The notes under the pieces: generated by a model | The model's database searches: none | What the model was told of the DNA's origin: nothing | The model's input: the letters and a program-made list of their open reading frames with translations, nothing else | Source of the DNA: Gemmataceae bacterium | Lineage (GTDB): Bacteria; Planctomycetota; Planctomycetia; Gemmatales; Gemmataceae | Direction of reading: 5' to 3' | NCBI GenBank assembly: GCA_019748295.1 | Contig: JAIEPT010000066.1 | Span: 1 to 64,000, forward strand | DNA: 64,000 bases | Shown: positions 1 to 64,000 of the stretch, piece after piece | Layout of the letters: the number at the start of each line of letters is the position of its first letter | How positions within the stretch are numbered: position 1 is the first letter of the stretch | Translations under genes and position numbers: made by a program

Positions 1-291
1 AATGCCCTACCAACACCTCCTTTTCGCATTCAAGAACGAGGAATCACGTGTAGAATGGGCAGTTGCACCCAAATGATGTGGATCGATTCGGATGTGGCGT
101 TCAACCCGGACGATATCGAGAGGCTGCGGGCGCATCAGCAGCCGTTCGTGTGCGGAATATATGCGAAGAAATCCAAGCCGGAGTTCGCGTCGCCTGCCGG
201 TCCGATTCATGCGAATGGCAACCGAAGTGCCAGATGTGAAGAAACGCGGTGTTCGGGAATAAAGGCGAGTCGCCGTAAGCCGTTCATGTGA
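1..291 (+). pseudogene. Glycosyltransferase-like fragment, 5' cut by window, 3' degenerate
   Basis: The frame is open from the first base and stops at 289-291. It contains WIDSDVAFNPDDIERL followed by QPFVCGIYAKK. This resembles the DxD-bearing segment of GT-A/Anp1-like glycosyltransferases, where an acidic metal-binding motif precedes a G-Y-x-KK strand. After roughly residue 65 nothing family-like follows, and neither alternative frame restores it, so the 3' part looks decayed or rearranged. Glycosyltransferases often border flagellin genes because flagellin is commonly glycosylated, and a flagellin gene follows here, but that link is only inference. The 5' part lies outside the window, so an intact short protein cannot be fully excluded. 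Confidence 0.45.
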
Positions 292-587
292 TGTTTTTCA
301 GGAACGATTCTGCTTTTGCGGTTCCCCCTGGGGTCGGGGTGGGAATGAAATGGGAATGGCGGACTCGGTGCAGAGGGGGCGCCTCTTCAGTCGATCCGCC
401 GGGTGGCGCGGTTTGGGACGGTTGTGCCGGTCGATGGGGATTTGTCGGATGCCGAGGGGGCGGGATGAACCTCGCGGGGCGGAAAGACGCAAGCCATCGC
501 GAAAGCCTTCGACTTTCTCTTTCGGAAATCGCAGGCGATTCCGGCTCGCCGCCTTGATCAACCACCGCATCTTAGGGGTACACGTCC
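292..587 (+). other. Flagellin upstream region and leader, no gene seen
   Basis: No convincing coding frame lies here. The stretch carries the weak sigma-54-like site and, at 523-543, a hairpin (CGGAAATCG / CGATTCCG, one bulged A, four-base loop) about 45 bases before the flagellin ATG. This hairpin could affect mRNA stability or translation. An AGGGG Shine-Dalgarno-like tract precedes the ATG. Confidence 0.4.
357..372 (+). promoter_or_regulatory. Possible sigma-54 promoter for flagellin
   Basis: TGGCGG-N5-GTGCA has the GG and GC doublets ten bases apart, as in the sigma-54 consensus TGGCAC-N5-TTGCA, but with three mismatches. It would give a leader of about 200 bases before the flagellin start. 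It is weaker than the candidate upstream of flgF. Confidence 0.35.
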
Positions 588-2009
588 ATGGGTCTGACCA
601 TCACGAACAATGTGGCGTCGCTGAACGCCCAGAACAACCTCAACCGCACCAACGGCACGCTGAGCAAATCGCTCGAACGGCTATCGTCGGGTCTGAAGAT
701 CAATCGCGGCGCCGACGGCCCTGCGGCCCTGGTCATCAGCGAACAGCAGCGAGCTCAGATCGCCGGTCTCCGCACTGCGATCGACAACACGTCTAAAGCC
801 GTTTCCATGGTGCAGACGACGGAAGGCGCGCTCAACGAAATCAACAGCCTGCTCGTCAAGGTCCGCTCGCTGGCCCTCGACTCGGCCAACAGCGGCGTCA
901 ACGACAGCAACGCTCTGGCCGCCAACCAGGCTGAAGTCGCCAACGCGCTGAGCACGATCGACCGCATCGCCGCCAACACGCAGTTCGGCCGCAAGAAAGT
1001 GCTCGACGGCTCCGCGGGCCTGACCGGCTCGACGGACGACGCCGACGTGACGTTCCTCAAGGCGGGCACGACGTCGCCGACGGGCAACTTCGCCGTCGCG
1101 GTGACGACGGCCGCACAGCGTGCGAACACGACCGCCGGCACCGCCCAATCAGGCGCCCTCGCCGCCGATGAGACGCTGACGGTCAACGGCGTGGCCATCA
1201 AGCTGACGGCCGGCCAAACGCAGGCTCAGGTCATCTCCACGATCAACACCTACACCGGCCAAACCGGCGTAAGCGCCGAAGTCGGCGCCGGCTCGGCAAC
1301 GCGTCTTCGCACGAACAACTACGGCTCCAACGCCAAGATCACCGTCCAATCCAACGTCGCAGCGGCTGCCACCTCGTCGGGCTTCGGCACCACTGCCGCC
1401 AGCGTCACGGGCGTGGACGTCGCGGGCACCCTCGGCGGTTTCGCGGCCACGGGCAACGGCAACGTGCTGACCGGTACCGCAGGTGCGGGCGCTTCGGGAA
1501 TTTCCGTCAGCTTCGCCCTTGCCGGCGGCTCCACGACCACCACGGTCACGGGCGCCCAGGGCAATGCGACGGTCATCGACAACTCGCTGACCTTCCAGAT
1601 CGGCGCCAACGCGAACCAGACCGTCAAGGTTGCCGTGGACAATGCCACGACCAGCGCTCTGGGTCTCAATGTTGCCGGCACCCAGTTCGCCAGCCTCAGC
1701 GAGATCGACGTCCAAAGCCAATCGGGCGCTCAAGACGCGATCAAGGTGATCGACCAGGCGATCAGCGACATCACCAACCTTCGCGGTCGGCTCGGCGCCG
1801 TCCAGCAGCAGACGCTGGAATCGAACGCCAACAACCTCCGCACGACTCTTGAAAACACGACCGCGGCCGAATCGGTCATCCGCGATACGGATTTCGCGGC
1901 CGAAACCGCCAACTTCTCCCGCAGCCAGGTGCTGATGCAAGTCGGCACGCAGGTCCTGCAGAACAGCAACCAGATCAACCAGCTCGTGCTCTCGCTGATG
2001 CGTGGTTAA
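588..2009 (+). CDS. fliC: Flagellin
   Basis: The product (473 aa) is the structural subunit of the flagellar filament, exported through the flagellar type III apparatus. The N-terminal D0/D1 domain is plain (about residues 1-140, GLTITNNVASLNAQNNLNR and the SSGLKIN-type motif). So is the C-terminal helical domain (about 380-473, ending LQNSNQINQLVLSLMRG). The middle is a Thr/Ala/Gly-rich variable domain of about 240 residues, as usual for the surface-exposed part. The gene stands alone with a terminator-like hairpin behind it, and fliD and fliS follow. A sigma-54-like site lies upstream. Length is normal for the family and both termini are intact. Confidence 0.97.
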   Translation: MGLTITNNVASLNAQNNLNRTNGTLSKSLERLSSGLKINRGADGPAALVISEQQRAQIAGLRTAIDNTSKAVSMVQTTEGALNEINSLLVKVRSLALDSANSGVNDSNALAANQAEVANALSTIDRIAANTQFGRKKVLDGSAGLTGSTDDADVTFLKAGTTSPTGNFAVAVTTAAQRANTTAGTAQSGALAADETLTVNGVAIKLTAGQTQAQVISTINTYTGQTGVSAEVGAGSATRLRTNNYGSNAKITVQSNVAAAATSSGFGTTAASVTGVDVAGTLGGFAATGNGNVLTGTAGAGASGISVSFALAGGSTTTTVTGAQGNATVIDNSLTFQIGANANQTVKVAVDNATTSALGLNVAGTQFASLSEIDVQSQSGAQDAIKVIDQAISDITNLRGRLGAVQQQTLESNANNLRTTLENTTAAESVIRDTDFAAETANFSRSQVLMQVGTQVLQNSNQINQLVLSLMRG

Positions 2010-2040
2010 TCGATAAGAGTCTTTGCTTCGCGATTTCCCG

Positions 2041-2078
2041 AAGGCGGCCCCGGACGACCTTCGTCCTGGGCCGCCCTT
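2041..2078 (+). terminator. Terminator-like hairpin after flagellin
   Basis: A long stem (AGGCGGCCC ... GGGCCGCC extended by GGACGA ... TCGTCC around a four-base loop) begins about 30 bases after the flagellin stop. A short T-containing tract follows but there is no long T-run, so termination may be partial or the hairpin may stabilise the 3' end. Confidence 0.6.
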
Positions 2079-2244
2079 CTGAACCGCGGCTTTTCGCCGT
2101 TCGCGTCGCACGGGATTTGACGGCTTTTCGGATGGATCCGTTTTCCAATCTTGGTTTCGCACGGCGCGGCGATGCGGCCCGCGCTGGATCATGGGGCCAG
2201 GGTGATATGCTCCTCTGGGGATCGTCGCTCCCGGGCCACATTTC

Positions 2245-4572
2245 ATGAGCAGCCTTTCATCCGCCAGCCTGAACGCCACCGCGACGAACATCTCCGTCGG
2301 CGGGCTCATCTCGGGGCTCAATACCGACAGCATCGTCACCGGCTTGCTTGCGATCGAGCAGCAGAAGCTGACGAAAATCGACACGGCCAAAGCCCGCGTT
2401 CAGTCGGTCCAGACTGCGTTCAAGGGCATCCAGGGCCGCTTGCTCGCGCTCCAGACGTCGCTGACGAATTTGAGCCGATCGCAAAACGGCGCGTTCGATG
2501 CGCGCTCCGCCAAATCCAGCGATGAAGCAATCGTGACCGCGGCGGCATCGGCTTCGGCGGCTACGGGCATTTATTCCTTTCGCGTCAATTCGCTGGCCCA
2601 GGCGCATCAGATCGCATCGCAGGGCTTCGATTCCGCCACGTCCGCGGTCACGCAGGGCACGCTGCAGATCAGCGTTGGCGATTCGCAAACCGCGACCATC
2701 ACCATCGATTCCAGCAATGCCACGGCTCAAGGCCTGGTCGATGCGATCAATGCCGCAGGACTCGATGCGTCGGCCGCGCTGGTCAACGACGGTTCGGCCG
2801 CACAGGGTTTCCGCATCCTGCTGACTGCAAAGAACCAGGGAACCGCGGGCAAGATTGCGATCGTCAACAACCTAGCGGCCTCCTCCGGCAGCGCGACGAA
2901 ACCAACATTCGACACGGCGAGCTTCAGCACCGCAATCAAGGGCGCCGGGTTTTCGGGCGCCTCGACGCCGACGGTTGCCGGCACATACACCGGAGCCAGC
3001 AACAACACGTTTTCCTTCGAAGTTCTCTCGGGCGGAACCGTTGGCACGGACAACGGCATTCAGCTCTCCTACAAGGACAAGACGGGAACGAAGACCGGCA
3101 CGATCACGCTGAACGCCGCCGACGTCGGCGTTGCCAAGACCGTGGTCGACGGCCTGCAGGTTCAGTTCGACTCCGGCTCGCTCGTTGCGGGGAATACGTT
3201 TCAAGTGAAGGCATTCGTACCCACCGTGCAGGCCGCGCAGGATGCGCAGGTAACGCTCGGTTCAGGCGACGGAGCGCTCACGGTCGCTAGTTCGAGCAAT
3301 GTGGTCAACAACGTCATCCCTGGCGTCACGCTCAATCTGCAGAATGCCGACCCGAACAAGGTCGTCGCCGTGACGCTGGCCAACGACACGGAGGCCGCGA
3401 AGAAAGCGGTCGAGTCGTTCGTCAACGCTTACAACGACGTGATCTCGTTCATCGACAGCCAAATCAGTTACGACTCGAAGACGCAAACCGGCGGCCCGTT
3501 GCTCGGCAACCGTGCCGCGATTTCGCTTCAAGATCAAGTGCGTTCCGTCGTTTCCAATGTGGTTGCCGGCGCGAATCCGCGCATGAATCGGCTTTCCGCT
3601 CTGGGCATCACGACGAACGACAAAGGCAGCCTAACGGTCAATCAGGCGAAACTCGCGGACGTCCTGGGGGGCAAAGTTACGGGCGTTTCGTTCGCCGACG
3701 TCAAACGGCTCTTCGCGCTCACGGCGAGCACCAGTGCGTCGCAAGTGCAGTTCGTTACCGCCAGCACCAAGACCAAGGCGACGGGAGCGGCGGTCCAGGT
3801 GCGTGTGACGCAGGCGGCCGAGTCCGGCGCGATCTCCGCGGGCAATGCCCTTGCGGCTTCCGTCGTGATCAATGGAACGAATGGCTCGCTGGGACTGACG
3901 CTCGATGGCCGCGCTTCGACGCTCACGCTCGCCCCTGGAACCTACTCGCGGAATGAGCTGGCCACGCTTCTGCAAGCCGCCATCGGCAGCAATGCGGATT
4001 ACCTGGGCCGCAAGGCGACGGTTTCGGTCAACGGCGACAAGTTGACCGTGGTTTCCAATAGCGTGGGTTCGACCTCCGGCGTCATCCTCACCGGGGGGTC
4101 GGCGGCAAGCGCGCTGGGATTCGCGGGGAACGAAGCGGATTCAGGCCAGGACGTCGCGGGTTGGTATGTGGCCGACGGCAACATCGAATCGGCAACCGGC
4201 TCGGGACAATTCCTCGTCGGCTCCGGCGGCAATGCGATCACCGCCGACTTGCAGGTGCGCATCGCCGCGACGACGGCTCAAATCGGCGCCGGTCTGGACG
4301 CGACCGTAACTCCCACTCGCGGCTTCGCCTCGCGGTTGGACCAGGTGCTGACGACGCTTTTCGACTCCGTCGATGGGCGGCTCAAAACGATTGAAGACGG
4401 CTTCGACGCATCGATCGCACAGCTCGACGCGCAGAAGGCGAAGCAGACGCAGATCATGCAGACGCGCCGCGACGCGCTGCTGAGGCAATTTCGAGCGATG
4501 GAAACCACGCTGGCGAAGCTGCAAGGCGCGACCGGTTTCCTCAATCAGCAATCGAATTCCAACAAGACTTAG
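2245..4572 (+). CDS. fliD: Flagellar filament cap protein FliD
   Basis: FliD (775 aa) caps the filament and assists flagellin polymerisation. The N-terminal FliD_N domain is recognisable (VGGLISGLNTDSIVTGLLAIE, then a coiled-coil ending near residue 85). The C-terminal FliD_C coiled coil is also clear (about 640-775, DGRLKTIEDGFDASIAQLDAQ and QFRAMETTLAKLQG). It is longer than enterobacterial FliD (about 470 aa) because the middle holds extra Ser/Thr/Gly-rich beta domains. It precedes fliS by 11 bases, the usual fliD-fliS pairing. The ATG at 2245 is the first start in frame after a stop-containing leader. Confidence 0.95.
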   Translation: MSSLSSASLNATATNISVGGLISGLNTDSIVTGLLAIEQQKLTKIDTAKARVQSVQTAFKGIQGRLLALQTSLTNLSRSQNGAFDARSAKSSDEAIVTAAASASAATGIYSFRVNSLAQAHQIASQGFDSATSAVTQGTLQISVGDSQTATITIDSSNATAQGLVDAINAAGLDASAALVNDGSAAQGFRILLTAKNQGTAGKIAIVNNLAASSGSATKPTFDTASFSTAIKGAGFSGASTPTVAGTYTGASNNTFSFEVLSGGTVGTDNGIQLSYKDKTGTKTGTITLNAADVGVAKTVVDGLQVQFDSGSLVAGNTFQVKAFVPTVQAAQDAQVTLGSGDGALTVASSSNVVNNVIPGVTLNLQNADPNKVVAVTLANDTEAAKKAVESFVNAYNDVISFIDSQISYDSKTQTGGPLLGNRAAISLQDQVRSVVSNVVAGANPRMNRLSALGITTNDKGSLTVNQAKLADVLGGKVTGVSFADVKRLFALTASTSASQVQFVTASTKTKATGAAVQVRVTQAAESGAISAGNALAASVVINGTNGSLGLTLDGRASTLTLAPGTYSRNELATLLQAAIGSNADYLGRKATVSVNGDKLTVVSNSVGSTSGVILTGGSAASALGFAGNEADSGQDVAGWYVADGNIESATGSGQFLVGSGGNAITADLQVRIAATTAQIGAGLDATVTPTRGFASRLDQVLTTLFDSVDGRLKTIEDGFDASIAQLDAQKAKQTQIMQTRRDALLRQFRAMETTLAKLQGATGFLNQQSNSNKT

Positions 4573-4583
4573 CGGAGTGCGAC

Positions 4584-4997
4584 ATGACCGGCGTGCAAGC
4601 CTACCGAAGGCAATCCGCTCCCGCGTGGACCCGAATCGATGCAATTCTTTTTCTTTATCGACGTGCCGACGAAAACCTCGATCGCGCCGAGTCGCTGTTG
4701 GCTGCCGGGGATGCAGCCGCCGCCGGCCCGCTGCTGATCGAAACGCAGACGATCGTCACTGCATTCGCTTCCGGGCTCGACATGGCCGAAGCGAGTTCGG
4801 TGCAACTCTTGAAGCTGTACGAATACGTCGGACACCAACTCGCTCAGGCGACCGTAGCCGCCCTGCGCGAAGCCCGCAAAACCATGAAGACGCTCGCGGC
4901 AGGCTTCGAAGACGTGCAAGACCGGGCGCGCCAAATGGAACGCACGGGCGAACTGCCGCCGTTCAGCGAATCGTCGGCGATTACCGCAACGGCCTAG
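4584..4997 (+). CDS. fliS: Flagellar export chaperone FliS
   Basis: This is a 137-residue all-helical FliS-type protein that would bind the C-terminal helices of flagellin and prevent early polymerisation. The N-terminal QAYRR segment and the pattern ILFLYRRADENLDRAESLL correspond to the family's YQKYK and LI.LLYDGAL..L..A positions. The sequence is divergent, and position directly behind fliD supports the call. Its TAG stop (4995-4997) overlaps by two bases the stop of the small convergent gene on the other strand. Confidence 0.85.
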   Translation: MTGVQAYRRQSAPAWTRIDAILFLYRRADENLDRAESLLAAGDAAAAGPLLIETQTIVTAFASGLDMAEASSVQLLKLYEYVGHQLAQATVAALREARKTMKTLAAGFEDVQDRARQMERTGELPPFSESSAITATA

Positions 4998-5328
4998 TAT
5001 GAAGATTCGCGGGACTTGCTGATGGCAAGACGAGCTTTGGCTTGAATGATGTCGATCAGCGATCCCACGCGCACGTATTTTTTTCAAGCAGCAACCGTTC
5101 CTCGGCTGTGATCGACCCTTTAGCGTTTTTGCCGAGAAGCCTTTCAAGTCGCTTTGTTGCTTGCGGAGAAAAGCGAATGGCAAGAAGCGCGCGTGCGGCT
5201 GATTCGTCCATGAATTCATCCAGTGGAAGCTCTACTTCCTGAAGGATGTCCAAATCAGATTCCGCATGCAGATGCCAAGTCCCAAGTTCAGCAAAAACCG
5301 GCCGACTCCACTGTGCGGAGAAAAGCAA
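4994..5328 (-). pseudogene. Small planctomycete-type conserved protein, frameshifted
   Basis: On the minus strand a TTG-initiated frame gives a 90-residue protein that stops just after KGSITAEERLLLEK. Supplying one extra A in the seven-A run (+ strand 5078-5084) continues it as KYVRVGSLIDIIQAKARLAIS and a stop at 4994-4996. The joined product has the layout of a widespread planctomycete family of unknown function: an 'arala..fs....rl..L..k...G.ltpeE..eL..y.rvg.lL..lqakAR..l' pattern. Sequencing error, true pseudogene, or slippage on the A-run are all possible. It is antisense to the flagellar genes it interrupts. The start is uncertain. Confidence 0.6.
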
Positions 5329-5438
5329 GAAAAGAGTTCCGCTTTGAGGAAGATATTTCCAGGGTCTGCACAGCCGCGTACGCGCCCCAAGTAACCTAAT
5401 AGGAAGCGAGGCATTGAGTTGGCTTCACATGCATCACT

Positions 5439-5454
5439 CGGCACACCGCTTGCC
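5439..5454 (+). promoter_or_regulatory. Sigma-54 promoter candidate for the flgF-flgL operon
   Basis: CGGCAC-ACCGC-TTGCC matches the sigma-54 -24/-12 consensus (TGGCAC-N5-TTGCA) at nine of eleven defined positions with correct spacing. It predicts transcription starting near 5466 and a leader of about 50 bases before flgF. Sigma-54 control of hook and rod genes is known in many bacteria. Confidence 0.6.
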
Positions 5455-5516
5455 TAACGGAACCTGCTGTCGCGCCAGGAAGGCTGCGGCTCTCGCCACT
5501 GCAAGGAAGCTCAGGC

Positions 5517-6230
5517 ATGATCAATGGCCTGTATCACTCCGCGTCCGCGCTGCAAGCGGCGCAGACGAATCACGAAGTCATCTCCGAAAACATCGCCCAC
5601 GCAACCACGCCGGGCTATCGTCGCCAGGGACTCGTTTTTCAAGTCACGGGGGACGACGTTCCCAATGCCGGTCCCGCGGCCGGGGGCGTGCGGTCCGATC
5701 GCCAGTTCATGCACTTCGATACCGGTCCGATTCAGCAGACGGGCAATCCCTACGACTTGGCACTCGCGGGCAATGCTTTCTTCGCGATCCAGGGTCCGCA
5801 AGGGACGATCTACACCCGCAGCGGAGCCATGAAATTGGGCCCGCAGGGGCAGCTGCAGAACCACGCCGGGATGCCGGTCCTTACCAACAATGGCCCGGTC
5901 AGCATTCCCGAAAAGACAAGCCGCGTCGAAATCTCCGCGGATGGAACGATCTTCGCCGACGGCGCCTCGCTCGGCAAACTGCGAGTGGTTTCGTTTCCGA
6001 ATCCCGAGGGCATCCGACGAGTTGGGCCGACGCTTTACGACAATCCCAACGCTCAGGACGCCGAACCGAACTCGTATCGGGTGGAGCAGGGATACCGCGA
6101 AGGATCCAACGTGCAGGTCGTGCAAGAGATGGTCACGATGATGCTCGGCATGCGGCACTACGAAGCTTCGGAGCGGGCGATGCGCATGCTGTCGGAGTCG
6201 ATCGGGCTGAACACCAAACCGAAGCTGTAG
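5517..6230 (+). CDS. flgF: Flagellar basal-body rod protein, FlgF-like
   Basis: This is a 237-residue rod protein of the FlgF/FlgG family (flagellar proximal/distal rod). The N-terminal rod motif SASALQAAQTNHEVISENIA and the C-terminal helix SNVQVVQEMVTMMLGMRHYEA are both present. The shorter length and non-canonical N-terminal motif compared with the next gene make this the FlgF-type copy and the next one FlgG. It starts the long flg operon, with AAGGAAG upstream of the ATG and the sigma-54-like promoter about 65 bases further up. Confidence 0.88.
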   Translation: MINGLYHSASALQAAQTNHEVISENIAHATTPGYRRQGLVFQVTGDDVPNAGPAAGGVRSDRQFMHFDTGPIQQTGNPYDLALAGNAFFAIQGPQGTIYTRSGAMKLGPQGQLQNHAGMPVLTNNGPVSIPEKTSRVEISADGTIFADGASLGKLRVVSFPNPEGIRRVGPTLYDNPNAQDAEPNSYRVEQGYREGSNVQVVQEMVTMMLGMRHYEASERAMRMLSESIGLNTKPKL

Positions 6231-6258
6231 GCGAACATCGAAACTGAAGGATGGTCTC

Positions 6259-7050
6259 ATGATTCGCGCGTTTCACACGAGTGCCACCGGCATGTCCGCG
6301 CAGCAGACCGTGCTCGACAACACGGCCAACAACTTGGCGAACGTGAACACCACGGGCTTCAAGCGAAGCCACGTGGACTTCCAGGATTTGATCTACACGA
6401 CGGTGCGCCAGCCCGGCGGCCAGGCCGCTCAGGGGCAGCAACTCCCGACGGGTTTGCAGATCGGCAACGGCGTTCGCATCGCGGGGAACACTCGGCTATT
6501 CACGACGGGCGCCCTCGAGATGACCGGCAACAGCCTCGATATCGGCATTGAAGGGGGCGGATTCTTCAAAGTGTCGGTGCCGGGGGGAACCTTCCGCTAC
6601 ACGCGCGACGGGGCCTTTCGTCTCAATGCCAACGGCGAACTGGTTACCTCGGACGGCTACTTCTTGGAGCCGCGCCTCACGTTGCCTCAAGATGCGACCG
6701 CAGTGACCATCGGCACCGATGGAACCATCTCGGTCGTGACGGCGAGCGCTCCGAACACGACGACGACGGCGGGCACGCTTCGACTCACGCGATTCGCGAA
6801 TCCCGCCGGCCTCAGCGCCGAGGGGCGTAACTTGTTCGCCGAGACGCCCGCCTCGGGCACGCCCATCGAAGTCACGCCGGGGCTGGAAGGCGCCGGCAGC
6901 TTGCGCGGCGGATTTCTCGAGCGGTCGAATGTCGAAGTCGTGCAGGAAATGGTGAACCTGATCCAGGCCCAACGGGCGTATGAGTTCAACACCAAGGCCG
7001 TTCGCGTGGCGGATGAGATGCTCTCCTCGACCAATGATCTGGTGCGGTGA
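6259..7050 (+). CDS. flgG: Flagellar distal rod protein FlgG
   Basis: The 263-residue product matches canonical FlgG. The N-terminus reads FHTSATGMSAQQTVLDNTANNLANVNTTGFK, containing the family rod signature. The 'DLIYTTVRQPG' segment that is characteristic of FlgG follows, and the C-terminus SNVEVVQEMVNLIQAQRAYE is typical. It forms the distal rod, the drive shaft through the L and P rings encoded downstream. It is separated from flgF by 28 bases and from flgA by 3 bases, so the three are clearly co-transcribed. Confidence 0.96.
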   Translation: MIRAFHTSATGMSAQQTVLDNTANNLANVNTTGFKRSHVDFQDLIYTTVRQPGGQAAQGQQLPTGLQIGNGVRIAGNTRLFTTGALEMTGNSLDIGIEGGGFFKVSVPGGTFRYTRDGAFRLNANGELVTSDGYFLEPRLTLPQDATAVTIGTDGTISVVTASAPNTTTTAGTLRLTRFANPAGLSAEGRNLFAETPASGTPIEVTPGLEGAGSLRGGFLERSNVEVVQEMVNLIQAQRAYEFNTKAVRVADEMLSSTNDLVR

Positions 7051-7053
7051 TCC

Positions 7054-7947
7054 ATGCGTGGATGGTTCGCGATCTTTGCCGCTGCCTGTTTCGCGTTGCC
7101 GGCATTTGCTCAGGAGCCGGGGCTTTTCCCGCTGCGCGATTTCGTCACCGTCGAATTGCTGCCGGCCGCGGAAGTGGAAGGGCCGTCGGTGCGCCTTGCC
7201 GACGTCGCTCGGTTTTCGGGCGGGGCGGATCGCGAGCGCGATCGGCTCATGCGCCTCGACGTCGATGAAGTTGACGCCAAGTCTTCGTCCATCGTCATCA
7301 CGCGGTCCCAAGTCGAGTTGAGGCTGCGGCTGTCGGGCATGAGCGGCAACAGCTTCCGGGTGACCGGGGCACCTAGGACGCGAGTGACTTCGATTCGTCC
7401 GGAGTTAAGCGAGCAAGCCTTCATTCGCGCCGCCGCCTTTGCGCTGGCCGACCGGCTCAATACGACGCCGGATCGATTGAGCCTCCGCCTGGCCTCGCGA
7501 TTCGCTCGACCCTATTGGACGCCCCAGGCAGGGGAACAGGTTCGATTGGAAGGGCGTGTTGTCTCGCTTGTCTCCGCGAATCAAGCCACGAAAGTAGAAG
7601 TCGATGTGCTGGAGAATGGGCGGGTTCGGGAAACGGTATCGCTTTACGTGGAAATGTCGATCGCGCCGGCTGGCGGGGTGGTCAGCAAGGAATCGTCCCC
7701 GTTTTCGGATTCAGGCGTGCGGAAGCCGGGTCCGCCTCTTTCCGCCGCGGCTCCGGGGACGATGCCAGTGAAGATGCGGGATCGGGTGCGCCTGATCATT
7801 CGCATCGGCCCCGTGCTGGTTCAGGCCGTCGGCGAAGCGGAGCAGGATGCGGGGCCGGGCCAAATGGTCCGTGCCCGCAATGTCGATAGCGGGAAATCCG
7901 TTTATGGCCGGCTGGTGGATACCGGGGTCGTGGAGGTAGGCAACTAA
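7054..7947 (+). CDS. flgA: Flagellar P-ring assembly chaperone FlgA
   Basis: FlgA (297 aa) is a periplasmic chaperone for P-ring (FlgI) assembly. A signal peptide (WFAIFAAACFALPAFA, cleavage near residue 20) is followed by two N-terminal beta domains. A C-terminal SAF-like domain (about 235-297) shows 'VQAVGEAEQDAGPGQMVRAR' and ends in 'VYGRLVDTGVVEV', the FlgA C-terminal pattern. It is longer than enterobacterial FlgA (about 219 aa). It lies 3 bases after flgG and just before flgH and flgI, the ring genes it would serve. Confidence 0.87.
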   Translation: MRGWFAIFAAACFALPAFAQEPGLFPLRDFVTVELLPAAEVEGPSVRLADVARFSGGADRERDRLMRLDVDEVDAKSSSIVITRSQVELRLRLSGMSGNSFRVTGAPRTRVTSIRPELSEQAFIRAAAFALADRLNTTPDRLSLRLASRFARPYWTPQAGEQVRLEGRVVSLVSANQATKVEVDVLENGRVRETVSLYVEMSIAPAGGVVSKESSPFSDSGVRKPGPPLSAAAPGTMPVKMRDRVRLIIRIGPVLVQAVGEAEQDAGPGQMVRARNVDSGKSVYGRLVDTGVVEVGN

Positions 7948-7970
7948 GACTTGCTTCTCGGGAGACACGG

Positions 7971-8594
7971 ATGTCGCGCCTTGCTTTGTACCTTTCGTTC
8001 GCGGCCGTCGTGTTTCCGGTCCCCGCCATTCGCGCGGATTCGATTTGGGACCGTCGCGATCCCTACATCGCCAACATGCTGGAAGACTACCGGGCGCGTC
8101 GGCCGGGAGATCTGCTTACCCTTGTCGTGAGCGAAAACACCAACTTCGCGGGGCTGGAAAAGCGGAACATGAACAAGGAAACGAAGACGAACGCACTGCT
8201 CGCCGCCAACGGGACGGCAACGGGGAATTCCGGCCTCACCCGCTCCTTCACCAACAGCCTCGCGGGCACCGCGAATTCCGGACGCAAATTCGACGGCAAC
8301 TCGAACAGCACGATCGACCGCAAATTCACGGACACCATGACGGTGATGGTGATGGGCGTGATGCCGAACGGCAACCTCGTCATCGAAGGGGTTCGCCAGC
8401 GCGTCGTCGGACGCGAATTGCGGACGCTGCGCATTCAGGGCATCGTGCGTCCCGCGGACATTGGCGCCTTCAACACGGTGCAATCGCAATCCGTCGGCAA
8501 TTTTCGCGTCAGCTACGAGGGGGACGGGCCGGACTCCAACTTCACGAATCAGGGTTGGGGCGGACGAATCATGAACTACGTCTGGCCGTTTTGA
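7971..8594 (+). CDS. flgH: Flagellar L-ring protein FlgH, without a lipobox cysteine
   Basis: FlgH (207 aa) builds the outer-membrane L ring around the rod. Family hallmarks are present: 'RRPGDLLTLVVSENTNFA' and 'DTMTVMVMGVMPNGNLVIEG', followed by the 'V.GRELRTLRIQGIVRPADI' block and terminal 'GWGGRIMNYVWPF'. A cleavable signal peptide covers about residues 1-22 (ending AIRADS), but there is no cysteine near the cleavage site. Classical FlgH is a lipoprotein anchored through such a cysteine. GGGAG precedes the ATG. Confidence 0.94.
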   Translation: MSRLALYLSFAAVVFPVPAIRADSIWDRRDPYIANMLEDYRARRPGDLLTLVVSENTNFAGLEKRNMNKETKTNALLAANGTATGNSGLTRSFTNSLAGTANSGRKFDGNSNSTIDRKFTDTMTVMVMGVMPNGNLVIEGVRQRVVGRELRTLRIQGIVRPADIGAFNTVQSQSVGNFRVSYEGDGPDSNFTNQGWGGRIMNYVWPF

Positions 8595-8600
8595 ACCAGT

Positions 8601-8660
8601 CTTCCGCTGGCGGCTTAGCGAGATCAGGGCTTTCTCCCAGCGCGAAGCCGCAAGCGGAGG
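8601..8660. repeat. Inverted repeat pair, family F (flgH-flgI gap)
   Basis: Arms at 8601-8620 and 8641-8660 are imperfect inverted copies of a unit containing CCGCTTGCGG and CGGCTTAGCG. A near-identical pair lies at 48943-49002 behind the fasciclin gene. Confidence 0.8.
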
Positions 8661-8715
8661 ACCCGGGTTTCAAAGCAACGTCTTAGCGTTCCGGATCGCG
8701 GCCGAGGACTTGAAC

Positions 8716-9849
8716 ATGCGGATTTTTTCCACTGCAATCGCTCTCTTCGCCACGATGGCGCTCCTGGCGCCGCGCGTCGATGCGGGCGTGCGCGTGAAGG
8801 ATCTCGCGGATTTGCAAGGGTCCACCACCAATCAACTCGTCGGCGTCGGCCTTGTCGTTGGCCTCGACGGCACGGGGGGCAAAGCGACCGCCACGCAGCA
8901 GATGGCCGTGGACATGCTGCAGCGGTTCAAGATCAGCACGAAGATCATCGCCAACGCGCAGGGGGACGCGGTTTTCAAGTCGCAGAACATTTCGATGGTG
9001 ATGGTGACGGCCGACCTCGGTCCCTTCCATCGCCGCGGCGGCAAGGTGGACGTGACGGTTTCGGCGCTCGACGACGCCACGAGCCTCAACAACGGCGTAC
9101 TTCTTCGCACCCCGCTCAAGGGTTTCGACGGCATCGAGTATTTGATCGCTTCGGGCCCCGTCTCGACGGGCGGGTTCGCGTTCGCGGCGAACTCGGGCGG
9201 CGCCTCCACGGCGACCGCCCAGAAGAATCATCCGACCGTGGGCCGAATTCAAGGCGGCGGCGACGTCGTTCGCGAAGCGCGCGGCGAGATCCTCTGCCAA
9301 GGGCAGGTCCGCCTGATGCTCCGCGACCCCGATTACGCGACGGCGAAGTCGATCGCTCGCGGCATCAACGAACGTTTCGGACCGATCGGTTTCGCCATCG
9401 ACGCGGGGACGGTTCAGGTCGTGGTCCCACTCCATGAGATGCCGAATCTGGTCGGCTTCGTCGGCGATATCGGCAAGATCGAAATCGAACCGGAATCGCC
9501 CGCTCGCGTCGTCATCAACGAACGCACAGGGACCATCGTGGCGGGGCACAATGTTCGGCTCACGCCGGCCGTGGTGACGCATGGCAATCTCGCGATCACC
9601 ACGACGAACGAGCCAATCGCATCGCAACCGGCGCCTTTCGGCCGAGGCAAGACCGTGGTGTTGCCGCGAGGGAGCATCGGCGTAACGGAGCAGGGGGGCC
9701 AGGTACGCGTCATCGATCGCCCGACCATGACGGTCAACGATCTGGCGAACGCCCTGAACGCTTTGGGGGCATCGCCGCGCGATTTGATCGTGATCCTGCA
9801 AGCGCTCAAGCAAGCGGGAGCGCTGCACGCCGAGATCGTGAAGATGTGA
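8716..9849 (+). CDS. flgI: Flagellar P-ring protein FlgI
   Basis: FlgI (377 aa) forms the periplasmic P ring. It has a signal peptide (IFSTAIALFATMALLAPRVDA) and then the family-defining VRVKDLADLQGSTTNQLVGVG and GLDGTGGK. 'VVINERTGTIVAGHNVRLTPAVVTHGNL' and the C-terminal 'VNDLANALNALGASPRDLIVILQALKQAGALHAEI' follow. A TTG two codons earlier is possible, but the ATG at 8716 has GAGGA eight bases upstream. Length and domains are fully normal. Confidence 0.97.
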   Translation: MRIFSTAIALFATMALLAPRVDAGVRVKDLADLQGSTTNQLVGVGLVVGLDGTGGKATATQQMAVDMLQRFKISTKIIANAQGDAVFKSQNISMVMVTADLGPFHRRGGKVDVTVSALDDATSLNNGVLLRTPLKGFDGIEYLIASGPVSTGGFAFAANSGGASTATAQKNHPTVGRIQGGGDVVREARGEILCQGQVRLMLRDPDYATAKSIARGINERFGPIGFAIDAGTVQVVVPLHEMPNLVGFVGDIGKIEIEPESPARVVINERTGTIVAGHNVRLTPAVVTHGNLAITTTNEPIASQPAPFGRGKTVVLPRGSIGVTEQGGQVRVIDRPTMTVNDLANALNALGASPRDLIVILQALKQAGALHAEIVKM

Positions 9850-9860
9850 CGTCTTGCGTC

Positions 9861-10061
9861 TTGCTCCCCTCTCCCCTTTGGGGAGAGGGGCTGGGGGTGA
9901 GGGGAGAGAGCGGTGCATAATCTTGTTTCGCACTGCAAGCCCCAGGGTAAGCGCAGCGCACGCTGGGGATCGCTCCGAGCGCTACTTCGTGCACAACATA
10001 ACGTTGATGCGCCGCTCTCTCCCCTCACCCCTAACCCCTCTCCCCCAAGGGGAGAGGGGAA
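9861..10061. repeat. Inverted repeat pair, family A, with one family-B unit inside
   Basis: Arms at 9861-9912 and 10012-10061 are inverted copies of the family-A unit: 11-bp stem CCCCTCTCCCC / GGGGAGAGGGG around TTT, then GGGGGTGAGGGG. A family-B unit (9936-9973, CCCCAGGGTAAGCGCAGC...) sits between them. The element lies inside the flg operon between flgI and flgJ. Confidence 0.85.
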
Positions 10062-10084
10062 CCGGAAATTCAGGAGGTTAAGCC

Positions 10085-10405
10085 ATGGATGGCTTGTCCG
10101 CGATGCCGATGAGCGCCGCGTCGATGTTCGATCCCTCGGCTCTGGCGGGCCAAAAGATTGGAAGCGACCCGAAGGCGCAGCATGAAGTCGGCAAGCAGTT
10201 CGAGAGCGTCTTCGCCTCCGTGATGGTGAAGGAGATGCGCAGCTCGCTGGAGCCTGAAACCCTTTTCGGCGGCGACAAGGGAGATGTGCTCGGCGGGTTG
10301 TTCGATTTCTACATGGGACAGCACATCGCGCAAAGCGGCCGAATGGGCCTCGCGCAAGTGCTGCAACGGCAGTTGTTCCGCCAGGGGAGCCCGCCCGCAT
10401 CGTGA
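10085..10405 (+). CDS. flgJ: Rod-binding protein, FlgJ N-terminal domain only
   Basis: The 106-residue product corresponds to the FlgJ rod-binding domain. KQFESVFASVMVKEMRSSLEPETLFGGDKGD matches the family pattern '(a)xxFE(s)xF...mlk.mR', and 'YMGQHIAQSGRMGLAQVLQRQL' is the C-terminal helix. The peptidoglycan-hydrolysing domain found in enterobacterial FlgJ is absent, as in many non-proteobacteria, so another enzyme must open the wall for the rod. CAGGAGG precedes the ATG, and the stop overlaps the flgN start by four bases. Confidence 0.85.
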   Translation: MDGLSAMPMSAASMFDPSALAGQKIGSDPKAQHEVGKQFESVFASVMVKEMRSSLEPETLFGGDKGDVLGGLFDFYMGQHIAQSGRMGLAQVLQRQLFRQGSPPAS

Positions 10406-10923
10406 CCGCTGCAACGACTGACACGCTGGACCGGCTTGCCATGGACTGCCTGGTCCATTTCAAGGAAGAAGCCGCGCTGTTGCGCGAGGCCAATGTCGTC
10501 GCAACGGGGTTGGACGATGCGCTGAACGGCGGCCAGGCAGACGAGTGGCGTCAACTCCTCGCCAAAGCACAATCGCTGCCCGGCCAACTGGAATCGCTTC
10601 GTCCGCGCCGCGCTCGAATTCGCCTTCGTTTGCAAACCACGCTCGGCGGCACGATTCACGACGCATCGATTCGGCGACTTGTCGAGCGCCTTTCCCCCGA
10701 ACTTGGCGAGCCGCTCTTGCAGGTTCGCGCCGACCTCGCCGAGGCATGGGACACGCTGGCGAAGTTGCAGTTCCGCCAGACGGCCTTCGTGCGAATCTGC
10801 GGCGATTTCATTCGACGCATCATCGCCGATGGGGCAGGAGCGACACCGGTGGGCCCGCGCTATGGGCCTCATGGCCGACCGGTCGCCGCCACGATCGGCG
10901 CCGTCTTCGCCGCGAAGGGATAA
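10402..10923 (+). CDS. flgN: Flagellar export chaperone FlgN-like
   Basis: This is a 173-residue helical protein starting at GTG within a GTGA overlap with flgJ. It is placed directly before flgK and flgL, the hook-filament junction proteins that FlgN escorts to the export gate. Sequence resemblance to the FlgN family is modest: a long N-terminal helix with a 'EEAALLREANVVATGLDDAL' acidic region, then coiled-coil. The assignment rests mainly on size, predicted fold and position. Confidence 0.65.
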   Translation: MTAATTDTLDRLAMDCLVHFKEEAALLREANVVATGLDDALNGGQADEWRQLLAKAQSLPGQLESLRPRRARIRLRLQTTLGGTIHDASIRRLVERLSPELGEPLLQVRADLAEAWDTLAKLQFRQTAFVRICGDFIRRIIADGAGATPVGPRYGPHGRPVAATIGAVFAAKG

Positions 10924-10926
10924 TCC

Positions 10927-12888
10927 ATGTCGTCCCTCAACATCGGCCTGTCAGCGCTTCGCGTCACGCAGCGGCAACTCGAACTCGTCGGCCAAAACAT
11001 CGCGAATGCGAACACGCCCGGCTATCGTCGCAAAGAGGCGATTCTGGAGTCGGCGCCTGGCGGTTCGGCCGATGCGGGGCTCGGCGTCTCGATCAAGGAG
11101 ATTCGCCGGCTCAGCAACGACCTGCTCGAAAACGCGATTGTCCGAAACAACTCCGAAGCCAGCGACGTCGCCACCCAATCGAGTTACATGAATCAGGTCG
11201 AGACCTTGCTCGCGCCGGGCCAAGGTTCGCTTCAGGATCTGGTCGAAAAGTTCTTCAACGAAGCGCAGCGCCTTTCTTCGCGCCCCGACGACCTGACCCA
11301 GCGGCGCGTCACGCTGAATCTCGCCGATCAGTTGGCGGACCGCTTCAACTCCACGATCGACAGCTTCAAGCAGATCAACGCCGACTTGAACGTGCAAGCC
11401 AATCGTTCGGTGGACAGCATCAACTCGCTGGCCAGCCAGGTCGCGAAGTTCAACATGAGAATCGCCAGCGCGTCGATCAACGGCGCCGACGCGGGCGATT
11501 TGCTGGATAAGCGCGATTACCTGATCAAGCAGCTCGCTCAGGAAATGGACATCCGCGTCGTCCCCCAGGATTTCGGCTCGGTCAATATCCTCGCCGGCGG
11601 CACGCCTCTGGTTTTGGCGAACGACGTCTACAAGCTTCAATTCAACTTCGACGGCAAGCAGGGAACGGTAACCCGTGTCGGCTCGTCGCAACCCATCGAT
11701 TTGCAAGGCGGCCGCCTCGCGGGGCTGACGCGTTTCTTGAACTCGACGCTGCCCGCCGTGAAGTCGCAGTTCGATCAGTTCTCGCAAACACTTATCCAAA
11801 ACTTGGATGAAGTGCATGGCCGAGGATTGGGCCTCGATGGTCCCATGACGTTTCTTTCGGCCAACCGGGCGGCGCCTTCGTCGAATCAGCCGCTGGGTCT
11901 CTTGAACCTGTCCTATCCGCCGCAAAAGGGGACGATGACCATCACGGTCACGAATCTTGCGGATGGCTCGAAGAAGCAGGGCCAGATCGCGTTCGACCCC
12001 GCCGTCGATTCGCTCAACTCCGTGGCCGCGAAAATCGCAGCGATCCCGAACATGCAGGCCGTGGTGGACACGCAGTCGGGTTTGCTCAAGATCCTCGCGA
12101 AGCCGGGATACGGCTTCGATTTTTCAGGGACGATGTCCACCACGCCCGATGCGCAAAGCTGGACGGGAACCGCGGGAATCAAACTCGGCGGGGCCTATAC
12201 CGGCAAAACCAACGACACCTACGCCTTTAAGGTCATCGGTTCCGGGACCGTCGGCGTCACGCCGGGGCTGAAGCTGGAAGTGCGCAACTCGGCCAACGCG
12301 ATCGTCGGCTCCGTGGACATCGGCCAAGGATATTCGCCCGGCACGGATTTGCCGAACGTCGATGGCGTGGTCGCGAAGCTGCAGAGCGGCACGGTGGCGA
12401 GCGGCGATACGTTCTCGGTCAACGTCGTGGCCGACTCGGATAGCGCTTACCTGATTTCCGCCTTGGGGCTCAACAGCTTTTTCACCGGCGACCCCACGCA
12501 AGGACTCAACATTCGGCCCGACCTGCTTTCCAGCCCGGGCGGCTTCGCACTTTCCGCGACGGGTCAGCCCGCCGACAGCGGCAACCTCGCCCGCATCATC
12601 GCGCTTCGCGATCAGCGGGCCTTCAACAGCGGATCGCAGAATTACGGCCAATTTCTCACGGACATGGTCACCCAAGTCGGCGCTCAGGTATCGGACAACG
12701 AACTGCGATCGACTGCTCTCAACGATCTGGGCAAAAGCCTCGACGCGCAAAATCAGGCCTTCTCCGGCGTCGATCCCAATGAGGAACTCGCCCGCATGCT
12801 GAACTTCCAGCGCGGCTTCCAGATGGCCTCCCGCTACATCGTGGCCGTCAATCAAACGATGGACGAACTGTTCAACCTGGTGCGCTGA
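10927..12888 (+). CDS. flgK: Hook-associated protein 1, FlgK
   Basis: FlgK (653 aa) is the first hook-filament junction protein. The N-terminus (LNIGLSALRVTQRQLELVGQNIANANTPGYRRK) is the flagellar rod/hook signature. The FlgK block 'FFNEAQRLSSRPDDLTQRRVTLNLADQLADRFN' follows, and the C-terminus (EELARMLNFQRGFQMASRYI) is the conserved terminal coiled coil. The middle (about 300-540) contains extra beta domains. Three bases separate it from flgN and two from flgL. Confidence 0.96.
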   Translation: MSSLNIGLSALRVTQRQLELVGQNIANANTPGYRRKEAILESAPGGSADAGLGVSIKEIRRLSNDLLENAIVRNNSEASDVATQSSYMNQVETLLAPGQGSLQDLVEKFFNEAQRLSSRPDDLTQRRVTLNLADQLADRFNSTIDSFKQINADLNVQANRSVDSINSLASQVAKFNMRIASASINGADAGDLLDKRDYLIKQLAQEMDIRVVPQDFGSVNILAGGTPLVLANDVYKLQFNFDGKQGTVTRVGSSQPIDLQGGRLAGLTRFLNSTLPAVKSQFDQFSQTLIQNLDEVHGRGLGLDGPMTFLSANRAAPSSNQPLGLLNLSYPPQKGTMTITVTNLADGSKKQGQIAFDPAVDSLNSVAAKIAAIPNMQAVVDTQSGLLKILAKPGYGFDFSGTMSTTPDAQSWTGTAGIKLGGAYTGKTNDTYAFKVIGSGTVGVTPGLKLEVRNSANAIVGSVDIGQGYSPGTDLPNVDGVVAKLQSGTVASGDTFSVNVVADSDSAYLISALGLNSFFTGDPTQGLNIRPDLLSSPGGFALSATGQPADSGNLARIIALRDQRAFNSGSQNYGQFLTDMVTQVGAQVSDNELRSTALNDLGKSLDAQNQAFSGVDPNEELARMLNFQRGFQMASRYIVAVNQTMDELFNLVR

Positions 12889-12890
12889 TC

Positions 12891-14354
12891 ATGGACCTAC
12901 GCGTCACGATGAATACGCTGCTGTCGCGGACGCTCAGCGACGTCCGCAAGAACACTGATCAGCTCACGCGCTTGCAGGAAGAAATCGCCCAGAACAAGAA
13001 GATCCTCCGCCCTTCGGACGACCCGTTCGCCGCGGCCAGCGTCCTCGCGGGGAAGTCCTACGACGGCAGACTCGGCGCCTACGTCGACAACATCAAGAAC
13101 GCGAAGTCCGTCTTCGATGCCTCCGGCGCCTCGCTGCAGGAGGCCAACAACATCCTCGTGAAAGCACGCGGCCTCGCGTTGGAAGGAGCCAACTCGGTCA
13201 ACGATCCAGGTTCCCGGCAGGCGCTGGCTCAGGAAGTGGACCAACTCCTTGGGCGCTTGCTGGACGTCGCCAACAGCAAGTTCGACAATTCGTACCTATT
13301 CGGCGGCATCGACAACCGCACTCAGCCGTTTCAGGTCGCCGCTCGCGATTCGCAAGGGCAACTCGCCGCGGTTTCGTACATGGGGCAATCGGCCGCCAGT
13401 TTGCAGTCGGTCAGCGCCAACGCACAGGTGGCCGCCTTCTATCCGGGGAATCGCGTCTTCAGCAGCGTCCAGCGGCAGACGACGGTTTTTTCCGGGAATC
13501 CAACGGGCGCCAAGGCAGGCACGGGGACCGACAGCGCGACAGGGCAGGGGGCTCTGCTGATTCGCCACACGGCGACGACCTTCGCTTCTGGTTCCGGCGT
13601 GCAGGCGGGGTCAAGTTCCGCGAACGGCGATACCATTCTCGGCCCCGCCGGCGCTCATTCGCTCGTCATCAACGACACGAGCGGAACCGGAGCTAGCGGA
13701 ACCGTTTCGCTCGACGGCGGCGCGCAGGTTCCCTTCACCAGTGCCGACGGCAATCTCAAGGTGCTCGGACCCACCGGGCAGGTCGTCTATCTCGACATGT
13801 CCGCGATCACGCCGGGCTTCAACGGTTCCGTCGCGTTGACGGCGGATGGCGACATGTCGCTCGATCAGGGCGCCACCTACACGCCCATCAACTTCTCGGC
13901 GAATCAGACGATTGCCGATTCGCGAAACGGAACGGTCGCCAACATCGACACGACGCAGGTTCAACTCGCCGGGACGAACCGCCTCGACTTCGCGGGAACG
14001 TTTGATGCGTTTTCGCTGCTGATCGCGCTGCGCGACGACCTGCGAAACGCCAACAACCTCGGCGACGCGGATCTTGCGAAGACCATCTCGAGCCGAGTCG
14101 GCGAGTTCGATCGCGTGAAGGGAAGCGTGCTCGATGCGTTGGGCGAACAGTCCGCAAACGCTCAAAACTTGCAGTCGTTGCAATCGTATTTGGAAGATCA
14201 GCAACTCGAAACGAAGAAGCGAGTTTCCACGCTCGAAGAGCCCGACATCGCGGGGTTGGTCGTCAAAATGCAAGGTTTGCAGAGCATGCTGCAACTGAGC
14301 TTGTCTGCCTACTCGCGAATTCTCGACACCTCGTTGCTCAACTACATCCGCTAG
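12891..14354 (+). CDS. flgL: Hook-associated protein 3, FlgL
   Basis: FlgL (487 aa) joins the hook junction to the filament and is flagellin-like at both ends. The N-terminal pattern RVTMNTLLSRTLSDVRKNTDQLTRLQEEIAQNKKILRPSDDP is the FlgL/flagellin D0-D1 helix. 'FDNSYLFGGIDNRTQPF' is a FlgL hallmark, and the C-terminus (VVKMQGLQSMLQLSLSAYSRI) is typical. It is longer than enterobacterial FlgL because of a central insertion. It is the last gene of the flagellar run. No csrA or fliW follows, although these often do in other phyla. Confidence 0.94.
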   Translation: MDLRVTMNTLLSRTLSDVRKNTDQLTRLQEEIAQNKKILRPSDDPFAAASVLAGKSYDGRLGAYVDNIKNAKSVFDASGASLQEANNILVKARGLALEGANSVNDPGSRQALAQEVDQLLGRLLDVANSKFDNSYLFGGIDNRTQPFQVAARDSQGQLAAVSYMGQSAASLQSVSANAQVAAFYPGNRVFSSVQRQTTVFSGNPTGAKAGTGTDSATGQGALLIRHTATTFASGSGVQAGSSSANGDTILGPAGAHSLVINDTSGTGASGTVSLDGGAQVPFTSADGNLKVLGPTGQVVYLDMSAITPGFNGSVALTADGDMSLDQGATYTPINFSANQTIADSRNGTVANIDTTQVQLAGTNRLDFAGTFDAFSLLIALRDDLRNANNLGDADLAKTISSRVGEFDRVKGSVLDALGEQSANAQNLQSLQSYLEDQQLETKKRVSTLEEPDIAGLVVKMQGLQSMLQLSLSAYSRILDTSLLNYIR

Positions 14355-14443
14355 CGCCTCGCCAAATCTCGCAATTTGCCTGCGGCTCCTCGCTTGGCGT
14401 GAATTTGATATTCAAGCGTTCACCATAAGGCCTGTCGGCCGAA

Positions 14444-14457
14444 AAGTTTGCAAACTT
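14444..14457. promoter_or_regulatory. 14-bp perfect palindrome, possible operator
   Basis: AAGTTTGCAAACTT is a perfect palindrome in the only intergenic stretch before the amidotransferase-like gene. A TACTAT hexamer (14492-14497), possibly a -10 box, lies 35 bases downstream. CAGCTGATTC occurs twice in direct repeat (14506-14515 and 14520-14529). Operator function is inferred from symmetry and position only. Confidence 0.35.
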
Positions 14458-14579
14458 GAGAATTTGTTCTGGAAATCGGAAAATCGTCCGGTACTATTCC
14501 CTCCGCAGCTGATTCCCGCCAGCTGATTCGCGAAGCCATGGTTGGCTTTCGCTCTCGACAATGCGGAAAGGAGTCCCTC

Positions 14580-15311
14580 ATGTTCGCCATTCCCACTCCG
14601 GACGTTCGTATCGCCATCTACGGTTCCGAGGTCACGACCCCGGGGCGCGGCGTTGGCCTATGGTCTGCCGGCTATCGCGGCGCGGTGGTTGCCGCCGGAG
14701 CCGATCCGGTCTTTCTCGAACCGAACGACGGCAGCGAATCGTGGGACGATCTCATCGGCGACTGCATCGGCGTCGTCGTGTGCGGCTTCGAAGGAGCCGA
14801 CCGTCAGCGCGGCGATCTCGAATCGCTCTGCCTCTGGGCCCGATCCCGCTCGTTCCCGATCCTCTCGATCGACAACGGCCTGCTCGCCATGAACGCGGCC
14901 TTCGGCGGCCTCAATCACCAAAGCCTCGCCCGGGAATTGCCCGAGGCGCTGCAGCATCGCCATCCCCCCGAACCCGGCCTGCGCCACGCCATCATGGTCG
15001 AAGACGGCACTCGGCTCGCGAAGGTTTATGGCGAAGGCGAAATCGTCGTCAACAGCGAGCATCGCGAAGGCATTCAACGCCCCGCGAAGGGTTTCGGCGT
15101 CTCCGCCAAGGCCCTCGACGGCGTGATCGAAGCGATCGAATTCCAAGGCGACAAGTGGTTCGCGATGGGCGTGCAATGGCAGCCCGCCTCGGCCACCGCT
15201 TCAGGGCTCGATATCCAGGTCTTCCGCGCGTTGATCGACGCGGCCAAGAACCCGCAACCGGCTCCCGCCCCGGTCGCTCGCAAGGTCCGCTCGATGGCTG
15301 GCGCAGCGTGA
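14580..15311 (+). CDS. Class I amidotransferase-like (peptidase C26 family) protein lacking the catalytic triad
   Basis: The 243-residue product resembles gamma-glutamyl-GABA hydrolase/PuuD-type class I amidotransferases. The fold order is kept: an N-terminal Rossmann-like half, 'FPILSIDNGLLAMN' where the family has G-I-C-R-G, 'VNSEHREG' for VNS-x-H, and 'MGVQWQPAS' for the VQWHPE box. The nucleophile Cys (near residue 97), the His and the Glu of the triad are all replaced (SIDN and WQPA), so it is unlikely to hydrolyse glutamine-type amides. GGAAAGGAG lies ten bases before the ATG. An upstream in-frame ATG (14538) lacks such a site. It is probably a ligand-binding or regulatory homologue. 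Function unknown. Confidence 0.7.
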   Translation: MFAIPTPDVRIAIYGSEVTTPGRGVGLWSAGYRGAVVAAGADPVFLEPNDGSESWDDLIGDCIGVVVCGFEGADRQRGDLESLCLWARSRSFPILSIDNGLLAMNAAFGGLNHQSLARELPEALQHRHPPEPGLRHAIMVEDGTRLAKVYGEGEIVVNSEHREGIQRPAKGFGVSAKALDGVIEAIEFQGDKWFAMGVQWQPASATASGLDIQVFRALIDAAKNPQPAPAPVARKVRSMAGAA

Positions 15312-15320
15312 ACTGCATTT

Positions 15321-15425
15321 CTCCCCTCTCCCTCCGGGAGAGGGGCCCGGGGGTGAGGGCGAGTGACGTGGCGTCTTGCGAAGATGTACCCACACCCAGC
15401 CCGCTCCCAAAGAGAGCGGAGATGA
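15321..15425. repeat. Family-A repeat with a degenerate inverted partner
   Basis: The left unit at 15321-15362 has the 10-bp stem CCCCTCTCCC / GGGAGAGGGG around TCC and then GGGGGTGAGGG. A decayed inverted copy covers about 15388-15425. It lies between convergent genes. Confidence 0.75.
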
Positions 15426-15474
15426 TGTCCTGCCGCCAGGCTAAATCGTGCCACACGCTATGGGATCGCGAGCG

Positions 15475-17904
15475 TCATTTCTTGGCGCGGAGGCGGGCTA
15501 ACGTCTCGGCGGCTTCGCGGCGCAGGTTCTCTTCGGGGGCGCCGGTCGATAACTCGGAAAGCGCCTTCATCGACGCATCATTGCCCACTTGTTCGAGCAC
15601 AAGCAGCACGCGCCGTTGGCGAAGCCGCTCTTGATGCAGCGTGATGGCGCCCGGCACGTTGAGCCTTTGAAGCAACCGTTCCGCGCGGCGCTTCCCTTCG
15701 GGGCCCGGCGGGTTGTCCGCTACTTCGCGGAGGCCCGCTTCCACCCATCGGCCATAGCGTTCCAACTCGGCAGTCGCTTTTTCGCGCGTGTTGAACTTGG
15801 AATCGTTGAGATCCGTCAGCAGTTTTTTGATCTTCTCCGGATCGACCAGATAGAGTTGTTTGGAAAGGAAGACGGCCCCCTCCGGCGCGGCAATCAGCGA
15901 CCACGCCGCTCGCATGCCCCGGTTCGCGTCCACCATCGCGAGTTCCTGCCAACGGCCTTGCAACTCAGGTTGCGGCAAGGCCAACGCGGGGAGCGTTCCG
16001 TCGGGGGCGAGTCCGCTGACGTCCCAAAGCAGGAAGCAACCGTCAGCTCCCGCGGACACCAACGTGCGGCCATCGGGCGTGAAATCAATCGCGGAAACCG
16101 GACCTTCGTGCCCCTGGCCGATGAACACCTTGGAACCGCCGAAGGCTTCCCACATGCGCACGGTTTTGTCCGCACACGCTGCCGCAATGGTTCGGCCATC
16201 CCCGCTGACGGCCACGGCGTGGATCGCGCTGCGTGCCCCTTCGTAGCCCTGCACTTCCTTCGCCGATGCGACATCGATCAATCGAACAATGCCGTCGAAG
16301 GATCCAACGGCAAGCATTCGGCCGTCCGGCATGAAGGCGAGCGAGGCGACCATCGGCTGCTCCTTGGCTGGCCCGTCGGGATGCGGATCGAAGCGGCGTT
16401 GTTCGTTGCCCGTTTCCGCATCGGCAATCATGAGCTTGGTTCGGGCGCCTACGGCAAGCGTCTTGCCGGCTCGATCGAAGGCGAAGGCCTGGATCGGCGC
16501 GGGGAGCTTCCAGGTGAAGAGTTTCTTCTTCGCCGGTAGGTCCCACAAATCCGCGGACCCTGAATGAAATCCCACCGCCAGCCGCTCACCGTTCGGCGAC
16601 ACGGCGACCGAGAGGACGGGTGAGTCGCCGGCAAGGGGCAGTTCGTAAGCGAGTTTTCCTTGCTGCGGGTTCCAGGCTTGAAGCGTCTGGCTTGCGGAAC
16701 CGGCGATGAAGGCGAGTTTTTGCTTTGCGGAAACCGCAAGGGCGAATGTCTGCTGTTGCTCGCCTGGCGTGGCGACAGCGAAGGTACGCAGCGGTTTCGC
16801 TTCGTTGCGATTCCAAACGACAGCGTTACCGTCTTCGGTGATGCCGAGCCAAGTTTGACCCTGATCCATAGTTGTGGCTTGAACGATCGGCCCACTGATG
16901 CCATCTTCCGCATCGGGGACAGCGATTCCTGTCGTCACGTCGAACAATTTGATGCGGTGCGACGCGCCAGCCGCCGCCAACATCGTGCCATCAGGCGAGA
17001 GGGCGAACGCGTCGCCGAAACCCCAACCTGCTTGAATCTTTCGCAACGGCTTGCGTGCGGCCCAATCCCATACGATGGCGTCGCCATTGCGGCTGCCGGA
17101 GACGAGCGTCTTCCTATCAGCGGAGAAGAGCAGGGCGACGACCGGATGTTCATGACCCGGCGCCTCGGCCTCCACCTTTCCCTGGTCGCGATCGACGACC
17201 AATAGTTTCCCCGAGGCGCCCGCCGCGATGCACTTTCCGCCGGGCAAGGGGACCACCGCGTGAATGACGGTCTTCAGCGTGAGCTGCTTGATCGGGTTGC
17301 CGTCGGGCTGCCACCAGCGCAGACTGCGGTCGCCGCCGGCCGTCAGCAGTTGGCCATCTTCCCCGTAAGCGATTGCCGTGACTTCTTCGGAATGCGGCTT
17401 GATCGTTTTCACGAGACGGCGCGAGTCGGCGATGTAGATGTGGACCTCGCCGTCCGTCCCTGCGAGCGCGATGCGTCCCCCCTGCGGGGACAGGGCGGAC
17501 ATGCGAATGTTCGAAGGGGTCGTGTCGAGTTTCGCCATCGGTCGGCCGGATTCGCGGTCCCAGACCTTGAAGCCGAACAAGGGGCCTGAAGCGACCACGG
17601 TCTTGCCGTCGGCAGGCAAATGGATCGATTGGATCCAGGCTTCATCGAAAATCTGGAGGGCCTTCCCGCTCGCGATCTCCCAGGCTCGGCCTGGATCGTC
17701 GCCGCCGCCGGCATAGAGGCGTTTGCCGTCGGCCGAAAACGTCAGGCATTGAATCGCGCTGCCATGCCGCAGGCGGTTGGATCCCAGTCGGCGAATTGGT
17801 TTGCGAATCAGGGCGAGGTCGGCGGTTTGAGCGATCAGCCCCATGGCGAACGCGAAGAGACAGACCGTCGCCGTCGCCCATCGGAGTGCGAAACGCCCCT
17901 TCAT
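15475..17904 (-). CDS. Secreted WD40-repeat protein with C-terminal HEAT-like tail
   Basis: The 809-residue product has a signal peptide (TVCLFAFAMGLIAQTA), then about a dozen WD40 blades across residues 45-640. Typical strands such as 'AIQCLTFSADGKRLYAGGGDD' and 'HPVVALLFSADRKTLVSGSR' are seen, as is 'PVSAIDFTPDGRTLVSAGADG'. Two seven-bladed propellers would fit. The tail (about 690-809) reads 'LLTDLNDSKFNTREKATAELERYG...KRRAERLLQRL', a planctomycete HEAT-like module often fused to WD40 domains. It probably acts as a protein-interaction scaffold in the periplasm or at the cell surface. No enzymatic motif was seen. It is divergent from the next small secreted gene. Confidence 0.88.
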   Translation of the reverse strand: MKGRFALRWATATVCLFAFAMGLIAQTADLALIRKPIRRLGSNRLRHGSAIQCLTFSADGKRLYAGGGDDPGRAWEIASGKALQIFDEAWIQSIHLPADGKTVVASGPLFGFKVWDRESGRPMAKLDTTPSNIRMSALSPQGGRIALAGTDGEVHIYIADSRRLVKTIKPHSEEVTAIAYGEDGQLLTAGGDRSLRWWQPDGNPIKQLTLKTVIHAVVPLPGGKCIAAGASGKLLVVDRDQGKVEAEAPGHEHPVVALLFSADRKTLVSGSRNGDAIVWDWAARKPLRKIQAGWGFGDAFALSPDGTMLAAAGASHRIKLFDVTTGIAVPDAEDGISGPIVQATTMDQGQTWLGITEDGNAVVWNRNEAKPLRTFAVATPGEQQQTFALAVSAKQKLAFIAGSASQTLQAWNPQQGKLAYELPLAGDSPVLSVAVSPNGERLAVGFHSGSADLWDLPAKKKLFTWKLPAPIQAFAFDRAGKTLAVGARTKLMIADAETGNEQRRFDPHPDGPAKEQPMVASLAFMPDGRMLAVGSFDGIVRLIDVASAKEVQGYEGARSAIHAVAVSGDGRTIAAACADKTVRMWEAFGGSKVFIGQGHEGPVSAIDFTPDGRTLVSAGADGCFLLWDVSGLAPDGTLPALALPQPELQGRWQELAMVDANRGMRAAWSLIAAPEGAVFLSKQLYLVDPEKIKKLLTDLNDSKFNTREKATAELERYGRWVEAGLREVADNPPGPEGKRRAERLLQRLNVPGAITLHQERLRQRRVLLVLEQVGNDASMKALSELSTGAPEENLRREAAETLARLRAKK

Positions 17905-18061
17905 GTCATGCCGCTCCTGAGCCCAGGGAGATAAACAGTATTGTAAAGACGAAAGACTTCCTGGATTCGGTCGGCCAAACGCTCGTCTTCGCGCCGTCTT
18001 CCCGAAGGGGTATCATCGCCCCAGTGCTTGAACGCCGCTGCCGGCCGCCGGGAGATTCGCC

Positions 18062-18586
18062 ATGCGCTCGCTGATCCGATGGGGATGCGTCTGTTTGCTG
18101 ACCTCGGCGTGCGCGCTAGGTGCGCTGGCACAGAACCCAATGGTGACGGTCGAAGATGCCCGCAAAGCCTTGGCGGGATTTCTCGCGGACCCCCTCAAGG
18201 AATCGGCGAAAGACGATGCGAAGAAGATCGTGACCTTCGCGATGGAAAGCCCCGACGTCGTCGTCGTGATGGGTGAAGAAGAGACCGCCTGGATCAAGGA
18301 AAACGCCAAGAACAAGAAAGACTACGCCGGTTTGCTTCTCGCCGCATTCATCGCCGGAAACATTCAGACGCAACTGGATCTCGGCGAGAAACGAAACGAC
18401 GTCTACTCCGGCGCCATTCAGGTCATGAAGACCTATCGCGAAATTCGCAAGAAAGACCCCGAATTCCAATCGCCTGCAGTCGAGGGGTTGCTCAAGAAGC
18501 ACCGCGACGGCACCCTGCTGCGGCACCTCGCGGAGATTCAGGAGAAGCGAGACGCGGCCGTGAGGCCGAAGGGAATCAAGCAGTAG
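18062..18586 (+). CDS. Secreted protein of unknown function
   Basis: This is a 174-residue protein with a signal peptide (SLIRWGCVCLLTSACALGALAQ) followed by a mostly helical domain rich in Lys, Glu and Ala ('AKDDAKKIVTFAMESPDVVVVMGEEETAWIKEN'). I do not recognise a named family. A near-identical layout (signal peptide, 'lL.AA..AGN...QL' segment) is what a short periplasmic planctomycete protein would show. It is transcribed away from the WD40 gene; the shared 157-base gap may hold promoters for both. The ATG is the first start in frame and is preceded by GGGAG. Confidence 0.7.
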   Translation: MRSLIRWGCVCLLTSACALGALAQNPMVTVEDARKALAGFLADPLKESAKDDAKKIVTFAMESPDVVVVMGEEETAWIKENAKNKKDYAGLLLAAFIAGNIQTQLDLGEKRNDVYSGAIQVMKTYREIRKKDPEFQSPAVEGLLKKHRDGTLLRHLAEIQEKRDAAVRPKGIKQ

Positions 18587-18591
18587 GTTCA

Positions 18592-18728
18592 CAAGCCCCA
18601 CCGTAAGCGCAGCACACGGTGGGGATCGGCGAAGTCAAAGGTGAGATAAAAGAATGCAGGACGTCGAACGTTCAGCATTCTCATCTCGTCTGGATCCCCA
18701 CCGTGCGCTTCGCTTACGGTGGGGCTTG
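18592..18728. repeat. Inverted repeat pair, family B
   Basis: Arms at 18592-18627 and 18693-18728 are inverted copies of CAAGCCCCACCGTAAGCG..., each itself able to fold by pairing CCCCACCGT with ACGGTGGGG. Related units lie at 9936-9973 and 63226-63310. Confidence 0.85.
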
Positions 18729-18762
18729 GGGTGAACACAAATCTTCGCGCGGCCACTTCGCC

Positions 18763-18791
18763 TTGACGCGATTTTGCAACCGCCGCACATT
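18763..18791 (+). promoter_or_regulatory. Possible sigma-70-type promoter for the S9 peptidase
   Basis: TTGACG, then 17 bases, then CACATT, located 43 bases before the chosen ATG. The -35 box is good and the -10 box is poor. Confidence 0.3.
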
Positions 18792-18833
18792 ACCTGTCGC
18801 ACGATATCGTGGCTTTTCACAGGAATGTGCAGC

Positions 18834-20918
18834 ATGCTTCGCCTACTTCGCCTACTTCGCTTGTTGGCGTTCGCGGTTGTTCTTTTCGCATCGCCGCTGG
18901 CTGCTCAGGAACCGCTGCGGAAGCCGATCACGCTCGGGGATCTCTGGAAGACGAAACGCGTCGGCGCACCGACGATTTCGCCGGACGGCAAGTGGGTCTG
19001 CGTCGATGTGACGACGTTCGACATTTCCGACAATTCCAGCCATTCCGATCTTTGGCTGCTTTCCACCGACGGCAAGACGCAACGGCAGCTCACGCGATAC
19101 AAGACGAAACATGCGAATCCCGTCTGGTCGCCGGACGGCAAATGGATCGCGTTCATCGCCAAGCGTGCGGGGGATGTGCCGCAGGTGCATGTGATTGCGC
19201 CCGAGGGGGGCGAAGCGAAACAGACTTCGAACATGCCGATGCCGCCGCAAGCGGTGAAATGGGGGCCCGATTCGAAATCGTTGTTCGCCCTCGCGCTCAC
19301 CTGGCTCGACACGCCGGACGACGAGTCGTATCGCAAGAAGGACAGGGCTCGCAAGGAGGACAAGGTGCAGGCGTACGTCATCGACGATGCCATGTATCGC
19401 GTTTGGGATACCTGGATCGCGGACGGCAAACGCCCGGTGATCTTCAAGATCGACGTCGATTCGGGCAAGCACACGAATCTCTTCGCCAAGATCGATCGCA
19501 CGCTGTCGCCTGCCGGCTCCTCCTACGACAGCTTCGATATTTCTCCCGACGGCAACGAACTCTGCTTCGTCAGCGAGTCGGCTCCGAAACTCGGCTTCGA
19601 CTTCAACCAAGATCTCTACGTCATGTCGATCGCCGATCCGAAGGAACCGAAACTCATCACGGCGGACAATCCCTGCAACGACTACAACCCGGTCTACAGT
19701 CCGGACGGCAAGTGGATCGCGTTCAATCGGCAGACGACCAAATACTTCTACGCCGACCGCTCCAGGCTCATGATCTACGACCGGGCCGCCCAAAAAGTCG
19801 ATCGGGAAGCGACGGCCGAACTCGATCGCTCCTGCGGTCCCGCCCGCTGGGTGAAGACGGACCCCACGCTGGGCCACTACGGGTTGGTCTTCGATGTGGA
19901 GGATAAGGGTTATCACAAGATTCACCTTCGGTTGATCAACACTGAGATCCTCAAGTCCGTCACCTCCGGCCATAGCGACACGCATCCGGAGATGAGCGCC
20001 AACGGCGAAATGATGGCGTTCGTCCGCTCCGATTTCAGCCGCCCCGCGGAAGTATGGGCCTTTCCCGCGGACGGCAAAGATCCGCGGCGGATCGACAAGT
20101 TCAACGATGAGCTTCGCAAGACCTGGGATCTGGGGCCGACCAAGGAGGTCTGGTTCAAGGGAGCAGACTACGACGATGTGCAGATGTGGGTCGTCTATCC
20201 GCCGAAGTTCGACTCCATGAGGAAATGGCCGCTCTTGCAGATCATCCACGGCGGGCCGCACAACGGCATCGTCACCGACTTCCACTTCCGGTGGAACCTG
20301 CATCTTCTCGCGAGCAAAGGCTATGTCGTCGGCTGCGTGAACTTCCACGGTTCGAGCGGTTTCGGCCAAAAGTTCTGCGATTCGATCACGGGAGATGTGG
20401 GGACGAAGCCCTTCGACGACATCATGAAAGCCACCGACCTCATGACGAAGGAAAGCTTCATCGACCCGAATCGAACCGCCGCCGCGGGAGCGAGCTATGG
20501 CGGCTACATGATCGCATGGATCAACGGCCACACGGATCGCTTCAAGGCGATGGTGTGCCATGCGGGCGTCTACAACTGGCACAGCATGATGGCTTCCGAC
20601 ATCGTGCGGAGCCGCGAGCGTTCGCTTGGAGCGTTGCCCTGGGGCGACCTCGAGAAGATCGATCGCCAAAGCCCCCAGCGCCTTGCCGCGAAGTTTAAGA
20701 CGCCGACGCTGGTGACGCATGGAGAGAAGGACTACCGTGTGCCGATCACGCAGGGTTTCGAGTTCTACAACACGCTGAAGCTGAAGGGCGTCCCAAGCCG
20801 GCTCGTCTACTTCCCGGACGAAAATCACTGGGTGATGAAACCGCAGAATGCAGCGCTCTGGCATCGCGAAGTGTTCGACTGGCTCGAAAAACACTGCGGC
20901 AGCGGTCCCCGCGACTAA
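18834..20918 (+). CDS. S9 family prolyl oligopeptidase-type serine peptidase
   Basis: This is a secreted S9 peptidase of 694 residues: signal peptide (LRLLRLLAFAVVLFASPLAAQ), WD40/PD40-like beta-propeller (about 30-430, several SPDGKW repeats) and C-terminal alpha/beta-hydrolase domain (about 450-694). The catalytic triad is visible: Ser in GASYGGY (near 554), Asp in HGEKDYRVP (near 632) and His in FPDENHW (near 665). It probably degrades oligopeptides in the periplasm, acting as a dipeptidyl or acylaminoacyl peptidase. Starts at 18774 and 18825 are in frame, but 18834 has AGGA at nine bases and the cleanest signal peptide. All three active residues are intact. Confidence 0.92.
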   Translation: MLRLLRLLRLLAFAVVLFASPLAAQEPLRKPITLGDLWKTKRVGAPTISPDGKWVCVDVTTFDISDNSSHSDLWLLSTDGKTQRQLTRYKTKHANPVWSPDGKWIAFIAKRAGDVPQVHVIAPEGGEAKQTSNMPMPPQAVKWGPDSKSLFALALTWLDTPDDESYRKKDRARKEDKVQAYVIDDAMYRVWDTWIADGKRPVIFKIDVDSGKHTNLFAKIDRTLSPAGSSYDSFDISPDGNELCFVSESAPKLGFDFNQDLYVMSIADPKEPKLITADNPCNDYNPVYSPDGKWIAFNRQTTKYFYADRSRLMIYDRAAQKVDREATAELDRSCGPARWVKTDPTLGHYGLVFDVEDKGYHKIHLRLINTEILKSVTSGHSDTHPEMSANGEMMAFVRSDFSRPAEVWAFPADGKDPRRIDKFNDELRKTWDLGPTKEVWFKGADYDDVQMWVVYPPKFDSMRKWPLLQIIHGGPHNGIVTDFHFRWNLHLLASKGYVVGCVNFHGSSGFGQKFCDSITGDVGTKPFDDIMKATDLMTKESFIDPNRTAAAGASYGGYMIAWINGHTDRFKAMVCHAGVYNWHSMMASDIVRSRERSLGALPWGDLEKIDRQSPQRLAAKFKTPTLVTHGEKDYRVPITQGFEFYNTLKLKGVPSRLVYFPDENHWVMKPQNAALWHREVFDWLEKHCGSGPRD

Positions 20919-20981
20919 GTCCCCGCTCAGCACTGCGCTTTGGGGAGAGCGGCTCTAGTTGAGCGTACAGGCGTAGTCTTT

Positions 20982-21088
20982 GGTGGAGGCAGCGAAGCTT
21001 CCCCTCTCCCTCCGCCGGCGGTTGCAGGCACTTGCAAGGTCGGTATGGGCGGAGGGAGAGGGTGGCCAACGGCCGGGTGAGGGGGGCA
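20982..21088. repeat. Left 107-bp inverted repeat flanking the DUF559 gene
   Basis: This 107-base unit is matched in inverse orientation at 21491-21597 with about six differences by eye. It carries a family-A-like stem (CCCTCTCCCTCCGCC with GGCGGAGGGAGAGGG) and ends in GGGTGAGGGGGGCA, whose purine tract is the Shine-Dalgarno of the next gene. Confidence 0.92.
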
Positions 21089-21092
21089 GACG

Positions 21093-21455
21093 GTGGCCGA
21101 ACCTAAACGCATCAACCAAGCTCGCGCATTGCGGCGGAACGATGTCCCCGCCGAGGATCGCCTTTGGTCGGCGCTCCGGAATCGCGCTCTCGCCGGTTTG
21201 AAGTTTCGCCGCCAACATCCGATTGCGAATTTCATCGTCGATTTCGCATGCGTCGAGTGCAAGCTGATCGTCGAGATAGACGGGCAATCCCATCTCGATC
21301 AGAAACATCGCGACGCAGACCGAACGGCGGCTTTGGAATCCCTGGGATGGAAAGTGCAGCGGATTTGGAACACGGATGTCTATGAAAACTTGAACGGCGT
21401 CAAAGAAATGCTGCTGATAGTCTGCGAGCAACGGCTTCGAGAGCTTCATTTGTAA
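21093..21455 (+). CDS. DUF559 family endonuclease (Vsr/REase-like fold)
   Basis: The 120-residue product has the complete DUF559 pattern: ARALRRNDVPAEDRLWSALRN, then LKFRRQHPIANFIVDFAC, KLIVEIDGQSH and GWKVQRIWNTDVYENL. DUF559 belongs to the PD-(D/E)XK-like superfamily related to very-short-patch-repair nucleases; the D of IVDF and the E of VEIDG are the presumed metal ligands. The start is GTG at 21093, with the G-rich end of the flanking repeat (GAGGGGGG) as ribosome site. The gene sits between two 107-bp inverted repeats with only 4 bases from the left one and 35 to the right one. The biological role of the family is not established. Confidence 0.9.
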   Translation: MAEPKRINQARALRRNDVPAEDRLWSALRNRALAGLKFRRQHPIANFIVDFACVECKLIVEIDGQSHLDQKHRDADRTAALESLGWKVQRIWNTDVYENLNGVKEMLLIVCEQRLRELHL

Positions 21456-21490
21456 GTCTGCCGTGACCCTTGAGCCTTCTGCCTTCGGCT

Positions 21491-21597
21491 TGCCCCCCTC
21501 ACCCGGCCGTTGGCCACCCTCTCCCCCCGCCCATACTGACGTTGCAAGTGTCTGCATCCGCCGGCGGGGGGAGAGGGGAAGCTTCGCTGCCTCCACC
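21491..21597. repeat. Right 107-bp inverted repeat flanking the DUF559 gene
   Basis: Inverse copy of 20982-21088. Where the left copy has CTCCCTCCGCC pairing with GGCGGAGGGAG, this copy has CTCCCCCCGCC pairing with GGCGGGGGGAG. Both partners changed and the stem is preserved. Confidence 0.92.
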
Positions 21598-21695
21598 GAG
21601 AAACACGAAATCTGCAACTGTAAGATTGGGGGCGGGCTGCCGTTCAAGCCATAAACTGATCGCATCCGCCTGCTTCCCTGCTTGAGCGAGCTTCC

Positions 21696-22937
21696 ATGCA
21701 ATCGGCCGATTCGATCGACGGCTTCTTTCCTCTTGCCACCCATCGACCCGCCGACGTCGCTGCCCTCGGCGAACTCGTTCGCGAAGCGGATCGGTCGAAA
21801 CATGCGCTCTATCCTTTCGGCGGCCGCACGCAAATCGGGCTGGGAAATGCGCCGACCAAGCAGGGTTCGGCGATCGACATGCGCGGGCTGAGCCAGATCA
21901 TCGACTTCCCGGCTCGCGACATGACGATCACGGTGCAAGCCGGCATCACGATCGATGTGCTCGATCGGCTCCTTGCTCCGGAGAACCTGCGTCTGCCGAT
22001 CGACATCCCCTTTGCCGCACGGGCCACGCTCGGCGGATCCATCGCGGCCAACATCAGCGGTTGCCGTCGGCTTGGCTACGGCACGCTGCGCGATTACGTG
22101 ATCGGTATCTCGGCGATCAATGACGAGGGGCGGGAGTTCAAGGCGGGCGGGCGAGTCGTCAAGAACGTCGCCGGCTACGACATCAACAAGCTGCTTGTCG
22201 GCTCCCTCGGCACGCTCGGCATCATCACGCAGGTAACGCTGAAGCTCAAGCCGCGGGCCGAAGTTCAGGCGATGCTGTTCTTCGGTTGCGAATCTGCGGA
22301 ACTCGAAGGTTTGCTCGCAAAGCTGCATGCTTCCCGCACTCGGCCCATCGCCGTCGAGGCGCTCAACCGATCGGCAGCGGCGGGGACGTTGGCCCCGCGC
22401 GGAATCGCAAGCGGCGCCCCATGGACCATCATGGTCGCCTACGACGGCAACGCGGAATTGGTCGCTTGGCAGGTGCGGCAAGTGAAGGAGGATCTGGGCC
22501 GGCGATCCGCGGAGGTACGCGAAACGACCGACGTGGAGACGTTCTGGACCCTGCTGGCGGATGCTCCGATGGACGAATCCGCGCGGCTCGGTTTCAAGGC
22601 CAGCGTGCTGCCAAGTGCGATCGCCGCTTTTCTCGTCAAGATGGATGGACACGCCGAAAGGCCGTTGCTTTTTGCCCACGCCGGAAACGGCATCGTGCGC
22701 GGCATGACGTCTCGGTCGCTGACGCAAGACCAGGCCGTGCAACTCATCGTCGCATGCCGTCAACAAGTTGCTGGCTGCAACGGCTCGGTGATCGTGACGC
22801 ACGCGCCCGCGGAGTGGAAGCCGCGACTCGAAACCTGGGGGCCCCCTCCCGCCGACGCGTGGCTGATGCGCGAGGTGAAAGCGAAGTTCGATCCGCGAGG
22901 CCTTTTCAATCCAGGCCGTTTCGTCGCCGGCATTTGA
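21696..22937 (+). CDS. glcE: FAD-binding oxidoreductase, glycolate oxidase GlcE-like
   Basis: The product (413 aa) is a FAD_binding_4 flavoprotein of the GlcE class. The FAD domain covers about residues 10-195 (YPFGGRTQIGLG, IDMRGLSQIIDFPARDMTITVQAG, 'ATLGGSIAANISG', 'GGRVVKNVAGYDINKLLVGSLGTLGII'). The C-terminal domain ends in 'KAKFDPRGLFNPGRFV'. In bacteria GlcE works with GlcD and GlcF to oxidise glycolate, passing electrons to quinone. Here GlcD and GlcF are represented by one fused gene 30 kb away on the other strand. It could also act alone on another 2-hydroxy acid. It lies next to the DUF559 repeat element. Confidence 0.82.
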   Translation: MQSADSIDGFFPLATHRPADVAALGELVREADRSKHALYPFGGRTQIGLGNAPTKQGSAIDMRGLSQIIDFPARDMTITVQAGITIDVLDRLLAPENLRLPIDIPFAARATLGGSIAANISGCRRLGYGTLRDYVIGISAINDEGREFKAGGRVVKNVAGYDINKLLVGSLGTLGIITQVTLKLKPRAEVQAMLFFGCESAELEGLLAKLHASRTRPIAVEALNRSAAAGTLAPRGIASGAPWTIMVAYDGNAELVAWQVRQVKEDLGRRSAEVRETTDVETFWTLLADAPMDESARLGFKASVLPSAIAAFLVKMDGHAERPLLFAHAGNGIVRGMTSRSLTQDQAVQLIVACRQQVAGCNGSVIVTHAPAEWKPRLETWGPPPADAWLMREVKAKFDPRGLFNPGRFVAGI

Positions 22938-22951
22938 CGAATCCCCTCGAT

Positions 22952-23878
22952 TCAAGCGTGCCGGCTGCGGTGCGCTTGCACCAGTTCCGCCACGGTGCTT
23001 CGCAGCAGGTCCGTCCCGCCGAACTCCATTCCTAAAGCCCGGATCTTCGCGGTTTCGATCTGATTTTTCGGCCCTCGGTTGAGGTCGGCGATCTCACTTG
23101 AGCTTCCCGTCAGTTCCTTCGCGATGCTCGCCACTTCCTGCTCCGAAATGTAGCGGTCGCAGCAATTGAAAACCTCCCCAGTCACCTTGGCGGCATCTTC
23201 GTCGATCAAGATTTCGATGGCCTTGGCGACATCGTCCGCATGCACTTCTTTGCCCCCCTTGGCGGACGCGATCGGTTCGCCGCGAACGACCTTGCCCACG
23301 AGTTCGTGCCACTTGCTGCGCGAAGCAGGCCGATCGAAGCCGTAGATGCCGGTGGGACGAACCGCGCAGATCGGCCAACTCTTGCCTCGGCCATAGCTGC
23401 TGACGAACGCTTCGAGCGCCGCCTTGTGGGCGCCGTATTGGTGATGCGGCCAGAGCGGATGCGTCTCGTCGAGCGGGCGGTCGTTCAAGATCGTTTCGTG
23501 CACCGAGCAGGAAGAAACATGCACGAATCGCTTCATGCCGGCACGGTAGGCCGACTCGAAGAGCCGCAGCGTGCCCAATAAATTGGCTTCTAGAAAGCTG
23601 AGCACCTCGTCCTGCTCGAGTTTGCCGCCGCGAGTGCCGGGGCCTTCCCATGCGACAGCGCAGTGGACGACGGCATCCATATGGTCGAGCAGGGCATCGA
23701 CCGCCTTTTGGTTACCTAGTCGGCCAGGGATCCAGTCGATCTTTCCCGCGACGCGTTCGAAGCCGCTGAGATTGTTTTCAGGGCGATGCCAGCAGCGGAG
23801 GCGATGTCCTTCGGAGGCGAGCCTGCGGACCACATATCGGCCGACCAACCCCGTGGCGCCCGTGACGGCAATCCGCAT
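22952..23878 (-). CDS. NAD-dependent epimerase/dehydratase (extended SDR)
   Basis: The 308-residue product is an extended short-chain dehydrogenase. The nucleotide-binding motif VTGATGLVGRYVV is at the N-terminus. The catalytic Ser lies in HVSSCSVHE and the YxxxK pair is YGAHK, followed by 'VRPTGIYGF'. Such enzymes act on nucleotide sugars or related NAD(P)-linked substrates; the exact substrate cannot be told. A start nine codons upstream exists, but the ATG at 23878 has AGGAGAAG at the right distance and begins exactly at the Rossmann strand. It is convergent with the glcE-like gene, with only 14 bases between stops. Confidence 0.85.
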   Translation of the reverse strand: MRIAVTGATGLVGRYVVRRLASEGHRLRCWHRPENNLSGFERVAGKIDWIPGRLGNQKAVDALLDHMDAVVHCAVAWEGPGTRGGKLEQDEVLSFLEANLLGTLRLFESAYRAGMKRFVHVSSCSVHETILNDRPLDETHPLWPHHQYGAHKAALEAFVSSYGRGKSWPICAVRPTGIYGFDRPASRSKWHELVGKVVRGEPIASAKGGKEVHADDVAKAIEILIDEDAAKVTGEVFNCCDRYISEQEVASIAKELTGSSSEIADLNRGPKNQIETAKIRALGMEFGGTDLLRSTVAELVQAHRSRHA

Positions 23879-23959
23879 GATTCTTCTCCTGAAGGCGGCT
23901 CGCATCGGCGCGAACCGGGATGGCAGGACATGCGTCCCCCATGTACAACTAGACTAGCC

Positions 23960-24040
23960 GCCGAGGTGGTGTAATGGCAGCCACGCAGGATTTAGGATCC
24001 TGTGCCGCAAGGCGTGCGGGTTCAAGTCCCGCCCTCGGCA
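23960..24040 (+). tRNA. tRNA-Leu (anticodon UAG)
   Basis: The sequence folds as an 81-base class II tRNA. Acceptor GCCGAGG pairs with CCTCGGC, the anticodon stem is CAGGA/TCCTG with loop TTTAGGA (anticodon TAG at 23993-23995), and there is a variable arm of leucine type and a T-arm GCGGGTTCAAGTCCCGC. The CCA end is not encoded. It reads CUA and, by wobble, other CUN leucine codons. Confidence 0.96.
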
Positions 24041-24047
24041 ATTTCGC

Positions 24048-25640
24048 TTATTTGCTGGCGATGTTGTGCTTCCAGCGTTCGTCCGGCTTCGGGAAATCGC
24101 GGCGAAAGTGAACGCCGCGCGATTCCTCGCGTTGAAGGGCGGATTCGATCATCAGGCCCGCAATCGTCAGCAAGTTTTGCAGTTCCCAACCCGGGCGAGA
24201 ATCGAATTCGCGCCGCAGCACGTAGTTGCTCCAGAAAGCAACATCGTGCTGCGCTTCTTCCAATCCCGCGCGATCGCGCACCACACCCATGTTGCGGACC
24301 ATGAGGCTCCGCAGCGAATTGGTGATGTCGGCCACATCGAGCGGGCCGTCGTCTTCCGGTTCGAAGCGACTTGCCACCGGCAAGGCGGAAAGCAAATCGG
24401 GGATGGCGAGCGCGGCTTCCGCGGCGCCCCGTCCGCAGCAGGCGCCGAAGACGAGGCCTTCGAGCAGACTGTTGGAGGCGAGGCGATTGGCGCCGTGCAG
24501 GCCGGTGGAGGTCACTTCGCCGGCGGCCCATAAGCCGGGGATCGAAGTGCGCCCTTCCGCATCGACCGTCACGCCGCCGATCATGTAGTGGGCGCCGGGC
24601 CGAATCGGGATCAGATCCTTCGTGATATCGAGCCCGAAGCCGCGGCAGACTTTGTCGATGCCGGGGAAACGACGACGAACGAGTTGCTTGTCGAGATGGC
24701 GGAGGTCCAGGTAAACATTCGTATGCTTGGTTCGTTCCATGCACTCGAAAATGGCCTGGGCAACGATGTCGCGTGGAGCGAGTTCGGCCCGCGGATCGAC
24801 TTCCAGCATAAACCGCTTCATCTGCTTGTCGCGTAGATACGCCCCTTCGCCGCGAACCGCTTCGCTGATGAGAAATCGGCTGGAACCCGCGACATACAGC
24901 ACGGTCGGGTGGAACTGCATGAACTCCATGTCGCGAAGCTGGGCCCCCGCCCGATACGCCGCCGCCATCCCATCGCCCGTGGCGACCGGGGGATTGGTTG
25001 TCTCGCGGTAAACTCGGCCCGCTCCGCCGGACGCGAGAATCGTCTGCTTCGCCCAGACGAGCACCTTGCCATGGCCCGGCCGCCAGACGATGGCGCCCAC
25101 GCATCGGCCTTCGTGCGTCAGCAAATCGAGCGTGAACGCGTCCTCCCACATCGAGAGGTTCTTCGCCTCCTTCGCCTTGGCGCCGACGGCTCGCATGACT
25201 TCCGAACCCGTGGCGTCGCCCAACGCATGCACGATGCGGCGGTGGCTATGGCCGCCTTCGCGCGTGAGGGCGATCTTGCCCCCTTCCTCATCGAAGTTCG
25301 CTCCCCAGCGGATCAGCGTTTCGATCTGCTCCGGCGCCTCGTGGATCGCCTTCTCGACGATCGCAACGTCGCATAGGCCGCCCCCCGCGTTGATCGTGTC
25401 GTCGACGTGGTTCTCGAACGTGTCTTCCGCCGACATGACGCCCGCGATGCCGCCCTGGGCATACGCGCTGTTGCTTTCGCGCAGTTGCTCTTTGGAGACG
25501 ACGAGGACGTCGAGCGATTCGGGTATTTCCAAAGCGGCCCGTAGCCCGGCAATGCCGGCGCCGATAACGAGAACGTCGGCGAAATAGTGGGGCGTGCGCT
25601 TCGGTTCGAAACGGACGAGGTAACGGTTCAAGGCGGGCAT
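24048..25640 (-). CDS. nadB: L-aspartate oxidase
   Basis: NadB (530 aa) oxidises L-aspartate to iminoaspartate, the first step of de novo NAD synthesis. The FAD-binding GAGIAGLRAAL is near residue 30. The substrate-side motifs 'SAYAQGGIAGVMSAEDTFENHVDDTINAGGGLCD' and 'EFMQFHPTVLY' follow, and the second FAD contact is 'GLWAAGEVTSTGLHGANRLASNSLLE'. A C-terminal helical domain covers about 430-530. No nadA or nadC is in the window. The ATG is the only plausible start. Its AGGAG lies unusually far upstream (about 25 bases) with a perfect hairpin in between. Confidence 0.95.
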   Translation of the reverse strand: MPALNRYLVRFEPKRTPHYFADVLVIGAGIAGLRAALEIPESLDVLVVSKEQLRESNSAYAQGGIAGVMSAEDTFENHVDDTINAGGGLCDVAIVEKAIHEAPEQIETLIRWGANFDEEGGKIALTREGGHSHRRIVHALGDATGSEVMRAVGAKAKEAKNLSMWEDAFTLDLLTHEGRCVGAIVWRPGHGKVLVWAKQTILASGGAGRVYRETTNPPVATGDGMAAAYRAGAQLRDMEFMQFHPTVLYVAGSSRFLISEAVRGEGAYLRDKQMKRFMLEVDPRAELAPRDIVAQAIFECMERTKHTNVYLDLRHLDKQLVRRRFPGIDKVCRGFGLDITKDLIPIRPGAHYMIGGVTVDAEGRTSIPGLWAAGEVTSTGLHGANRLASNSLLEGLVFGACCGRGAAEAALAIPDLLSALPVASRFEPEDDGPLDVADITNSLRSLMVRNMGVVRDRAGLEEAQHDVAFWSNYVLRREFDSRPGWELQNLLTIAGLMIESALQREESRGVHFRRDFPKPDERWKHNIASK

Positions 25641-25645
25641 GGCGC

Positions 25646-25663
25646 GTGACGCAGGTGCGTCAC
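25646..25663 (-). promoter_or_regulatory. Hairpin between Shine-Dalgarno and nadB start
   Basis: GTGACGCA-GG-TGCGTCAC is a perfect 8-bp inverted repeat with a two-base loop. It lies between an AAGGAG tract (just upstream on the minus strand) and the nadB ATG. Folding would shorten the effective ribosome-site spacing from about 25 bases to about 6. It could equally be a repressor operator. Confidence 0.5.
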
Positions 25664-25685
25664 TCCTTGGAGGCAGCGATGACGT

Positions 25686-25874
25686 CGTTTAGCGGGGAGC
25701 CGTAGGCGACCTTGCTCCCCTCTCCCTCCGGGAGAGGGGCTGGGGGTGAGGGTGTTTTTTTCGGAAACCGCGAGCAATATTAAGCATTGCAAGGGGCGAA
25801 TGTTTTGCCCTCACCCCCAGCCCCTCTCCCGGAGGGAGAGGGGAGCAAGGTCGCCTACGGCTCCCCGCTAAACG
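25686..25874. repeat. Perfect 67-bp inverted repeat, families D plus A joined
   Basis: Arms 25686-25752 and 25808-25874 are identical inverted copies by direct reading, with a 55-base centre that includes a seven-T run. Each arm joins a family-D unit (CGTTTAGCGGGGAGCCGTAG...) to a family-A unit. It fills the gap between two minus-strand genes. Confidence 0.95.
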
Positions 25875-25880
25875 TGCATC

Positions 25881-28800
25881 CTATTCCTTCTTGGGCCGCG
25901 TGGTGAAAATGCGTTGCGGATCGCGGAATTCCGGAGGCGGCAACGCCTGGCCGGATTCGAGCGGCGTCGCGGGTTCCTTGGCGCCTTGAACCGTGCGGAT
26001 GCCGCCGGGGCCGATCTTCGCGGCGCCGGATTTCAAGTCTTTGCCGTCAGGCCGATTCATGCGGTTCATCAGCTTCTCGTACTCGGCCGCGTTCTTCTGG
26101 AACTGCTGCCATTCCGCGTCCGACATGCCGAGCTTCTCGCGATTCTCCGGCGTCAGTTTCTTCATCAGATCGCGGATCGATTCGAGTTGCAGGTTGCCGC
26201 CGCGGTTGGCGAAGTCCTTGTTCGCTTCGGTCCCCTTCGGATCGTCCGAAACGCCCTTTTGATTCGGGTTGAATTCCTGGCCGTTGGCGGCGCCGTCGGT
26301 TTTCTTTTTGCTGCTCGGATCCCCCTCGGCCTTGCCCATGGGGTCGAGTTCCTTCTTCGGCATCGGCAGTTCCTGAACCGTCTCCTTGCCCTCGCCGCCG
26401 GGGCCTTCCTTCGCGTCTTTCTTGCCCATTTCCTTCGCGAGTTCGTTCTCGCGGCCCGCGTCCTTCATCAGGCTTTCGAGCATTTTGCGGACTTCGGGAT
26501 CCGGGTTGTCCTTCGCCTTTTTTGCGATCTCCTGGGCAAGCTTGTCCCCCTCGGGGCCTTTCAGCTTCTCGCGCATCTCGGCGAGTTCCTTCTTGAACTT
26601 CTCCATCTGCTCGGGAGTGAGCTTCGGCGCCTTCTTCCCCTCGCCGGTCCCGTCGTTGGTTTTCTCTTTCGCCTGCATGGGATCCTCGGCGTTCTTGCCG
26701 CCGGGGCCTTCCTTCTTCTCTTTGGCGGTCGGGCTATTCTCCGGTGCGCCTTTGCCTTCCTTCGGCTGTTCCTTCACGTCCTTCGGCCCCGCCTTCGCGG
26801 TTCCCTTGGATATGGGATCTGCCTTGTGATCCGTTTTCCCCATCGGGTCGGTCGCGGCATTGTTCCCCTCTTTGCCGGCTTCCTTTTTCCCCGTCTTCGG
26901 ATCTTGCTTGGTGCCGTTGGGATCTTCCTTCTCCTTCCCCTTCGGCTCCGTCTTCGGATCGGGGCCCTCTTTTCCCTTGCCGGAGGGATCATTCGACGCC
27001 ATCGGATCCCCCTTCTTTTCCTTGGGCTCCTGGGCGTTCATCGGATTGGGGTCGTTGCTGCCGTCCTTCCCCTTTTCCTTGCCTGCCGGCTCCTTCTTGC
27101 CGCTGTTCGGATCGTTGGAAGCCATGGGGTCTTTGTTGGGGTTTTCCTTCCCGTCCTTCGTCATCGGCTGCTTCGAGTTGCCGTCTTGCTTGCCCTCCTT
27201 CGGCTGCTTTTCCTTGGGATCGTTCGACGCCATCGGGTCTTTCGCGTCGTTCTTGCCTTCTTTCCCCTCGGGCGATTTCCCATTGCCCATCGGGTTGTTG
27301 TCGGGGCCTTTCTGGTCCTTCGAGTCGTTCTTCTTGTTCTTGGGATCCTGCTGGCCGTCGAGTTCCTTCTTCAGCTTGTCGGCCTGATCCTGCAGCTTCT
27401 TTTCCAACTCCTCTTTGCGTTTCTGGTCGTCGGGATTGCCCTGGTTCTTTTGCTGCTCCTCGTCCTTGCGGCGTTGCTCTTCCTTCTTCAGATTCCGATC
27501 CTGCTTTTGCTGCTGATCCTGGGCTTGCTTCTCGGCTTGTTTGCGTTCTTCCTGTTGCTTCTTGTCGTCCTTGTTCGCTTCTTCAACGAGGATCTTGAAT
27601 GCGTTGCTCTTGCCGATGGTTCCCGCGGCATTGGGCCAATCGCTGTTGTCGCGGGCCTCGAGCCAATACTCGAACACCATGCCGGGCTTGGCCTCGAACT
27701 TCTCCCCCTTGGCGTTTCGCAGCGCATCCAGGGCAAGGAAATCCGCGTAGTCGACGAAATCGGGATAGGAGCCGTTGGCGAACTGAAACGATTTGCCGCC
27801 GCGATACGGCTTGGCGAGCAACTCCTGCTGCGGCGCCCCCTGCACGACGCGCACTTGCAGCGACAGCGATTGGATGCCCCAGTCGTCGCGGGCATTCCCT
27901 TCCAGCGGCAACGTCCCGTTTGCCGGCAGTTTCACGTCTTCCCCCGGCTTCGTCAGCGTCACGCTCGGCGGCAGATCCCCGACCGCTTCGATCTGGTACG
28001 GCTGCCGATCCAGGTTCGGTTGTCCCTCTTCCGATTGAAAGAGCACACGGAACGAACCGGACTTGTCGAGCTTGAAGCGGGCGATCATCGTCGCCGGATC
28101 GTCGGCCGGCGTCTCGACCGGAAGAATTTTCTTCTTGCCGTCGGTTTCGATCTCGATGCGTGCTTCGCGAACCGGGCCGTTCGCTCGGACGGTGAGGACG
28201 ATATCGGTCCCGCGTGGGCCGACGATGCGAGGAAAGACGGCCGTTTCGTTGGGGAACTTGACGCGTTCTTCCTCACGACGCACATAGGGCCGATAGAGGT
28301 AGCGGACATCGAATTCGCGGACGAGCGGCTGCGACTTCACGCCGACGCGATGTTCGGGAGTTGACGCGTCACCAGCGGTGATCTTGTACCAGAAGCCGGA
28401 CTTCACCTGATCGGGGAGCAGGGCGGCAGTCCACGTTTTTTCCGCCTCCTCCTGCAACGGCAACGTGAGGTAGGCGTCCTTCTGGTGATAGCGCCAGTGC
28501 AACGTCGGCGCCCCCGGTTGGTTGACCGCCGGATGTCGGCCTTCGATGAGGGCCGCGACGTCGAAACGTGAATTGGGCGTGAGGTCCGCGTCGCCGGATT
28601 TGGGGCGCACGATCGTGATCGCGGTGCGCGATTCGAGGGCGGCGTCCCGGAAAGGCATGAACGCGCGCGCCATCAGCGACCCAAACTGCCGCGGCGACAA
28701 GGCCAGCAGAATCATCAGGCCGACCAAGAGGATGCCGAGAACGGAGGCCCGTAGCCAGTTGGTTCGGCCATCGGCGGCCTTGTCGGTATCCGTTTCCTTC

Positions 28801-29228
28801 ACATCCCTGGCAGCGCGAGTCGTGACGGCGGTGCGAATGGCGGGGGGCAATTTCTCGTCCTTAAGATCGAGCCAGTTGATGACGGAGTTCTTCGCATCCG
28901 GAATGTGCCGTTCGATTTCGCGAGCCACGAAATACGGGTTGAGCGGTTGCAGCCAACGCCGGATCGCCATCAGGGCGAAGCTGCCCGCGAAGCCGACGAA
29001 TGCGATGAACGCGATGCCGCGAACGACGCTGACCCAAAAGGCGTCGCTGCCGCCGACGGCGAAATCGAAGATGCCTGCAAACAGGGCGTAGCCGAAGACG
29101 ACGATCGCAAGGCCGAGGAGGGCGGCCGCAACATCGAGCCGATGCAGGCGACGGCGAAGGTTGTCGATGCTGGACTGAACGAACAGTTCTTGCTTGGGAG
29201 GTTTCCGCGTTTCGAGATCAACCGCCAT
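25881..29228 (-). CDS. DUF4175-like large membrane protein with acidic-basic low-complexity region
   Basis: The product is 1115 residues. Three membrane helices lie near the N-terminus (about 32-55, 68-92 and 155-178). A periplasmic beta-rich part follows (about 180-560, with 'SVTLTKPGEDVKLPANGTLPLEGNARDDWGIQSL' recalling DUF4175 proteins). Then comes a very long Lys/Asp/Glu/Pro/Asn-rich region (about 570-960) with DPMASNDP repeated three times, and a short C-terminal helical part. Related planctomycete proteins often neighbour MoxR/VWA genes, not seen here. Function is unknown; a cell-envelope role is plausible. An earlier ATG (29252) exists, but 29228 has GGGAG at a good distance. Confidence 0.75.
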   Translation of the reverse strand: MAVDLETRKPPKQELFVQSSIDNLRRRLHRLDVAAALLGLAIVVFGYALFAGIFDFAVGGSDAFWVSVVRGIAFIAFVGFAGSFALMAIRRWLQPLNPYFVAREIERHIPDAKNSVINWLDLKDEKLPPAIRTAVTTRAARDVKETDTDKAADGRTNWLRASVLGILLVGLMILLALSPRQFGSLMARAFMPFRDAALESRTAITIVRPKSGDADLTPNSRFDVAALIEGRHPAVNQPGAPTLHWRYHQKDAYLTLPLQEEAEKTWTAALLPDQVKSGFWYKITAGDASTPEHRVGVKSQPLVREFDVRYLYRPYVRREEERVKFPNETAVFPRIVGPRGTDIVLTVRANGPVREARIEIETDGKKKILPVETPADDPATMIARFKLDKSGSFRVLFQSEEGQPNLDRQPYQIEAVGDLPPSVTLTKPGEDVKLPANGTLPLEGNARDDWGIQSLSLQVRVVQGAPQQELLAKPYRGGKSFQFANGSYPDFVDYADFLALDALRNAKGEKFEAKPGMVFEYWLEARDNSDWPNAAGTIGKSNAFKILVEEANKDDKKQQEERKQAEKQAQDQQQKQDRNLKKEEQRRKDEEQQKNQGNPDDQKRKEELEKKLQDQADKLKKELDGQQDPKNKKNDSKDQKGPDNNPMGNGKSPEGKEGKNDAKDPMASNDPKEKQPKEGKQDGNSKQPMTKDGKENPNKDPMASNDPNSGKKEPAGKEKGKDGSNDPNPMNAQEPKEKKGDPMASNDPSGKGKEGPDPKTEPKGKEKEDPNGTKQDPKTGKKEAGKEGNNAATDPMGKTDHKADPISKGTAKAGPKDVKEQPKEGKGAPENSPTAKEKKEGPGGKNAEDPMQAKEKTNDGTGEGKKAPKLTPEQMEKFKKELAEMREKLKGPEGDKLAQEIAKKAKDNPDPEVRKMLESLMKDAGRENELAKEMGKKDAKEGPGGEGKETVQELPMPKKELDPMGKAEGDPSSKKKTDGAANGQEFNPNQKGVSDDPKGTEANKDFANRGGNLQLESIRDLMKKLTPENREKLGMSDAEWQQFQKNAAEYEKLMNRMNRPDGKDLKSGAAKIGPGGIRTVQGAKEPATPLESGQALPPPEFRDPQRIFTTRPKKE

Positions 29229-29353
29229 GGAACCACTCCCGCGAACGTCCAAGGTGCTCCCCGAATTATAGACGATTCCCGCGGGGGCTGGGGTTGTTCT
29301 TCAGGAGGGCGGCAACCGCAAGTCTCCCCTTACTCCGGGAGAGGCAAGCGAGA

Positions 29354-29542
29354 GTGGTCCTCACGCTTCGCGCGAAATCAGCGGCGATGTAAGGGCAGAC
29401 TGTCGTGGAAACAAGTTTATCCAACTTGTTTAAAACCTCTTCGAAAACCAATCCGACAAGTTAGGTAAACTTGTCGCCACGAAAGGCGATCTGCAGTCTG
29501 ACTTCACGTCGCCGCTGACCTCACGCGGAGCGTGAGGACTAC
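29354..29542. repeat. Long imperfect inverted repeat, family H
   Basis: Arms 29354-29430 and 29455-29542 share, in inverse order, GTCCTCACGC, TCAGCGGCGA, CAGACTG, a CGTGG motif and ACAAGTTTA-(T/C)C-(C/T)AACTTGT. A half copy (CGTGGAAACAAGTTTATC) ends at about 63357, where it runs into the last gene. Confidence 0.75.
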
Positions 29543-29737
29543 TCTGAAGACGGGGCCCACCGCGAGTTGCAGAATCGGAATCAGTTCCTGAATGTTCATC
29601 GCTGCAAAGTTGGTCATCTTTTCTTCCAGTGGGTCTGTTGCGAAGGGGGATTCCTTGCGGTGACGCTCTGTAAGGACGTATCGATGGATCGTCTACTTCA
29701 TCGATCCCGACTTCGTGAAAAGATTCACAACGAAATG

Positions 29738-29766
29738 TTGACTTCCCGAAAACGACTCTCTACAAC
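29738..29766 (+). promoter_or_regulatory. Sigma-70-type promoter candidate for the Rieske/cytochrome b operon
   Basis: TTGACT, 17 bases, TACAAC. The spacing is ideal and both boxes are close to consensus. The Rieske ATG is about 120 bases downstream. Confidence 0.5.
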
Positions 29767-29889
29767 CTACTTGGATCGCTTTCAGATGCTCGGTCGCAGC
29801 GTCTCGGCTCAGCCGTTTCGAGGCCTAGCCCCCTCCGGATCGACGTAGCCCGAAGCGGTCCCTGGCTCTTGAGTTTAAGGCGATAGTCC

Positions 29890-30558
29890 ATGTCGGACCC
29901 GACCGCTCCTTCGCCTTCCGCCTCCGCGGAAACCACCACCGCTGTTGCCGCGACTTCTGCTGTCGCAGCTGCGGCGGCTCCTGCCGTTGCCCCGCCGAAA
30001 GTGGTGGTCCCGCCCAAGCCCACGCCGGCCAAACCGGCCGACAAGGGCCCCTCGCGGCGATTTTTCCTGCTTTCCTGGTTCGGCTCGTGGTTCGCCGTGG
30101 CCTGGGTCGCCTTCAGCGCCTCCATGCTGGCCATGGTTCTTGGCACCGTTCGATTCCTCTTCCCGAATGTTCTTTCGGAACCGCCCACCTCCTTCCGCGC
30201 CGGCGAAGCGACCGGTTACGAAGAGAACAAGGTGGACGACAAGTTCAAAGAGCAGGGCGCCTGGGTCATTCGTGCCAAGGACGAACGGAACCGCGACATC
30301 ATCTACGCTCTCTCGACCATCTGCACCCATTTGGGTTGCACGCCGAATTGGCTCGAGAGCGAAAAGAAATTCAAATGCCCCTGCCACGGCTCGGGCTTCA
30401 AGATTTCCGGCATCAACTTCGAAGGCCCCGCCCCGCGTCCTCTCGAACGCTACGCGATCAAGAAGAACGACGACGGCACCCTCGTGATCGACAAGTCCCG
30501 CAAGTTCCAAAAAGAGCTTGGCCAATGGGACGATGCGGACTCGTACATCTTGGTTTAG
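29890..30558 (+). CDS. Rieske iron-sulfur protein of a bc-type complex
   Basis: The 222-residue product carries the [2Fe-2S] Rieske signature: CTHLGC (near residue 150) and CPCHGSGF (near 168), each giving one Cys and one His ligand. The N-terminal 55 residues are Ala/Pro-rich and cytoplasmic. A single membrane helix (about 60-95, FFLLSWFGSWFAVAWVAFSASML) anchors it, and the Rieske domain faces the periplasm. It accepts one electron from quinol at the Qo site and hands it to a cytochrome c. It is first in the operon with the two cytochrome b genes and the multihaem cytochrome. Confidence 0.95.
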   Translation: MSDPTAPSPSASAETTTAVAATSAVAAAAAPAVAPPKVVVPPKPTPAKPADKGPSRRFFLLSWFGSWFAVAWVAFSASMLAMVLGTVRFLFPNVLSEPPTSFRAGEATGYEENKVDDKFKEQGAWVIRAKDERNRDIIYALSTICTHLGCTPNWLESEKKFKCPCHGSGFKISGINFEGPAPRPLERYAIKKNDDGTLVIDKSRKFQKELGQWDDADSYILV

Positions 30559-30567
30559 TTTCGAGTG

Positions 30568-30630
30568 CGAGTCGCGAGTCGGGAGCGAAGAACGGCTTCA
30601 CTCGCCTCTCCTGACTCGCTACTCCCGACT
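30568..30630. repeat. Inverted repeat pair, family G
   Basis: GAGTCGCGAGTCGGGAG on one side and CTGACTCGCTACTCCCGACT on the other, filling the Rieske to cytochrome b gap. A related, more decayed pair lies at 32812-32960 in the same operon. Confidence 0.7.
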
Positions 30631-30640
30631 GGAGTTTTGA

Positions 30641-31414
30641 ATGGCCATCGGCGACTGGATACGCAATTCGCAGGTGTGGAAGTCGATCTTCCGACACCCA
30701 GCGCCCCGCGATCGCCGCAATCGCATCGTGGTGATGCTGACGAACGTCTTCCTCCATCTCCACCCTGTGTCGGTCCGCAAGAGCGGCATCGCGCTCAGCT
30801 ACACGTGGTGCATGGGCGGGATCACGTTTTTCCTGTTCCTGGTCGAAACCGTGACCGGCGTGTTGCTGATGTTCTACTATCGGCCCACGCTCGAACACGC
30901 TTACAACGACATCCTGTCGCTCCGCGACGTCGCCACCCTCGGCATCCTCCGAGAACTGCACCGATGGGGGGCCCATGCGATGGTTATTTCCATCTGGCTC
31001 CACATGTATCGCGTGTTCTTAACCGGCAGTTACAAACCGCCGCGCGAGTTCAACTGGGGGGTGGGCGTCATCTTGCTGGTCTTAACGCTGCTGTTGAGCT
31101 TTACCGGCTACCTGCTCCCCTGGGACCAACTCGCGATTTGGGCCATCACCGTGGGCAGCAACATGGCCCGCGCGACGCCGTTTATGGGATACGAAGGCCC
31201 TGGCGCCAAGTTCCTCGCGATCGGAGGTGTGGAACTGGTCCACTCCGGCTCGGATGCGAGGTTCTTGTTGTTAGGCGGGCGATTCGTCGGCGAAACGGCA
31301 TTGCTCCGCTTCTACGTGCTGCATTGCGTCGCCCTGCCTCTGGCAGTGGCCTTGCTGATCGCAGTGCACTTCTGGCGCGTCCGCAAGGACGGCGGCATCA
31401 GCGGCGCGCTCTAA
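30641..31414 (+). CDS. Cytochrome b, N-terminal haem-binding half
   Basis: This 257-residue integral membrane protein binds both b haems of a quinol-oxidising complex. The four axial His positions are visible: HRWGAH in helix B (with LHM further on) and the helix D pair YVLHC and AVHFWR. '[16 protein letters not shown]' and '[17 protein letters not shown]' are the classic cytochrome b/b6 blocks. An insertion of about 35 residues ([19 protein letters not shown]...) separates helices C and D. The remaining helices are supplied by the next gene, as in b6f-type split cytochromes. GGAG precedes the ATG. Confidence 0.95.
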
Positions 31415-31415
31415 G

Positions 31416-31479
31416 CGTTTAGCGGGGAGCCGTAGGCGACACAACGGAATGCCGGTCGCCTACGGCTCCCCGCTAAACG
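31416..31479. repeat. Inverted repeat pair, family D
   Basis: 25-base arms at 31416-31440 and 31455-31479 (CGTTTAGCGGGGAGCCGTAG... and its inverse) are perfect inverted copies around a 14-base centre. The left copy starts at the last base of the upstream gene's stop region. The same unit forms the outer part of the 67-bp repeat at 25686-25874. Confidence 0.9.
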
Positions 31480-31526
31480 GCGTTGCTTGACATTCGTGAT
31501 GGAACGATTCATTCCCGAGAGCTTCC

Positions 31527-32813
31527 ATGGATAGTCACGCTCATGGCCTGAGCAGTTCGGTTCAAAACGGGCTCGGCGGGTTCTATCTCGTCTGCGCCCT
31601 CATGAACTTCGGCTTCGCCGCCTACTTCCACTTCCAAGCCAAAAATCGCACTCAAGTCGCGATTTGGGGTGCGGTGGGAGCGTTGTTCGCCCTCATGAGC
31701 GTCGCCTACTTCGGCCACTTCGGCTGGTCCTTGTCGCATGGCATCAAGGACTTCGTCGATCGCATCATGAACCCGGTCAGTTACTTCGCCATTTCGATCT
31801 TGGCTTTGGCCGCAGTCCTCTACTTCCGCCGCTTCTTCACGAATCCAATCGTGGCGTGGAGCGTGCTCATGATCACGCTCTTCTGCTCCGGCTTCGCAAT
31901 GACCGACCCGAACTTCACGGCCATCATCACCAAGCCCGACAATGTGCCGATCGTCATCCTGATCTTCTCGGTAGGCTACTTCACCTGGCTCGCGCTCCGG
32001 TTGGCCGTCATTAACGACGACCGCATCGCCCGCGGCGAACCGCCCATGGAAAAGCTCGAAGAAGACAAGGTGTTGACCTGGCCCGACCTGGTCTACACCG
32101 AACTGATCTGCATGGTGGTCTTCACGTTCGCCCTGGTCGTCTGGGCCTACTTCCTGAAGGCCCCGCTCGAACAGCCGGCGTCGTCGGCCAAGATCCCCAA
32201 CCCGTCGAAGGCGCCCTGGTACTTCCTGGGCCTGCAGGAAATGCTGGTCTACTTCGATCCCTGGATGGCGGGCGTGGTTCTGCCGACGTTCATCATTATC
32301 GGCTTGATCGCTCTTCCTTATATCGACTTCAACACCAAGGGGAACGGCTACTACTGCTTCAACGAACGCAAGTTCGCGATCACGACGTTCCTGCTCGGGT
32401 TCATCATCCTCTGGGTGGTGCTCATCGTGCTCGGCACCTTCCTACGCGGGCCGAACTGGAACTTCTTCGGCCTCTTCGAGCCGTGGGATCCGCACAAGAG
32501 CTTGCCGCTCAACAACGTCAACCTGAGCGACTACTTCTGGCTCTATGGGTTCGGCAAGTCGGTCGGCAGCATGCACTGGCTCATCCGCGAATTGCCGGGC
32601 ATCCTGTTGGTCCTCGGCTACCTGCTGCTGCTGCCGCCGATCCTGGCGAAGACGATCCTGCGGGATTACTTCATCAAGATGGGCTTCATCCGCTTCTTCT
32701 TGCTGGTGACCTTGATCCAGTTCATGGCGCTATTGCCGATCAAGATGGTCCTTCGCTGGACCATCAACCTGAAGTACATCGTGTTTATTCCAGAAGCGTT
32801 CTTCAATATCTAG
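31527..32813 (+). CDS. PetD-like cytochrome b C-terminal half with extra membrane helices
   Basis: The 428-residue membrane protein has about ten predicted helices. Residues about 185-310 match subunit IV / cytochrome b C-terminal domains ('YTELICMVVFTFALVVWAYFLKAPLEQPA', 'IPNPSKAPWYFLGLQEMLVYFDPWMAGVVLP'). Before this lie five helices with no clear family, and after it two more (LLVLGYLLLLPPILAKTIL). The quinol-oxidation PEWY motif is replaced by APWY (near residue 229), so the catalytic Glu is absent at that position, as in some other split bacterial b proteins. With the preceding gene it would make the complete cytochrome b. Confidence 0.9.
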   Translation: MDSHAHGLSSSVQNGLGGFYLVCALMNFGFAAYFHFQAKNRTQVAIWGAVGALFALMSVAYFGHFGWSLSHGIKDFVDRIMNPVSYFAISILALAAVLYFRRFFTNPIVAWSVLMITLFCSGFAMTDPNFTAIITKPDNVPIVILIFSVGYFTWLALRLAVINDDRIARGEPPMEKLEEDKVLTWPDLVYTELICMVVFTFALVVWAYFLKAPLEQPASSAKIPNPSKAPWYFLGLQEMLVYFDPWMAGVVLPTFIIIGLIALPYIDFNTKGNGYYCFNERKFAITTFLLGFIILWVVLIVLGTFLRGPNWNFFGLFEPWDPHKSLPLNNVNLSDYFWLYGFGKSVGSMHWLIRELPGILLVLGYLLLLPPILAKTILRDYFIKMGFIRFFLLVTLIQFMALLPIKMVLRWTINLKYIVFIPEAFFNI

Positions 32814-32960
32814 TCGCGAGTCGCGCGTAGCGAGTTGCGAGTTGGAATCGAGCAAACAAGGAGCGGCGAGTCCTGCAAGGCTGAAAAGCGTGATGACCTG
32901 GGATCGGCTTCAACCCTACCGAACTCCGTCTCCCAACTCCAGTTTCGCGACTCGCTACTC
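32812..32960. repeat. Decayed inverted repeat pair, family G
   Basis: AGTCGCGAGTCGCGCG near 32812 and CGCGACTCGCTACTC near 32945 are inverted relatives of the pair at 30568-30630. The left one starts inside the stop codon of the upstream gene. Confidence 0.6.
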
Positions 32961-32977
32961 ATCCGACGGGTGCATAT

Positions 32978-35900
32978 ATGGCCGCTAGCGATAAGCCGTA
33001 TCGTAGTCAGAGCATGTTGGATGCCGTGTTCGGCGTCACGTCGCTGTTGATGCTCGTCAGCGTCATCGCGATGATGGTGCAGGACTACAACCGGGAGTAC
33101 AAACCGGAGCAACGCGTCTTCCGCGATGTGGAAACCGCGATGGCGCAACGGCAAGCGCTCGATGCGCTCCCGTCGGCCGCCGAGATCGAAAAGTCGGATG
33201 AGGACGTGAAAGCCGCCCGCGCTCAGCGGACCACGGACGACAGCAAGATTCAGGAGTATCGCGCCAAAGCCCAGGCCGAGATGCCGAAGCTCGATCGCAC
33301 GAACGCGGCCTATCAGGACATCAAGGCCGACCTCGAATCGATCACCAGCTTTTACAACATCGAAGTCGAAAAGAGCGGCCCGGCCTCTCCCGAATCCCGC
33401 AACCTGCTGACCCGCATCGGCGATTTGGAAAAGAAGCTCGAAGACAAACAGGCCGAGCGAGACTCCATCCAACTAGCGATGGCCGAAAGTTCGACTCAGG
33501 CCGACGCGCTGGAATCCGATCTCACCAAGAAGCTCTCGCGCCAGAAGCAGGTCTACGACCGCTTCGACTCGCTCGTAAAAACCTCGCTCGTCAAGCGCTG
33601 GGGTTTCGGCGACACGGTCCGTGCCTTGCCGATCCTCGATGGCTTCGCTTCGCCGACCAAGATTCAGCAGATCACGAACAACGACATCCCGATCGACTAC
33701 TACTTCAAGCCGGTCACTCGCTTCGACCGCTGCACGACCTGCCATCTCGGCATCGACCGCCCCACCTACACGCCCGACGCACTCGCCAAGCTATGCGAAG
33801 ACCCGAAGATGAACGACAAGCTGCAAGAAGCACGCAAGGTGCTCGTTGCCCGCCGCGAGTTGCTCAAAGGTTTGCCCGATGAAAAGAATGTGGCCGATCC
33901 CGATTCGCTGACGGTAACGACGCTCCCCGAAAGCCGACTCACGCCGTCGCGCATCCGCGAGTTCGCCGCCCATCCGCGGCTCGACCTCTTCGTCGGCGCC
34001 AACTCCAAGCACCCGATGGAGAAGTTCGGCTGCAGCACCTGCCACTCCGGCCAAGGTTCCGGCACCTCGTTCACCTGGGCCTCGCACGTTCCGAACAACG
34101 TGAAGGACCGCGAACGCTGGATGAAGGACAATCACTGGCAAGAGGTGCATTCGGGCGACTGGGACTACCCGATGCTGCCAAGCCGATTCATCGAATCGTC
34201 GTGCCTCAAGTGCCATCACCAAGTCACCGATCTCGTTGCCCGTGATGGCCGCGAGGAGGCCCCGAAGCTGCTCAAGGGGTACAACCTCATCCGCGAGTTC
34301 GGCTGCTTCGGCTGCCATGAAATCAGCGGCGCCAAGGGGGGCAAGGCGGTCGGCCCCGACCTCCGCGCCGAGCCGTCGATCCCCGTCGACGAGATGACTC
34401 CCGCCGAACGCCTGAAGGCGGACACCGACCCTGATGCCACGCCCGGCAAACTCCGCCGCGTCGGCCCCAGCCTTGTGCGTTTGGCCGAGAAGACGAATCC
34501 CGAGTGGACGGCCAAGTGGATTCGCGCCCCGCGTGCGTTCCGCCCAGACACCAAGATGCCGCACTACTTCGACCTGGCCAACAACCATCCCGACGTGCTC
34601 CCCGAGGATCAGAAAAAGTTCCCGGACGCGGAAATCCAGGCGATCACCCATTACCTGTTCAAGTTGAGCAAGAATCAGGTCAATGAAGCCGGAAAGATCG
34701 ATCAGTCGCCGGAGGCCGTCCGTGCGGATCAGGATCGCTTGACCGCTCTCGAAGCCAAGAGCCTGCAGACGGACGCGGAGAAGAAGGAAGTCGAGCAGAT
34801 CGCTCGCCGCCGTCAGCTCCGCAAGATCAAGCCGCTCGAGAATCTCGCCAAGGACCATAAGGCGGATCTCGCCCGCGGCCAGCAACTCTTCGTCGAACGC
34901 GGTTGCCTCGCCTGCCACAGCCATCAGGCCACGCAGAGCGTCCTCCCCAGCCTCGCCGACTTCGGCCCGAACCTGAGCCAGATCGTCGAGAAGCTGGGTC
35001 AGAAGAAGGGGGACAAGGAATCCGCCCGCGTTTGGCTCACGCAGTGGATCATGAATCCGCAGTTCCACCACCCGCGCAGCCGCATGCCGGTCACGCATCT
35101 CGATGCAAGTCAGGCTGCCGACATCGCCGAATGGCTCCTGTCGCAACCCGCGACCGACCTGGGCGAAGAGTGGAACAAGCTGACCGTCGCCACGCCGGAG
35201 AGCGACACGCTGAAGAACCTCGCCAAGGTGTACCTCGTTCGCCTGCTCCCCAAGAGCGAACTGACGAAGTTCATGAACGGCGAAGCGGTCTCCGAAGGCA
35301 TCCGCAAGGACCTGCCTGTCGACGAAAAGAACATGCTTGAGGAAGTGACCAAGGACTCGAAGGAAGCCCTGCTCAGCTACGTCGGCCGCAAGGCGGTTTC
35401 CCGCCTCGGTTGCTACGCCTGCCATGAAATCCCCGGCTACGACACCGCCAAGCCGATCGGCGTGGCGCTTAATGACTGGGGCAAGAAGGATGCGAGCCGG
35501 CTCGCGTTCGAAGACGTAGTGGCGTACGTGAAGCAGAAGTACGAAGTCGTCGATTCGATGACCGACAAGGACGGCAAGCCGGTGAAGACCGAAAAGCCGG
35601 CCTATGAGAAGTTCTTCTTCGACATGCTCGATCACCACAACAAGAACCGCATGGGGTATCTGCATCAGAAGATCAATGAGCCGCGCAGCTACGACTGGAA
35701 CCGCATCCGCGCGTGGGACGACCGCTCGCGCATGCCGCAGTTCAAGTTTTCGCGCATGAAGAAGAACGAGGGCGAATCGGACGAAGACTTCGCCGCCCGC
35801 AAGAACAAGGCGGAAGCCGACGCTCGCGAAGCCGTGATGACCTTCATCCTCGGCCTCACCGCGGAATCGCTGCCTGCCAAGGCGGTCAACACGCCGACCG

Positions 35901-37543
35901 GCGATCGGGCCGCGGAAGTGCGAGGCCGTCAGGTGCTGGACAACTTCAACTGCTCCGGCTGCCACTTGATCCGGCCTGGGTACTTCGAGCTGAAGCCGAG
36001 CGAGTCGACGCTGAAGACGCTGGAGAATCTGTCGAAACGCCGTCCGGAAGACCATGTCTTTCCGGGCCATCGCAACTGGACGGGCGTGGCCACCGGATCG
36101 GCGGACAAGGTCGTCATCCATGGCATCGCGCTGACGCCGACGTCTCCCGCCAGGGCGGTCGTCAACGAGGAGGAAAAGGGCTACAAGGTGCCGATCCGCC
36201 TCATGGATGCGACTCGCTTCACGGAAGAGAACAAGTCGCAAGCGGACGTCTTCGCTTCCAAGACGCTGTTCGTGCCCGCGGACGAATTGACCTATCCGAA
36301 GTTGCCCGCGGCAACGCTCGAAGACGCGAACGCCCTGTTCGCCAAGCTCCGCAGCCTGGCTTACGGCGGAACGTTCGCCGACAACCTGACCCTGTACTTG
36401 GCGAAGAAGGACCCGAATACCTACAAGCCGGAAGGTCAGTTCAAGGACAACTCGAATGCCCGCCCCGCCGCTCCGCCGTCGCTGCATGGACAGGGCGAGC
36501 GGACGCAGGGGGATTGGCTGTACCAGTTCCTGCTCAATCCGTATCCGGTCCGCAAGATGTCCGTCCTGCGGATGCCGCGGTTCAACCTGAGTCCCGAAGA
36601 AGCCCGTGTGCTCGTCGATTACTTCGCGGGCGTCGAGCGTCTGAACAATCCAGGAGCCGGCACGACGTATCCCTTCGAGGATATCGCCCAGCAAGGCCCG
36701 GCCGTTCAGGAGGGTTACTTCCGCCAGAAGAACGCCGAATACATCGCCCGCCTGAAAGCGACCAAGGGCGCTGACGGCAAGACGCTGTATGAGCAACGCA
36801 TGCAGGAGATGAACTCAAGCTGGGAGCAGATCGCCAAGCAGACGGAGGCGGAGAAGGCAGCCGCCAAGTCGAAGCTGGACGTGTTCGCTTCCAAGGCCAA
36901 GGATGCGGAGACCGCCGACGCCGCCGCCAAGAAAAAGGTGGACGACGCGACCGCTGCCCTCGGCAAAGCGAAGGACGAAGAGAAAAAGAAGCTGGAAGGC
37001 GAACTCGCCGACGCCAAGAAGAAGGCGGCCGAGACGAAATCGGCTTCCGACTTCGAGCAACGCAACCGCGATCTGTGGGAGAAGGAAGTCGCACGCCTCG
37101 ATGCCTCGGCCAAGCAACTGAGCGTGGATTCGCAGCAAAAGGCATGGAGCGAGAAGGACGCTTACCTCACTGATGCGTATCGCCTGGTGATGAACAAGCA
37201 GCTTTGCATGCAGTGCCACCAGATCGGGACTTGGATTCCCAACAACCCGATCATGGGCCCGCCTCTGCACATCGCTCACCAGCGTCTGCGACCCGGTTGG
37301 ACGCAGAAGTGGGTCGCTCATCCCGAGCGATTCCTGCCCTACCAGTCGTCGATGCCGGCGTTGTTTACGCCTGACCAGAATGCGTTCGCCGACGTGTTCC
37401 CCGGTTCAGCCCTGGACCGCGTGACCGCCGCCCGTGACGTGCTGATGGCATACCCGGAAGTTGCCGCGATGCCGATCAACCGCCAATGGGTTCTGCCGAC
37501 GCCGCCTTCGAGCGAGAAATCGGAGAAGGGCGAAAAGAAGTAA
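32978..37543 (+). CDS. Membrane-anchored octahaem cytochrome c of the bc-type complex
   Basis: The 1521-residue product has one N-terminal membrane helix (MLDAVFGVTSLLMLVSVIAMMV), a coiled-coil stalk (about 60-200) and eight CxxCH haem sites: CTTCH, CSTCH, CLKCH, CFGCH, CLACH, CYACH, CSGCH and CMQCH near residues 251, 351, 408, 442, 642, 811, 990 and 1409. A Lys/Ala/Glu-rich coiled coil (about 1270-1390) separates the seventh and eighth sites. It follows the cytochrome b genes and probably replaces cytochrome c1 as electron acceptor from the Rieske centre, as proposed for planctomycete bc complexes with multihaem subunits. It is exceptionally large for that role. Confidence 0.92.
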   Translation: MAASDKPYRSQSMLDAVFGVTSLLMLVSVIAMMVQDYNREYKPEQRVFRDVETAMAQRQALDALPSAAEIEKSDEDVKAARAQRTTDDSKIQEYRAKAQAEMPKLDRTNAAYQDIKADLESITSFYNIEVEKSGPASPESRNLLTRIGDLEKKLEDKQAERDSIQLAMAESSTQADALESDLTKKLSRQKQVYDRFDSLVKTSLVKRWGFGDTVRALPILDGFASPTKIQQITNNDIPIDYYFKPVTRFDRCTTCHLGIDRPTYTPDALAKLCEDPKMNDKLQEARKVLVARRELLKGLPDEKNVADPDSLTVTTLPESRLTPSRIREFAAHPRLDLFVGANSKHPMEKFGCSTCHSGQGSGTSFTWASHVPNNVKDRERWMKDNHWQEVHSGDWDYPMLPSRFIESSCLKCHHQVTDLVARDGREEAPKLLKGYNLIREFGCFGCHEISGAKGGKAVGPDLRAEPSIPVDEMTPAERLKADTDPDATPGKLRRVGPSLVRLAEKTNPEWTAKWIRAPRAFRPDTKMPHYFDLANNHPDVLPEDQKKFPDAEIQAITHYLFKLSKNQVNEAGKIDQSPEAVRADQDRLTALEAKSLQTDAEKKEVEQIARRRQLRKIKPLENLAKDHKADLARGQQLFVERGCLACHSHQATQSVLPSLADFGPNLSQIVEKLGQKKGDKESARVWLTQWIMNPQFHHPRSRMPVTHLDASQAADIAEWLLSQPATDLGEEWNKLTVATPESDTLKNLAKVYLVRLLPKSELTKFMNGEAVSEGIRKDLPVDEKNMLEEVTKDSKEALLSYVGRKAVSRLGCYACHEIPGYDTAKPIGVALNDWGKKDASRLAFEDVVAYVKQKYEVVDSMTDKDGKPVKTEKPAYEKFFFDMLDHHNKNRMGYLHQKINEPRSYDWNRIRAWDDRSRMPQFKFSRMKKNEGESDEDFAARKNKAEADAREAVMTFILGLTAESLPAKAVNTPTGDRAAEVRGRQVLDNFNCSGCHLIRPGYFELKPSESTLKTLENLSKRRPEDHVFPGHRNWTGVATGSADKVVIHGIALTPTSPARAVVNEEEKGYKVPIRLMDATRFTEENKSQADVFASKTLFVPADELTYPKLPAATLEDANALFAKLRSLAYGGTFADNLTLYLAKKDPNTYKPEGQFKDNSNARPAAPPSLHGQGERTQGDWLYQFLLNPYPVRKMSVLRMPRFNLSPEEARVLVDYFAGVERLNNPGAGTTYPFEDIAQQGPAVQEGYFRQKNAEYIARLKATKGADGKTLYEQRMQEMNSSWEQIAKQTEAEKAAAKSKLDVFASKAKDAETADAAAKKKVDDATAALGKAKDEEKKKLEGELADAKKKAAETKSASDFEQRNRDLWEKEVARLDASAKQLSVDSQQKAWSEKDAYLTDAYRLVMNKQLCMQCHQIGTWIPNNPIMGPPLHIAHQRLRPGWTQKWVAHPERFLPYQSSMPALFTPDQNAFADVFPGSALDRVTAARDVLMAYPEVAAMPINRQWVLPTPPSSEKSEKGEKK

Positions 37544-37553
37544 AGCATTCTTG

Positions 37554-37699
37554 CTCCCCTCTTCCCTTTGGGGAGAGGGGCTGGGGGTGAGGGGAAGAGC
37601 CCGTGCTGACGCGTCGTCTTTTGTCGCAGACGAAGACTTGGCGTCAGCAGCGCTTATTCCCCTCACCCTTAACCCCTCTCCCCAAAGGGGAGAGGGGAA
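37554..37699. repeat. Inverted repeat pair, family A
   Basis: Arms at 37554-37595 and 37657-37699 are inverted family-A units with CCCTTTGGGG-type loops. They lie between the octahaem cytochrome and the first cupredoxin-like gene. Confidence 0.85.
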
Positions 37700-37758
37700 C
37701 CATACACTCGACAATACGCCCTCCATCCGAGGGTCCCGCCTCTTCCAGGAGTGTCCCG

Positions 37759-38547
37759 ATGAATCGCCTCGCCCGAGTCGCAGGCTTGGCATGTTTGCTT
37801 GCCCTGCCCGCGTTGGTTTCCGCCCAGGAGTGGGGAAACATCAAAGGTCAAATCACGTTCGGCGGACCGGCCCCCGAGAAGAAGGAACTCAAACTCGGCG
37901 CCAACCCCGATAAGGATGTCTGCGAAAAGAACGGCCCTTTGCAGGACGAAACGTGGGTCGTGAATCCCAAGAACAAGGGACTCAAGAACACGTTCATTTG
38001 GCTCGCCGTCGCCGATCCGAAGGCCAAAGGCGCGGAAGCGAAGCTGCCGATCCATCCGGATCACAAGGAAGTGAAGAACAAGGATGTCGCCATGGATCAG
38101 CCGGCCTGCGCGTTTATCCCGCATGCGATCGCGATTCGCGAGGGTCAAAATCTGATCGCGAAGAACGGCTCGACCATTGGCCACAACTTCAAATACACCG
38201 GCAATCCGAACGTCGAGGCAAACGCGGGGAACAACTTCCTGCTGCCGCCGGGCGCTCAAAAGAAGATCGAAGGGCTGGTCGCCGACCGTCTGCCGATCGC
38301 GGTCGAATGCAACATCCATCCGTGGATGAAGGGCTGGGTCCGCGTCTTCGATCATCCGTACTTCGCCGTAACCGATGAGGACGGCAAGTTCGAGATGAAG
38401 AACGCCCCGGCCGGCAATTTCCGCGTGCTCGTATGGCATGGTTCGGGCGGTTGGCTCGGCGGAGCGGCCGGCCGCAACGGCAAGGATGTCGTGGTTAAGG
38501 GCGGCGACAACGACCTGGGCACGATGGAATACCCGCTGCCGCAATAA
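37759..38547 (+). CDS. Secreted cupredoxin-like protein (CxxHPWM site)
   Basis: The 262-residue protein has a signal peptide (VAGLACLLALPALVSA) and a beta-sandwich domain. The copper-type ligands are visible: an upstream His in STIGHNFKY and the cluster Cys-x2-His-x2-Met in ECNIHPWMKG. A carboxypeptidase-regulatory-like strand pair (YFAVTDEDGKFEMKNAPAGNFRVLVWH) follows. The next gene is its paralogue. Position behind the bc operon suggests a blue-copper electron carrier or a copper-binding envelope protein; this is inference. AGGAG lies eight bases before the chosen ATG. Upstream in-frame codons run through repeat DNA. Confidence 0.78.
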   Translation: MNRLARVAGLACLLALPALVSAQEWGNIKGQITFGGPAPEKKELKLGANPDKDVCEKNGPLQDETWVVNPKNKGLKNTFIWLAVADPKAKGAEAKLPIHPDHKEVKNKDVAMDQPACAFIPHAIAIREGQNLIAKNGSTIGHNFKYTGNPNVEANAGNNFLLPPGAQKKIEGLVADRLPIAVECNIHPWMKGWVRVFDHPYFAVTDEDGKFEMKNAPAGNFRVLVWHGSGGWLGGAAGRNGKDVVVKGGDNDLGTMEYPLPQ

Positions 38548-38563
38548 CGCGCGAAACGCAACA

Positions 38564-38599
38564 GGGAGCAGCGACACCGTCGCCGCTCCCCGCTTTCTT
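38564..38599 (+). terminator. Rho-independent terminator
   Basis: GGGAGC-A-GCGAC, loop ACC, GTCGC-C-GCTCCC, followed by CGCTTTCTT. Located 17 bases after the first cupredoxin-like gene. Confidence 0.7.
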
Positions 38600-38637
38600 G
38601 AAAGTCACCGTTGTTTCATCACACAGGAGAATACTCG

Positions 38638-39462
38638 ATGAATCGTATTGGATCATTGGTTGCCGGCTTCGCGCTGGTGGCCCTGCTTTCGGGCTGCCCC
38701 TCCAACAAGGACGCTCCCAAGGGAGACAGCACGCCGAAAGGCGATAAGGCTCCGGCCGACAAGAAGGTTGTCGAAGGCAAGAAGGGCAAATTGGAAGAAC
38801 TCACGGCCAAGACCGACGCGGTCGTGAAGGTGAAAGTCACGACCGACGCCAAGCTGGGCGACGTGATCAAGGCTTTAGAAGCACACGGAGACAAGTCCGT
38901 GTGCCTCGCAGGCACGGAAGAAGAGAAACGCGAACAGACTTGGATCCCCGGCAAAGACGGCGGCCTCGCCAATGTCGTCGTGTGGTTCGAAGCTCCTGCG
39001 GGCAAGAAGTTCGCCGATGCCAAGGTGGAAGGCACGGCGTCCATCGACCAACCGCACTGCGCGTTCGTTCCGCACGTCGTCGTCGTGAAGCCTGGCCAAA
39101 AGTTCGTCGTGAAGAACAGTTCAAAGGTTCTTCACAACTCGAAAATCACCGGCGACGCATCGGTCGATAATTCCTTCAACCCAACGATCAAGGCGGGCGA
39201 TGAGGCCCCGATTGACCTGAAGTCGCAGCGCGATCCGCTCGACATTGCTTGCTCGATCCACCCTTGGATGAGCGGCAAGATCTTCGCGCCGAGCCACCCC
39301 TATATCGGCGTCTCCGACGACAAGGGCGAAATCACCATCCCGAACGTCCCGAGCGGCGTCGAACTCAAGATGGTGATCTGGCACGAAGGCAAGGGGAAGA
39401 CGGAAGAGACCGTCACCCTGAAGGCCGGCGACAACAGCTTCGACAAGAAGATTACGAAGTAA
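38638..39462 (+). CDS. Cupredoxin-like lipoprotein, paralogue of the preceding gene
   Basis: The 274-residue product has a lipoprotein signal (VALLSGC, lipid Cys near residue 19) and a Lys/Asp/Pro-rich linker. Its domain is homologous to the preceding protein: 'IDQPHCAFVPHVVVVKPGQKFVVKNSSKVLHNSKI' and 'DIACSIHPWMSGKIFAPSHPYIGVSDDKGEITIPNVPSG'. The Cys-x2-His-x2-Met cluster and the upstream His are kept. One protein is soluble and the other membrane-tethered, which would suit short electron transfer from the bc complex, though no partner is proven. GGAGA precedes the ATG at 38638. Confidence 0.78.
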   Translation: MNRIGSLVAGFALVALLSGCPSNKDAPKGDSTPKGDKAPADKKVVEGKKGKLEELTAKTDAVVKVKVTTDAKLGDVIKALEAHGDKSVCLAGTEEEKREQTWIPGKDGGLANVVVWFEAPAGKKFADAKVEGTASIDQPHCAFVPHVVVVKPGQKFVVKNSSKVLHNSKITGDASVDNSFNPTIKAGDEAPIDLKSQRDPLDIACSIHPWMSGKIFAPSHPYIGVSDDKGEITIPNVPSGVELKMVIWHEGKGKTEETVTLKAGDNSFDKKITK

Positions 39463-39489
39463 CTCTCTTGTTGCGTAACAAGCATCGGG

Positions 39490-39521
39490 CGGCCCGCGAG
39501 CGATCGCGGGCCGTTTGCTTT
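39490..39521 (+). terminator. Rho-independent terminator
   Basis: A perfect 10-bp stem CGGCCCGCGA / TCGCGGGCCG with loop GCGA, then TTTGCTTT. It closes the respiratory gene group. Confidence 0.85.
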
Positions 39522-39591
39522 GCGCTGGCATCGTCGGCTTTCCTCCGTCATCATGAATGCCTCCCGCCTTCGTATCTGCAACGACGCAACC

Positions 39592-39696
39592 CAAGCCCAG
39601 GGGCGAGCGCAGCGAGCTCCTGGGATCCAGACCGTAAACGTATCGCTCTTCCGGCACTCCGATCCCAGGAGCTCCCTACGGTCGCCCTTGGGCTTG
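39592..39696. repeat. Inverted repeat pair, family C
   Basis: Arms 39592-39627 (CAAGCCCAGGGGCGAGCGCA...) and 39661-39696 (inverse, variant with GACCGTAGG core). The core changes AGCGCAGC to ACCGTAGG, which keeps the small inner stem. Confidence 0.85.
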
Positions 39697-39711
39697 CGGA
39701 CTCTGATCTGG

Positions 39712-39739
39712 TTTGCAATCGGGCAAACGCCGATAACAT
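39712..39739 (+). promoter_or_regulatory. Possible promoter for the 213-aa membrane protein gene
   Basis: TTTGCA, 16 bases, TAACAT, ending 43 bases before the ATG. Confidence 0.35.
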
Positions 39740-39782
39740 GGTGGGTGACTGTCCGCCGTCCTCGCCGTCGTGAGCTTGCTGC

Positions 39783-40424
39783 ATGTGGGATCTGAATCTC
39801 ATCCGTCTTCTCGACTTTTACCTCGCGTTCATGTTCTTCGTCGGCACGCTTCGGCGTTTCGCGCAGTATCGCAAGATGGCGCAGATCGCATTTACCGTCC
39901 CGGGCCGATGGCCGATGTTGCTGAAGCTGATCCACGATCATCGTACCGTTTTCGCCACCTGGGGAACGATCGCCCCAGCCATTCTTGCCGCCGCCGTCAT
40001 GATCATTCAACTCATCGCCTCGCGCGGCGTTTGGCCGATGGCGGGGACGCCGGATGGCCTCACGGTGGGCGTGTTGCTTCAGCATTGGCCGGCGATGTTC
40101 GCGGTGGTGCCGCTTGGGTTGGCGATGATCGGATTCGACGCCTGGGGCATGACGATGGTGAGCAACATCGATCGTGCCCAACTCGACAAGTATTTCGATC
40201 AGGCCGAATATTGGCTCCGCTCGCCCGCCGCACACGTGGTCCGTTTCGCGACGTTCGGGTATATCAATCCGCGGCGAATGGTGAACTTGGAAGTGCGGAA
40301 AGCTTTGGTCGCCGCCAGTTCGCTCATCAACTACACGCTCTGGTGGATGAACATTCAGGTCGGCCTGCGGATACTATTTGGCCTGGCGCTCTGGATCACC
40401 TGGGCGTTCACGCGTCGTGTGTAG
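39783..40424 (+). CDS. Conserved membrane protein of unknown function
   Basis: The 213-residue product has about four hydrophobic segments (FYLAFMFFVGTL, IAPAILAAAVMIIQLI, MFAVVPLGLAMIGF and a C-terminal WWMNIQVGLRILFGLALWITW). Between them is a charged cytoplasmic region containing DKYFDQAEYWLRSP and YINPRRMVNLEVRKAL. I do not recognise a named domain. The stop codon TAG lies within the first bases of a family-E repeat (GTAGCCCTCTCG), so the 3' end of the gene coincides with the repeat boundary. It stands alone between a terminator and a regulator gene. Confidence 0.7.
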   Translation: MWDLNLIRLLDFYLAFMFFVGTLRRFAQYRKMAQIAFTVPGRWPMLLKLIHDHRTVFATWGTIAPAILAAAVMIIQLIASRGVWPMAGTPDGLTVGVLLQHWPAMFAVVPLGLAMIGFDAWGMTMVSNIDRAQLDKYFDQAEYWLRSPAAHVVRFATFGYINPRRMVNLEVRKALVAASSLINYTLWWMNIQVGLRILFGLALWITWAFTRRV

Positions 40425-40512
40425 CCCTCTCGCTCCGCGAGAGGTAAGCGGAAGAATGCCGTGCCGTCGCAAGGCGCGTTGCCGCTTACCTCTCGCGGAG
40501 CGAGAGGGCTAC
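40421..40512. repeat. Inverted repeat pair, family E
   Basis: Arms 40421-40451 and 40482-40512 are perfect or nearly perfect inverted copies. Each holds an 8-bp hairpin CCTCTCGC / GCGAGAGG around TCC, followed by TAAGCGG. Confidence 0.88.
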
Positions 40513-40570
40513 ATAGAAACCGCCCAATCCGTATCCCAACTACGAACCCTATTCCCGCGTTCGGTGCGGC

Positions 40571-41239
40571 ATGAGCGAAGAGGTGACGCCGGCGGTGCAG
40601 GACTATCTCAAGGCGATCCACGCCTTGGGAGGCGCGGATGCCGTCGTCTCGTCGCTCGACATCGCCTCCCGGCTTCAGGTGCGTGCGCCTTCCGTCAGCG
40701 GCATGCTCAAGCGGCTTGCTGAACAGGAATTGATCCACTACGAGATTCGCCGCGGCGCTCAGCTAACGGACCTCGGCATCGCCCAGGCGCGCCGGGTCAT
40801 TCGCCGGCATCGGCTCGTCGAGTTGTTCCTGACGAAAGTGCTTGGCCTCGACTGGAGCGAAGTCGACCAGGAAGCCGAGTTGCTCGAGCATGCGATCTCG
40901 CCTCGGCTCGAACAGGCGATCGCGAAGCATCTCGGCGAACCGCTCGAAGATCCGCACGGCCATCTGATTCCAAATGAACACGGCGAGATGCGCCGCCGCG
41001 ATTTGCTGACGCTGAATCATTTCCGCGCGGGCCAGACCGTCGTCATTCGCGAAGCGCAGGACGACAATCCCGAACGCCTCAAACGCTGGAGCACACTGGG
41101 GCTCACGCCTGGCGCGGTCGTGCGATTCGTGGGCTATCAGGAATTGGACGACCTCTTCAGCATTGAAGTCAACGGGCAACCGTTGCACGTCGGCAGCGAA
41201 GGCCTGGTGGGCCTCCGCGGCGAACGGATCGAAGAGTGA
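40571..41239 (+). CDS. DtxR/MntR-family metal-dependent transcriptional regulator
   Basis: The product (222 aa) has a winged helix (about 5-65, DYLKAIHALGG, 'IASRLQVRAPSVSGMLKRLAEQELIHYE'). The metal-sensing dimerisation domain follows (about 70-140, 'RRHRLVELFLTKVLGLDWSEVDQEAELLEHAIS', with the E-x2-E-H ligand region), then a C-terminal SH3-like FeoA domain (about 150-222, 'LGLTPGAVVRFVGY'). Family members repress manganese or iron uptake genes when metal-loaded. No transporter gene is next to it, so the target is unknown. Only the flanking repeat lies upstream. Confidence 0.9.
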   Translation: MSEEVTPAVQDYLKAIHALGGADAVVSSLDIASRLQVRAPSVSGMLKRLAEQELIHYEIRRGAQLTDLGIAQARRVIRRHRLVELFLTKVLGLDWSEVDQEAELLEHAISPRLEQAIAKHLGEPLEDPHGHLIPNEHGEMRRRDLLTLNHFRAGQTVVIREAQDDNPERLKRWSTLGLTPGAVVRFVGYQELDDLFSIEVNGQPLHVGSEGLVGLRGERIEE

Positions 41240-41247
41240 GTCTCATC

Positions 41248-41352
41248 CAAGCCCAGGGGCGACCGTAGGGAGCTCCTGGGTTCGGAGTGTCGGAAGCGCG
41301 ACATGTTTTCGTTCTGGATCCCAGGAGCTCGCTGCGCTCGCCCCTGGGCTTG
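41248..41352. repeat. Inverted repeat pair, family C
   Basis: Arms 41248-41282 (GACCGTAGG core variant) and 41317-41352 (inverse of the GAGCGCAGC variant). The two core variants thus occur within one pair. Confidence 0.85.
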
Positions 41353-41403
41353 GAACCAACGATTGCGATCTCAATCGCCTAGAATGAACGCAAAGGAGCG
41401 CTC

Positions 41404-42660
41404 ATGGCGGAACTAGGCGAATTCTGCACCATCGAAGAAGCAATCGAGGATCTCCGCGCGGGCCGAATGGTCGTGCTCGTGGACGACGAGCATCGCGAAA
41501 ACGAAGGGGATCTCATCATCCCCGGCGAAAAGGCGACGCCGGAAGCGATCAACTTCATGATGCGCAACGGCTGCGGCATCGTGTGTCTGGCCATGTCGTC
41601 CAACATCTGCAATCGGCTTGGCCTCGAACCCGTCTCGGCCAGCAACGTCGATCCGACCTCCACGCCCTTCACCCAATCCATCGACGCCCGCACCGGCATC
41701 ACGACGGGGACCTCGGCCTTCGATCGTGCCCGCACCGTGGAAGTCGTGATCGACGACCGTTCCGGCCCCGCCGACATTGTGCGCGGCAAGGGCCACGTCT
41801 TTGGCTTGCGGGCGAAAGAAGGCGGCGTTCTGGTTCGCGCGGGGCATACCGAGGGGAGCATCGATCTTTCGCGCCTGGCCGGGTTCAAGGAAGCGGCCGT
41901 CATTTGCGAGATCGTGCAGCCCGATGGGCACATGGCTCATTTGCCGGAGTTGCGCGAGTTCTGCAAGACGCATCAGATCAAGATGTGCACGATCGAGGAC
42001 CTCATCAAATATCGCCGCGCGAAGGAACGGATGATTCGCCGCGAGTTGGTGGTGAAGCTGCCGACGAAGTTCGGCGACTTCGATTTGATTCCCTATACGT
42101 CGATGGTGGACCTCGAACCGCACCTTGCTCTCTGCCTCGGAGGCGTTGGCCTTGATTCGAATGGGACGCCGCCGATTCAGGCGGACCCGATTCTGGTCCG
42201 CATTCACAGCCAGTGTCTTACCGGCGATATTTTCGAAAGCATGCTCTGCGATTGCGGTTCGCAGCTTCATCAGGCGATGGCCCAGGTCGCCGCCGCCGGG
42301 AAGGGCTGCGTGCTTTACATGCGGCAAGAAGGGCGCGGCATCGGCCTGTTGCCCAAACTGCGGGCCTACAAATTGCAGCAGGAAGAGGGGATGGACACGG
42401 TCGAAGCGAACCAGAAACTCGGCTTCGCTCCGGACCTCCGCCAGTACGGCATCGGCGCCCAAATCCTCATCGACCTCGGCATCCGCGACATTCGCTTGCT
42501 GACGAACAATCCCCGCAAGATCGTTGGGCTCGATGGTTACGGCCTGCGCATCGTCGAACGCGTGCCGATACAAATCGCACCCAATCAGCGGAACATGCAA
42601 TACCTGCGGACCAAGAAGGACAAGCTGGGCCACCTGCTTGACGACTTCGGGACCAAGTAG
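41404..42660 (+). CDS. ribBA: Bifunctional DHBP synthase / GTP cyclohydrolase II
   Basis: RibBA (418 aa) catalyses both entry steps of riboflavin synthesis. The N-terminal half (about 1-205) is 3,4-dihydroxy-2-butanone-4-phosphate synthase, with the acidic loop [12 protein letters not shown] and '[12 protein letters not shown]'. The C-terminal half (about 206-418) is GTP cyclohydrolase II, with zinc ligands in [16 protein letters not shown] and the GTP-binding '[19 protein letters not shown]'. Both active sites look complete. AAGGAG precedes the ATG. No FMN riboswitch elements were found upstream; the gap is mostly family-C repeat. Confidence 0.96.
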
Positions 42661-42767
42661 CGGCTCGCGGCAGAAGTTGGCGTCACGCCTTACGGTCTCG
42701 GGAAAGCTGGAAGCGGCTTGATCTTTGCTGAGTAATGCCGAATGCTCCTCGCTTTGGAGATTCGCCC

Positions 42768-43109
42768 ATGATGCTCCTGCCTGGCGACAAGATCCTCATC
42801 GCCCATCGCCGTCTTTTCGAGAGCGACGATCCGCGCTTCTTCATCGGCACCGTCGATTCGTACGAAGACGGGATGGCTCGGATTACGGGCACCTCATTCG
42901 TTCGCGAGCGGGTGAGCGGCCGGATTCAGGCGAAAGAGGAGCCTGCGACGAAGATCGTATCGCTCGCTTCAGGCACCTTGCTGGCTTACGTCTTGCCTCA
43001 GACGGCCGATCTGTCGTCCGTGCGATTCGCTCAAGAGGGGGGCAAACTCACTGCCGCCGACGGCAAAAGCTTCTCGATGAACCTCAGCGAGTTTCTGGGC
43101 AACGCGTAA
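42768..43109 (+). CDS. Small conserved protein of unknown function
   Basis: The product is 113 residues and has no signal peptide. It begins MMLLPGDKILIAHRRLFESDDPRFFIGTVD and appears to be a small beta-barrel-like fold (alternating hydrophobic strands, G-x-V turn motifs, 'GTLLAYVLPQTADLSSVRF'). I recognise no family. The in-frame ATG eleven codons upstream has no ribosome site, whereas TTTGGAG precedes 42768. It ends 28 bases before a perfect 29-bp inverted repeat. Confidence 0.65.
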   Translation: MMLLPGDKILIAHRRLFESDDPRFFIGTVDSYEDGMARITGTSFVRERVSGRIQAKEEPATKIVSLASGTLLAYVLPQTADLSSVRFAQEGGKLTAADGKSFSMNLSEFLGNA

Positions 43110-43136
43110 GCATTCGCCGAGGTGAAGCATCAAGGC

Positions 43137-43209
43137 AAGGACAGAATCATTACGTACAGAATCATTTGTGAAAGCAATTCATGATTCTGTACGTAATGAT
43201 TCTGTCCTT
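43137..43209. repeat. Perfect 29-bp inverted repeat, AT-richer than surroundings
   Basis: Arms 43137-43165 and 43181-43209 pair without mismatch around a 15-base centre. Each arm holds two direct copies of ACAGAATCATT, separated by ACGT. It lies between convergent genes and is unlike the GC-rich repeat families elsewhere in the window. Confidence 0.95.
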
Positions 43210-43226
43210 ATCATCAACTGGCAACA

Positions 43227-44699
43227 TCACGAAAGAATGCCGCGGATCACGTGGCCGTGCACATCGGTGAGGCGGCGTTCGATGCCGTTGTGGTAGAAGC
43301 TTAGCCGTTCGTGGTCGAGGCCGAGCAGGTGCAGGATGGTGGCGTGCAGGTCGTAGATGGTCGCCGCGTCTCGAACGGCGCGGTAGCCGAATTCGTCGGT
43401 CTCGCCGTAGCTGAAGCCTCGCTTGACGCCTGCGCCGGCGAGCCAGACCGTGAACCCGCTCGGATTATGATCGCGGCCGCTGGCTCCGCGCTGGAACGTC
43501 GGCATTCGGCCGAACTCGGTGACGAAGACGACGAGCGTTTGTTCAAGCATGCCGCGCCGTTTCAGATCGCGAAGCAATCCCGCGGCGGGCTGGTCGAGAA
43601 TCGGCCCATGAATGCTGTACTGCGATTGCAACGACTTGTGCCCGTCCCAATTGCCGACGCCTTCGCCCATTGCATAAGCACCGTTGAAGAGCTGCACGAA
43701 ACGGACGCCACGTTCCAAGAGCCGGCGAGCGAGCAAGCAGTTGCGAGCGAAGCCGCCCTTCAGTCGATTGGCATCATGAACGCCGTAGAGATCGAGCGTC
43801 TCTTTCGTTTCGTCCGAGAAATCGCCGACCCGTGCCGCGGCGATTTGCATGCGAGCGGCCATCTCGTAGCTGGCGATGCGAGCGGCCAGTTCCGTGTCTC
43901 CAGCGTTGCGTTCGAGGTGACGTTCATTGAGTGTCCGCAAGAATCGTTGCGTGGCGACATCGGTCCCTTCCGGAATCTGAGCGGGGCGAGCGAGATGCGC
44001 GATGGGACGATCCGCCCCGAAGGGCGTGCCCTGAAACGCAGCCGGCAGGAAGGCGGAGTTCCAATGATTGGGCCCGACCTGCGGCACGCCGCGCGGATCG
44101 GGGATGGCGACGAATGCAGGCAGATTCTGGCATTCGCTGCCCAGCGCATATGTCACCCAGCAACCCATGCCAGGGAAGCCATCGAGCACGTAGCCTGTGC
44201 TCATCTGATTCTCGGCCGGGCCATGCGTGTTGGAACGTGCGGTCATCGAATGGATGAAGCACATTTCGTCGGTCAGTTCGCCGAGTTGCGGCAACAAGTC
44301 GCTGGTCATCTTTCCGCTTTGACCGCGCGGCTTGAATCCCCAGAGCGGTTTGACCAGATTGCCGTTGGCGCCCTGGAAGGTGATTTCCGGGGCATTCGGC
44401 ATCGGCATATCGTGCCGGCGAACGAGTTCCGGCTTATAGTCGAACGTATCCAGATGGCTGAGGGCGCCGGAGCAAAAGATGACGACCACTTGCTTCGCCT
44501 TGGGAGCGAAATGCGGTTGCCGCGGAGCATAGGGCCGGGCGGCATCGATTGCTGGACGAACCGGTCCTGTGTCGGCGGCGAGCAACCGGTCGCGCGAGAG
44601 GAGCGACGCCAACGCGATGCCCGCGAGGCCGGTGGCCGATTCGCCGAGAAACGCTCGGCGATCGAGCATCAAGGAGGCTGTGGCGGAAGCGGCATTCAT
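43227..44699 (-). CDS. DUF1501 protein with twin-arginine signal
   Basis: The 490-residue product has a Tat-type signal ([22 protein letters not shown]) and the planctomycete DUF1501 domain, related to alkaline phosphatase/sulfatase folds: '[24 protein letters not shown]', '[21 protein letters not shown]', '[15 protein letters not shown]', '[15 protein letters not shown]'. It starts ten bases after the stop of the upstream PSD1 gene. The two families are nearly always paired in planctomycetes and are thought to act together on polysaccharides or similar substrates in the periplasm, but the reaction is not established. An earlier in-frame start overlaps the neighbour and is less likely. Confidence 0.93.
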
Positions 44700-44709
44700 C
44701 CTGACGGCC

Positions 44710-47700
44710 TCAATAAACATAGAGGAATTCGTTCGCACTCAGCATCGCCCGGCAGAAGGCGGCCAACCCGTGTTCGCGAATCAGCTGGTTGGCGGCGGCC
44801 GCTTCGGCTGTTTCCGCATCTCGGCCGAACGTGAGACGGAAGGCGGTACGTACTTGCTCGCCGCTATCCGCAGACGCTTCGCGATTGAGCCGTTCGGCGA
44901 AGAGTTCGGCCTGTTGCAGCATGAAGGGGCTGTTGAGCAGGTTGAACGCTTGCAAGGGCGTCGTGCTGCTGTTGCGGCGTGGAGCGACCTGGCCTCCGTC
45001 GGGGCAGTCGAAGGCGCCGAAGGTGTCGTCGAGCTGCATCCGCGGCCGAGTTTGGTAGATCATCCGGCGAAACTCTTCGGGTCCGAACGTCTTTTTGGGG
45101 TTATAGACTTTAACGTAGTTGCCGTTCGGCTCGAACAGATCGAAGCCCGGCCCGCCCGCTTTGAGGTTGAGTTTGCCCGTAACGGCGAGGATCGCATCGC
45201 GAAGCGGCTCCGCTTCCAGACGACGAGGCGGATAACGCCACAGGAGCCTTGCGCCGGCATCCAGCGATTGGGCTTTCGCGTTGGCTCGGGAGCTTTGCCG
45301 ATACGTCGCCGACAGGCAGATGAGCCGATGCAGATGCTTGAGGCTCCAAGGCTTGGCGGACGGATCCTGCGGCGCCATGAGTTCGGAGGCGAGCCAATCG
45401 AGCAACTCGGGGTGCGAAGGACGGCCGCCGTTGATGCCGAAATCGGACGGCGTGGGAACGATGCCGGAGCCGAAATGGTGATGCCAAATGCGATTCGCCA
45501 TGACGCGGGCGGTCAGCGGATTCTTCGTCTGCACGATCCATTCGGCGAGTGCCTTGCGGCGCTCTTGCTCGTTGGCATTTGCAGGCAACTCGAAGGCATC
45601 GCCGAACTGCGAGAGCGAACCGGGCGTCACGTCTTCGCGTGGTTGCGTCACATCGCCACGGTGCAGCCGTTTGGTGGGGCCGGCCGGGCGGAAGTTGCCG
45701 ACATAGGCGAGATTCGCCTTCAACTCCGCGGGGAGTTCGTTTTCCCTACGGCTTAGTTCGGCCAGCAGAGCATCGCGCTGCGGGGCCGACTCGGCGAGGT
45801 CCGGGAGAAAACCGCCCGGGACGGCGATGGTCTTGCGGCGATAGGGAAGCCGGTCCTCATTGCTTGCGACCTCCTGCCAAACCCGCCCATCGAGCGATAC
45901 TTCGACTCGATATTGCGTGGGAACCCGGTCCTGATACTTGGGCGCCTTCGACTGATCGCGGCCCCACACGACCCGATCGATGGTGGCCGGTTTCGCGAAC
46001 TCGATGGCTACCCAACCGGTGCTGCGGTCGCTGGAGATCCAACTTCGGTCGTTGCCGTATTCGCCGTCGTGAACGTGTTCCAAACGGTGGATCGCGACGC
46101 CTGGGAACGAACCGGAAGCGAATGCCTTGGCTCCAGTCGAAGCGAGAGCCACATTTTTCGTATTTGGGCCAACGGCGAATGCTTCGAGTTCATCCAGGCA
46201 GGGCTCGGCATCGCTGGAGGAGAGAATGTTGAATCGAACGAACTTGGCTTCGATCGGCTCGAAACGATCGACGTTTCGTCCTGAGTGCACGGGCAACCGC
46301 AAGGCGGGTTGCTTTGCCGCGACCTCTTGGGTCGCTTCTTCAAGGACGATGACGTCCGCCGTTGCGATGCCTTTGGCTCCGCCGCGGAGAAGGATGCGGG
46401 TTTCGGGTCCGAACAAATGAACGCCCGCGTCGCGAAAACCGCTCCACTGCGGTCGGCCCGGCATGTCGCCGGTTCCGTCAGCGAACTTGCGTTGATCGAC
46501 GCGCAGGATCTCTTTCTGATCCTTCTTCGTGTCTGTGTCGCCATCATGATCGAGAAGGTATGCGGCATCTTCGGCGTGCGTCTTCCATCCGCTGCCCCAC
46601 GAAACCCAGACGCGGTACTTCCCCTCAGTCTTCGGATGCCACGCAATTAAGTCTTTGCCCTGGTAATCCCACCAGAGATAGCCGGCCCCTACATTCGGCA
46701 ATCGGGCCGCGTCGCCCACGTCGTTGGCATCGCCCCGGCTCGTGCCTCGAGGATACTCGGCCCGACCTTCGGGCGGAAAGCAGCGAATGCCGTCATCCGG
46801 AGTCACCCAGAGGCGAGCACCTTTGCGTGCACGGGGCTCGAAGGCGTCGAGCTTCGCCCGAATCGCATCGATCTCCTGCCGGCGTTTCGAAATCTCTTTC
46901 GACCCCACGGCTTTCGATCCGCCGATGGAGCGGTCGCCGTGCTGCACGCCCTCGAGGCACGCCTTGATGCGGAAATAATCGACCTGCGGGATAGGATCGA
47001 ACTTGTGGTTATGGCATCGAGCACATCCAACGGTAAGTCCCAAGAACGCGCTGCCGGTCGTGCTGATCATGTCATGCAATTCGTCCGCCCGCTGCTGCGA
47101 CGTGAGAACGGGATCGGGGCTTTTCACCTGGTCCCACGCCCCGGCAACGAGGAATCCGGTCGCCTCGTCGGCCCCATAGGCGTCGCCGGCGATCTGCTCG
47201 CGGACGAACTGGTCATACGGCTTGTCTTCGTTCAGCGAACGGATCACGTAATCGCGATAGCGCCACGCATAAGGGCGAGCTTGATTCATCTCGAAGCCAT
47301 GGCTTTCCGCGAAACGAACCGCATCAAGCCAGTGCCGCGCCCAGCGTTCGCCATAGTGGGGCGATGCCAGCAGGCGATCGACCAGTTTTTCGTAGGCGGC
47401 CGGATCGCGATCGTTGATGAAGCTTTCGACTTCGGCGGGCGTCGGCGGCAGGCCAATGAGATCGAACGACAGCCGGCGAATGAGAGTACGCCGATCCGCG
47501 TCGCTGTTCGGCTGAAGGCCGGATCGCTCGAGTGCGGCCAAGATGAAACGGTCGATGGGCGATTTAGCCCAATCGCTCTTTGCTTGCGGGAGGGCCGGGC
47601 GGACGACAGGTTGAAACGCCCAGTGCTTTTTCGCCACGTCGTTTGGGTCGATCGTTGCCGTCTTCTCCTCAGGCCAAGTGGCGCCGCCTTCGATCCACCT

Positions 47701-48039
47701 ACGCAGCAGCGCGATTTGGGCCGGTTCCAGCGGGGAACCTTCGGGCGGCATTTTCTTGTCGGGGATCTTGCCCGTGAGCATGCGAATCAGCGGGCTTTCG
47801 TCGGCTTTTCCCGGCACGATCGATGGGCCGTGGTCCTCGCCGCCTTTCACCGCATCCGCGCGACGGTCGAGCCGAAGCCCGCCGCGCTGCTTCTCCGGGC
47901 CATGACAGCGGATGCACTTCGAAGCGAGCAACGGTTTGACGTCGCGGGCGAAATCGATCTCATCGCCTTTCGCTCGTTGCGAAGCGAACGTAAGGCTAAC
48001 GAGCAACAAAGTGCGAACGAACCGAATCCGAGTGTGCAT
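44710..48039 (-). CDS. PSD1/DUF1549-DUF1553 cytochrome with F5/8 type C domain
   Basis: The product is 1109 residues. It comprises a signal peptide ([18 protein letters not shown]), a planctomycete cytochrome c domain with haem site CIRCHG (near residue 37), and DUF1549 (about 150-360, with a second CxxCH in [12 protein letters not shown]). An inserted region follows that includes a discoidin-like F5/8 C domain (about 650-740, '[26 protein letters not shown]'). DUF1553 (about 850-1100) ends the protein. It is operonic with the DUF1501 gene. The ATG at 48039 follows GGAGG by eight bases. An in-frame extension to 48540 runs antisense over the fasciclin gene and is rejected. Confidence 0.92.
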
Positions 48040-48256
48040 CGACCAGGCCTCCATGGCGGGGCTGTAGTTTACGCGATTTCGACGATGTCCGGAAGGCATG
48101 TCGTGCGGCCGAGTACCGCAAGGCCGAACCTTTCGGTTCCGCGAAAGAAATCTGCGGCGACTTGATATTTGTCGGCCTCGCGCTACCAATCGAATGACGA
48201 TCGTCTTCCGATCGCCACCCACTGTCGCGTTCATTTCCAACTCAGAGGAACTTCTG

Positions 48257-48886
48257 ATGAAGAAGGCTTCGATCATTGCGCTCGCGTTCGCTGGTTTTTG
48301 CTTGGCCGGCACTGCCGCCCGTGCCCAGGAGCCGACGAAGGATATCGTCGACACGGCCGTCGGCGCCGGCAGCTTCAAGACGCTCGCCAAGGCGCTTGAG
48401 GTGGCCGGCCTCGTTGACGTGCTGAAGGGGAAGGGCCCGTTCACCGTGTTCGCTCCGACGGACGAGGCTTTCGCCAAGTTGCCGAAAGCTACTCTCGAAG
48501 CCGTCCTGGCTGACAAGGAGAAGCTGACGGCGATCCTCACGTATCACGTTGTTGCCGGCAAGGTTCTTGCCAAGGATGTGGTGAAACTCGACTCGGCCAA
48601 GTCGGTTCAGGGTTCGCCGATCGCCATCAAGGTCGATGGCGGCAAAGTCATGGTGAATCAGGCCAACGTCGTGAAGACCGACATCCTGACGACGAATGGC
48701 GTGATTCACGTGATCGATGCGGTGATCCTGCCGCCCGCGAAGACTAGTGCTGTTCCCGCAACCCCTTCCCCGACGGCTGCTGCACCTGTGCATCCTGCGA
48801 CCGTGCAGGTTGTCTCGGAACCGTGCCATTGCCAGGGTCAGCCGGTCGTCGTTCGCCAGGGGCGGATGTTCCGCATCATCCGCTAA
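48257..48886 (+). CDS. Secreted fasciclin (FAS1) domain protein
   Basis: The 209-residue protein has a signal peptide ([22 protein letters not shown]), one complete FAS1 domain (about 28-155) and a Pro/Ala/Thr linker with a C-terminal Cys-x-Cys tail (EPCHCQGQP). FAS1 hallmarks are '[21 protein letters not shown]', '[18 protein letters not shown]', '[10 protein letters not shown]' and '[15 protein letters not shown]'. Such proteins mediate adhesion at the cell surface. The short CxC tail may bind metal or form a disulfide. GAGGAA precedes the ATG eight bases upstream. Confidence 0.92.
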
Positions 48887-48942
48887 TGCGTCAATCCGAT
48901 TAGATTAGAAGTTGAAGTTGTTTCAGAACCGTCTGTGCAGGT

Positions 48943-49002
48943 TTTCCGCTTGCGGCTTAGCGAGTCCAGGGCTTTCTCCGAACGCTAAGCCGCAAGCGGA
49001 AG
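48943..49002. repeat. Inverted repeat pair, family F
   Basis: Arms 48943-48962 (TTCCGCTTGCGGCTTAGCG) and 48983-49002 (inverse) enclose GTCCAGGGCTTTCTCC, nearly the same centre as in the pair at 8601-8660. It lies between the convergent fasciclin and moaA genes. Confidence 0.85.
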
Positions 49003-49037
49003 ACATGGTTTTCGCGAAGACGCCGGAGGGGCTCTGA

Positions 49038-50027
49038 CTAACCGCCGATGCTGTGCATGGTGCGCAGCGGTTTGATGAAACGGGCGCTGTTGATCTCGTG
49101 CCCTTCCCATTTCGACGCGACGCTGTCGCGGACCATCGCTTGAATCTTTTCCGGATCGCCCTCGCCGCGAAGCATGCTCTTCACATCCGTCTCTTCGAGT
49201 GCGAACAAGCAGTTGCGGAGTTTTCCCTCCGCCGTCAACCGAATGCGATTGCACGACCCGCAGAATGGGCGCGACACGGAGGCGATGATGCCGATGCGAC
49301 CCCCGCCGTCGACGTAGTCGAAGTCCATCGCGGGATTGCGTGCGTCGTTATCCGCGGCGGGCACGAGCGGACCCATCGCGGTTTCGATCCTCTCCAGAAT
49401 CTCATGAGCATAGAGCACCTTGCTTCTCTCCCAATCATCGGCGCCGATCGGCATGTACTCGATGAAGCGCATTTCCAGGCCATGCTCGCGGGCGAATCGG
49501 CACAGGGGAACGATGTCTTCCTCGGTGGTTCCACGGATTGCGACGCCGTTGACCTTCACCGGATCGAAGCCCGCCTTCTTCGCAGCCAAAATGCCGGCGA
49601 TGACGCGGTCCGCGCCGGGGCGACGTGCGATCTGGCGAAAGCGTTCTTCGTCAAGCGTATCGAGGCTGATGTTGATGCGCCGCAGGCCCGCGTCCCGCAG
49701 CCTCTGAGCGTGATCGTCGAGCGTGATGCCGTTGGTCGTCAGACCCACGTCCTTGATGCCGGGAATCGCGACGAGCATGCGGACAAGGCGGTCGAGGTTC
49801 TTGCGCAGCAGTGGTTCGCCCCCCGTCAGCCGAATCTTGTCGATGCCGAGCGGCGCGACGATTTCGACGAAACGGGCGATCTCCTCGAACGTCAGCAATT
49901 CGGCTTTGTCGAGAAACGCGACTTCTTCGGGCATGCAGTAGGTGCAACGCAAATTGCAGCGATCGGTGACGCTGATGCGCAGATTGTTGTGCACCCGGCC
50001 GAAGCGGTCGATCAAGCGTTCGCTCAT
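49038..50027 (-). CDS. moaA: GTP 3',8-cyclase MoaA (radical SAM)
   Basis: MoaA (329 aa) makes the first molybdenum-cofactor intermediate from GTP using two [4Fe-4S] clusters. The radical-SAM cluster motif is CNLRCTYC (near residue 24), followed by RLTGGEPLLR. The C-terminal cluster is in CGSCNRIRLTAEGKLRNC, and the family's invariant C-terminal Gly-Gly is present (HSIGG). The ATG at 50027 follows the moaE stop by one base. A longer frame to 50168 is only the moaE gene read in another frame. Confidence 0.96.
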   Translation of the reverse strand: MSERLIDRFGRVHNNLRISVTDRCNLRCTYCMPEEVAFLDKAELLTFEEIARFVEIVAPLGIDKIRLTGGEPLLRKNLDRLVRMLVAIPGIKDVGLTTNGITLDDHAQRLRDAGLRRINISLDTLDEERFRQIARRPGADRVIAGILAAKKAGFDPVKVNGVAIRGTTEEDIVPLCRFAREHGLEMRFIEYMPIGADDWERSKVLYAHEILERIETAMGPLVPAADNDARNPAMDFDYVDGGGRIGIIASVSRPFCGSCNRIRLTAEGKLRNCLFALEETDVKSMLRGEGDPEKIQAMVRDSVASKWEGHEINSARFIKPLRTMHSIGG

Positions 50028-50028
50028 G

Positions 50029-50442
50029 TCACGCTCCGGGGTGGACCCATTCGGTTCGGCCGTCGGCCCAGTTCTCCTTCTTCCAAATCGGCACCAGTTC
50101 CTTGAGCCGATCGATCGCATGCCGGCAAGCTTCGAAAGCCTGCACCCGATGCGGACATGAAACCGCAACCGCGACGCTGATATCGCCGACTTCGAGATGG
50201 CCCAAGCGATGCTCGAGCAGAATATCGCCGACCGGCCAGCGTTCGCGCGTGTCGGCTTCGATTTCGGTCATCTTCTTTTCCGCCATGCCCGGATACGCTT
50301 CGTAATCGAGAGCGACGGTGATTTGGTTCCCCGTGAGGTCGCGGACCGTACCGAGAAAAACAACGACCGCCCCGCACGCATTGCGGCGGACGGCCTCGGT
50401 GAGGCGGAAATAGTCGATCGGTTCGCGTGTCAGGCGGATCAT
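50029..50442 (-). CDS. moaE: Molybdopterin synthase catalytic subunit MoaE
   Basis: MoaE (137 aa) is the large subunit that, with MoaD, inserts the dithiolene sulfurs of molybdopterin. 'GAVVVFLGTVRD' and 'ALDYEAYPGMAEKKMTEI' are diagnostic, as are 'HRLGHLEVGDISVAVAVSCPHRVQAFEACR' and the active-site lysine region 'PIWKKENWADGRTEWV'. It lies ten bases downstream of the DUF29 gene and one base before moaA. Confidence 0.96.
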   Translation of the reverse strand: MIRLTREPIDYFRLTEAVRRNACGAVVVFLGTVRDLTGNQITVALDYEAYPGMAEKKMTEIEADTRERWPVGDILLEHRLGHLEVGDISVAVAVSCPHRVQAFEACRHAIDRLKELVPIWKKENWADGRTEWVHPGA

Positions 50443-50452
50443 GGCGGCGTCG

Positions 50453-50944
50453 TTAAAGCTCTTGGTTCGAAGCGGTTTGCACGGTCCACGGCGATTCGGA
50501 CGGAAAGGCGTTCACGTCCGTGTCCAATTCTTCTGCCGCGGCGATTCGTGCCTCCGCATAGGCCTTCGCCAGCTCCGCGGCGGCATGGCGGAGCAGCGAG
50601 GCGCTCTCGAAAAACTGGCGGAGTTCGAGGCGTTGCGTGCGGATGGTCGCACGCCAGGAGCTGCTGCGGTGATCCTCGTGATGGCTCCATTTCAACAGAT
50701 GCGAAAGCAGCACGACCAGCCGACTGAAGACTTCGCGGCGATCGCGTTTGGCCATGTCGGTCAAAAACTCCGCAAGGTTGGAAGAATCCATTTCGTTGAA
50801 TCGGCGTTCGGCGACAAGTTTCGCCATGCGGTCCAGCCAAGCCGTTTCGTCGGCTTCGTACAGCGAACCCAAAGACGAGTTCGGACCTGCCAGTGCAGTG
50901 GGGTTCGCACTCGGCGTTTCGATTGATTGCGTCGGCGTTGTCAT
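50453..50944 (-). CDS. DUF29 family protein
   Basis: This 163-residue protein follows the DUF29 pattern closely: 'SLYEADETAWLDRMAKLVAERRFNEMDSSNLAEFLTDMAKRDRREVFSRLVVLLSHLLKW', then 'SSSWRATIRTQRLELRQFFE' and 'AYAEARIAAAEE'. DUF29 proteins are common in cyanobacteria and planctomycetes; their function is unknown. Here the gene stands between moaD and moaE with short gaps (49 and 10 bases), so it is probably co-transcribed with molybdenum-cofactor genes. Whether it takes part is not known. Confidence 0.88.
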   Translation of the reverse strand: MTTPTQSIETPSANPTALAGPNSSLGSLYEADETAWLDRMAKLVAERRFNEMDSSNLAEFLTDMAKRDRREVFSRLVVLLSHLLKWSHHEDHRSSSWRATIRTQRLELRQFFESASLLRHAAAELAKAYAEARIAAAEELDTDVNAFPSESPWTVQTASNQEL

Positions 50945-50993
50945 GGTTCACCTGCCGTCATCATACCGGCTAGAGCCTTCATAATCGCAGTGG

Positions 50994-51233
50994 TCATCCG
51001 CCGCTGACGGGCGGCACTACGGCGGCATCGACATTCGGCGGAATGATGACATCGTCCTTTGCATAGTCCTCGCCTACGGCGATGGCGGAATGAGCGAGAA
51101 GCTGGCGCAAGGCTGGAAAAGCTTCCCCCAGCGCACGACGCAGCTCCGCCACGGTCGCATTCGTCGGGAGCGAAATCTCGACGCAATCTTTGCCCATGAG
51201 ATCGCGGGCTCGGGCGAACAGGAGGACATTCAT
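50994..51233 (-). CDS. moaD: Molybdopterin synthase sulfur carrier subunit MoaD
   Basis: The 79-residue ubiquitin-fold protein ends in Gly-Gly (PPVSGG), the thiocarboxylated tail that donates sulfur to MoaE. 'NVLLFARARDLMGKDCVEISLP' and 'AVGEDYAKDDVIIPPNVDAAVVPP' are the typical blocks. The start ATG overlaps the stop of the glycolate-oxidase-like gene as ATGA, so translation is probably coupled. It also reads through as an extension of an upstream open frame, which is not the real start. Confidence 0.93.
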   Translation of the reverse strand: MNVLLFARARDLMGKDCVEISLPTNATVAELRRALGEAFPALRQLLAHSAIAVGEDYAKDDVIIPPNVDAAVVPPVSGG

Positions 51234-54154
51234 CGGAACACCAGTTCGCGGATCGGTTCCTTTAGGCGCTTTTCCAGGCTGGGCACGAGCCCATACGCCC
51301 AGGCCAGATACTGGGCCGGATGAAGCGTACGCTTGCCTCCCGCATCTTCCATCTGCATTCGGCAACTGCTGCATTCGGTGGACCCGTATTGGATGTCCCC
51401 CTGACGCAGCCGATCCAGCATCGGTTGCCCCGCCTTGCGCGACGTCTCCTCGTTCCCCTTCTTGAGGCCAAACGTCCCCGCCATGCCGGAGCACGAAAGA
51501 TCGATCGTCTCGACCTGAATGCCGGGAATGCGGGCCAAAAGACTCGGACCGGCCGCGCGTTCCTGCATTGCCTTGACATGGCAAGGCACATGGTGGCCCA
51601 AGGTCAGCGACAGCGGGAGAGGCTTGAAGTCGGTTTTGAGTTCGCCGCGCAGTTCGATGCCGGACAGGAAGGCGGTGAACTCAATCGTTCGGTCGGCAAC
51701 CAGGCGGACGTCGATGTCGTCCAGCAAAGCCGCGGTTTCCTGACGCAGCATCAACGCGGAACTCGGCTCGACGCAGACGATCGGCGTGCCGTCGCGGGAA
51801 AGTTCGGCAAGCAGGCGGATGTTGTTCCGAGCGCACTCGCGCGCAGTCTCGACATCCCCCTGCGTGAGCGCTTCGATTCCGCTGCTGCGTAACCCTTCGG
51901 GAACGTGCACCGCATATCCATGGTGTTCCATCACGAGGCCCGCCGATTCCGCGATGTGCGGGTCGGCATAGGTCGCGAAGAGGTCAGCGAACAAAACGAC
52001 CCTCGGCGTGCCCGGCGTCGGCGGTTTGGTCCAGCCGCGTTTGCGGGCGCGGCGAAGAAAATGGCGTCGCGTGAACGTCGGTAGCCGGCGGCGAGGTGAA
52101 ATGCCGAAGGTCCATCCGAAGAGCCAGCGAAACGATCGCGATCGAAGCATCAAGCTGCTGGCAAGCGGAAGTCGGCTGCCCCAGCGGGCGAATCGCTCCA
52201 GGCGGGCGAAGAACCATTGCGTGCGATCAAGGCCATGCACCGCCGTATGAGTCGCTTTCGCCTCCAGCATGAGCCGCGACACATTGACATGGGCCGGACA
52301 CTCGCGGACGCACATGTTGCAATGCACGCACAGTTCGGCGACGTTGCGCACCTCTTCCGCGGCAATCGATTTGGGGTCGGCGTTTTCCGCGAGCAAAGAA
52401 CGGAACACGTTCGCCTTCGCTCGGGGCGAAGCCGCTTCATCCGTAGTGGCGCGAAACACCGGGCACATCCGCGTGCCCGGAGCCTCGCTTCGGCACACTC
52501 CACAGCCGTTGCAGTGATTCGTCTCCGCGATCATTTCAAGCGGCTGCCAGCGAAGCATCGGCTTGGCCGGTTCGACGCGCGCAACGGAGCGAAGCGGCCA
52601 AGCGGGCAGCCTCGCATCGCTATCGACCATCTTTCCGGGATTGAAGATGCCGTGCGGGTCGAAGAGTGCCTTCACCTGGCGGTTCAGCGGATAGAGCGAG
52701 CCGAGTTGTCGTGCGACCCAGGGCAGGCGCGCGAGGCCCACGCCATGCTGAGCGCTGATGGTGCCCCCTAGCTCGATCGCGAGATTGTGAATCCGCTCCG
52801 CGAGAAGCGACAGCTTCGACGTTTCCTCGGGTTTGCCCAGATCGATGAAGGGGCGAATGTGAACTTGGCCGACACCAGCGTGAATCAGAAAAGACGCGGT
52901 GATTTCGTGTTCGCGAAGAATCTCCTGCGCCCGGCGAATGTAGTCCGGCAAAACCTCTGTCGGCGCGCCGACGTCTTCAATCAGCGGGATCGGCTGCCGG
53001 CCGCCGCGGGTTCCATAAAGACTCGGCAATGCCGATTCGCAGAGCCGCCAAAAGCGGTCGCATTGCTCGCGGGTCGAGGCTCGATGGATCTGCAATGCAT
53101 GCATATCGCCGCGCCGTGCCCGATCGACGAGGCGTTGCGCGATGGCGTCGGCGAAGTCCTGCGAATCTTCCTCGAACTCGAGCAGCAGCACCGCTTCGAC
53201 GCTTGCATCGATGAGCGAGGCAGCATTGTCCGGTTCGCTGCCGCGGGAGATCGAAAGCAGTCGGCGATCGATCAATTCGCATGCACTGGGCCCGAAGGGG
53301 AGCACTAGTTTCGTGGCTTGGAGGGCGGCATCCAAACTGCCGAAGCCGATGAGAACGACCGCTCGCCCGCCTGCCAGCGGGATAGTTTTCAGTTTCGCTT
53401 CGACGAAAAGGGCGAGCGTTCCTTCAGACCCGACGAGCAACTTCGTCGCATCGAGTTTGCCGCGCTGCATCGTTTCGTGCAGCCGATATCCGACTCGATC
53501 GAAGCGAGTTTTGGGTCGGCTGGCATCGAGCAACGTGCGATTGTCTTCGAGCACCAGCCCGAGGCCCAGGAGGATGTCGTGCAAGTGGCTCGGCGAGTGA
53601 TCCGCCAAAGGCCATTCGACCGAGGACGCATCGTGAACGCTGCCGTCGTCGAGCACGACCCGCAGGCCCAGCACGTGGTCGCGCATCGTGCCATGTTTCA
53701 TCGCATTGGCGCCGGCCGCGTCCGTGGCGAGCATGCCCCCAACGGTGCAGACGCCATGCCTCGGATTCGGCGCGAACCGACGGCCCACTGTTGCCAGATG
53801 GCGATTGAGCATCTCCAACGTGACGCCGGGCTGAACTCGGATCCAGTCGTTTCCGGTTTCCACGACTTGACGTAGATGCTTTCCCGTTTCGACGATCAAC
53901 CCCGGCCCAATCGCCTCGCCGGCCAGTCCCGTTCCCGCTCCGCGCGGCACAAGCGGCACCTGATGCTGAGCCGCATACTTGACCAGCGTGGCCACATCTT
54001 CTTCGCTTCGGGGCAAGGCAACGCCCGCTGGCATGACCTGAAAGATGCTGGCATCCGTCGCGTAAAGGCTCCGGGATGGTCCGTCGAAACGAAGCTCGCC
54101 TTGAAAGTTCCCTTTCAAGTCGTCGCGAAGGTTTACGGCGCTTGGAGAATCCAC
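51230..54154 (-). CDS. Fused GlcD-GlcF type FAD/Fe-S dehydrogenase
   Basis: This 974-residue product combines a GlcD-like FAD half with a GlcF-like iron-sulfur half. The FAD half has FAD_binding_4 at about 30-215 (VPLVPRGAGTGLAGEA, 'NPRHGVCTVGGMLATDAAGANAMKHG') and the FAD-oxidase C domain at about 260-500 (ending FDPHGIFNPGKMV). The Fe-S half has two 4Fe-4S motifs (CNGCGVC...CP near 535; CVHCNMCVRECP near 605) and two CCG-type regions (SCSGMAG, ECSSCRMQM). YdiJ-like enzymes of this layout oxidise D-2-hydroxy acids such as D-lactate or 2-hydroxyglutarate. GTG start; no better ATG is nearby. First gene of the moa operon. Confidence 0.9.
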   Translation of the reverse strand: MDSPSAVNLRDDLKGNFQGELRFDGPSRSLYATDASIFQVMPAGVALPRSEEDVATLVKYAAQHQVPLVPRGAGTGLAGEAIGPGLIVETGKHLRQVVETGNDWIRVQPGVTLEMLNRHLATVGRRFAPNPRHGVCTVGGMLATDAAGANAMKHGTMRDHVLGLRVVLDDGSVHDASSVEWPLADHSPSHLHDILLGLGLVLEDNRTLLDASRPKTRFDRVGYRLHETMQRGKLDATKLLVGSEGTLALFVEAKLKTIPLAGGRAVVLIGFGSLDAALQATKLVLPFGPSACELIDRRLLSISRGSEPDNAASLIDASVEAVLLLEFEEDSQDFADAIAQRLVDRARRGDMHALQIHRASTREQCDRFWRLCESALPSLYGTRGGRQPIPLIEDVGAPTEVLPDYIRRAQEILREHEITASFLIHAGVGQVHIRPFIDLGKPEETSKLSLLAERIHNLAIELGGTISAQHGVGLARLPWVARQLGSLYPLNRQVKALFDPHGIFNPGKMVDSDARLPAWPLRSVARVEPAKPMLRWQPLEMIAETNHCNGCGVCRSEAPGTRMCPVFRATTDEAASPRAKANVFRSLLAENADPKSIAAEEVRNVAELCVHCNMCVRECPAHVNVSRLMLEAKATHTAVHGLDRTQWFFARLERFARWGSRLPLASSLMLRSRSFRWLFGWTFGISPRRRLPTFTRRHFLRRARKRGWTKPPTPGTPRVVLFADLFATYADPHIAESAGLVMEHHGYAVHVPEGLRSSGIEALTQGDVETARECARNNIRLLAELSRDGTPIVCVEPSSALMLRQETAALLDDIDVRLVADRTIEFTAFLSGIELRGELKTDFKPLPLSLTLGHHVPCHVKAMQERAAGPSLLARIPGIQVETIDLSCSGMAGTFGLKKGNEETSRKAGQPMLDRLRQGDIQYGSTECSSCRMQMEDAGGKRTLHPAQYLAWAYGLVPSLEKRLKEPIRELVFR

Positions 54155-54180
54155 GAAGCGAGAGCCTCAAAAGAGCTTAT

Positions 54181-54259
54181 AGCGGTCAGCTTTCAGCGGT
54201 CAGCCATTCGCAGCAAGTCCCATGGGGCGACCGGCTGTTTGCTGATCGCTGACCGCTTT
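54181..54259. repeat. AGCGGTCAGC repeats with inverse copy
   Basis: AGCGGTCAGC occurs twice in tandem at 54181-54204, and its inverse (GCTGACCGCT) is at 54247-54256, in the gap between the dehydrogenase and zinc-ribbon genes. It is a separate short repeat type. Confidence 0.7.
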
Positions 54260-54263
54260 TTGG

Positions 54264-54716
54264 CTATTTCCTGAATTGTTCCTTACGCAGGCGTTCCTGT
54301 CGATAGCGTTCGCCGATGGTCAACTCGAATGGCTCATGCCCTTCGCTGGGGAAACCCTTGTGATGGGCGTTGCAGCGGTAGCAAACGATCGCATCGCCGA
54401 CCAATGCGAACAGCACGCCATCGAACAATGCCGTGCCGAGCAGGATGAACCATGTCCAGAATTTTTGGTAGAGGCCGTAGGTGACGAGGGAAAGCGTACA
54501 GGCGACGACAAGGAGGACCATCCCGAAGCCGTGCGGGAAATCCTTCCTCTTGTAAAGCTCGAGATTTCCGCAGATCGCGCAGCAGGGGAGCTTGGGCGGC
54601 GTCGCGTCAAGGCGGAGGCGATGGTCGCAGGCGGAGCACTGCCAATCGTTGGGAGCATCGAGCGAAGCTTGCGCGGGAACGTCGCAGACGGGGCAGGGGA
54701 ATACGACTTTGGCCAT
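54264..54716 (-). CDS. Zinc-ribbon membrane protein of unknown function
   Basis: The 150-residue product begins with a treble of CxxC pairs typical of zinc ribbons (FPCPVCD, WQCSACDHRL, CCAICGN) over residues 1-62. Two membrane helices follow (GMVLLVVACTLSLVTYGLY and FWTWFILLGTALFDGVLFALVG), then a short region with another CxxC (VCYRCNAHHKGFP) and a basic tail. The last motif resembles a rubredoxin-like knuckle. A role in membrane-associated assembly or sensing is possible. Family unrecognised. The ATG at 54716 starts exactly at the first ribbon; upstream codons in this frame are antisense of nothing useful and lack a ribosome site. Confidence 0.7.
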   Translation of the reverse strand: MAKVVFPCPVCDVPAQASLDAPNDWQCSACDHRLRLDATPPKLPCCAICGNLELYKRKDFPHGFGMVLLVVACTLSLVTYGLYQKFWTWFILLGTALFDGVLFALVGDAIVCYRCNAHHKGFPSEGHEPFELTIGERYRQERLRKEQFRK

Positions 54717-54747
54717 GAAACGTGGAACTTTCAGGAAGGCGGTAGCG

Positions 54748-55320
54748 TTACTCGAAAATCCGTGCGACCGGAATGCGGAGCCCCGGCAGGAAGGGTTCGC
54801 CTTCAATGACCTGATCGGTGTCGAAGAACCGCGGCTTCTTCTGCTCAGGCCGATAGACGAGAACTGTTTCATCATGGATATCGACGATCCAAACCAGCTT
54901 GACGCCGGTGGAGCGGTACAGGTCGATCTTCTCGTCGATGTTCTCAAGCTTCTCGCTAGGCGAAAGAATCTCGACCGCGAGAACGGGTGTTCCTTCGATG
55001 ATTCTGGCGTTCGCGGCTTGTGCCTTAATGAGTTCGGCGGAAACGTAAGCCACGTCAATGCCGCACGTGGTGTCGGGATTTCGTTTCAGACGGAAGCCTG
55101 CCTCTCCCGCAACGACTTCGCCGCGAGGCGGCGGCTGCGAGTCGGACCAAGCGTAAAGCAGCTGGCAGATTCGAGCCAGGATCCGGCTGTGAAGCCTATT
55201 GCGTTTCGTCATGGGTTGCTCGCGCAGCTCGCCATCGACAAGCCACCGGTCGAAGCCGTCGTCCGGCATCGCCAGCAACTCGTCCGTCGTCATCAGCCTT
55301 GCGGAGGCGGCCGAGGTCAT
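54748..55320 (-). CDS. Uma2 family (DUF820) PD-(D/E)XK nuclease-like protein
   Basis: The product (190 aa) follows the Uma2/DUF820 pattern: LMTTDELLAMPDDGFDRWLVDGELREQPM, then GEAGFRLKRNPDTTCGIDVAYVS with the metal-ligand Asp, 'PVLAVEILSPSEKLENIDEKIDLYRSTGVKLVWIVD' with the E-x-K part, and 'VLVYRPEQ'. The active-site D...E-x-K residues are present, so it could be a functional nuclease, but biological targets of this very large cyanobacterial and planctomycete family are unknown. A start nine codons upstream exists; 55320 aligns better with the family. Confidence 0.88.
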   Translation of the reverse strand: MTSAASARLMTTDELLAMPDDGFDRWLVDGELREQPMTKRNRLHSRILARICQLLYAWSDSQPPPRGEVVAGEAGFRLKRNPDTTCGIDVAYVSAELIKAQAANARIIEGTPVLAVEILSPSEKLENIDEKIDLYRSTGVKLVWIVDIHDETVLVYRPEQKKPRFFDTDQVIEGEPFLPGLRIPVARIFE

Positions 55321-55401
55321 TGCGAATCTCCGTGGACCACACGGCAATTATACGGTTTCGGCCGTCGCTCCGCTTGGGCGAGCGGCAGGTGCGAATCTCC
55401 G

Positions 55402-55501
55402 CCCCCTCTCCCTCCGGGAGAGGTTTGGGGTGAGTGAAGTCGCTCGAAACATCGGGCGCATTGGCCCTCACCCCCCAACCCCTCTCCCGGAGGGAGAGGG
55501 G
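55402..55501. repeat. Inverted repeat pair, family A
   Basis: Arms 55402-55434 and 55465-55501 are inverted family-A units (CCCCTCTCCC / GGGAGAGG around TCC). They lie between the Uma2 gene start and the 3' end of the next minus-strand gene. Confidence 0.85.
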
Positions 55502-55523
55502 AGCAAAGCCGTTGTCGCTTTGC

Positions 55524-56264
55524 TCACAGCAGATAGCCGGTGGTGCTCACCAGAAGCAGGCTCAGCAACTCGCCGAGGAAGCAGAGAATGGAAACGACAT
55601 AGAGGATGCCGGTGGCCGATTGCGTCGAGCGGATGCGGGCGGTTTCCCAGGCCATCCAGCCGAGGACGATCGGGGCGACAAGACCCAGGAGCCAACGGGC
55701 GCCGAGCCACAGCATCGTCTCGTTTTGCGGCGCCGGCGAATGATTCGCCCACCAACCTTGCAAGCCAAAACACGCGACGCCGATCCGCAACGCAAGTGCC
55801 GCGGCAAACATCGCCAGCAAACGCAGCAGAGGCGACATCGACATGGCCGGGGCGATGAGATACGAATGCCCCATCAGCATCGACGACAGGGCCGCGCCGA
55901 GCAGGGCCGCGGACGTGAGATGATCGAGGATCGGCCATGCCTCATCGGCAGGCGAAAAAGTCGATGTGCCCTGAGCGATCGCAACGACAAACAAGATCCA
56001 TGTCAGCCGATTGAGCCAAACGCCGCCAATCGCCTCGTCGGTGTGCCAGACGATGGCGCCAAGGAAGCACGCCAAGGCGGCGGCCCCGAGCACCGCCATC
56101 TGCATCGCATGCATCTGCGGACGGAAGAAAAAGTTGATCGTGAGCAGGGCGAGGGCGGTCAGATACTGAACGCGGAAAAACCGCGGCGGGATGATCGAAG
56201 CGGGGAGCAGCGCGAGAGCAGCAACAAGTCCGGCGGCCAATCGCAGGCAGAACGCGGCGAGCAT
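55524..56264 (-). CDS. Seven-helix membrane protein of unknown function
   Basis: The 246-residue product is very hydrophobic with about seven helices (first AGLVAALALLPASIIPP, last GILYVVSILCFLGELLSLLLV). Conserved-looking features are His residues in MHAMQM, WHTDE and MGHSYLIAPAMSM; the last resembles motifs of membrane haem or copper proteins. GHSYLIAPA would be compatible with the 'YLGHSYLT' pattern seen in uncharacterised membrane proteins of this phylum. It starts three bases after the folE stop region, so the two are probably co-transcribed. No function is assigned. Confidence 0.72.
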   Translation of the reverse strand: MLAAFCLRLAAGLVAALALLPASIIPPRFFRVQYLTALALLTINFFFRPQMHAMQMAVLGAAALACFLGAIVWHTDEAIGGVWLNRLTWILFVVAIAQGTSTFSPADEAWPILDHLTSAALLGAALSSMLMGHSYLIAPAMSMSPLLRLLAMFAAALALRIGVACFGLQGWWANHSPAPQNETMLWLGARWLLGLVAPIVLGWMAWETARIRSTQSATGILYVVSILCFLGELLSLLLVSTTGYLL

Positions 56265-56267
56265 CGG

Positions 56268-56879
56268 TCATCGGCCCTGGATGAGGGCCATGAACTCGGT
56301 GCGGGTCGACATATTCTCTCGGAAGATGCCTCGCATCGCACTGGTCACGGTTTGACTGTTCGGTTTGCGGATCCCCCGCATCGACATGCAGGTATGGGCC
56401 GCTTCCAGCACCACGCCGGCCCCACGTGCATTGAGTTGGCTCATCACAAGGTCGGCGATCTCTTCAGTCATCCGCTCCTGCACCTGCGGCCTGCGAGCGA
56501 TGACCTCAACCACGCGTGCCAGTTTGCTGAGGCCGACGATCCGCCCCTTTGGAATGTACGCGATGTGGGCTTTGCCGAAGAACGGGAGCAGATGATGCTC
56601 GCACATGCTCTCGAACTGGATGTCCTTCACCAAGACCATCTCGTCGTACTTTTCGACGAACGTCTTGGCGAGCAGCTTGGATGGGTCCTGATGCAGGCCC
56701 GAGAACAATTCCTCATACATGCGGGCCACGCGTTGCGGCGTGTCGAGCAACCCATCGCGATCCGGGTCTTCACCTACGGCAATGAGGATTTCGCGAACAG
56801 CGGCGGCGATGCGGTCCTTGTCCACCGGCCCATGCTTGCCGTTGATTCGGGGGGCTCGCCGTTCGACTTTTTCCGCCAT
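56268..56879 (-). CDS. folE: GTP cyclohydrolase I
   Basis: FolE (203 aa) converts GTP to dihydroneopterin triphosphate, first step of folate (and queuosine) synthesis. Zinc ligands are in MCEHHLLPF and HTCMSMRG. 'EDPDRDGLLDTPQRVARMYEEL', 'HIAYIPKGRIVGLSKLARVVE' and 'RRPQVQERMTEEIA' are diagnostic, and the C-terminus (TEFMALI) is typical. A TTG-initiated extension to 56921 would start inside a terminator-like hairpin, so the ATG at 56879 is chosen. Its ribosome site is weak. Confidence 0.95.
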   Translation of the reverse strand: MAEKVERRAPRINGKHGPVDKDRIAAAVREILIAVGEDPDRDGLLDTPQRVARMYEELFSGLHQDPSKLLAKTFVEKYDEMVLVKDIQFESMCEHHLLPFFGKAHIAYIPKGRIVGLSKLARVVEVIARRPQVQERMTEEIADLVMSQLNARGAGVVLEAAHTCMSMRGIRKPNSQTVTSAMRGIFRENMSTRTEFMALIQGR

Positions 56880-56920
56880 TTTTCCGAGTTCCGCAGCAGG
56901 CTGGAGGAATCCCGCCGACA

Positions 56921-56948
56921 AAGAAACCCACGGAAGGAAACCCGTGGG
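56921..56948 (-). terminator. Terminator-like hairpin before folE
   Basis: Read on the minus strand, CCCACGG, an 8-base loop, CCGTGGG and then TTTCTTT. It would end transcription from the DUF2330 remnant upstream of folE. Confidence 0.65.
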
Positions 56949-56989
56949 CCTTGCTCCATGAAGTTTATAGGCTGCTGGTGCGCCACGTC

Positions 56990-57349
56990 AACCTGAACGA
57001 AACCGCAAGGCGTTTCCGATGGCAGAGCCGCGAGAGAAAATGACACGCGAGCAGTGGTTAGCCGCGACGCGCAGCGGAGCGCGGACAGGGTGTCCAGCGA
57101 TCGCATGGCTAGCAGTCCGCGCGGCATAGGCGCCAGAAACCCGAAGTCGTCCGCCGCGCTGGCGAACGACGCTTTGCGAATGAAATGCTGCGTCTTGTTC
57201 GCGGTATCCCAGATCAGGATGACGGTCTGGCTCCCATTGACGACTGCGCGCCCAAGCGGCGGAGCCGAGCAGCACGCGGGCGCTGGCGGGTTGGAAACAG
57301 CCAGCAAAACGGCGACGATCGCAAAGATCAGCGATGATATTCGGATCAT
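56990..57349 (-). pseudogene. Truncated DUF2330-like secreted protein
   Basis: The frame begins with a signal peptide (ISSLIFAIVAVLLAVSNPPAPA) and the start of a DUF2330-like domain: a Cys-Cys pair, 'GRAVVNGSQTVILIWDTANKTQHFIRKASFASAADDFGFLAPMPRG'. This is followed abruptly, near residue 76, by unrelated sequence with no repeat of the family's later blocks. The frame continues into folE in a different register, which cannot be real. The usual DUF2330 protein is several hundred residues, so this is a 5' remnant after deletion. The downstream hairpin at 56921-56948 marks its probable end. The left boundary given is approximate. Confidence 0.55.
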
Positions 57350-57567
57350 GATTCGACCGTCACCTCCAGATAATCGACCACGCTTTTGGACGGCGGAATG
57401 GGTAGACCGTCTTCCTTCAAGCCGGCAATGTGGATTTCAACAGCTTCACGAAGGCGTCGCTCCCCCTCTTCCACGGTCTTTCCCGTCGCGACACATCCAG
57501 GCAGGTCGGGAACGTACGCGGAATAGATGCGTTTCGCTCGTTCGACGACGATCGCAAATCTCGGCAT
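57346..57567 (-). CDS. HicB-like antitoxin, orphan
   Basis: The 73-residue protein has the HicB partial RNase-H-like fold: 'FAIVVERAKRIYSAYVPDLPGCVATGKTVEEGERRLREAVEIHIAGLKEDGLPIPPSKS', then a short C-terminal strand. There is no DNA-binding domain and no HicA toxin gene immediately up- or downstream, so it is a solitary HicB, of a type common in cyanobacteria and planctomycetes. Its stop overlaps the start of the truncated DUF2330 frame by four bases. A much longer frame to 57855 consists of non-homologous sequence and is rejected. Confidence 0.82.
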   Translation of the reverse strand: MPRFAIVVERAKRIYSAYVPDLPGCVATGKTVEEGERRLREAVEIHIAGLKEDGLPIPPSKSVVDYLEVTVES

Positions 57568-57646
57568 AGGCGTCAGCCTTCGTGGTTCCTGGAGATCGAC
57601 CAGCGATAGATGATGAAGGGCAAACCGACTGCACGCAACGTGTCGT

Positions 57647-57884
57647 ATGTCCCAGATTCTCCATGAGCTTGGATTAGATCGCCTCTCCACGGAGGAGCGA
57701 CGACTGCTTGCCGAAGCTTTGGGAGAGAAGTGCAGAAGACGAAGAGGCAGCGCCCCTTGCCATTGCGCAACGCGCCGAACTGGAACGACGATTGGCCCAC
57801 AGCATTGCCCACCCTGACGCGGTGGTGTCCTGGGAAGTCGTGAAGGCGAAGGCACTCGCCCGTGTTGCGCAAAATCGCATCTAA
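57647..57884 (+). pseudogene. Addiction-module antitoxin (TIGR02574 type), frameshifted, toxin missing
   Basis: The first frame gives MSQILHELGLDRLSTEERRLLAEA. Shifting register near 57711-57721 continues it as LWERSAEDEEAAPLAIAQRA, then ELERRLAHSIAHPDAVVSWE and VVKAKALARVAQNRI to a TAA at 57882-57884. Joined, this is the full pattern of the planctomycete/cyanobacterial 'addiction module component' antitoxins that precede RelE/ParE toxins. The unshifted frame stops early in non-homologous sequence. No toxin gene follows; the sugar-permease gene ends five bases downstream on the other strand. It is a decayed remnant. Confidence 0.7.
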
Positions 57885-57889
57885 AGTGT

Positions 57890-58879
57890 TTATGCTTTGC
57901 TGACGCGTCCCCAGCGGCGGAGAACTTCGTCGAGCGTGGCGCCGAGCAGCAGGGCGACGCCGATGACGGTGTATTCGAGCGACGAAGGGATGCCCCACAT
58001 ATTGGTGAGGTTCGGCAGCAGCCAAATGATGGCGGTGCCGATCAGAATGCCGACCGAGGTACCTTCGCCGCCGCGCAGGCTGCAACCGCCGAGGACGGCG
58101 CCGGCGATCGCATACAGTTCGAAGAAGTTGCCGGTGGAGGAAGGGGTCGCGGAGTTGTTGTAAAGCAGGTAAGGGATCGCGAACAAGGCGGTAAGCGTCG
58201 AGCAAAGCACGTAGGCCATGATGCGATACGTATTCACGGAGATGCCGGAGTATTTCGCCGCCCGTTCGTTGCTTCCCAGGGCGAAGAAATAGCGGCCATG
58301 GCGGGTGAAATGCAGAAAGACCGTTGCCAGCGCGAGAATGATCAGGAACAACACGAGGTGCATGTGGATCACTTTGGGGATCGGCAAATCCCATCCGGTC
58401 CATCGTTCGAGCACGCTACCGAGATCGGTGTTGAGGACGTCCTTCCAATTTTCGCCCATGCTGCCAAGTCCTTTCACCGCATCGTTCGCGATCCAGCGCG
58501 CAATACCGCGGTAAACGAAAAGGCCGCATAACGTGACGATGAACGCCTGCACGCGGACCTGCGTGACGAGCAAGCCATGCACCAGTCCGATCACGACCCC
58601 CATCGCCAAAACGACCGGCATCGCGGCGATTGGCGACCAGCCGTGATCTCGCACCAGCATGGCGAACACGGTGGACGTCAGCGCCACGACGGACCCCATC
58701 GATAGGTCGATCCCGCCTGTTATGATCAGCATGCCGACGGCGAGGCTGAGGATGCCGTAAAGGCCGATGCGCTGGCCGAGGTTCAGATGGTTTTGCACGC
58801 TGCGGGCGCCGGGGTCGGCAAACAGCAGCAGGCCGTAGAGAATGGCGAGGAACAGAAAAATACCCAGGAGCTTCTTCAT
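57890..58879 (-). CDS. Ribose-type sugar ABC transporter permease
   Basis: The 329-residue permease of the BPD_transp_2 (RbsC/AraH) family has about eight to ten helices. It shows the family blocks 'GILSLAVGMLIITGGIDLSMGSVVAL', 'QAFIVTLCGLFVYRGIARW' and 'AIAGAVLGGCSLRGGEGTSVGILIGTAII'. An extracytoplasmic insert lies around residues 140-180. Its ATG overlaps the stop of the ATPase gene (ATGA), so it is last in the operon order binding protein, ATPase, permease. The exact sugar cannot be told from sequence. Confidence 0.93.
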   Translation of the reverse strand: MKKLLGIFLFLAILYGLLLFADPGARSVQNHLNLGQRIGLYGILSLAVGMLIITGGIDLSMGSVVALTSTVFAMLVRDHGWSPIAAMPVVLAMGVVIGLVHGLLVTQVRVQAFIVTLCGLFVYRGIARWIANDAVKGLGSMGENWKDVLNTDLGSVLERWTGWDLPIPKVIHMHLVLFLIILALATVFLHFTRHGRYFFALGSNERAAKYSGISVNTYRIMAYVLCSTLTALFAIPYLLYNNSATPSSTGNFFELYAIAGAVLGGCSLRGGEGTSVGILIGTAIIWLLPNLTNMWGIPSSLEYTVIGVALLLGATLDEVLRRWGRVSKA

Positions 58880-60438
58880 CGCCTGTCTCCGCCCGTGGCC
58901 AACCGCATGATCGCTTCTTCGGAAAGCTGGTCGCGGGCCAGTTCGCCGGCGAGAGCGCCTTCGTGCATCACCAGCACGCGGTCGCTCATCCCGAGGATTT
59001 CTTCAAGGTCGCTCGAGATCATCAAAACCGCCACGCCCTCGCCGGCAAGCTGGTCCATAAGGGCGTATATCTCGCTTTTGGCCCCGACATCGATCCCGCG
59101 CGTCGGCTCATCGAGGATCAGCACCCGCGGCCGCATTTGCAGCCATTTCGCGAGTACGACTTTCTGCTGATTGCCCCCGCTCAGCAATCCGACGGCTTGA
59201 TCGGGGCTCGGGGTGCGGACCCGCATCATTTCGATCATCCGCTTGGCGAGAGCGGATTCCTCGCGAAACGACAGGAGGCCGCCATGCGAAATCTTAGCGA
59301 GCGTCGGCAGGCTGATGTTCTGCTGAACGCTGTCCGCGAGGATCAACCCTTCGGTGCGGCGATCTTCGGGAGCCAAGAAAATGCCGCGGTCGATCGCATG
59401 GCGCGGCGTGCGGATGTTTACGGGCAGGCCATCGAGAATCAGCGAACCGGTGATTCGGGGTCGGGCGCCGAAAATCGTGTCGGCCAACTCCGTGCGCCCC
59501 GCGCCCATGAGCCCCGACATGCCGACGATTTCGCCGCCGCGCAGGTCGAACGAGATCCCGGCCTTTTGCTTCGCCGACCATCGCACATCGCGAACCGACA
59601 GTACAGGTAGCCCTTCGGGAACATGCCGGCTGCGCTGAAAGAATTGCTTCAACTCCCGGCCCACCATCAGTCGCACGATGTTTTCGTGGACGATGTCATT
59701 TCCATGGTCGCCCGCCAAGGGTTTTGCGGACACCGCATCGAATGCGGAGGACTGACCGCCGCGAAAGAGTTCGCCGGCATTCTGTCCATCGCGAAGCACG
59801 GTGACGCGATCGGCGATCTCTTCGATTTCGCGGAGGCGATGCGAGATGTAGATGAGGGCCAAGCCATCCCGTTTCAGTTCGCGAAGGACGCGGAAAAGGC
59901 GTTCGGTTTCACGATCCGTAAGGCTGGATGTCGGTTCGTCCAAGATCAAGATGCGCGATTGCAGCGACAGGGATCGTGCGATCTCGACGAGCTGCTGCTG
60001 ACCGACAGGCAGATCCCTGACCCGGGCACGCGGCGAGCAATCGAGTCCAAGCCGCTGCATGAGCGCCGCGGCATCGTCGTAGATGCGCGACGAAAGGAAA
60101 CCCAACGGCCCGCCCCACGTCGGCTCGCGACCGAGGAAAATGTTGCTTGCGACATCGAGGTCGTCGGCGAGATTCAGTTCTTGATGGATGAGGACGATGC
60201 CCGCTCGCTCAGCGTCCTTTACCGTGTTCAGCGCGATGGGCCGACCTTGCAGATGAATTTCGCCGGCATCCGGAGTTTGGACGCCGCCGAGGATCTTCAT
60301 CAGGGTCGATTTGCCGGCCCCATTCTCGCCGCAGACGGCAAGCGTTTCGGCGGCTTCCACGTGCATGCTGACGTTCTGCAGCGCGCGGACGCCGGGAAAC
60401 GATTTGCTGATTCCACGAGCTTCAAGAAGTGGCGGCAT
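58876..60438 (-). CDS. Ribose-type sugar ABC transporter ATPase, two nucleotide-binding domains
   Basis: The RbsA/MglA-type ATPase is 520 residues. The first domain has Walker A GENGAGKSTL, signature 'LPVGQQQLVEIARSL' and Walker B 'ILILDEPTSSLT'. The second domain has the degenerate P-loop 'SGLMGAGRTELADTIFG' usual for this family, signature 'LLSGGNQQKVVLAKWL' and 'VLILDEPTRGID'. It powers import through the adjacent permease. A longer frame reaches 60573, but that 45-codon extension is translated family-E repeat; the ATG at 60438 begins the normal family N-terminus. Confidence 0.94.
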   Translation of the reverse strand: MPPLLEARGISKSFPGVRALQNVSMHVEAAETLAVCGENGAGKSTLMKILGGVQTPDAGEIHLQGRPIALNTVKDAERAGIVLIHQELNLADDLDVASNIFLGREPTWGGPLGFLSSRIYDDAAALMQRLGLDCSPRARVRDLPVGQQQLVEIARSLSLQSRILILDEPTSSLTDRETERLFRVLRELKRDGLALIYISHRLREIEEIADRVTVLRDGQNAGELFRGGQSSAFDAVSAKPLAGDHGNDIVHENIVRLMVGRELKQFFQRSRHVPEGLPVLSVRDVRWSAKQKAGISFDLRGGEIVGMSGLMGAGRTELADTIFGARPRITGSLILDGLPVNIRTPRHAIDRGIFLAPEDRRTEGLILADSVQQNISLPTLAKISHGGLLSFREESALAKRMIEMMRVRTPSPDQAVGLLSGGNQQKVVLAKWLQMRPRVLILDEPTRGIDVGAKSEIYALMDQLAGEGVAVLMISSDLEEILGMSDRVLVMHEGALAGELARDQLSEEAIMRLATGGDRR

Positions 60439-60465
60439 GCTGCTGTTCTTGCTCCCCTCTTCTAC

Positions 60466-60558
60466 GTGGCCCTCTCGCTCCGCGAGAGGAAAGCGGATAA
60501 GAGCCATGCGATCGCGCGGGATGATTCCGCTTACCTCTCGCGGAGCGAGAGGGCTACA
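60466..60558. repeat. Inverted repeat pair, family E
   Basis: Arms 60466-60495 and 60527-60558 carry the 8-bp hairpin CCTCTCGC / GCGAGAGG around TCC. They lie between the binding-protein and ATPase genes of the sugar operon. Confidence 0.88.
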
Positions 60559-60573
60559 TAGGGAGCAAGACAA

Positions 60574-61611
60574 TCACTTGCCGCGGAGTTCTTTGAGCTT
60601 CGTGTAGAACTCGTCGACGTTGTTCTTCACGATCACGCGGTGGTCGATGTAGATGCGGTTCTGGGCGTCGATGCTGGGGTATTCCTTCTTGAGGAAGTCG
60701 TTGTTCCCCTCGACGAACGCTTTCAGGATTCGGATCGACTGATAGCCGAACTCGTACGGGTTCTGCACGATGGTGCCGACGATCTCCCCCTTTTGGATGG
60801 CGTCGAGCGTCTGGTAATCCTCATCGAAGCCGACGATGATCGGCGCCTTGTCGAGCTTGCTCTGCTTCACGGCTCGCAACATCGCCGGCGGGTTGTACGC
60901 CCAGAGGCCGACCATGCATGCCATGTCCGGATGCTTCGTCAGCGCGTCCTGGGCACGCTGCTGGCACTTGTCTTCCTTGGCTTCATCGGTGAACGTGTCC
61001 ACGAGCATGTACTTGCCGACCTTCTGATTCGCGGTGAGCGGGGTGCGGTCTTTCATGTCCTTCTGGTCGATGCCGAGCAGGACGTCGATCACGCCTTGTC
61101 GGCGTTCCACCGCGTTCTGAGCGTCCATCTGGCCCACGAAGATCGCAAGTTTGCCGCCGTCGGGTGCATGTTTCAGCACCAACTCGCCTGCGGCCCGTCC
61201 AGCTCGGTAGTTGTGCGTGCCGAGATAGCAGCGGCGAGCCGACGCATCGGGCACGTCGTTGTCCTGGGTGATGAGCGGAACCTTTGAAGCGACATCGCGT
61301 TTCAGGAAGCCGGCGATGTTCTCCGCATCGTTCGCACTGATCGCGATGCCCTGGATGCCCTTCGAAAGCAAGTCCTGAATGATGCGTTGCTGCTCCTCGG
61401 AGGTGCCGGGTGAGGGCATCTTGAATTCGAGGGCGACGTTTTCCTTCTTGGCCGCGGCTTCGCTGCCGCGCTGGGCGAGCGTCCAGAATTCGTTGGCGTT
61501 GTTGGTGATGAAGGCGAGCTTGGTTTGTCCGCCGCCCTTCGCGGGGCATCCAGCGAGAAGAAGCGACAGGGCCGCGAGGGCAAGGAGAGGAGACGTCAGC
61601 CGATGCTTCAT
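60574..61611 (-). CDS. Sugar ABC transporter substrate-binding lipoprotein
   Basis: The 345-residue product has a lipoprotein signal (LLALAALSLLLAGC) and a periplasmic-binding-protein type I domain of the ribose/xylose/autoinducer-2 class. Blocks are 'KLAFITNNANEFWTLAQRGSEAAAKKENV', 'IQDLLSKGIQGIAISANDAENIAGFL', 'PLITQDNDVPDASARRCYLGTHNYRAGRAAGEL' and 'PIIVGFDEDYQTLDAIQKGEIVGTIVQNPYEFGYQSI'. It would capture the sugar for the ATPase/permease pair that follows. The lipid Cys is near residue 22. The in-frame extension to 61746 is repeat-derived. Confidence 0.94.
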   Translation of the reverse strand: MKHRLTSPLLALAALSLLLAGCPAKGGGQTKLAFITNNANEFWTLAQRGSEAAAKKENVALEFKMPSPGTSEEQQRIIQDLLSKGIQGIAISANDAENIAGFLKRDVASKVPLITQDNDVPDASARRCYLGTHNYRAGRAAGELVLKHAPDGGKLAIFVGQMDAQNAVERRQGVIDVLLGIDQKDMKDRTPLTANQKVGKYMLVDTFTDEAKEDKCQQRAQDALTKHPDMACMVGLWAYNPPAMLRAVKQSKLDKAPIIVGFDEDYQTLDAIQKGEIVGTIVQNPYEFGYQSIRILKAFVEGNNDFLKKEYPSIDAQNRIYIDHRVIVKNNVDEFYTKLKELRGK

Positions 61612-61708
61612 GGTTGGCTCGAAGTCCGCGGGGTTTCGGGTGTTGGAAAGCGGGGTCGTGCGGTAGAGAATAATGGATTCGCACGGCAAAGCAAGCAGGG
61701 AGGCGTTC

Positions 61709-61789
61709 CAAGCCCAGAGGCGAGCGCAGCGAGCTCCTGGGATCATTCGCCAGGAACCCAGGAGCTCGCTGCGCTCGCCCCTGGGCTTG
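61709..61789. repeat. Inverted repeat pair, family C
   Basis: Arms 61709-61744 and 61757-61789 are inverted copies with the GAGCGCAGC core and a 12-base centre. Confidence 0.85.
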
Positions 61790-61811
61790 ATTCTCCACTT
61801 TGCGATTCGAT

Positions 61812-62492
61812 CTATCGCAGCGTGGGAGGCAGCGGCAGAATTGCGGGCGGTTGCGGGGACTCATCCACGGCGACGCGCGGCTTCACCTGTTCCTGCAACT
61901 CGAACGGGTCCGGCAAATTGAGCGGCGAAAACGGCGTCCGCTGCGTGCGGATCGGCGTCTGGGGCGACAAGGCCGCGGCCACGCTGGCGTCCAGCGACGG
62001 GTCGGATATCGATGTGCGGTCGCGAACCTGGATCGCCAACAACGGGACGGGGAGCGGCCGTTCGAGATCGATCGACGGAACGCGAACCAGCGGTTGTTCC
62101 GGAAGCACGATCGCCGCTGGCGGCACGGGCTCCGCGCGGTGGAACGTCAGCGGAGCGCCTTCGGGCGACACCGAAGGACGCATCGGCTTCACCGACATCA
62201 TCGGCGGCTTCGGCGTCGAGACTGCCGATCCGGGAATCGACGCGGCGGGATACGCGAGGCGATCCATTACGGGCCGCTCGAGCGGTTTGCCGCGGAGGTC
62301 GCTGGGCAAGAAGCTGACGTTTGGTTCGAGCATCGCCGCAAGCTTGGCCTGCAACGCCTTGGCCTGCAACGCCTTGGCCTGCAACGCCTTGGCCTGCAAC
62401 GCCTTGGCCTGCAACGCCTTGGCCGGCTCCTGAGCCAGCGAAGCAGATGCGGCAAGGCCGAGCGACATCAACGAGAGAGCGAAGCGGTTCAC
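61812..62492 (-). CDS. Secreted proline-rich protein with KALQA tandem repeats
   Basis: The 226-residue product has a signal peptide (ALSLMSLGLAASASLAQ), then about five tandem KALQA pentapeptides encoded by an exact 15-bp DNA repeat, and then a Pro/Val/Ser-rich unstructured stretch to the end. No catalytic or binding motif is seen. Its ATG overlaps the stop of the upstream gene as ATGA, so it is translated with it. Pentapeptide number may vary between strains because the DNA units are identical. Family unrecognised. Confidence 0.68.
   Translation of the reverse strand: MNRFALSLMSLGLAASASLAQEPAKALQAKALQAKALQAKALQAKALQAKLAAMLEPNVSFLPSDLRGKPLERPVMDRLAYPAASIPGSAVSTPKPPMMSVKPMRPSVSPEGAPLTFHRAEPVPPAAIVLPEQPLVRVPSIDLERPLPVPLLAIQVRDRTSISDPSLDASVAAALSPQTPIRTQRTPFSPLNLPDPFELQEQVKPRVAVDESPQPPAILPLPPTLR
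62344..62418. repeat. 15-bp tandem repeat, five units
   Basis: TTGGCCTGCAACGCC is repeated five times without mismatch by reading, with a partial sixth unit, inside the coding region of the KALQA protein. Confidence 0.95.
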
Positions 62493-63178
62493 TTGGCGAC
62501 CTCCAATATCAGCTTCACCGGGGTGCCTTCTTTGGGAAGGATCTTGGTGTTCGTGTCGAGCTTCATGAACTTCTCGAATTCCATCGTCATATTCGTTTGC
62601 AGCACCGTCGTGTCAGCCACTGGGAAAATGACCATGAGCGTGCCCGTGGTGTCGGCGCCGTAGACGAGGTCCTTGCTGTTGGGATCAGGCTGCACCTGCT
62701 TGGATCCCGTGAACCGCCATTGCACGGTCTTGGGAAACGCCTTTCCCGTGCGATTGTCCACCAGCACCTTGTCCATGGTCAGCTTTTTCGTCTCCCCTTC
62801 GGGCGTGGCTGCCTCAATGTAAACTTTGACCTCGGCGCCTTTCGGTTCGTCTTTGCCGCCGAGGACTGGCGTGCCGGGCTTGGCGCCGAGTTCTTCGAGG
62901 GCCTTGTGGATCGCGCTCGGCATCGCTTCGATGGTGACGACCGTTTCGTGCGCCTTCTTCCCCTTCGGGTGTGCCCAGGCGGCGATGACTTCGATCGGGT
63001 AAATCTCGCCCTTCAGATGTTCGAGCCGACGCGGGGCGATCTTGGCGTCGATGATGATTTGCTTCTTCGCCTTATCGACGATGAAGCCGGGCTTATCGTC
63101 CTTCCCCTGCCCGCGAACGCCGGAGGCGAGGCCGATGATGGCGAGGGCGAGTGGGAGGAGCAGCAGAATGCGTTTCAT
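62489..63178 (-). CDS. Secreted protein with YdjY-like domain
   Basis: The 229-residue product has a signal peptide (ILLLLPLALAIIGLASGVRG) and a domain resembling YdjY proteins: 'GFIVDKAKKQIIIDAKIAPRRLEHLKGEIYPIEVIAAWAHPKGKKAHETVVTIEAMPSAIHKALEELGAKPGTPV', then 'VKVYIE' and 'KAFPKTVQWRFTGSKQVQ'. YdjY-like domains occur in planctomycete and enterobacterial periplasmic proteins of unknown function. Three earlier in-frame ATGs exist; 63178 gives a normal signal peptide. Stop and next start overlap (ATGA). Confidence 0.72.
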   Translation of the reverse strand: MKRILLLLPLALAIIGLASGVRGQGKDDKPGFIVDKAKKQIIIDAKIAPRRLEHLKGEIYPIEVIAAWAHPKGKKAHETVVTIEAMPSAIHKALEELGAKPGTPVLGGKDEPKGAEVKVYIEAATPEGETKKLTMDKVLVDNRTGKAFPKTVQWRFTGSKQVQPDPNSKDLVYGADTTGTLMVIFPVADTTVLQTNMTMEFEKFMKLDTNTKILPKEGTPVKLILEVAK

Positions 63179-63225
63179 GCGTTTGGTTCTCGGCATGGAT
63201 GCGTCGGGGTCGTTCATTGTTCTAT

Positions 63226-63310
63226 CAAGCCCCACCGTAAGCGCAGCGCACGGTGGGGATCGCGCCCGCGGTCTGATCCCCAGGGTGCGCTGCGCTTACC
63301 CTGGGGCTTG
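63226..63310. repeat. Inverted repeat pair, family B, with covarying arms
   Basis: The left unit (63226-63261) pairs CCCCACCG with CGGTGGGG. The right unit (63275-63310, read in inverse) pairs CCCCAGGG with CCCTGGGG. Both members of each pair differ between the units, so pairing is preserved. Confidence 0.88.
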
Positions 63311-63360
63311 AAGGCAATCCGCGGCGACGCAAGGTCCGACGTGGAAACAAGTTTATCTAA

Positions 63361-64000
63361 CTACTCTCCAATACACACTACCACGGTGGCTCCGCGGGCG
63401 TTGGGGCCTTCGAGGTTGCTGGTCGCCAAATACAATCGGCCTCCGTGAACGATCGGGCCGCCGTAGACCATGCCGGGGGATTTCAGGTCGCCGGCGGCGA
63501 GATCGAGTTTCCACTGGCTGGCTCCGCCCTTCAGGTCAATGGCATGCACGACGCCGAGGATGTCGGCTGCGTAGACCCTGTTGCCGACCGCGGCCACGGG
63601 AGCGAAGAACGGCGTCTTCGTTTCGTGCATCCAGCGGCGTTCGCCGCTTGCCAACTCGAAGGCTCGCACCTTTCCGTCGGTGGCCGTCACGATCGCGGCT
63701 CCGTCGATGATCGCGGCACAGCCGAGGGCGCCGCCAGGGAGGTCTTTGTGCCAAAGTTCCTTGCCGTCGGAAAGCTTGTAGGCGGCGACGAAGCCCTTGG
63801 CGCCTTTAAGCAGCTTCGGGTCGTAACTGATGCTGCTCCCGGTAACGATTACGGTGTGGCCCTCGATGGAGGGGCCGCCCCAGGGGTTGAGCTTCAGCGG
63901 CATTCGCCACAGGATTTTGCCGTCGGCCGCGTCGAGGCAGAAGAGGGCGCGGTCGCCGACTTTTTCTTTGTCGAGGAACGCCGAGGCGACGACGACTTTG
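63361..64000 (-). CDS. PQQ-binding-like beta-propeller repeat protein, partial
   Basis: This is the C-terminal 212 residues of a protein whose 5' part lies beyond the window. It contains at least three PQQ-type propeller blades: 'ALFCLDAADGKILWRMPLK', 'VAAYKLSDGKELWHKDLPGG', 'VRAFELASGERRWMHETKTPFFAPVAA' and 'VHAIDLKGGASQWKLDL'. This W-motif repeat is common in planctomycete secreted beta-propeller proteins, many of which do not bind PQQ; no dehydrogenase residues are visible in this part. The stop TAG lies right at the end of a half copy of repeat family H. Confidence 0.88.
   Translation of the reverse strand, partial: KVVVASAFLDKEKVGDRALFCLDAADGKILWRMPLKLNPWGGPSIEGHTVIVTGSSISYDPKLLKGAKGFVAAYKLSDGKELWHKDLPGGALGCAAIIDGAAIVTATDGKVRAFELASGERRWMHETKTPFFAPVAAVGNRVYAADILGVVHAIDLKGGASQWKLDLAAGDLKSPGMVYGGPIVHGGRLYLATSNLEGPNARGATVVVCIGE

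Follow-up and report, generated by a model that had tools for sequence, protein, structure and literature searches.

A DUF559 nuclease gene between BoxC-like inverted repeats, and the case for its product as the resident enzyme of these repeats

Why should a single small nuclease gene lie between two long inverted copies of a dispersed repeat, and could its product be the enzyme that spreads that repeat? The question was raised by the window studied here, a 64,000-nt stretch of DNA from a Gemmataceae bacterium (positions 1 to 64,000 of contig JAIEPT010000066.1). A sequence-only reading of this stretch had described a DUF559 gene between two 107-base inverted copies with about six mismatches, and had proposed a mobile unit resembling REP elements and their RAYT transposases.

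The gene, its arms and its protein

Measurement of the inverted arms (20982-21088 and 21491-21597) gave exactly what had been read by eye: 107 nt each, 94% complementary, with six mismatches and a spacer of 402 nt. An ORF of 120 amino acids with a GTG start (21093-21455) lies wholly inside the spacer. Its product belongs to DUF559 (PF04480, E 7e-37), and its domain matches are DUF559 and MTES_1575 only. At its inner end the left arm carries the purine tract AGGGGGG, 6 nt 5' of the GTG, which is plausible as the ribosome site of the gene. The features of the unit and its surroundings are as follows.

20966..20981, forward strand: degenerate left outer end (TACAGGCGTAGTCTTT; compare ACAGGTGTAGGTTTCTT of the gene-less units)
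20982..21088, forward strand: left 107-nt inverted repeat arm, with 62 related places in the genome
21002..21086, forward strand: BoxC-like triplex motif (TM) of the left arm
21080..21086, forward strand: purine tract AGGGGGG, possible ribosome site as read from the sequence
21093..21455, forward strand: stand-alone DUF559 / YcjD-like nuclease, 120 aa, the sole DUF559 gene of the genome
21491..21597, reverse strand: right 107-nt inverted repeat arm
21493..21577, reverse strand: BoxC-like TM of the right arm, its purine tail facing the gene
21598..21623, forward strand: degenerate right outer end (GAGAAACACGAAATCTGCAACTGTAA)
9850-10000, 15300, 25700-25800, 37650 and 55400-55450: further BoxC/TM elements in the window

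The 107-nt extent held for the arms, not for the outer limits of the repeat. Gene-less copies of the arm extend about 17-20 nt further outward (ACAGGTGTAGGTTTCTT), and degenerate versions of this outer end flank the gene-bearing unit at 20966-20981 and 21598-21623. Both arms contain a pyrimidine arm, a complementary purine arm and a mirror purine third strand (12-nt blocks, with at most two third-strand mismatches). In the left arm the order is pyrimidine arm CCCTCTCCCTCC, loop, purine arm, a GGCC-AAC-GGCC connector hairpin and the mirror purine tail GGGTGAGGGGGG. The same intrastrand-triplex layout is known from the BoxC repeats of E. coli, for which the names PIT elements and TM are also in use (Holder et al. 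2015, PMC4666352), and the window repeats are, judged by their layout, of the same kind. Triplex formation was published for an E. coli oligonucleotide (PMC4666352), while the TMs of the window are known from sequence alone. The window arms do not fit the strict TMECO consensus (CCCTCNCCCN3-6GGGNGAGGGN3GGGNGAGGG), having a longer loop and a connector of 11-12 nt; shorter TMs elsewhere in the genome are closer to it. A search of Rfam gave no significant match.

As single-stranded DNA, each 107-nt arm is predicted to form a long hairpin (minimum free energy about -30 kcal/mol; z -3.3 and -2.8). A compensatory T-A to C-G change had been read in the stem, and it is real. Over the 31 arm copies of the genome, five stem pairs were changed on both sides; such both-sided changes occupied 18 cells against 6.3 in shuffles (0/500), mostly within the small GGCC/GCCC connector hairpin.

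The host assembly is a MAG of 6.47 Mb in 399 contigs, 94% complete. The strict TM pattern matched it 399 times and the reversed pattern 0 times, the arm matched at 62 places, and exactly one DUF559 gene was found, that at 21093-21455. Repetition on this scale goes well beyond what chance would give, with at least 19 inverted pairs of the arm in addition to the pair at 20982-21597. Of the 20 pairs, only the last-named encloses a gene; the other 19 are at most 140 bp apart and form units of about 278 and 313 bp. Some TMs of the genome are paired as a short-connector and a longer-connector form, a pairing also reported in E. coli. In a second TM subfamily of the genome, type A and type B copies form inverted pairs about 30 bp apart, which is the published rule for E. 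coli BoxC. The further BoxC/TM elements of the window are probably what the sequence-only reading had called family-A repeats.

The DUF559 protein of the window carries the conserved residues E21, D50, E61, D63, H67 and D74, whose acidic and histidine positions we take to correspond to those of EDxHD nucleases. Invariant positions in 56 sequences were R14, E21, W25, F38, Q41, D50, E61, G64, H67 and D74. The predicted model (pLDDT 91) folds as PD-(D/E)XK, and the gene does not encode an HUH Y1 transposase domain (Y1_Tnp, PF01797). PDB entries 3hrl, 3r3p and 1vsr were among its top structural matches; 3hrl was nearest, followed by the homing endonuclease I-Bth0305I (TM-scores 0.66/0.79), with Vsr further down (0.49/0.44). 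Sequence identity was 42% to the structural match 3hrl and 44.6% to E. coli YcjD. Conserved residues and predicted fold thus both point to an EDxHD / Vsr-like nuclease. The protein also matches DUF559-like domains in very long anti-phage proteins (Hhe, ProA, PDC-S37), which suggests that this nuclease has been reused in defence.

Stand-alone DUF559 genes and their repeats

The distribution of the repeats was investigated at 80 stand-alone DUF559 loci from named genomes of many phyla, picked by protein alone with a two-sequence profile. Inverted repeats bracketed 42 of the 80, compared with 6 of 1,798 windows of the same size shifted along the same DNA, which upholds the proposed RAYT/REP-like layout and the partnership between nuclease and repeat. 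With a formal TM scanner, a TM was found within 300 bp of 66 of 77 loci, from at least 10 phyla (65 of 1,773 shifted windows), and inward-facing TMs on both sides of 30 of 77 (2 of 1,773). The sequence-only reading had named two observations that would speak against it, namely orthologues that regularly lack repeats and unrelated genes flanked just as often. Both were checked, and the outcome favoured the reading. As against the 66 of 77, only 26 of 265 other ORFs of the same loci had a TM within 300 bp; 1 of 265 had TMs facing inward on both sides and 4 of 265 were bracketed by inverted repeats. The arms can be long elsewhere too, as at the DUF559 locus of S. meliloti pSymB (114 bp, 96.5%). 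TM-like repeats also flank the gonococcal gene from which PDB 3hrl derives, on either side of it, though in direct and not inverted orientation.

In a specificity set made up of the own genome and 58 relatives, inverted repeats bracketed the stand-alone DUF559 loci, which were bracketed in 14 of 16 cases and carried a TM in 12 of 16, while long multidomain DUF559 proteins had neither (0/12). RAYT loci of the relatives were bracketed in 14 of 23 cases by a different repeat class, and none of the 23 carried a TM. Planctomycete RAYT genes were seen between inverted repeats of 80-200 bp of the GCCCC / CCAGGG..CCCTGG class. Moreover, the repeat type follows the resident DUF559 gene: a TM variant (GAAGGTGGC..GGATGAGGG) flanks the DUF559 genes of two relatives, G053 and G057, and has 134 and 39 copies there, one copy in G009 and none in the other 56 genomes, whereas the common TM form has 0 and 4 copies in G053 and G057. 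Three genomes, G035, G003 and G031, had 56, 25 and 20 TMs and no detected stand-alone DUF559 gene, which may reflect loss, incompleteness or another source. At the genome level, co-occurrence of DUF559 and TMs was significant among the planctomycete relatives; because TM copy number also correlates with RAYT, this co-occurrence is unspecific and was given little weight, and the local evidence carries the argument.

The same association is present in E. coli. Its DUF559 gene, ycjD, adjoins sapF and had a match in 5313 of 5426 complete genomes. In MG1655, ycjD lies at 1351407-1351760 and BoxC copy no. 9, one of the 23 published copies of E. coli K-12, at 1351204-1351239, about 170 bp downstream; the 3' end of ycjD runs into another, degenerate TM copy. 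The position of the published copy no. 9 beside ycjD had gone unremarked. No published link of DUF559 or ycjD to repeats was found in the open-access literature searched, in which the partnership appears undescribed. On the evidence of sequences, the partnership of stand-alone DUF559 nucleases with BoxC/TM repeats is established.

Considering that DUF559 genes sit between or beside BoxC repeats, they provide a first candidate enzyme for the spread of these repeats. We give a probability of roughly 60% to the reading in which BoxC/TM repeats have stand-alone DUF559 (the YcjD family, of EDxHD type) as their resident enzyme and are driven to spread by its cuts.

Insertion and turnover of repeat units, and rival explanations

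Several units of the own genome end in CT[T/C]ACAGGTGTAGGTTTCTT and sit inside another TM element. Junction duplications of 11-14 bp were found at six gene-less units placed in this way (L295 and L008 denote one place, counted once). The target duplications were exact at three units (CCCCCGGCCCC, CCCCGGCCCCTC and CTCCCGGAGGG), one of them within a TM hairpin loop. When the flanks of four units were joined, minus one copy of the duplication, they matched intact copies at 93-95% over 118-133 bp. The position of insertion varied between the connector and the loop of the target TM. From the junction duplications and the rebuilt empty sites, it follows that the gene-less units are insertions: units bounded by window-type arms go into the middle of other TMs and duplicate about 11 bp there. 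Movement is thus seen in the gene-less units with the same ends, where target duplications and empty sites were both found. The proposal of a self-contained mobile unit that bears the gene gained no such support, since a target duplication was seen at the ends of 0 of 43 gene-bearing units and Xanthomonas keeps the gene at two fixed sites. Likewise, the combination of terminal inverted repeats and target-site duplication that marks MITEs and IS elements was found in the gene-less units, not in the gene-bearing units.

Terminal inverted repeats with target duplications of about 11 bp are typical of MITEs moved by DDE transposases, so the gene-less units might be ordinary MITEs of an unrelated DDE transposase, with DUF559 a passenger caught between two TMs. 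The full element could be missing from a 94%-complete MAG whose contigs often terminate inside these repeats. Nevertheless, no transposase with the same ends (CTTACAGGTGTAGGTTTCTTGGTGG) was found in the assembly, where contig breaks leave a gap, and the search for a hidden transposase at unpaired unit ends met only remnants or contig ends; DUF559 is the only gene between the arms. A passenger would explain neither a partnership with sequence-divergent TMs across at least 10 phyla nor the match of repeat type to resident gene. We regard this explanation as unlikely, although it is the most probable of the rivals.

The turnover of the gene-bearing unit could be followed in Xanthomonas. At one site compared in 33 species, the DUF559 unit was present in 24 and absent in 9, and 7 of the 9 empty sites were a single hairpin built from the unit's outer arms. 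The flank tree required seven changes, six of them forced by well-supported branches, which means at least six gains or losses of the unit at this site, in most cases with a bare hairpin as the alternative state. Alleles turn over as well: between G075 and G080 the flanks were 96.8% identical and the DUF559 genes 76.3%, and a flank clade was rejected for the gene (p-AU 0.0017), so that gene and flank histories conflict. DUF559 is confined to two fixed sites in the genus, and presence and allele turn over at one of them. The second had been considered as a moving copy and was set aside as a single, nearly fixed locus across the genus, where the gene has one TM on its upstream side but lacks a downstream one. 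Plasmids of Sinorhizobium and Azospirillum were also set aside as sources of empty sites, their units being conserved there. In Xanthomonas species without any DUF559 the TM counts were 0, 0, 7 and 14, compared with a median near 26 (p 0.0025); phylogenetically independent contrasts gave the same direction, with too few contrasts for significance.

BoxC sites of E. coli are also unstable (PMC4666352). At alx-sstT, a BoxC pair in one strain corresponds to a single hairpin in another, the difference of 75 bp lying between two copies of CCCTCTCCC. Among the strains viewed, E. coli BLR included, this region took three forms: the BoxC pair, one hairpin alone, or a version longer by about 217 bp. 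The alternation in Xanthomonas and E. coli is compatible both with insertion that duplicates an arm-sized segment and with deletion between arms, and it could be plain deletion between direct arms of 9-13 bp.

This instability is also what might be expected if DUF559 were a repair or housekeeping nuclease that trims or resolves triplex and hairpin repeats and so protects replication, the repeats near its gene being regulatory and not spread by it. The Vsr-like fold agrees with such a role. In a Caulobacter methylase mutant, the Vsr-like DUF559 protein VsrA is the cause of DNA breaks and of an SOS response (PMC12907096). But a repair function leaves unpredicted the match of repeat variant to resident gene, the lowest repeat numbers in species that lack DUF559, and the inward-facing repeats on both sides of the gene. 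It seems to us a little less probable still than the MITE explanation.

Could the flanking TMs be mere cis-regulatory parts of the gene, a common intergenic repeat having been co-opted as ribosome site, terminator or attenuator? In the window, 6 nt separate the left TM from the start codon, and many DUF559 loci have the TM tail no more than about 30 nt from the first start codon. At other loci, however, tens of nucleotides intervene, or TMs are confined to the downstream side, as in E. coli ycjD, and other genes in the same loci seldom have TM pairs (1/265); we consider this very improbable. That RAYT (Y1/HUH) transposases of the same genome spread these repeats is scarcely credible and RAYT was rejected as their mover, since, despite six Y1_Tnp matches in the own genome and a weak correlation of TM counts with RAYT presence, RAYT loci are bracketed by another repeat class (14/23) and carry no TM (0/23).

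A candidate enzyme for BoxC and its place among known systems

Under the preferred reading, with DUF559 as the resident enzyme, the most likely mechanism is that TMs are cleaved and that TM units are inserted or collapsed when the cut is repaired. The nuclease would recognise the TM in its hairpin or triplex form, whether extruded or single-stranded, cutting it with a stagger of about 11 nt. Repair of the break would then insert or copy a TM-paired unit there, a cross of homing and transposition. With the hairpin arm repeated in direct orientation, units could also revert to one hairpin. The small gene-less units would do the spreading, and the enzyme itself may be largely domesticated at fixed sites. 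The idea that one system spread the related repeats is supported by these results; that DUF559 is the enzyme responsible is what we infer.

We propose more tentatively, at somewhat less than even odds, that stand-alone DUF559/YcjD nucleases may represent a new class of mobile-repeat system found across bacteria, in which an EDxHD nuclease recognises triplex or hairpin DNA, its cuts with a stagger of about 11 nt lead repair to insert TM-paired units, sometimes with the gene, into other TMs, and which would be the source of all BoxC/PIT elements, those of E. coli included. A nuclease by itself lacks strand-transfer chemistry, and this counts against our best explanation, as do the 0 of 43 target duplications at gene-bearing units and the genomes that have TMs and no detected stand-alone DUF559. 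In the main study of BoxC, the origin of the repeats was unclear and no mobility activities were found near them (PMC4666352). Joining BoxC repeats, which have no known maker, to the structure-solved DUF559/YcjD family, which has no assigned role, would explain both. It would also be a second, enzymatically unrelated, RAYT-like pairing of a domesticated nuclease with dispersed palindromes.

Among the closest parallels is REP/REPIN and RAYT (TnpA-REP). In both systems a single-copy gene stands between inverted palindromic repeats, many gene-less copies of which are scattered elsewhere; each genome has its own repeat type, and the gene seldom moves. The enzyme here, however, is a PD-(D/E)XK/EDxHD nuclease instead of an HUH Y1 transposase, and its repeats belong to a different sequence class, that of Y-R-R triplex motifs. 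With published BoxC/PIT/TM (PMC4666352) they share the pyrimidine arm, purine arm, mirror third strand and inverted pairs of type A and type B; the window subfamily differs by its longer loop and connector and extra outer arms. Moreover, BoxC has no reported protein partner or mobility function, whereas the repeats of the window are tied to DUF559 and occur in units with target duplications.

The protein resembles the EDxHD homing endonuclease I-Bth0305I and Vsr in its fold and its conserved acidic and histidine residues. As to copying of the gene into a cognate empty site, occupied/empty polymorphism and allele turnover were seen at the Xanthomonas site. In contrast to these two, the DUF559 gene lies outside any intron or intein, its proposed target is a dispersed repeat and not a single allele, and no methylase or mismatch context was seen. 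The short gene-less units, with terminal inverted repeats and target duplications of about 11 bp, are like MITEs and other non-autonomous elements derived from IS; they differ in that no DDE transposase was found, that such ends enclose no gene but that of a nuclease, and that their targets are other TM repeats. Finally, PDB 3hrl (NGO0050 of N. gonorrhoeae) and E. coli YcjD (NF007294), which have no recorded link to repeats, are of the same protein family as the nuclease of the window.
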